Source: Saccoglossus kowalevskii (Eukaryota; Hemichordata; Enteropneusta; Harrimaniidae). Taken from it: a DNA stretch of 20,403 nucleotides. Numbering within the stretch: the stretch's first letter is position 1; the number at the start of each line of letters is the position of its first letter. Below are positions 1 through 20,403 of this stretch, piece after piece. Where the stretch lies: assembly GCF_000003605.2 (NCBI RefSeq), contig NW_003139345.1, positions 1-20,403 of the forward strand, written 5' to 3'. Position numbers and translations under genes: made by a program. Under the pieces are notes generated by a model. It saw nothing but the letters and a program-made list of their open reading frames with translations, was not told the origin of the DNA and made no database searches.

Positions 1-1119
1 CTCTTGTACACACACAGTATACCAACTACCATAGCTTGGTAGCCTATTATGAAGAGAATCTTATTATTATGTAACCTAATAATCGAAATCGAGGCATGTA
101 ATCTCATTATTGACCTTGACATGATCTTGATCTATTGACCTGTTTGTGGCGGAGTTATGATGTACGATGGCATTAAACATGCAGGGTCTCACAGTCTGTA
201 GAGTAAAGCAGACAACAATTCAATGTATTGTCATCCATTAGCTGACCTATGGCCTGACCTTTGACCTATATTTTAGGCCAGATGCATTGTAGGCCTAAGA
301 CATGACCTAATAAACACACACATCAATGTTTAGTGATCATATCTTAATTATTTGTGAAGTTATACTGTAAGTAGTCCAGTGCCTCCTTTGACTCATCTGC
401 ATAAATACCAATCAAAAACGACCTGGAGCCCTGTGACCATACCCACTTTGAACACCCATAACACAACTTTGCTGCCAGCTTTTAACATTACAACAGGGCT
501 TAAACTTTTCCCAAGATGACCCTCTAGGTGAAAATATTTTCAAACCTTTTAAGTACTGGGGGTGCAACGAAATCATATTTCTAGGCCACTTGTGGAAATT
601 GGCTCCTTGACTATATGGTTGGTTGTTGACAAATGCTGAACAGACCACGCCTCCAACTGTGCCGTGCTTTCGGGTAAACCGTTAATTATTCGTAAATGGA
701 GTCAATTTGTGTAGTTGATTTATTCTGCAGACATAGGTAAAGCTTTGGCAAAATTTGAAAGAGCAACTAATATTCTTCAACCTGGTATCTTTTATAGATT
801 TTTTTTTTCATTCTGTTCGTCTGTTTTTTTCCAGTTTAAAAATATAAGCTGGCTGGAGCATTCATCCCTTGTCTATTTCTTACACTAGATACCAGCCGAT
901 ACCCCCCCCCCCTCGCTCAAAGCTAATGCGTACAGTTGATCATAGTTCATGTGCTCCCTGTGGTTTAGCAAGTACAATTAACCTCTATTTTGAGCAGGAA
1001 AATAAATAACAGACTCTGTCTAAGCAAAAGATTTACAAAGGATAAGTACAGCAAAAAAAGAGTTTTAAAATAATAACAAGATATATATAAAAATATTATA
1101 TAAAAAAACGTAACTAGTA
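1..1119. other. Non-genic 5' flank
   Basis: No coding region can be supported. The stretch holds a cluster of TGACCT hexamers (111-308, listed separately), a run of twelve C near 901-912, and AT-rich low-complexity sequence from about 1060. A 78-codon minus-strand open frame at 412-648 has no recognisable domain or splice context and is not called as a gene. Confidence 0.6.
111..308 (-). promoter_or_regulatory. Cluster of nuclear-receptor half-sites with a perfect DR1
   Basis: Six TGACCT hexamers (AGGTCA on the minus strand) lie in one orientation at 111, 136, 243, 255, 262 and 303. The copies at 255-260 and 262-267 are separated by one base, which is an exact DR1 arrangement (the RXR/PPAR/HNF4 type). 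The copy at 111-119 reads TCAAGGTCA on the minus strand, the extended half-site bound by NR5A and ERR receptors. The hexamers and spacings are seen directly; receptor binding is inferred. No neighbouring gene is visible to the left, so the target is unknown. The cluster could instead be a degraded tandem repeat. Confidence 0.35.
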
Positions 1120-2560
1120 TTTAAATGTTAAATAAATCTTTTTGTTGTGTAAATATAATTGGCAAGTTCTATAATTATGCCAGGATCTTTGCTTGAGAGT
1201 ATATATGTGAACTGTATATTTTTATTTTTGGATGAAAGTAGTGTCATAATTTTTGGATGAAGTTTTCCCTGTGTGTGTTATATTTTGGGCAATTCAACAG
1301 AAAATGTTCTTCATCTTCAATACATATTGTATGTATTGCATTTAGTCATTTGTATTGTATAGTATTGTGTTGTGTTTGTTCTAGGTATGCCTGTTTTGTA
1401 AGATTATCATCTGGGAGTTCCTTTATATGCAACCAGTAATTAATAGCTTGAACTTTTGCACTGAGTAGTAGTGGATAATGACCCACCTCTGCTCTTGATG
1501 CTAAGTTATAGGATTTTGTATTTACTTGTAAGATTTGCAGAATTTAATATTGATGTTTTGTCTCATTTAGCATTGTCCTGAATGCCCTGCAAGTCCAGGG
1601 ATAGCCCATAATTCTGAGCCATAAAATAAAATTGGTTTTTATGTAAATGTTAAATAGTTTCATTTTTAGTTTTATGTAAATTGATTTCCCAACTTTACCT
1701 GCTAAATTTGACATGGCCTCAGCAAAACTCCTATTTGATTTTATTGTGATTCGTAGTTATGTATAACTGTTTGTTGTTTGAATGTTATCATTTCCAAAAC
1801 TGAATTGGTATTTTTTGTTTATTTTTAATGTGTTTCTGAATCAGAGTTTTTAATACAAAAATTTGATCAGTTGTTCTGTGTTTTCTGAAGCCGGTCTAGT
1901 TGTTTTTGAGTATTATATTTTCTTCTATAAAACTGTTTATGCATTTAATATTTATGATGGAACAGAAGACGTTGCCAATACAACTTGAACTGATATTCCT
2001 CTGTAATTTTGAGGGTCTAAGTTGTCTCCTTTTTTTTATAAAAATGAGTGATGCAACTATAATTCCAAATATCTGGGAAAACTGAGCTACTCAAAACTAA
2101 GTTAAACAATTTGGTAAGTGAATTAATTAGATAGTTTGAGCTGTATTTTAATAGTTCTAAACAGAAATCGTCCAAGCCTGGTGATTTTTGGATTTTAGCA
2201 TTTTCAGTGCTCCACTATTTTTGTCCACCAATAACCTTATCCATGTGATCATGTACCATCATTTTGTCTTCATGCTCTGGTAATTCTTTCATTATATTCC
2301 TGGAAACTATTATCATCTTTTTCATTGTTTAGTGTTGCATAATATTCCATCCATTTAGTTGCTGAAATTAGATTATCACTATTTTGATCTGTATTTTTCA
2401 TACGGTTAATAATTTTCCAAAATTCTTTTTTAATTTCGTTGTTGAAATGTTCTGAGTATATTAAGATAATTTTCTTGGATTTGGTTTTTCCTTTGTTTTA
2501 TAAGTTTCTTAAATCTTTTCTTTTCAGAATAAAAACTTTGTCTTTGTTGCATACCAGATG
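1120..2560 (-). mobile_element. Decayed non-LTR retrotransposon (LINE), RT and C-terminal remnant
   Basis: Reading the minus strand and allowing frameshifts and stops gives the landmarks of a LINE ORF2 in correct order. They are a pre-RT linker with FWKII...W-M-E-Y-Y (about 2440 down to 2330), the RT start with SPGLDDF (about 2191-2162), DPQNYRGIS (about 2025-1990), TGFRKHRTTDQI (about 1895-1860), and a C-terminal DEEHFLLNCPKY segment (about 1317-1280). A closing helical tail reads K-D-P-G-I-I-I-E-L-A-N-Y-I (about 1190-1145). The polymerase core with the YxDD catalytic motif should lie near 1800-1740; sequence jumps there to a later part of the protein, so it appears deleted. The endonuclease domain is absent. 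There are several in-frame stops, for example TAG in place of a glutamine codon near 1887. The element is dead. A CR1/L2-type clade is plausible but not assigned. Confidence 0.8.
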
Positions 2561-2744
2561 GAAATTTATTTATCAACTTTGCACAAGCCATTAGATGACA
2601 TTCATTCTGGTTGCATTGTTTATCACCATTGGGGATTCTTTTTTTGTTTGTTTTTGTGAATAACTTTATTGGGATTGATTTTATTAAAAATACCTGAAGC
2701 TGAACTTTCTAGTAGCTAAATAAATTTCTGGGATGCCATATTCA

Positions 2745-5700
2745 CATTATTATAACATAAATACAGCACTGCATATCATAAATACGACACTGTATAACAT
2801 AACGATGAGTCTACATATCATAAATATGGGACTGCATAACATAACGATGAGTCTACATATCATAAATATGGGACTGCATAACATAACGATGGGACTACAT
2901 AACATAACGATGGGACTACATAACATAAATATGGGACTGCATAACATAACGATGAGTCTACATATAAATATGGGACTGCATAACATAACGATGAGTCTAC
3001 ATAACATAAATATGGGACTGCATAACATAACGATGGGTCTACATAACATAAATATGGGACTGCATAACATAACGATGAGTCTACATATCATAAATATGGG
3101 ACTGCATAACATAACGATGAGTCTACATAACATAAATATGGGACTGCATAACATAACGATGGGTCTACATATCATAAATGTGGGACTGTATAACATAACG
3201 ATGAGTCTACATATCATAAATATGGGTCTGCATAACACAACGATGGGTCTACATAACATAAATATGGGACTGCACAACATAACGATGGGTCTACATAACA
3301 TAAATATGGGACTGCATAACATAACGATGGGTTTACATAACATAAATATGGGACTGCATAATATAACGATGAGTCTACATATCATAAATATGGGACTGCA
3401 TAACATAACGATGAGTCTACATAACATAAATATGGGACTGCATAACATAACGATGAGTCTACATAACATAAATATGGGACTGTATAACACAACGATGGGT
3501 CTACATAACATAAATATGGGACTGCATAACATAATGATGAGTCTACATATCATAAATATGGGACTGCATAACATAACGATGAGTCTACATATCATAAATA
3601 TGGGACTGCATAACATAACGATGGGTCTACATAACATAAATATGGGACTGCATAACATAACGATGAGTCTACATATCATAAATATGGGACTGCATAACAT
3701 ATCGATGGGTTTACATAACATAAATATGGGACTGCATAACATAACGATGAGTCTACATATCATAAATACGGGACTGCATAACATAACGATGGGACTACAT
3801 AACATAAATATGGCACTGCATAACATAACGATGGGTTTACATAACATAAATACGACACTATTTAACATAATGATGAGTCTACATATCATAAATACGACAC
3901 TGCATAACATAAATATGGGACTGCATAACATAACGATGGGTCTACATAACATAAATATGGGACTGCATAACACAACGATGGGTCTGCATAACATAAATAC
4001 GGGACTGCATAACACAACGATGGGACTACATAACATAAATATGGGACTGCATAACATAACGATGGGTCTACATAACATAAATACGACACTATTTAACATA
4101 ATGATGAGTCTACATATCATAAATACGACACTGCATAACATAAATATGGGACTGCATAACATAACGATGAGTCTACATATCATAAATACGACACTGCATA
4201 ACATAAATATGGGACTACATACATAAATATAGGACTGCATAACATAACGATGAGTCTACATAACATAAATACGACACTGTTTAACATAACGATGGGTTTA
4301 CATAACATAAATACGGGACTGCATAACATAACGATGGGACTACATACATAAATATAGGACTGCATAACATAACGATGAGTCTACATAACATAAATACGAC
4401 ACTGTTTAACATAACGATGGGTTTACATAACATAAATACGACACTGCATAACATAAATACGGGACTGCATAACATAACGATGAGTCTACATAACATAAAT
4501 ACGGGACTGCATAACATAAATACGGGATTGCATAATATAACGATGAGTCTACATAACATAAATACGACACTGCATAACATAAATATGGGACTGCATAACA
4601 TAACGATGGGTCTACATACATAAATACGGGACTGCATAACATAACGATGAGTCTACATAACATAAATACGACACTGCATAACATAAATATGGGACTGCAT
4701 AACATAACGATGAGTCTACATATCATAAATACGGGACTGCATAACATAACGATGAGTCTACATAACATAAATACGGGACTGCATAACATAACGATGGGTC
4801 TACATACATAAATACGGGACTGCATAACATAACGATGAGTCTACATAACATAAATACGACACTGCATAACATAAATATGGGACTGCATAACATAACGATG
4901 AGTCTACATATCATAAATACGGGACTGCATAACATAACGATGAGTTTACATAACATAAATACGGGACTGCATAACATAACGATGAGTCTACATAACATAA
5001 ATACGACACTGCATAACATAAATATGGGACTGCATAACATAACGATGAGTCTACATATCATAAATACGGGACTGCATAACATAACGATGAGTCTACATAA
5101 CATAAATATAGGACTGCATAACATAACGATGAGTCTACATGTCATAAATACGGGACTGCATAACATAACGATGGGTCTACATAACATAAATACGGGACTG
5201 CATAACACAACGATGGGTCTACATATCATAAATATGGGACTGCATAACATAACGATGGGTCTATATATCATAAATATAGGACTGCATAACATAACGATGG
5301 GTCTACATATCATAAATATGGGACTGCATAACATAACGATGGGTCTACATACATAAATACGGGACTGCATATCATAACGATGAGTCTACATAACATAAAT
5401 ACGACACTGCATAACATAAATATGGGACTGCATAACATAACGATGAGTCTACATAACATAAATACGACACTGCATAACATAAATATAGGACTGCATAATA
5501 TAACGATGAGTCTACATATCATAAATACGGGACTGCATAACATAACGATGAGTCTACATAACATAAATATAGGACTGCATAATATAACGATGAGTCTACA
5601 TATCATAAATACGGGACTGCATAACATAACGATGGGTCTACATAACATAAATACGGGACTGCATAACACAACGATGGGTCTACATATCATAAATATGGGA

Positions 5701-5976
5701 CTGCATAACATAACGATGGGTCTACATATCATAAATATAGGACTGCATAACATAACGATGGGTCTACATATCATAAATATGGGACTGCATAACATAACGA
5801 TGGGTCTACATACATAAATATGGGACTGCATAACATAACGATGAGTCTACATAACATAAATATGGGACTGCATAACATAAATACGGGACTGAATAACATA
5901 ACGATGGGTCTACATATCATATATATTGGACTGCATAACATAATAACAGGACCACATATCATAATAACAAAACATA
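2745..5976. repeat. Minisatellite array of 21-bp units (42-bp dimers)
   Basis: About 150 tandem copies of a 21-bp unit of the form ATG-GG(A/T)-CT(G/A)-CAT-AAC-ATA-A(A/C)(T/G). In much of the array, units ending in ACG alternate with units ending in AAT, giving a 42-bp dimer. Translated, each unit is M-(G/S)-L-H-(N/I)-I-(T/N), and frames stay open on both strands because 21 is divisible by 3. Units left of about 3760 are nearly all ATATGGG. From about 3769 ATACGGG and ATACGAC variants dominate. A 1-bp deletion variant (CTACATACATAAAT) recurs at 4215, 4340, 4612, 4800, 5345 and 5806 and shifts the frame each time. Both ends (2745-2800 and 5905-5976) are degenerate, as expected when unequal exchange homogenises the interior. 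No unique spacers are present. Confidence 0.97.
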
Positions 5977-6994
5977 AGGTAAGACAGTTACGGCGTTCCA
6001 TATACGCAATTTTAGCGGGGTATCTAGTTCCGGGCGTGGCGTATATATTCAGAGAGAAATAACGAAATCATCTGTTAGTTATCATTGTACGATAAATAGG
6101 TTATTCAAATAAGTTATTATAAATAATCACCAGCAATTGATTTAAAAATACACTTGAATATAATTAAACGAACAAGAAATGCTTTTTGATTTGTATAGCG
6201 CCACATACGATGAGATCTAGACATGTAGCCCGAAGACTGGGCGTTGCAGTATAATAATAGAGTGTGTAGATGACGTGTACGAGTCTGCCACACCCTGAGC
6301 GCGCAAACAGTGTGCAGCAGCTTCATGTCAGTGTTCCGCGCTTGTATCAGCCGACTTCAAGGTAAACTATTGTAATTCAAGTAGTTATCATAAGGTATCA
6401 ATGTGAACTTGTTCTGAAAGTTTTTCATGTCGATTAATATCATTGAATTTCATTTTCTGACGAACTTTCGCATGAAAAGTAGTGCTTGAGTCACAATCAT
6501 TGCCAACTCAATTTTCAGAGACGGTTTGCAAAAATGTCCGTACTCTAAAATGTCCTTACACCAAATATGAGTCTATTTCTGTCATCATTTGTTTAGCTTA
6601 ACTGCATTTTAATGATTATTTTGTTGTAGTATCATCTACAAAACAATTAGTCAAGATCCCTTTGTGTTTATAACTATTTTCTTTTGTCGGAGGTGAGCCA
6701 AATTAGGACTTTGGCTGGGAAATCTGTAGATAGAAATCGGTATATATGTCTCTCTAATTATGCAAATAATATGCACGGTTGGAAGTTGGTTGATCTCTAA
6801 ACGATGTTGACAGAACATTAGACATGTACTTTACTGTAGTAGGTATATATTACAATTACGTGTTCACACTGTTTTCCCCCTACTAGCGACACAGTTACTA
6901 ACATTATAAGGGAGTACATGACATCGACAACTCTGATACAACGAGAGCATAAAATAAAGCCAACTGCGAAATCTATTAATGCCATGTCAACTGG
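5977..6994 (+). promoter_or_regulatory. Probable NLR promoter and 5' leader region
   Basis: This 1-kb stretch separates the minisatellite from the NLR start codon. A possible non-coding leader exon ends at 6361 with a good donor (TTCAAG then GTAAAC). A pyrimidine-rich acceptor, TTTTCCCCCTACTAG, ends at 6886, so the first coding exon could run 6887-7182 after a 525-bp intron. Alternatively, transcription could start nearer the gene from a TATA-like TTATAAGGG at 6903-6911. An exact octamer ATGCAAAT (POU-factor type) lies at 6760-6767. None of these is proven, and the two start models are mutually exclusive. Confidence 0.35.
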
Positions 6995-6998
6995 ATGA
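6918..6998 (+). other. Upstream ORF overlapping the NLR start codon
   Basis: An ATG at 6918 opens a 26-codon frame with a second in-frame ATG at 6984. It ends at TGA 6996-6998, which overlaps the NLR ATG (6995-6997) as ATGA. If the mRNA begins upstream of 6918, ribosomes would terminate exactly on the receptor's first start codon. That codon has T at -3, a weak context, so reinitiation or leaky scanning to the next in-frame methionines (codon 9 at 7019, codon 27 at 7073) is plausible. The arrangement is seen directly; the effect on translation is inferred. Confidence 0.4.
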
Positions 6999-9900
6999 AT
7001 GATAAAGAATCAAATAAAATGTCACTGCTTAATTTCACGGCGCCAGACGGTACAGTCTTTGGGCTACGGCATATGGTAATATATCCAACTGTACTTTTAG
7101 CTTTAAGAACCGCGCATGCGCAATTCTTACTTCAATGTGGTGACGTTGAGGAAAATCCAGGACCTCTCCCATCTGCTGAAACGTGAGTACCACATGTTTA
7201 TTCTATTCTATTTTGTTCACAGAACTGGTACGTAACACTGCTCCAATATATCACTAAATATATTCAAGATCTGTCACTTAACTACCTTAATTGACCGGCT
7301 CCACGTCCTAAGAAAAAAAATATAAAACTAATTCATCTCATCACGGTCAGTTGGCGCTGTGTAGCGCATGAGTATCCCACTTGTAAATACTATTATACTT
7401 TCACGTGAATTATACAAATTATCTTTGAACACTATTTTATTTAAAAGTACGAAGGTACCTGTAGTTTCTGAGTTAAATTAATTTTAACCAATTTTCAATT
7501 CAAAATGGCCATCAGAGTAGAAAACCATAAAGTCATTAGTTTTCATGGAAACAATCGCGTGTAATTGACGGAACCTTTCACTCTGCAGAATGTAGTTGCT
7601 GATATTTTCGTTATTTGGAGGAGACAACTACTGTCTGTTTGTAAAATGGCGAAAATAATAATTCTTCCCCAATAATCCATCTGTTGATTGATTCAGTACT
7701 TGTTCGCATTTCTTAAAGGGCGGTAGTCGTCGCGCCACGCATGCGCCAGATATATGTGTCTCATATAAACAATGATTGCGACTTCGGCTGTTGCGCAGAG
7801 ACGTTGCCAAGCTTTAATTAGGTATTTGTAGGTGAATGGATGGTATCGAAGGAGTCACCGGCGGTAATTAGTGCAAGTCGCGCCCAGGTCAAACTTCATA
7901 CTTGTGATTTTCATTAGAAAAGCGCATTGGATTATGGGAAAATCAATGTTTATCAACAAAAAAGTCGCACATGCGCGGCGCGACGACTACCGCCCTTTAA
8001 ATTCTGAATGTATTTAAATTCGAAAAATACTATTGTTAATTTCAAATATTATATTTTTTCAGCCAACTAGATTATATCACCAAAATCATAACCAGCCGGG
8101 ATATTCTAGTATCATCAATCGTCATTGACGGATACATACTTAACTATCTGGTACAACAAGGAGCATTAGATATATCTGAGTACAATCGAATTCATGTTCC
8201 AGGGTCCCCTGAACCTGATGAAGTGAAGCGTCTACTGGACGTGTTAATTACAAAGGACAAGCGAGCGTACGACGTCTTTGTGACGTCATTGCAACAACCG
8301 TACCCAGTTATTGCGCAAATGATGAACATTCCAAATAGACCCGAAATGCCAAACCTTTCTAACCGTGAGTATGAATATTTTTCAAGATATTGTGTCTTGT
8401 GGTATCACTGGTTTCCTAAATAATTGAAAAGAATTAGAAGACCTCAATAGAAGCGTTATTTGTCTGTGCCCCTCCAATGGTGTTTTATTTTCTGTTTTCA
8501 TTGCGTCTAATGTCCCACTCATTTATGTAAATATTATATTTGGTCCATTAAGATAGAATGCAACTCGGTAGCAAACAGTTATGTCATTTTATTTATTGAA
8601 GTAGTAGAAATAACACATCCAATTATAGATCGTGTAACATCAGTCCTATGGGGGAATGTACAAGGCCAAGACAACAAAACAAATGGCTGACTACAATCTA
8701 TAAAACTATGGGTAACTAAAACAATGTACAAAGCAGAGTGAAAATAGCATGCTTTGTCTATTTCATAATATACTATGTTTACTGAGGCAAAGTTATATCT
8801 AAAAATTGTGTCCAGTGACATCTATATAATGTGTCTTAAATGTGACAAGAAATAATTTCAGGCATTGAAATTAAGGTCTGATATACTCCGCTAAGCTCTG
8901 TATTTGTCAGGTAATGCCTTCATTTATTACGTAGTTATTTTATTCGTACACAAAATTTTGTTATATGTGCTAAAATATGTCCACACCCCACAAAATTGTT
9001 TTCTCTCTCCCTCAAATACACGCTTTCGTCGAAGACAAACTATTATTTGCCAAAATATTACACAGCATGTATGAGTCACGACGAAGCGCTAGTTTAAATT
9101 GGTGAAAGAAAGGACAATCAAGGTTGTAGTCGACCATTAATGATAATGTTGTTTTTGGAAGTTTGTATTGTATTCTAGATGACGAACGCCTACACAATGT
9201 GAACAACATTGCCTTCACCTATCCAGGCCATTTTGACGTCAAACATAGTAATAGCATGTTTATTCTAAATTGTTTCCAGCAGAAAACAAATCACAGAACT
9301 TAAATGCTTATTGTGACGACGAAACAATAGCAATTGGAAACAAATCAAGTGAAGACGATACTGACGATGTGGTAGACAAATACTTTGACGATCCTGAACA
9401 AAAAGTACAGAAGAAAAAGAGCTTTTCAAACTACGTGTATAATTTTAAACGGCTGTTTTTTGGCAGCAGTGAGTACAATCAGTTCAATTAAATGTGCATA
9501 CAATCTTAATCCAATATGGCGGGTGACACGTGGGAAGCAGGGTGTGCTCACTCTATTCGAAACACCTGATATCACTTCGTGTATACCATGAGTTCATATA
9601 TATCCTTCTAGTACTGATTTGATTATGTTATGTAATGTAATGTACTTGACTTGATTTTGAATGTATGTGAGCAGTATGGGGATTAGTACCCTGTTGACAA
9701 CAGCCAAAGGAATTTAGATTTCAGCGCTCATCAATTTACATGACATTTAGATGATATGCAGAACTTGCCATGCACTCGGCTTGAGGGTCAGACCGTCATG
9801 GTTTGAATGAACATTGTAAAACTAGCACAGTTATTTTTTGTATCTAACAGCTCTTTATCTCATTCATTCAATGTTTATTGTTCTTTCCCACAGGCACAGG

Positions 9901-12900
9901 TGCTGCAGCACCCAACCCCCAGATAGTTGAGGACTGTAAAGCAGATTTAAAGCAATTGTACGTTAAAATGTGTACCTGGAGAAGACCAGCACCTTGGTAT
10001 GCATCACAATTAGGTTTTCCCTGTACAGACTTTAAAGTGTATAGGTTAGTCCAGTCACCATCAGAATCAGAATCTACTAGCAAAATTAAAATTAAGATTA
10101 CCATTGATGAGATTTTTGCATCACATGAAACCTGCAAAGACCCTAAACATGTTATTGTGTATGAGGACACTGATGCATACAGTCCTGTACTGTGTATTAA
10201 ACTCGCGTATGATTGGGCGATCAATAACCCAGATTGCCCAATCAAAAACAAGATACCATTTCTGGTTGACGGCAGTCGACCCTGTGGCAATGCTATGACA
10301 GTCCTTTTTGATTTCATGCACAGAAAGTTCCAATGGAACTTGGCGAAACTCCATGAATTGTGGGACTACATTACTCACCATCCACGCGATTTTATGTTTC
10401 TCGTGTATGGTTTAAAGGACGAAGAAAAGCGCCCACAGAGAAAACTCACCAAAAAATTATGCAAGGACAAAGAAGTGAAAAATTGTTATATTCTTTTGTG
10501 CTGCCAACTAGTGGCGACCAATGTCAGAGCTAATCTGATAAAAGCAAATGACAGTGAATTACTTGTGTCTAAACTTTGCATTGAACAGCATAAAGAATAT
10601 ATTGCTAGACATTTTAAAAATAAGGAGGAAGTGAATCATCTATCAGCCATTATTGCTAATGATGATCGATTGATTGAATTTTGCAAAACTTCACTTAATA
10701 TTCTTCTTATTTGTACATTATGGAAGGAGATGAAAAACATTCCCAATAAGCCCGCAGATTTTTATAAAGCAATCATTTTGTGTATGATGAGACGAGCATC
10801 TAGAATGAAAAATATTGACATGACAGCAACAAATATAAAAGATATCCCACCGGCTTATAACAAATGTTTATTGACTGTTGGTAAAATGTGCTTTATTAGT
10901 AAGAATAATATACAGCTAACCAAAAAGATGGTTAGGGATATATTTGGTGATTTTCTGGTTTTAGAAATAGGATTGCTTCGACAACAAACTGAAATATTAG
11001 GGAGTGAACATGAAGTTGAGTTTGAGCTATTTGATTCTGAGTTTGGTAACTTTCTTGCTGCATATTATTTATCTGATTTAATGATGAATGCAGATCAAGT
11101 GAACGATATCCTTGTTAAGTTGTTAAGTTCCAATAGGCATGCAGTCGTGGAGTATACAGTGGCATTGATGGAGAAAAGTGCCAAGCACTTTTTCACCAAA
11201 CTTGTTCAACATTTAGGAAACAGAGTTGTTTCATTTCATGCAGAAGACACGATCATCAAGCTCTATTTCCGATGTTTGTGCGAGTGTTCTAATCCAAAAA
11301 CCTTTAGTAAGCTTGTTGCCCCAGTTATACCCAAAAATCTAGTTGTTGCAGATTGGCATCCTTCAGAGGTCAATGGTTTAGTTTATGTATTGCATGAGCA
11401 AAAGTGCAATCTGAGTAATATAAGAATTGGGTTAGTGAAGGGTACAATGTGGGAATCCAACAAAGGAACTGTGTCAGGTCTATTTCGGGCCCTTCATGTA
11501 AACAAATCAATACATTCTCTATGTATAAAGATTGACCCTGTTTTTAAAGATCACTTCGAAATGTTTTGTGATATGCTGAAAACTAATAAAAGTATAACCA
11601 AGTTGCAATTATGCATTGTTAGCACTGACCTTATATTGCCGTCATTGATGACATGTCTGTGTGATGGTCTGCGTGCAAGTAGTATAGCAGTACTTGATAT
11701 TTACCTAAAAGGGATCGCCCCAAGCAGAATAAGCTTATTAGCAGAGGCACTGAAATCTATGGATAAATTACGAGATTTTGCATGCTTATTAGATGTTCAT
11801 GAGAGGCATTATGGTGAAATGTTACGACTCTTGTGTTCTTGTGGTCTGCAACAAGTCCGTCAGCTAGAGTCATTAGATTTGTCCATGTGTTCATTTGGTG
11901 AACCCCCTGGCATTCCAAGAGATCCGTCAACTGTCATTGCACTGGCAACTACCATACAGAATGCTGAATTTCTGAGAAAGCTTACATTACAGGGGTGCAT
12001 GATATGTGATGTAGGGGCGGAAACTATGGCTGATGCATTCCGTGGGAATAAAAGTCTAGAAGAAGTAAACATATCTAATAATTATTTTGGCCCAAAAGCA
12101 GTAAAGGTTCTGTGTGATGCCCTTAATGGAAAACCTAAGCTGAAAAGGCTACAAATCAGTTATTACATCCCCTTAGACCATGGAGGTACAAGTGGATTGG
12201 GGAGTTTAATCAAATGTTCACCGTCATTAGAGTATTTAGATCTTCGACCTGTGGATATTATGCTGAAGGAAGCCTCTCTAACTTCTAAGCATATGAATCT
12301 CCGGGAGCGTGCCATAGAAAACAGCAGAGACGCAGAGGATATAGCCATGGCCTTCTCAAAAAATAAAACTCTGAAGGAATTTTATATTGGCCAAGCATTT
12401 AAGGATAATCTGCTGACTACGTTGGTGAGCGGATTGTGTAAAAGTAAAAGCATTCCCACCTTAGATATCAGTCGTTGTGGGCTCAGTGATAAAATGGGAA
12501 TGGAACTGATGATGGCAACGTATCAATGTGAGTCACTTTCTGCGATGAATCTCAGTTATAATAGCCTAACTGTAACTGCTATTAACGCATTATTAATAGC
12601 GGCCAATGGGATGCCAAATCTAGTAGATATAGACATCAGTCATAATAAGATCAAGTCAGTTGGAGCAAATAATATTATTGTGGCACTAAAAAAAATGACC
12701 AAATTGAAACGTTTGAACATGATGGACAATGGAATTAGTGCTGATGGGTTGGTGAATCTTCCCAATAATCTGCCAACACATTCTAATTTACAATACTTAA
12801 ATTTGAGTTACAATCACATAGGTAATATCGGTGCCAAGATGATACTAGGAAGTCTGAAAACCAACACCGCACTTCAGGAGTTGGACATTCGCCAATGCAA

Positions 12901-13423
12901 GTTAACAGGTCAGACGCTTGCTGACTTCTCTCGAATGATAAATGACAATACGAATGTAACTCTAAAGTATGTCTTACTCTATCCTGGAGAATTCTCGGTG
13001 TTGTTAGTTGACGAGGTCATCTCAACAATTGAGAGATGTAACAGTACACTGGTAAAAGTGCGATTGTCTCCCGACATTCTGGAGTTACAAAATAAAGAAT
13101 GGGCCACCTACTGCAAGTTTGAAAAACCTTTAGAACATCACATTCTTACTCAAAGGTGGGTCTTGGATGATGATATTAGAGGACAAGTTGGTAAAAACGA
13201 CTTACCTCGGAGCGTTTATAGTAGCATTTATGGTGAAGCTAGTGACCAGAGTCAAGGTGGATTGATACATTGTCAGGATGGAGACAACAATGTTAGCAAC
13301 AAAGATTATCAGGAAGATGATCAGGAATTTGAAAATTCTGATAGCAAATATCTGAGTAACTCGCATGATGCTAACGAACAAATCCATGATTATGCTCAGC
13401 TATATCACGGATATCAAGAGTAG
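6995..13423 (+). CDS. NOD-like receptor: 2A-like leader, CARD, degenerate NACHT, LRRs
   Basis: Join of 6995-7182, 8063-8364, 9280-9468 and 9894-13423; 4209 nt, 1402 residues plus TAG. All three introns have GTGAGTAY donors and pyrimidine-AG acceptors, and the phases match. An in-frame TAA at 6977 limits the start; Met1, Met9 and Met27 are all possible. Order: signal-like hydrophobic stretch 27-42; 2A core D50-P57; CARD-like domain about 64-150; acidic then basic linker 165-227; NACHT about 311-530; HD2 block FELFDSEFGNFLAAYYLSDL about 603-622; about 14 leucine-rich repeats of ribonuclease-inhibitor type, about 766-1247; acidic tail with tyrosine motifs 1316-1402. NLRs are cytosolic innate sensors that oligomerise through NACHT and signal through death-fold domains. 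Here the Walker A and B motifs are lost, so an ATP-driven switch is unlikely and a scaffold, decoy or regulatory role is possible. The frame is intact, so it is not an obvious pseudogene. The ligand is unknown. Confidence 0.93.
7100..7165 (+). other. 2A-like ribosome-skipping peptide (NLR residues 36-57)
   Basis: Exon 1 encodes QFLLQCGDVEENPGP, an exact match to the 2A consensus D-(V/I)-E-x-N-P-G-P. In this family the ribosome fails to form the bond between the last Gly and Pro, yielding two proteins from one frame. The skip site is Gly56 (7160-7162) / Pro57 (7163-7165). A release would leave a 56-residue leader and a receptor beginning with Pro57 just before the CARD. Residues 27-42 (MVIYPTVLLALRTAHA) have the hydrophobic core and small terminal residues of a secretory signal. 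The unskipped protein might therefore enter the secretory route. 2A-like leaders on NLRs are documented in sea urchin. Skipping efficiency is not known here. Confidence 0.9.
7111..7122 (+). promoter_or_regulatory. NRF1-type palindrome inside coding exon 1
   Basis: CGCGCATGCGCA is a full match to the NRF1 consensus YGCGCAYGCGCR. It lies within the codons for Leu-Arg-Thr-Ala-His-Ala-Gln, just before the 2A core. Binding is inferred only; the match could be chance. Confidence 0.2.
7183..8062 (+). other. NLR intron 1
   Basis: Donor GTGAGTACC directly follows the 2A exon (two bases into codon 63), and the acceptor is ATATTTTTTCAG at 8051-8062. The intron carries a TTAA-flanked MITE at 7713-8000, listed separately. 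The rest is AT-rich with no further exon that I can support. Confidence 0.85.
7713..8000. mobile_element. MITE copy 1, TTAA-flanked, in NLR intron 1
   Basis: A 280-bp element (7717-7996) lies between TTAA at 7713-7716 and TTAA at 7997-8000. Terminal inverted repeats begin AGGGCGGTAGTCGTCGCGCC and extend to about 31 bp with a few mismatches. There is no coding capacity. A related copy in the same orientation lies at 14519-14781, and internal stretches such as TCTCATATAAACAA and TTTAATTAGGTA are shared. A TTAA target duplication suggests piggyBac-type mobilisation; the family is not identified. Confidence 0.85.
8063..8364 (+). other. NLR exon 2: CARD-like death-fold domain
   Basis: Encodes residues 63-164. 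After an N-terminal helix, the block around 110-140 reads VKRLLDVLITKDKRAYDVFV, which is the helix 4-5 signature of CARD domains (LLDxLxxKxxRAxxxF). It follows G-A-L-D-I-S-E-Y, matching the usual start of helix 3. The domain sits almost alone in one exon, as is common for death-fold modules. CARDs recruit adaptors or caspases by homotypic contact; the partner cannot be told. A DEATH or DED assignment is less likely. Confidence 0.8.
8365..9279 (+). other. NLR intron 2
   Basis: Donor GTGAGTATG at 8365 and acceptor TTTCCAG ending at 9279. It is AT-rich, with no repeat or extra exon that I can support. Minus-strand open frames at 8579-8821 and 9012-9218 have no recognisable content. Confidence 0.75.
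9277..9282 (+). other. NAGNAG tandem splice acceptor of exon 3
   Basis: The acceptor reads CAGCAG. Using the first AG starts the exon at 9280 and gives Pro-Glu-Asn-Lys; using the second starts it at 9283 and gives Gln-Asn-Lys. Both keep the frame, so the products differ by one residue (Pro-Glu versus Gln) at the CARD-linker junction. Confidence 0.6.
9280..9468 (+). other. NLR exon 3: charged linker
   Basis: Encodes residues 164-227 between the CARD and NACHT. It opens with an acidic stretch rich in Asp, Glu and Ser (SSEDDTDDVVDKYFDD) and changes to a basic, aromatic end (KKKSFSNYVYNFKRLFF). No domain is recognised. The change from acidic to basic suggests a flexible, disordered hinge; the basic-aromatic end could contact membrane or nucleic acid, which is speculation. 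The donor GTGAGTAC follows at 9469. Confidence 0.7.
9469..9893 (+). other. NLR intron 3
   Basis: A 425-bp intron with donor GTGAGTACA and acceptor TTCTTTCCCACAG. A second in-frame AG six bases downstream (9898-9899) could remove two residues. No repeats or other features are seen. Confidence 0.8.
10148..10807 (+). other. Degenerate NACHT domain of the NLR
   Basis: Residues about 312-531. The fold landmarks are present: a KLAYDWA helix after the P-loop (10199-10219), SELLVSKLCIEQHKEYI like the usual L-x-V-x-G-F-S-x-E-x-x-x-x-Y-I block, and FCKTSLNILLICTLW like the usual LCxxPLxLxxLCxLW block. The nucleotide-binding motifs are not. Where Walker A (GxxGxGK[ST]) should precede KLAYDWA, the sequence is EDTDAYSPV (10163-10189), with no glycine and no lysine. 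Walker B reads FLVYGLKDEE (10397-10426), with Tyr in place of the key Asp of LLLDGLDE. The sensor-like TSR is TNVR. ATP binding and hydrolysis are therefore probably lost. Confidence 0.8.
11510..12955 (+). other. Leucine-rich repeats of the NLR
   Basis: Residues about 766-1247. The clearest repeats are exactly 28 residues, of ribonuclease-inhibitor type: L-x-x-L-x-L-x-x-(N/C)-x-(L/I)-x-x-x-(G/A). Examples start at LRKLTL, LEEVNI, IPTLDI, LSAMNL, LVDIDI, LKRLNM, LQYLNL and LQELDI, the last six consecutive. About 14 can be counted, the first few degenerate. All lie in one exon, unlike the one-repeat-per-exon arrangement of vertebrate NLRP genes. This part normally senses ligand or holds the receptor inactive. 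Confidence 0.85.
13145..13420 (+). other. Acidic C-terminal tail with YxxI/YxxL motifs
   Basis: Residues about 1311-1402, after the last LRR. It is rich in Asp, Glu, Asn, Gln and Ser and looks disordered. It contains SVYSSI (Tyr1335), which fits the ITIM pattern [SIVL]xYxx[ILV], and DYAQL (Tyr1393), a YxxL motif with a preceding acid that could also serve as an LC3-interacting or sorting motif. The motifs are short and could be chance. Confidence 0.4.
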
Positions 13424-13921
13424 TAGTGACAATGAAAATAATCATGAGCCAACATTGATGGCGGTAGTCATTATTATTTTTAACTGTCAGTGTTTGTATC
13501 TATATTCTCTAAGCCTGTGTGATATACTAGTATATCACGTCCACATCGTTTAATTCTACCTTACCTTACACTAACTGTCTGCATCAGTAAGTCCTCATAT
13601 TGCAAATACTCTTTTTGTTAAAGCAATGTACCGTGGTTACCCATAACTCAGTATGATCACGTGTGACAGAACCAGAACAACGGTTTACCAATAGTTGCGT
13701 GTTGCGCAAAATTATTGGCACATTTTTTCTGCCAACGGGTGATTTCAAGCAATCACGCAAGAGCGGAATATGTTGTTATGTAAATATTTGTTTGCTTGTA
13801 ATTATTTAATTTTAATACGATGTCGGCTGCATTATTTTGTGCTTTCTTGACTGATGCGAAAAACACTACTAAATGTGTGTGTGATTACTACAAAGAGGAC
13901 AGAGTGTGACGATAACCAGAC

Positions 13922-13980
13922 CATTCGTCCTGGTGTTATCTCCATCTCGTGTTGGCAATGGCGATAACACTGGACGAATG
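13922..13980 (+). other. Inverted repeat / hairpin in the 3' UTR
   Basis: Arm 13922-13940 (CATTCGTCCTGGTGTTATC) pairs with 13963-13980 (GATAACACTGGACGAATG): 8 bp plus 9 bp with a small internal bulge and a 22-base loop. Part of the arm recurs as TCACTGGACGA near 14058. It could be an mRNA structure or a small foldback element. Confidence 0.6.
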
Positions 13981-14045
13981 TTCTAATTAATAATCATAAT
14001 ATTATCTAATTAATTTGTCAAGAGATGCGACTATTTTGTTGAATG

Positions 14046-14051
14046 AATAAA
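14046..14051 (+). terminator. Polyadenylation signal AATAAA, proximal
   Basis: First canonical AATAAA after the NLR stop, 620 bases downstream. Two overlapping distal signals occur at 14378-14388, after the (ATTT)n tract, so two mRNA ends are possible. Confidence 0.5.
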
Positions 14052-14117
14052 CTTATATCACTGGACGAGACAAACGCATCGGTAAAAAATACCAGACACC
14101 AAAAGAGTATAGCTGTC

Positions 14118-14181
<64 letters not shown>

Positions 14182-14184
14182 TTT
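14118..14184 (+). repeat. (ATTT)16 microsatellite
   Basis: Sixteen uninterrupted ATTT units at 14121-14184, preceded by ATT. If a distal polyadenylation site is used, the transcript would carry about fifteen overlapping AUUUA pentamers. Confidence 0.97.
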
Positions 14185-14518
14185 CACATATGCTTAGATA
14201 CACTAGAATTAATTTAAAATAATATTGCCAATGTGGGTATTTTAGTGGGAGCCAGTCGACCATGGCGATGTTTTGATGAGCAAAGTTTGGCATGATACTA
14301 CAGTTAACTTTGTTGTACTCAAGTAAATAACAATAATCGTCAAACATCTTTGAATACCATTCGAAATGATGGGCGAAAATAAAATAAATACGAATCAACT
14401 ATATATACGTTCATATCCATAAAACGTATTACTTATATTTGTGAATTTTATGGTATTGTTGGGTACACTGTGGCAATAATCTGGCAATAGTAAAGCATTT
14501 TACTTGTTGTAAATAACA
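14185..14518. other. Possible distal 3' UTR / intergenic
   Basis: AT-rich sequence with AATAAA at 14378-14383 and 14383-14388. No gene is seen; a 75-codon minus-strand frame here runs into the ATTT tract and has no recognisable content. Confidence 0.45.
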
Positions 14519-14781
14519 TTAAGGGCGATAGTCGTCGCGCCACGTATGCGCAAAATATATGGTCTCATATAAACAAAGATGGCGACTTTGACTAATGCGC
14601 AGATCAACGAGTGCAAACTGAGACGTTACCAAGTTTTAATTAGGTAATTTTATGTGATTGGAAGGTATCGAAGGATTCGCCGGCGATAATTGTGAGTTCC
14701 ATTAAAAGAGCGCATTCGGAAAATCAAGGTTTATCAACCCAAATGCCACACGTGCGCAGCGCGACGACCACCGCCCTTTAA
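14519..14781. mobile_element. MITE copy 2, TTAA-flanked, downstream of the NLR
   Basis: A 255-bp element (14523-14777) between TTAA at 14519-14522 and 14778-14781. It aligns with copy 1 (7717-7996) along its whole length in the same orientation, including the ends (GGGCGATAGTCGTCGCGCC at left, GCGACGACCACCGCCCT at right). The left end has lost the first A of the repeat. Internal indels separate the copies, so they are not a very recent pair. It is non-coding. Confidence 0.85.
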
Positions 14782-17516
14782 TATATATTTGTGATTTTTC
14801 AATTTGTTCTTGTGGAAATATTATTGCAGTTTCATTATTTGTAGTACTCATTATGTTTAGTATATTGTCATCGACCATAAATCATTAAATTATTAACTTT
14901 CGTGACAAAAGGGCATCGATGACCATCTTATACTGAGAAATCTTCACGCTTACACACAAGTCTAATCGATTTTTTCTAACTCAATACGATATATGTTAGC
15001 GATATTACAGCGCCCTCGACGATCAACTCCTGTGTTGATTTCGTCTGGGTATATCGACGAGGGCGCAGTAACACATGCACAAACTGTCTTCAAGCAGCAT
15101 TTGGCCTTGTTATGAGGTTTTGGACCTGGGCTATGTAGTAATTATAAAGGTTTTGGGAATGATTTCATTGTATGTAATGCTTGCTAAATAAAGTAACCTT
15201 GCAAATAAAAATATAAAATATGCCTTTATATTATTGAAAAGTGTGTCCTTGAGTATAATTGAAGAAGTCTAACTCTGCACAATGACTCTGTCAATATAAT
15301 TTCACATGATATACCGTTCAAGCGAATACATTAAATCTCCAGAATAATCTGAGATTTAATGAGATACAAGTGATGTTGTTACTGGTCATAATTTTCCTAT
15401 GCAAATTTAAAAGCAGCTAGATTGAAAGTGAGTTAATGCATTGTAGTCGTAAAGAAGGTGTGGTCCTGGCTTTTGAGTGGACTGTGTCTGACAGATCGTG
15501 GAAATTAGATAGAAATTTGTTGGGAAATGGTGTTGACTTTCCCAGTACTTCTAATTAAATCGAACAGCTAGTGTATACGGAGCTAGCACCATAGAAAACT
15601 ATGCCCCCCCCCCCAGTAACGTGGTGATTCCTACATTTATATTATACCAGCATTCCAATCGCATGTTACGTCGTTCTGATTGGCCGAGGGCGTGTTCTTA
15701 ATTACGTAAGCCGTAACAGTTTACCATATACAACGTTTTCTCATGTTTTAGTTCATGTGCCATGTAACTTACTGCATGGACGTACTAACACATACTAGTA
15801 CTAACATAGTACTTCATGCTTACTGGTACTAACGAAAGGTACTGATCATGTGGAATATCTTTGAAAAGCTCTTGGTGTGTGAACAAATGTTGAAATGACA
15901 TATCCATTGTTTGAAGAAGTCAAAGTTCACTCGACAATATAAATTGTCATTTTATTGGTTAAACACACTTGTATATTTATTTACTAAAGACCTTACAAAT
16001 TTTAGAATAAAATAAAGAATAATTCACCTTTCTAATAAGTGCCGTAACAGCGCAACCTAGATTTTGACACGATTAGAACTTATATGCAAACAACTTTGTT
16101 TTTTGTCTTTATTTCAAAACTATATTGATTGGAGACAAAGAAAAATCACAAACATGGCTACATTGGGCAAAACATTGTGCGTTCTGACAACTGATACTAT
16201 ATTTAAGATATATCTTTCAGTTTAGTAGTGTAATGTAAACACCCATATATCTAAGAAATAAAATGACATATCCATTGTGAGTCTATTGTGATTCTCTGGT
16301 TACCGCGTCACCGAAACAGCTTACCCCTACACCAAAACTATTTGACGTTTGAAGGTCATTTCACTAGGATATGATAGTCTGAAGCCAAACTGTAAATTAC
16401 GGTTTGTGTCATTACTATAAAATAAAACAAGTTTTCTTTATCGATTTCATACCTACAAGACTTTTGGCTTTTATAATTATTATTCATAGACGTGATATTT
16501 TTTTAATGAATTATCAACATATGTTATATTACTCGTACTTCTAGATGTGTCCGAAGATTTAAAATAACTTTCTGTCATATTAAATAGTAAATTGTGGAAC
16601 ACAGAGGAAAGAATGTAGAGAAATCCGTGACCAAGTTCAAATTGGATATTTTTCACCGTTTTCCTGACTCAACCTATTTTTACAAACTGCTTCATAAATT
16701 AGCTTCCGTGTGATACAATCTTTATTTTTGTATTTAAGTTGATTAAATATTTGTGAAATCATAATGGAATTCAACATTTAGACATATTCTTAAAATAAGT
16801 CACAATGTATATGTCCCTGTTATCTCGTAGTTTATTCTAATTTAAAAGTGTGTATTGACTCTGTTCGTATAATTATCTACATATTAAAAAGTAAAAACAT
16901 ATATGAGCATGACCGCTAGTAGTGAACGTAGTGACAAATATTGGAACCCTTGGGTATTTGGAGTATCAAAGAGATGCATGAAATTTTTGTTCAGAATTAC
17001 GCAAACGACAGTAAAAGATATGGCTCGCTCGTGAACCCTGACATTTTTCAAGTCTCAAAGCCGGGCGTACGACACACATTATATTCTATACTTTTTTCAT
17101 AAAGAGGAAGTCTGAGCATAATGAAATAGCACCACATTTGTTGGAAAATGCAATTAACTTTTTTATTTTATTGTTTTTTCATCCTCAAGATATTCTACTT
17201 TGCAAAATTATGTGCACACCGCAATTTGGATTTTCCAGCGAAGGATTATGAGTAAAATGTTACATCATAGATAATGTTGTGAAAAAAACTAATTCTAACC
17301 CAACTGCTGTAACCCACCCCACCCGTTTATAGATCTTGGAGGTTTATGATGTTTCCAGGGTTTCCATGAACCATTTCCGTTTCCGGCAATCCCACTCTTA
17401 CCCCGTTGTGTCGTCACCGGAAGCGCTGTCCCAGCACGGTGTAGAAGACGCCGAACTGCAGCGTCAATGACTCTTACCCCATATAACCTGCAGGTCAATA
17501 CATCTTCAGGGGCGGA
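14782..17516. other. Intergenic region
   Basis: 2.7 kb without a supportable gene. It holds a small foldback element (15006-15070), a C-run near 15604-15614, and an 18-bp direct repeat AAATGACATATCCATTGT at 15893-15910 and 16261-16278. A locally more GC-rich stretch at 17295-17498 has an open minus-strand frame with no domain I recognise. The rest is AT-rich. Confidence 0.6.
15006..15070. mobile_element. Tiny foldback element with TA flanks
   Basis: Arms 15006-15023 (TACAGCGCCCTCGACGAT) and 15053-15070 are inverted copies with 2 mismatches in 18. A nested hairpin ATCAAC...GTTGAT lies inside. The CAGCGCCCTCG ends sit directly between TA dinucleotides, as for Tc1/mariner-type MITEs. At 61 bp it is too small for anything but a deletion relic. 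Family unknown. Confidence 0.6.
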
Positions 17517-17649
17517 TCTAGGATTCTAGAATAGGGGGGGGGGTAAGTTGGTCGAAGGCCAAGTTCGCGAGCGCCAATGGCGCGAAGCCTTGTTGGTTGT
17601 TTAAAATAGGGGGCCGGGGCCCCTACGGCCCCCTCTAAATCCGCTCATG
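17517..17649. mobile_element. Short inverted-repeat element with CAGGGGCGGAT-type ends
   Basis: The left end CAGGGGCGGATCTAG (17517-17531) matches the inverted right end CATGAGCGGATTTAG (17635-17649) with few mismatches. The body is GC-rich, with a G-run, a GCGCCAATGGCGC palindrome near 17570 and a GGGGCCGGGGCCCC stretch. The ends resemble hAT-type MITEs, but no clear 8-bp target duplication is seen. Confidence 0.55.
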
Positions 17650-19153
17650 ATCTCTTCTAAGGATGCAATACAAACATCAATGCTATATTACAACAATTAT
17701 GAATACATCAAATCCGCAATAACTGAAAACAGTGACAAATAATGTTAATAATGCTGTTCAGTACTCCATGTAGACCAAATCAAATTATGATTTATTATAA
17801 ACTAAAATGTTGTGTTCGCACGGAACACAATAGAGCTGAAAAATCAAAACCACTAATACGCACGTGCGGTAAGTGTTATTGTACGTAACAAAGCAACCAC
17901 TGCACGTGCATATTAGAAAATTGTATTTTTCATCAAACAAATATAGTAACTATGTGCCACGAAAACAGCTTGTTCAGTTCATGATAAAACATTTTCCAAT
18001 TTATCTGTCAATATTCACTATCAACATCATTAAAAATTACACATTCTCGTTCATATTGCAAAGAATTTTCATACAACAATAAAATAACCACGACTGGGCT
18101 AGTCTGCCCCCGCGTCTCACAGTATTCGCTTTAAATACCAGCGTCGAATAATGCCCTACTACAGCAGTTTGTATTTCGTCGGCCAATGGAGGTATAAACA
18201 GGTCGGCCGCAACTGGAACTAGCGAACATCGTATTGAAATCCTTGAAAGTTCATTCATTCCAATGGACTGTGCGATGCATCGATTAAGGCGACGGTAAAT
18301 TTGTCATTTACTTTGAATTGAAACACCGCGAGATTGAATACGTCGTATTCCCTTCACCGCTACATTGCAGATTCATTCCATGGTCGCGTGTATCCCAGGG
18401 TGACCGTTTTGTTGTTTTTATAATCCGCGATTTGTGATCATTGTACTAATGAGAAAATCAACAAAATAGCTAATTCTGGCGCAGAACTATATCATACAAA
18501 ACCATTTTTTTTAAATACTGTGGTTTGTAAAAGATATACTTATTTGCAACGTTTTGTGAAACGGTAATATTTTTTATGCATTTTTCTTGTCTGAAGAACC
18601 GGCAGCACAGACAATAAAAACGAAAGATTCTGTATCTTCCACGGTTCGAGCGCTAAATAAGTTCGCGTCGTTAATTTCCAATCGAATTAATGTAATAGTT
18701 ATAGATTTATTATTATTATTACAAATTTTACTTTAATAATTTTGCATTGAAAATCGACTATCTTTTGTCAATCATGTAGCATACGCTATTCTGGTGATTT
18801 TTGAAAACATGGTTCGTATGGAGGAAATAAATTCTAATCGCACACAAACAAACAACCACACAAAATGGCGTTTTCCTCTTGGAAGATGCGTCTTTTCGTA
18901 ATTATAATAGTTTATGTTTGAATAATGGTTTACTGCATATAACATCACGTACGCGTGGAACTGTATTAACGACAAGATCCGGTAAGTATATACAATGAAT
19001 TTGACGTTGTTGTTTTTTTTCCAAAGCCAGCGCTGACGGTTGTTTGTTTACATGTGATCGTGTGTTGTGTTTCCACGGTTGCACTTTGACATGTTCGGTA
19101 TGGATCGAGCTAATCTGAATGAATCTTATTTATACTGACCCGGTGTGTGTATA
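17650..19153. other. Intergenic region upstream of the small 3' gene
   Basis: There is no firm gene. It contains an 8-bp perfect hairpin TTGTGTTC...GAACACAA at 17810-17830 and a foldback at 17853-17916. A short ATG frame in good context (18865-18921, MAFSSWKMRLFVIIIVYV then stop) is followed by a consensus-like donor GGTAAGTATA at 18981. That might mark a leader exon of the gene starting at 19154, but no matching acceptor is convincing. Confidence 0.45.
17853..17916. repeat. Foldback with an E-box in each arm
   Basis: Arm 17853-17870 (CTAATACGCACGTGCGGT) pairs with 17899-17916 at 16 of 18 positions, with a 28-base loop. Each arm contains CACGTG (17861-17866 and 17903-17908), the E-box bound by bHLH factors. 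Function is unknown; it may be a transposon relic. Confidence 0.55.
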
Positions 19154-19507
19154 ATGGCTGACACGAACACAGGAAAAGAGAGGATATGTTTTTGGAAAGA
19201 TTCAACATCGTCGCAACCATGCAAGGTACGAACATTGTAATCACGTATGAATGAACCTTCGAGGCAATGTAGTTGTGTTACGTAACCATTATGTAACTGT
19301 TGCCTTACAGTCCTTCTGTCACAGCCACGGAGGGATTGTGGTTGCACTTAGCACTAGTTATCGGTGTGTATTTTGCAGGGAACTAAAAAAAAACAAACCT
19401 TGTTTCATTTTCAAAGACGGACCGGAACAGTTAGTCAGTATAAGATAACAGATTTTTTCCTAAGTGTGGGGGAAATTGGGCTAGCTTGGGGGAAACAGAG
19501 GTGTTAA
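19154..19507 (+). CDS. Tentative small two-exon gene, PIP-box protein
   Basis: Join of 19154-19225 and 19379-19507; 66 residues. The ATG has a good context (ATAATGG) and an in-frame stop at 19136 upstream. Donor AAG/GTACGA and acceptor GTGTATTTTGCAG/G join in phase 0. Residues 27-29 are lysines, followed by QTLFHF and then QYKITDFF (residues 44-51), an exact PCNA-interacting (PIP) box Q-x-x-(I/L/M)-x-x-(F/Y)-(F/Y). The T-D within it resembles PIP degrons such as that of Cdt1, but the basic residue four positions after the box is absent. PIP proteins bind the PCNA sliding clamp in the nucleus. A second acceptor at 19310 (TTGCCTTACAG) would instead give a 69-residue product in another frame with a Cys-containing tail. 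No known family is recognised; it may be a host microprotein, the start of a larger gene or a transposon fragment. Confidence 0.4.
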
Positions 19508-19906
19508 TTGGAAAATTCATTGTCTATTCTTGTTTGTGATTGGCCTGTCAACGTTTGGGGAATCGTGATTGAGAATAATGCTATATTGACCTATCATAAG
19601 GCTATCATAATCAAATATCAAAAAATATTCATTGAAGTCTAATCGCATGACTGAAATTTGGTGTAGAAATTTGGCAAATACATGTAGTAAACAATAGTTT
19701 TTCTATGTATGATCACTGTTTTTAGTTTGTTATTAATTTATATTTTATATAATATAGATGAAAACATTATAAATGATGTGGCGAAACACGTCTGTAACTG
19801 TTTTAATATACGAAAAAATTCAATTAAAGAGAGTTATGCTTAAACCAACTGCTTCAGAAAATACAAACTAGTTTTTCTATGTTTAATAGAAATTTAAGCT
19901 TTTTTG

Positions 19907-19912
19907 AATAAA
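19907..19912 (+). terminator. Polyadenylation signal AATAAA
   Basis: First clear AATAAA after the stop of the tentative small gene, 400 bases downstream. It would close a compact transcription unit of about 0.8 kb. Confidence 0.35.
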
Positions 19913-20403
19913 GATTCTATTTTACATGCTTTATTATTTATTCATTTTCTACTAGTCCGGCCATAATAATGCCATTTCTGCCAAATACATATATGGCTGT
20001 GTTCATGAAATATGGTTCACAACATTTTGACGAAAGTTGAAGATTCCTGTTAATTTACCGGTAGTATTTAAAAACCAACAAATTTGAAATGAATTAGAGG
20101 AAATATTATGATTTTTGGAGATCTAAAGGCAGGAGAAGTCAACTTTTTAGCAGGTTATGGTGATCTTGAATGCTGATCGACCTCAATTATGTAGTAAAAA
20201 CTTAATTTTAGCCAGCAATTCATTGGTTTTGATGAAATACCAATCTGATTAAAATCTGATGTACATGTAGTGTACAGGCTTTAATTAATTTGGCTATAAA
20301 CTTATATTACTTTTGTTATTAATGCCTTTTTATTTTATTATTTTACTTTGATTTTGTGATTTTTTTTAATTCCGTCCTACCTACATCTGATCCGACTCCT
20401 ATG
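19913..20403. other. AT-rich 3' flank
   Basis: I see no gene, repeat or structured element in this stretch. Confidence 0.6.

Follow-up and report, generated by a model that had tools for sequence, protein, structure and literature searches.

A putative N-terminal 2A leader on a CARD-LRR receptor gene with a degenerate NACHT region, and a predicted 2A-led caspase-like gene, in the genome of Saccoglossus kowalevskii

Results

The window, by which we mean the whole stretch of DNA analysed (contig G000:C3059, 20,403 bases), contains on the forward strand a gene whose four exons join as 6995-7182, 8063-8364, 9280-9468 and 9894-13423, giving 1402 codons and one stop at 13423. All three introns of this model, which was built from the sequence alone, are GT-AG with matching phases. 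Exon 1 (6995..7182) encodes a 62-codon leader with a 2A sequence, in a frame that fits the splice at the donor GTGAGT at 7183. Exon 2 (8063..8364) encodes a CARD (Pfam, 2.6e-9; nearest PDB match the RAIDD CARD, 2.5e-5), exon 3 (9280..9468) is an in-phase linker bounded by GT-AG introns, and exon 4 (9894..13423) encodes, according to Pfam and PDB matches, a NACHT-like region and leucine-rich repeats and ends in the stop. The repeats match Pfam LRR_6 (3.7e-16), and their nearest PDB match is of the ribonuclease inhibitor type (1.4e-18); the best-matched stretch, for which coordinates were set by hand, lies at 12533..12904 and comprises the best LRR_8 and LRR_4 matches with LRR_6 inside. The order of CARD, NACHT-like region and ribonuclease-inhibitor-type LRRs is that of receptors of the NOD1/NOD2 type.

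The NACHT match of exon 4 is weak (5.6e-4, 20.2 bits, below the cut-off of 26.7) and starts only at profile position 19. Homology links the region to an NLR encoded elsewhere in the genome (27% identity over 258 amino acids, E 1.6e-15). This is the best of the matches at four other loci (C3634, C290, C1938 and C3184); the genome search with this exon gave six matches in all, the exon itself included. Alignment with the four paralogs, all of which keep Walker A (GDAGVGKS, GDPGIGKS, GAAAMGKS and GDVGVGKS), places EDTDAYSP of the window receptor at this position (10163..10186, forward strand). At the Walker B position (10397..10420, forward strand) the receptor has FLVYGLKD, as compared with LILDGVNE, IILDGIDE and LIIDGWDE in three paralogs, the fragment used for the fourth not covering this motif. 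Hence, unlike NOD1/NOD2-type receptors, the window receptor does not conserve Walker A and B. The original prediction had called the gene an NLR, and this holds for the death-fold effector domain (the CARD) and the C-terminal LRRs, both of which are present, but not for a NACHT domain with Walker A and B, as both motifs are replaced and the Pfam score is below the cut-off. The protein is thus better described as a CARD-LRR receptor with a degenerate NACHT region, and may possibly be a pseudo-NTPase. Loss of both Walker motifs together with a sub-threshold NACHT match could also point to a decaying gene, whose leader would have no consequence; however, 1402 codons free of stops and frameshifts, three GT-AG introns, and a CARD and LRRs above their cut-offs make decay very improbable in our estimate.

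Within the interval 6000-13423 the ratio of observed to expected CpG stays at about 1.0-1.3 as far as exon 2, beginning with the upstream flank. Intron 2 has 0.66, intron 3 and exon 4 have about 0.5, and exon 3 (1.22) departs from this fall; this profile could mean that transcription starts near exon 1 and that the gene body is methylated. A MITE-like repeat with 45-nt inverted ends (84%), beginning TTAAAGGGCGGTAGTCG, occupies 7713-8000 in intron 1, and a second MITE-like copy lies downstream of the gene at 14521-14781, with a related copy in L032 (80% over 299 nt). Just 5' of the gene, a long repetitive stretch at 2724-6000 is open on both strands, with a HNITMGLHNINMGL-like translation.

The translation of 6995-7182 is MNDKESNKMSLLNFTAPDGTVFGLRHMVIYPTVLLALRTAHAQFLLQCGDVEENPGPLPSAE. 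Its residues 50-57 (7142..7165, forward strand) form the core DVEENPGP, with the predicted break between Gly56 and Pro57, and the tail of the leader reads AQFLLQCG-DVEENPGP-LPSAE. Both parts of a 2A (StopGo) sequence are found, namely a core of the form (D/G/C/N)(V/I)ExNPGP and a permissive L-rich hexapeptide upstream of it, FLLQCG (residues 44-49, 7124..7141, forward strand), which in a comparison made by eye fits the LLLLSG-like motifs 2/6 of PMC12846837, a class whose activity has been assayed. The position of the 2A at the N-terminus of an NLR-like protein is that of an SpNLR2A-type leader. A perfect 2A core in exon 1, directly before the CARD exon, and candidate starts at Met1, Met9 and Met27 had been predicted originally; the translation bears out the coordinates and frame of the core and the three methionines, and the in-phase donor and the CARD match confirm what follows the core. 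Across exons 1 and 2 the next methionine after these three is at position 149, so that without exon 1, or some other first exon, the CARD would have no start codon of its own. At position -3 the context is best for Met9 (A), with T for Met1 and C for Met27. An upstream frame, read by eye at 6918-6998 with ATG codons at 6918 and 6984, ends in a TGA (6996-6998) that overlaps the ATG of Met1, and could affect the choice of start if it is part of the mRNA. The codon-use score of exon 1 (0.126) is like those of exon 2 (0.086) and exon 3 (0.137); among 280 overlapping non-coding windows without a stop, 11 score as high.

The DNA pattern for DVExNPGP has one match in the window as opposed to none in 100 shuffles; base composition alone would predict 3e-6 matches for the window and 0.083 for the genome (572 Mb in 4,830 contigs). 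The core DVEENPGP is not a product of chance. Searching the genome by pattern gave 30 DVExNPGP sites and, among the matches listed, 30 DIExNPGP sites, in each case against none for the backward-pattern control, while a core with G replacing D gave no site and its control one. With 60 sites and no control match, D-type cores are strongly enriched in the genome, for which repeats are partly responsible. As a check on the DVExNPGP count, the commonest 23-mer searched alone gave 16 sites, identical to the 16 within the 30. The pattern search in the viral_contigs collection returned 60 stretches of which none was confirmed, and that in the phage collection returned no match.

Reading frames at all 30 DVExNPGP sites, for 14 of which 2.7-10 kb of sequence was inspected, assign one site to the window receptor, one to a caspase-like gene on C1837, 17 to a repeated short frame, one to C93 and ten to retrotransposon-like sequence. 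By repetition, similarity or eye, 28 of the 30 look derived from mobile elements. The short frame, MRMILMPSG-DVETNPGP-GNILRPD and variants, is present in 17 copies, 16 of which share one exact 23-mer, the copy on C4555 being a variant. Pfam bears out the assignment at both loci whose reverse transcriptase frames were searched, C3223 (reverse transcriptase 9.2e-28, with an endonuclease frame at 5.4e-7) and C4443 (reverse transcriptase 2.8e-33); the other retrotransposon-like assignments are by frame similarity or eye, some of them from incomplete flanking sequence, and Pfam searches with frames from L034 and L035 gave no family and from L041 a match below the cut-off. Half of the DIExNPGP sites (15/30) were opened as 301-base pieces, the remaining 15 sharing a core 23-mer with an opened one; no obvious host gene was seen at the opened sites, in pieces too short to exclude one. 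A repeated family (L057, L058, L055 and L066, on C942, C1007, C126 and C1148) has a short hydrophobic leader followed by DIE(S/N/T)NPGP and, after the core, a frame with an (N/T)VxQGSxxxL-like stretch, which is reminiscent of the cysteine-protease motifs on some transposons. The site on C93 was considered as a third leader gene and set aside: its short frame, MRLILLLSG-DVESNPGP-ISK, is followed by no obvious gene and is similar to the copies on C942 and C1007. Odon and colleagues are said to have described 2A sequences in non-LTR retrotransposons in 2013, and the same core lies in retrotransposon-like sequence of this genome; unlike exon 1 of the receptor, the element copies adjoin endonuclease/reverse transcriptase or coiled-coil-like frames.

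The abundance of such copies raises the question of whether exon 1 descends from a mobile element with a 2A that landed upstream of the receptor, a remnant of little or no use, with the real first exon elsewhere. The element-like character of 28 of the 30 sites, with Pfam-confirmed reverse transcriptase at two, and the MITE-like repeat in intron 1 would agree with this. However, exon 1 found itself alone in the genome, both by DNA search and by protein search at E up to 1, although the latter scored one candidate and omitted a 19-residue match to the C1837 leader, so that weak relatives can be missed. Moreover, with the core left aside, the receptor leader has no significant similarity to any of five element leaders (shuffle fractions 0.057-0.83), and the exon has a good donor, the right phase and coding-like codon use. 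We therefore consider a remnant unlikely, and do not claim that exon 1 derives from an element of the same genome, given that neither a DNA or protein relative nor significant leader similarity was found.

The C1837 gene (G000:C1837:232922-236889, reverse strand; L033) is modelled with six in-phase exons, all introns GT-AG, and encodes 467 amino acids. The protein begins with a hydrophobic leader and its core, MGVSTKANRIEYFSQHNSMSSNGGIHFQLDSSLMTRIVVILCLLRCG-DVESNPGP, followed by a spacer and then by Peptidase_C14 (Pfam 1e-5, 25.8 bits, cut-off 21.4, searched as the open frame that contains exon 6). FYFSGH and LDTCF presumably represent the expected catalytic His and Cys sites. Two upstream frames matched no Pfam family above cut-off, and a PDB search with the caspase-like exon gave three matches (E 0.44-0.95), none of them a caspase; the caspase assignment is thus a putative one, made from the Pfam match. 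Outside the core, homology between the receptor and C1837 leaders is not claimed (shuffle fraction 0.10). From their predicted products, two different death- or immunity-type genes of one genome seem to carry the 2A-leader layout, and this second host-like case counts in favour of the reading preferred below.

This layout is no rule for the NACHT family in the genome. A PF05729 search gave at least 12 NACHT matches that exceed the cut-off. In 11 of these 12 the match begins at profile position 2-5, two contain an internal stop, and the weak NACHT of the window is not among them; of the 14 control genomes, 11 also have PF05729 matches, and three have them above the cut-off. None of the contigs of these 12 carries one of the 60 D(V/I)ExNPGP sites, so that among the 13 NACHT-type loci seen (the 12 PF05729 matches and the window) one, that of the window, shares its contig with a canonical core. 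The closest paralog, C3634, has a homologous CARD (30% over 86 amino acids, 2.9e-11; Pfam 9.6e-10), and NPGP is absent from the six frames of bases 1-10000 of its contig, which include the CARD exon and about 7 kb before it.

The other half of the receptor leader is a hydrophobic stretch (residues 27-42, MVIYPTVLLALRTAHA, 7073..7120, forward strand), in which residues 27-37 have a mean Kyte-Doolittle hydropathy of 2.22 and are followed by a possible cleavage site, AHA|Q. The leader of the C1837 gene is more hydrophobic (2.63), and so is the urchin leader (3.19), in which the hydrophobic signal runs into the 2A. AHA|Q is an allowed signal-peptidase site. With a cleavage-site matrix it scores 4.54, but when the leader was shuffled 20000 times, 3436 of the shuffles did as well, and by the same matrix 5 out of 40 starts at internal Met codons come out above the leader. 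The original prediction that residues 27-42 look like a secretory signal is therefore weakly supported: the stretch is hydrophobic, but with so many shuffles reaching an equal score we do not claim a signal peptide. On the urchin leader the best site of the matrix is VET|NPG. This matches the SignalP site in PMC4981915, which indicates that the matrix is not useless.

It may thus be that the 2A works while the leader is no signal, being either removed to leave a clean N-terminus at Pro57 beside the CARD or released as a free peptide of 48-56 residues, with the receptor entirely cytosolic. The weak signal score and a proline inside the hydrophobic stretch agree with this, and since an L-rich 2A itself needs hydrophobic residues beside the core, hydrophobicity alone proves no signal. 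Pointing the other way are the permitted cleavage site and a layout that resembles the assayed sea-urchin leaders. We hold a leader of this kind to be less probable than one that can direct part of the product to the secretory route, yet it is the strongest of the alternatives; action of the receptor leader as a secretory signal is plausible.

Discussion

The reading that we prefer, with a probability of about 0.5, is that the coding sequence of a CARD-LRR receptor with a degenerate NACHT region truly begins in exon 1, that the 2A there works, and that a minority of the product bears the leader and is possibly bound for the endoplasmic reticulum. The sequence itself gives the core, its context, the in-phase exons and the want of a further start codon ahead of the CARD; that the gene is transcribed, the occurrence and extent of skipping, the action of the signal and the location of the products are our inferences. 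Ribosome skipping at the receptor 2A is likely. At the Gly-Pro bond most ribosomes would let go of the leader, which runs from Met1 or Met9 to Gly56, and then make a separate receptor, which would start at Pro57, six codons before the CARD-exon junction, and be free in the cytosol. A minority would join both parts, and the retained hydrophobic leader could take the joined product to the endoplasmic reticulum and beyond, as reporters have shown for a leader from sea urchin. One mRNA could in this way give both a leader-bearing and a free receptor, and targeting of the receptor to two compartments is plausible. With the end of the hydrophobic stretch 19 residues ahead of Gly56 and a ribosome exit tunnel of 30-40 residues (PMC2978324), residues 28-37 would not yet have emerged from the ribosome at the time Gly56 occupies the P site. 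By this measure, the choice between skipping and joining would precede signal binding.

The dual-targeting model originates with Roulston et al. (2016; PMC4981915), and the original prediction was right that 2A-led NLRs are known from sea urchin: in that paper, 14 of 87 S. purpuratus NLR entries have an N-terminal 2A (another count gives about 35%, 85/241), and 12 of the 14 leaders are predicted to be signals. One urchin leader was assayed, with about 80% skipping in vitro, and a skip-dead leader-reporter in HeLa cells went mainly to the Golgi and partly to the medium (PMC4981915). The leader described here is like SpNLR2A in having D(V/I)ExNPGP at the N-terminus of an NLR-like protein with a hydrophobic stretch ahead of it. 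However, it is 48-56 amino acids long, as opposed to the 26 given for SpNLR2A, and its hydrophobic stretch is separate from FLLQCG; in addition, SpNLR2A proteins are described as DEATH-domain NLRs (PMC4981915), whereas the window receptor has a CARD, has lost its Walker motifs and is the one among 13 NACHT-type loci seen to have a core. PMC12846837 describes L-rich upstream motifs as ending in (A/S/C)G and accompanying D at the first position of the core. FLLQCG-DVEENPGP, L-rich, with such an ending and with D at p12, is by eye like viral D-type StopGo motifs 2/6, but those lie within polyproteins and the receptor site is N-terminal in a cellular gene (PMC12846837). The same text describes 2A recoding as rare in cellular genes and cites the sea-urchin NLRs as an example, and NLRs are likewise named as cellular 2A cases in PMC11512398. 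In the titles and abstracts of the open-licence literature we found no 2A-led caspase and no 2A-led NLR beyond sea urchin. While the principle is already known from sea urchin, what is new here is a 2A leader on a receptor with lost Walker motifs, together with a caspase-like gene that seems to have such a leader; neither these lost motifs and this second gene nor the element-like look of the other 28 DVExNPGP sites had been noticed in the original prediction.

On a broader view, N-terminal 2A leaders might be a movable module from mobile elements, placed independently on innate-immune and cell-death genes, by which death machinery would be split between cytosol and secretory route, or given a clean N-terminus, by translational choice. 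We offer this tentatively and think it rather doubtful. Having lost its Walker motifs, the receptor would need to signal by some means other than the usual ATP switch. With two different leaders, the genome would permit a direct test of whether 2A partitions death-domain proteins between compartments, and the caspase-like companion gene on C1837 is the most interesting lead in this respect. If these readings are true, a 2A gene outside the expanded urchin NLR family and a caspase-like one would make the 2A trick more general.
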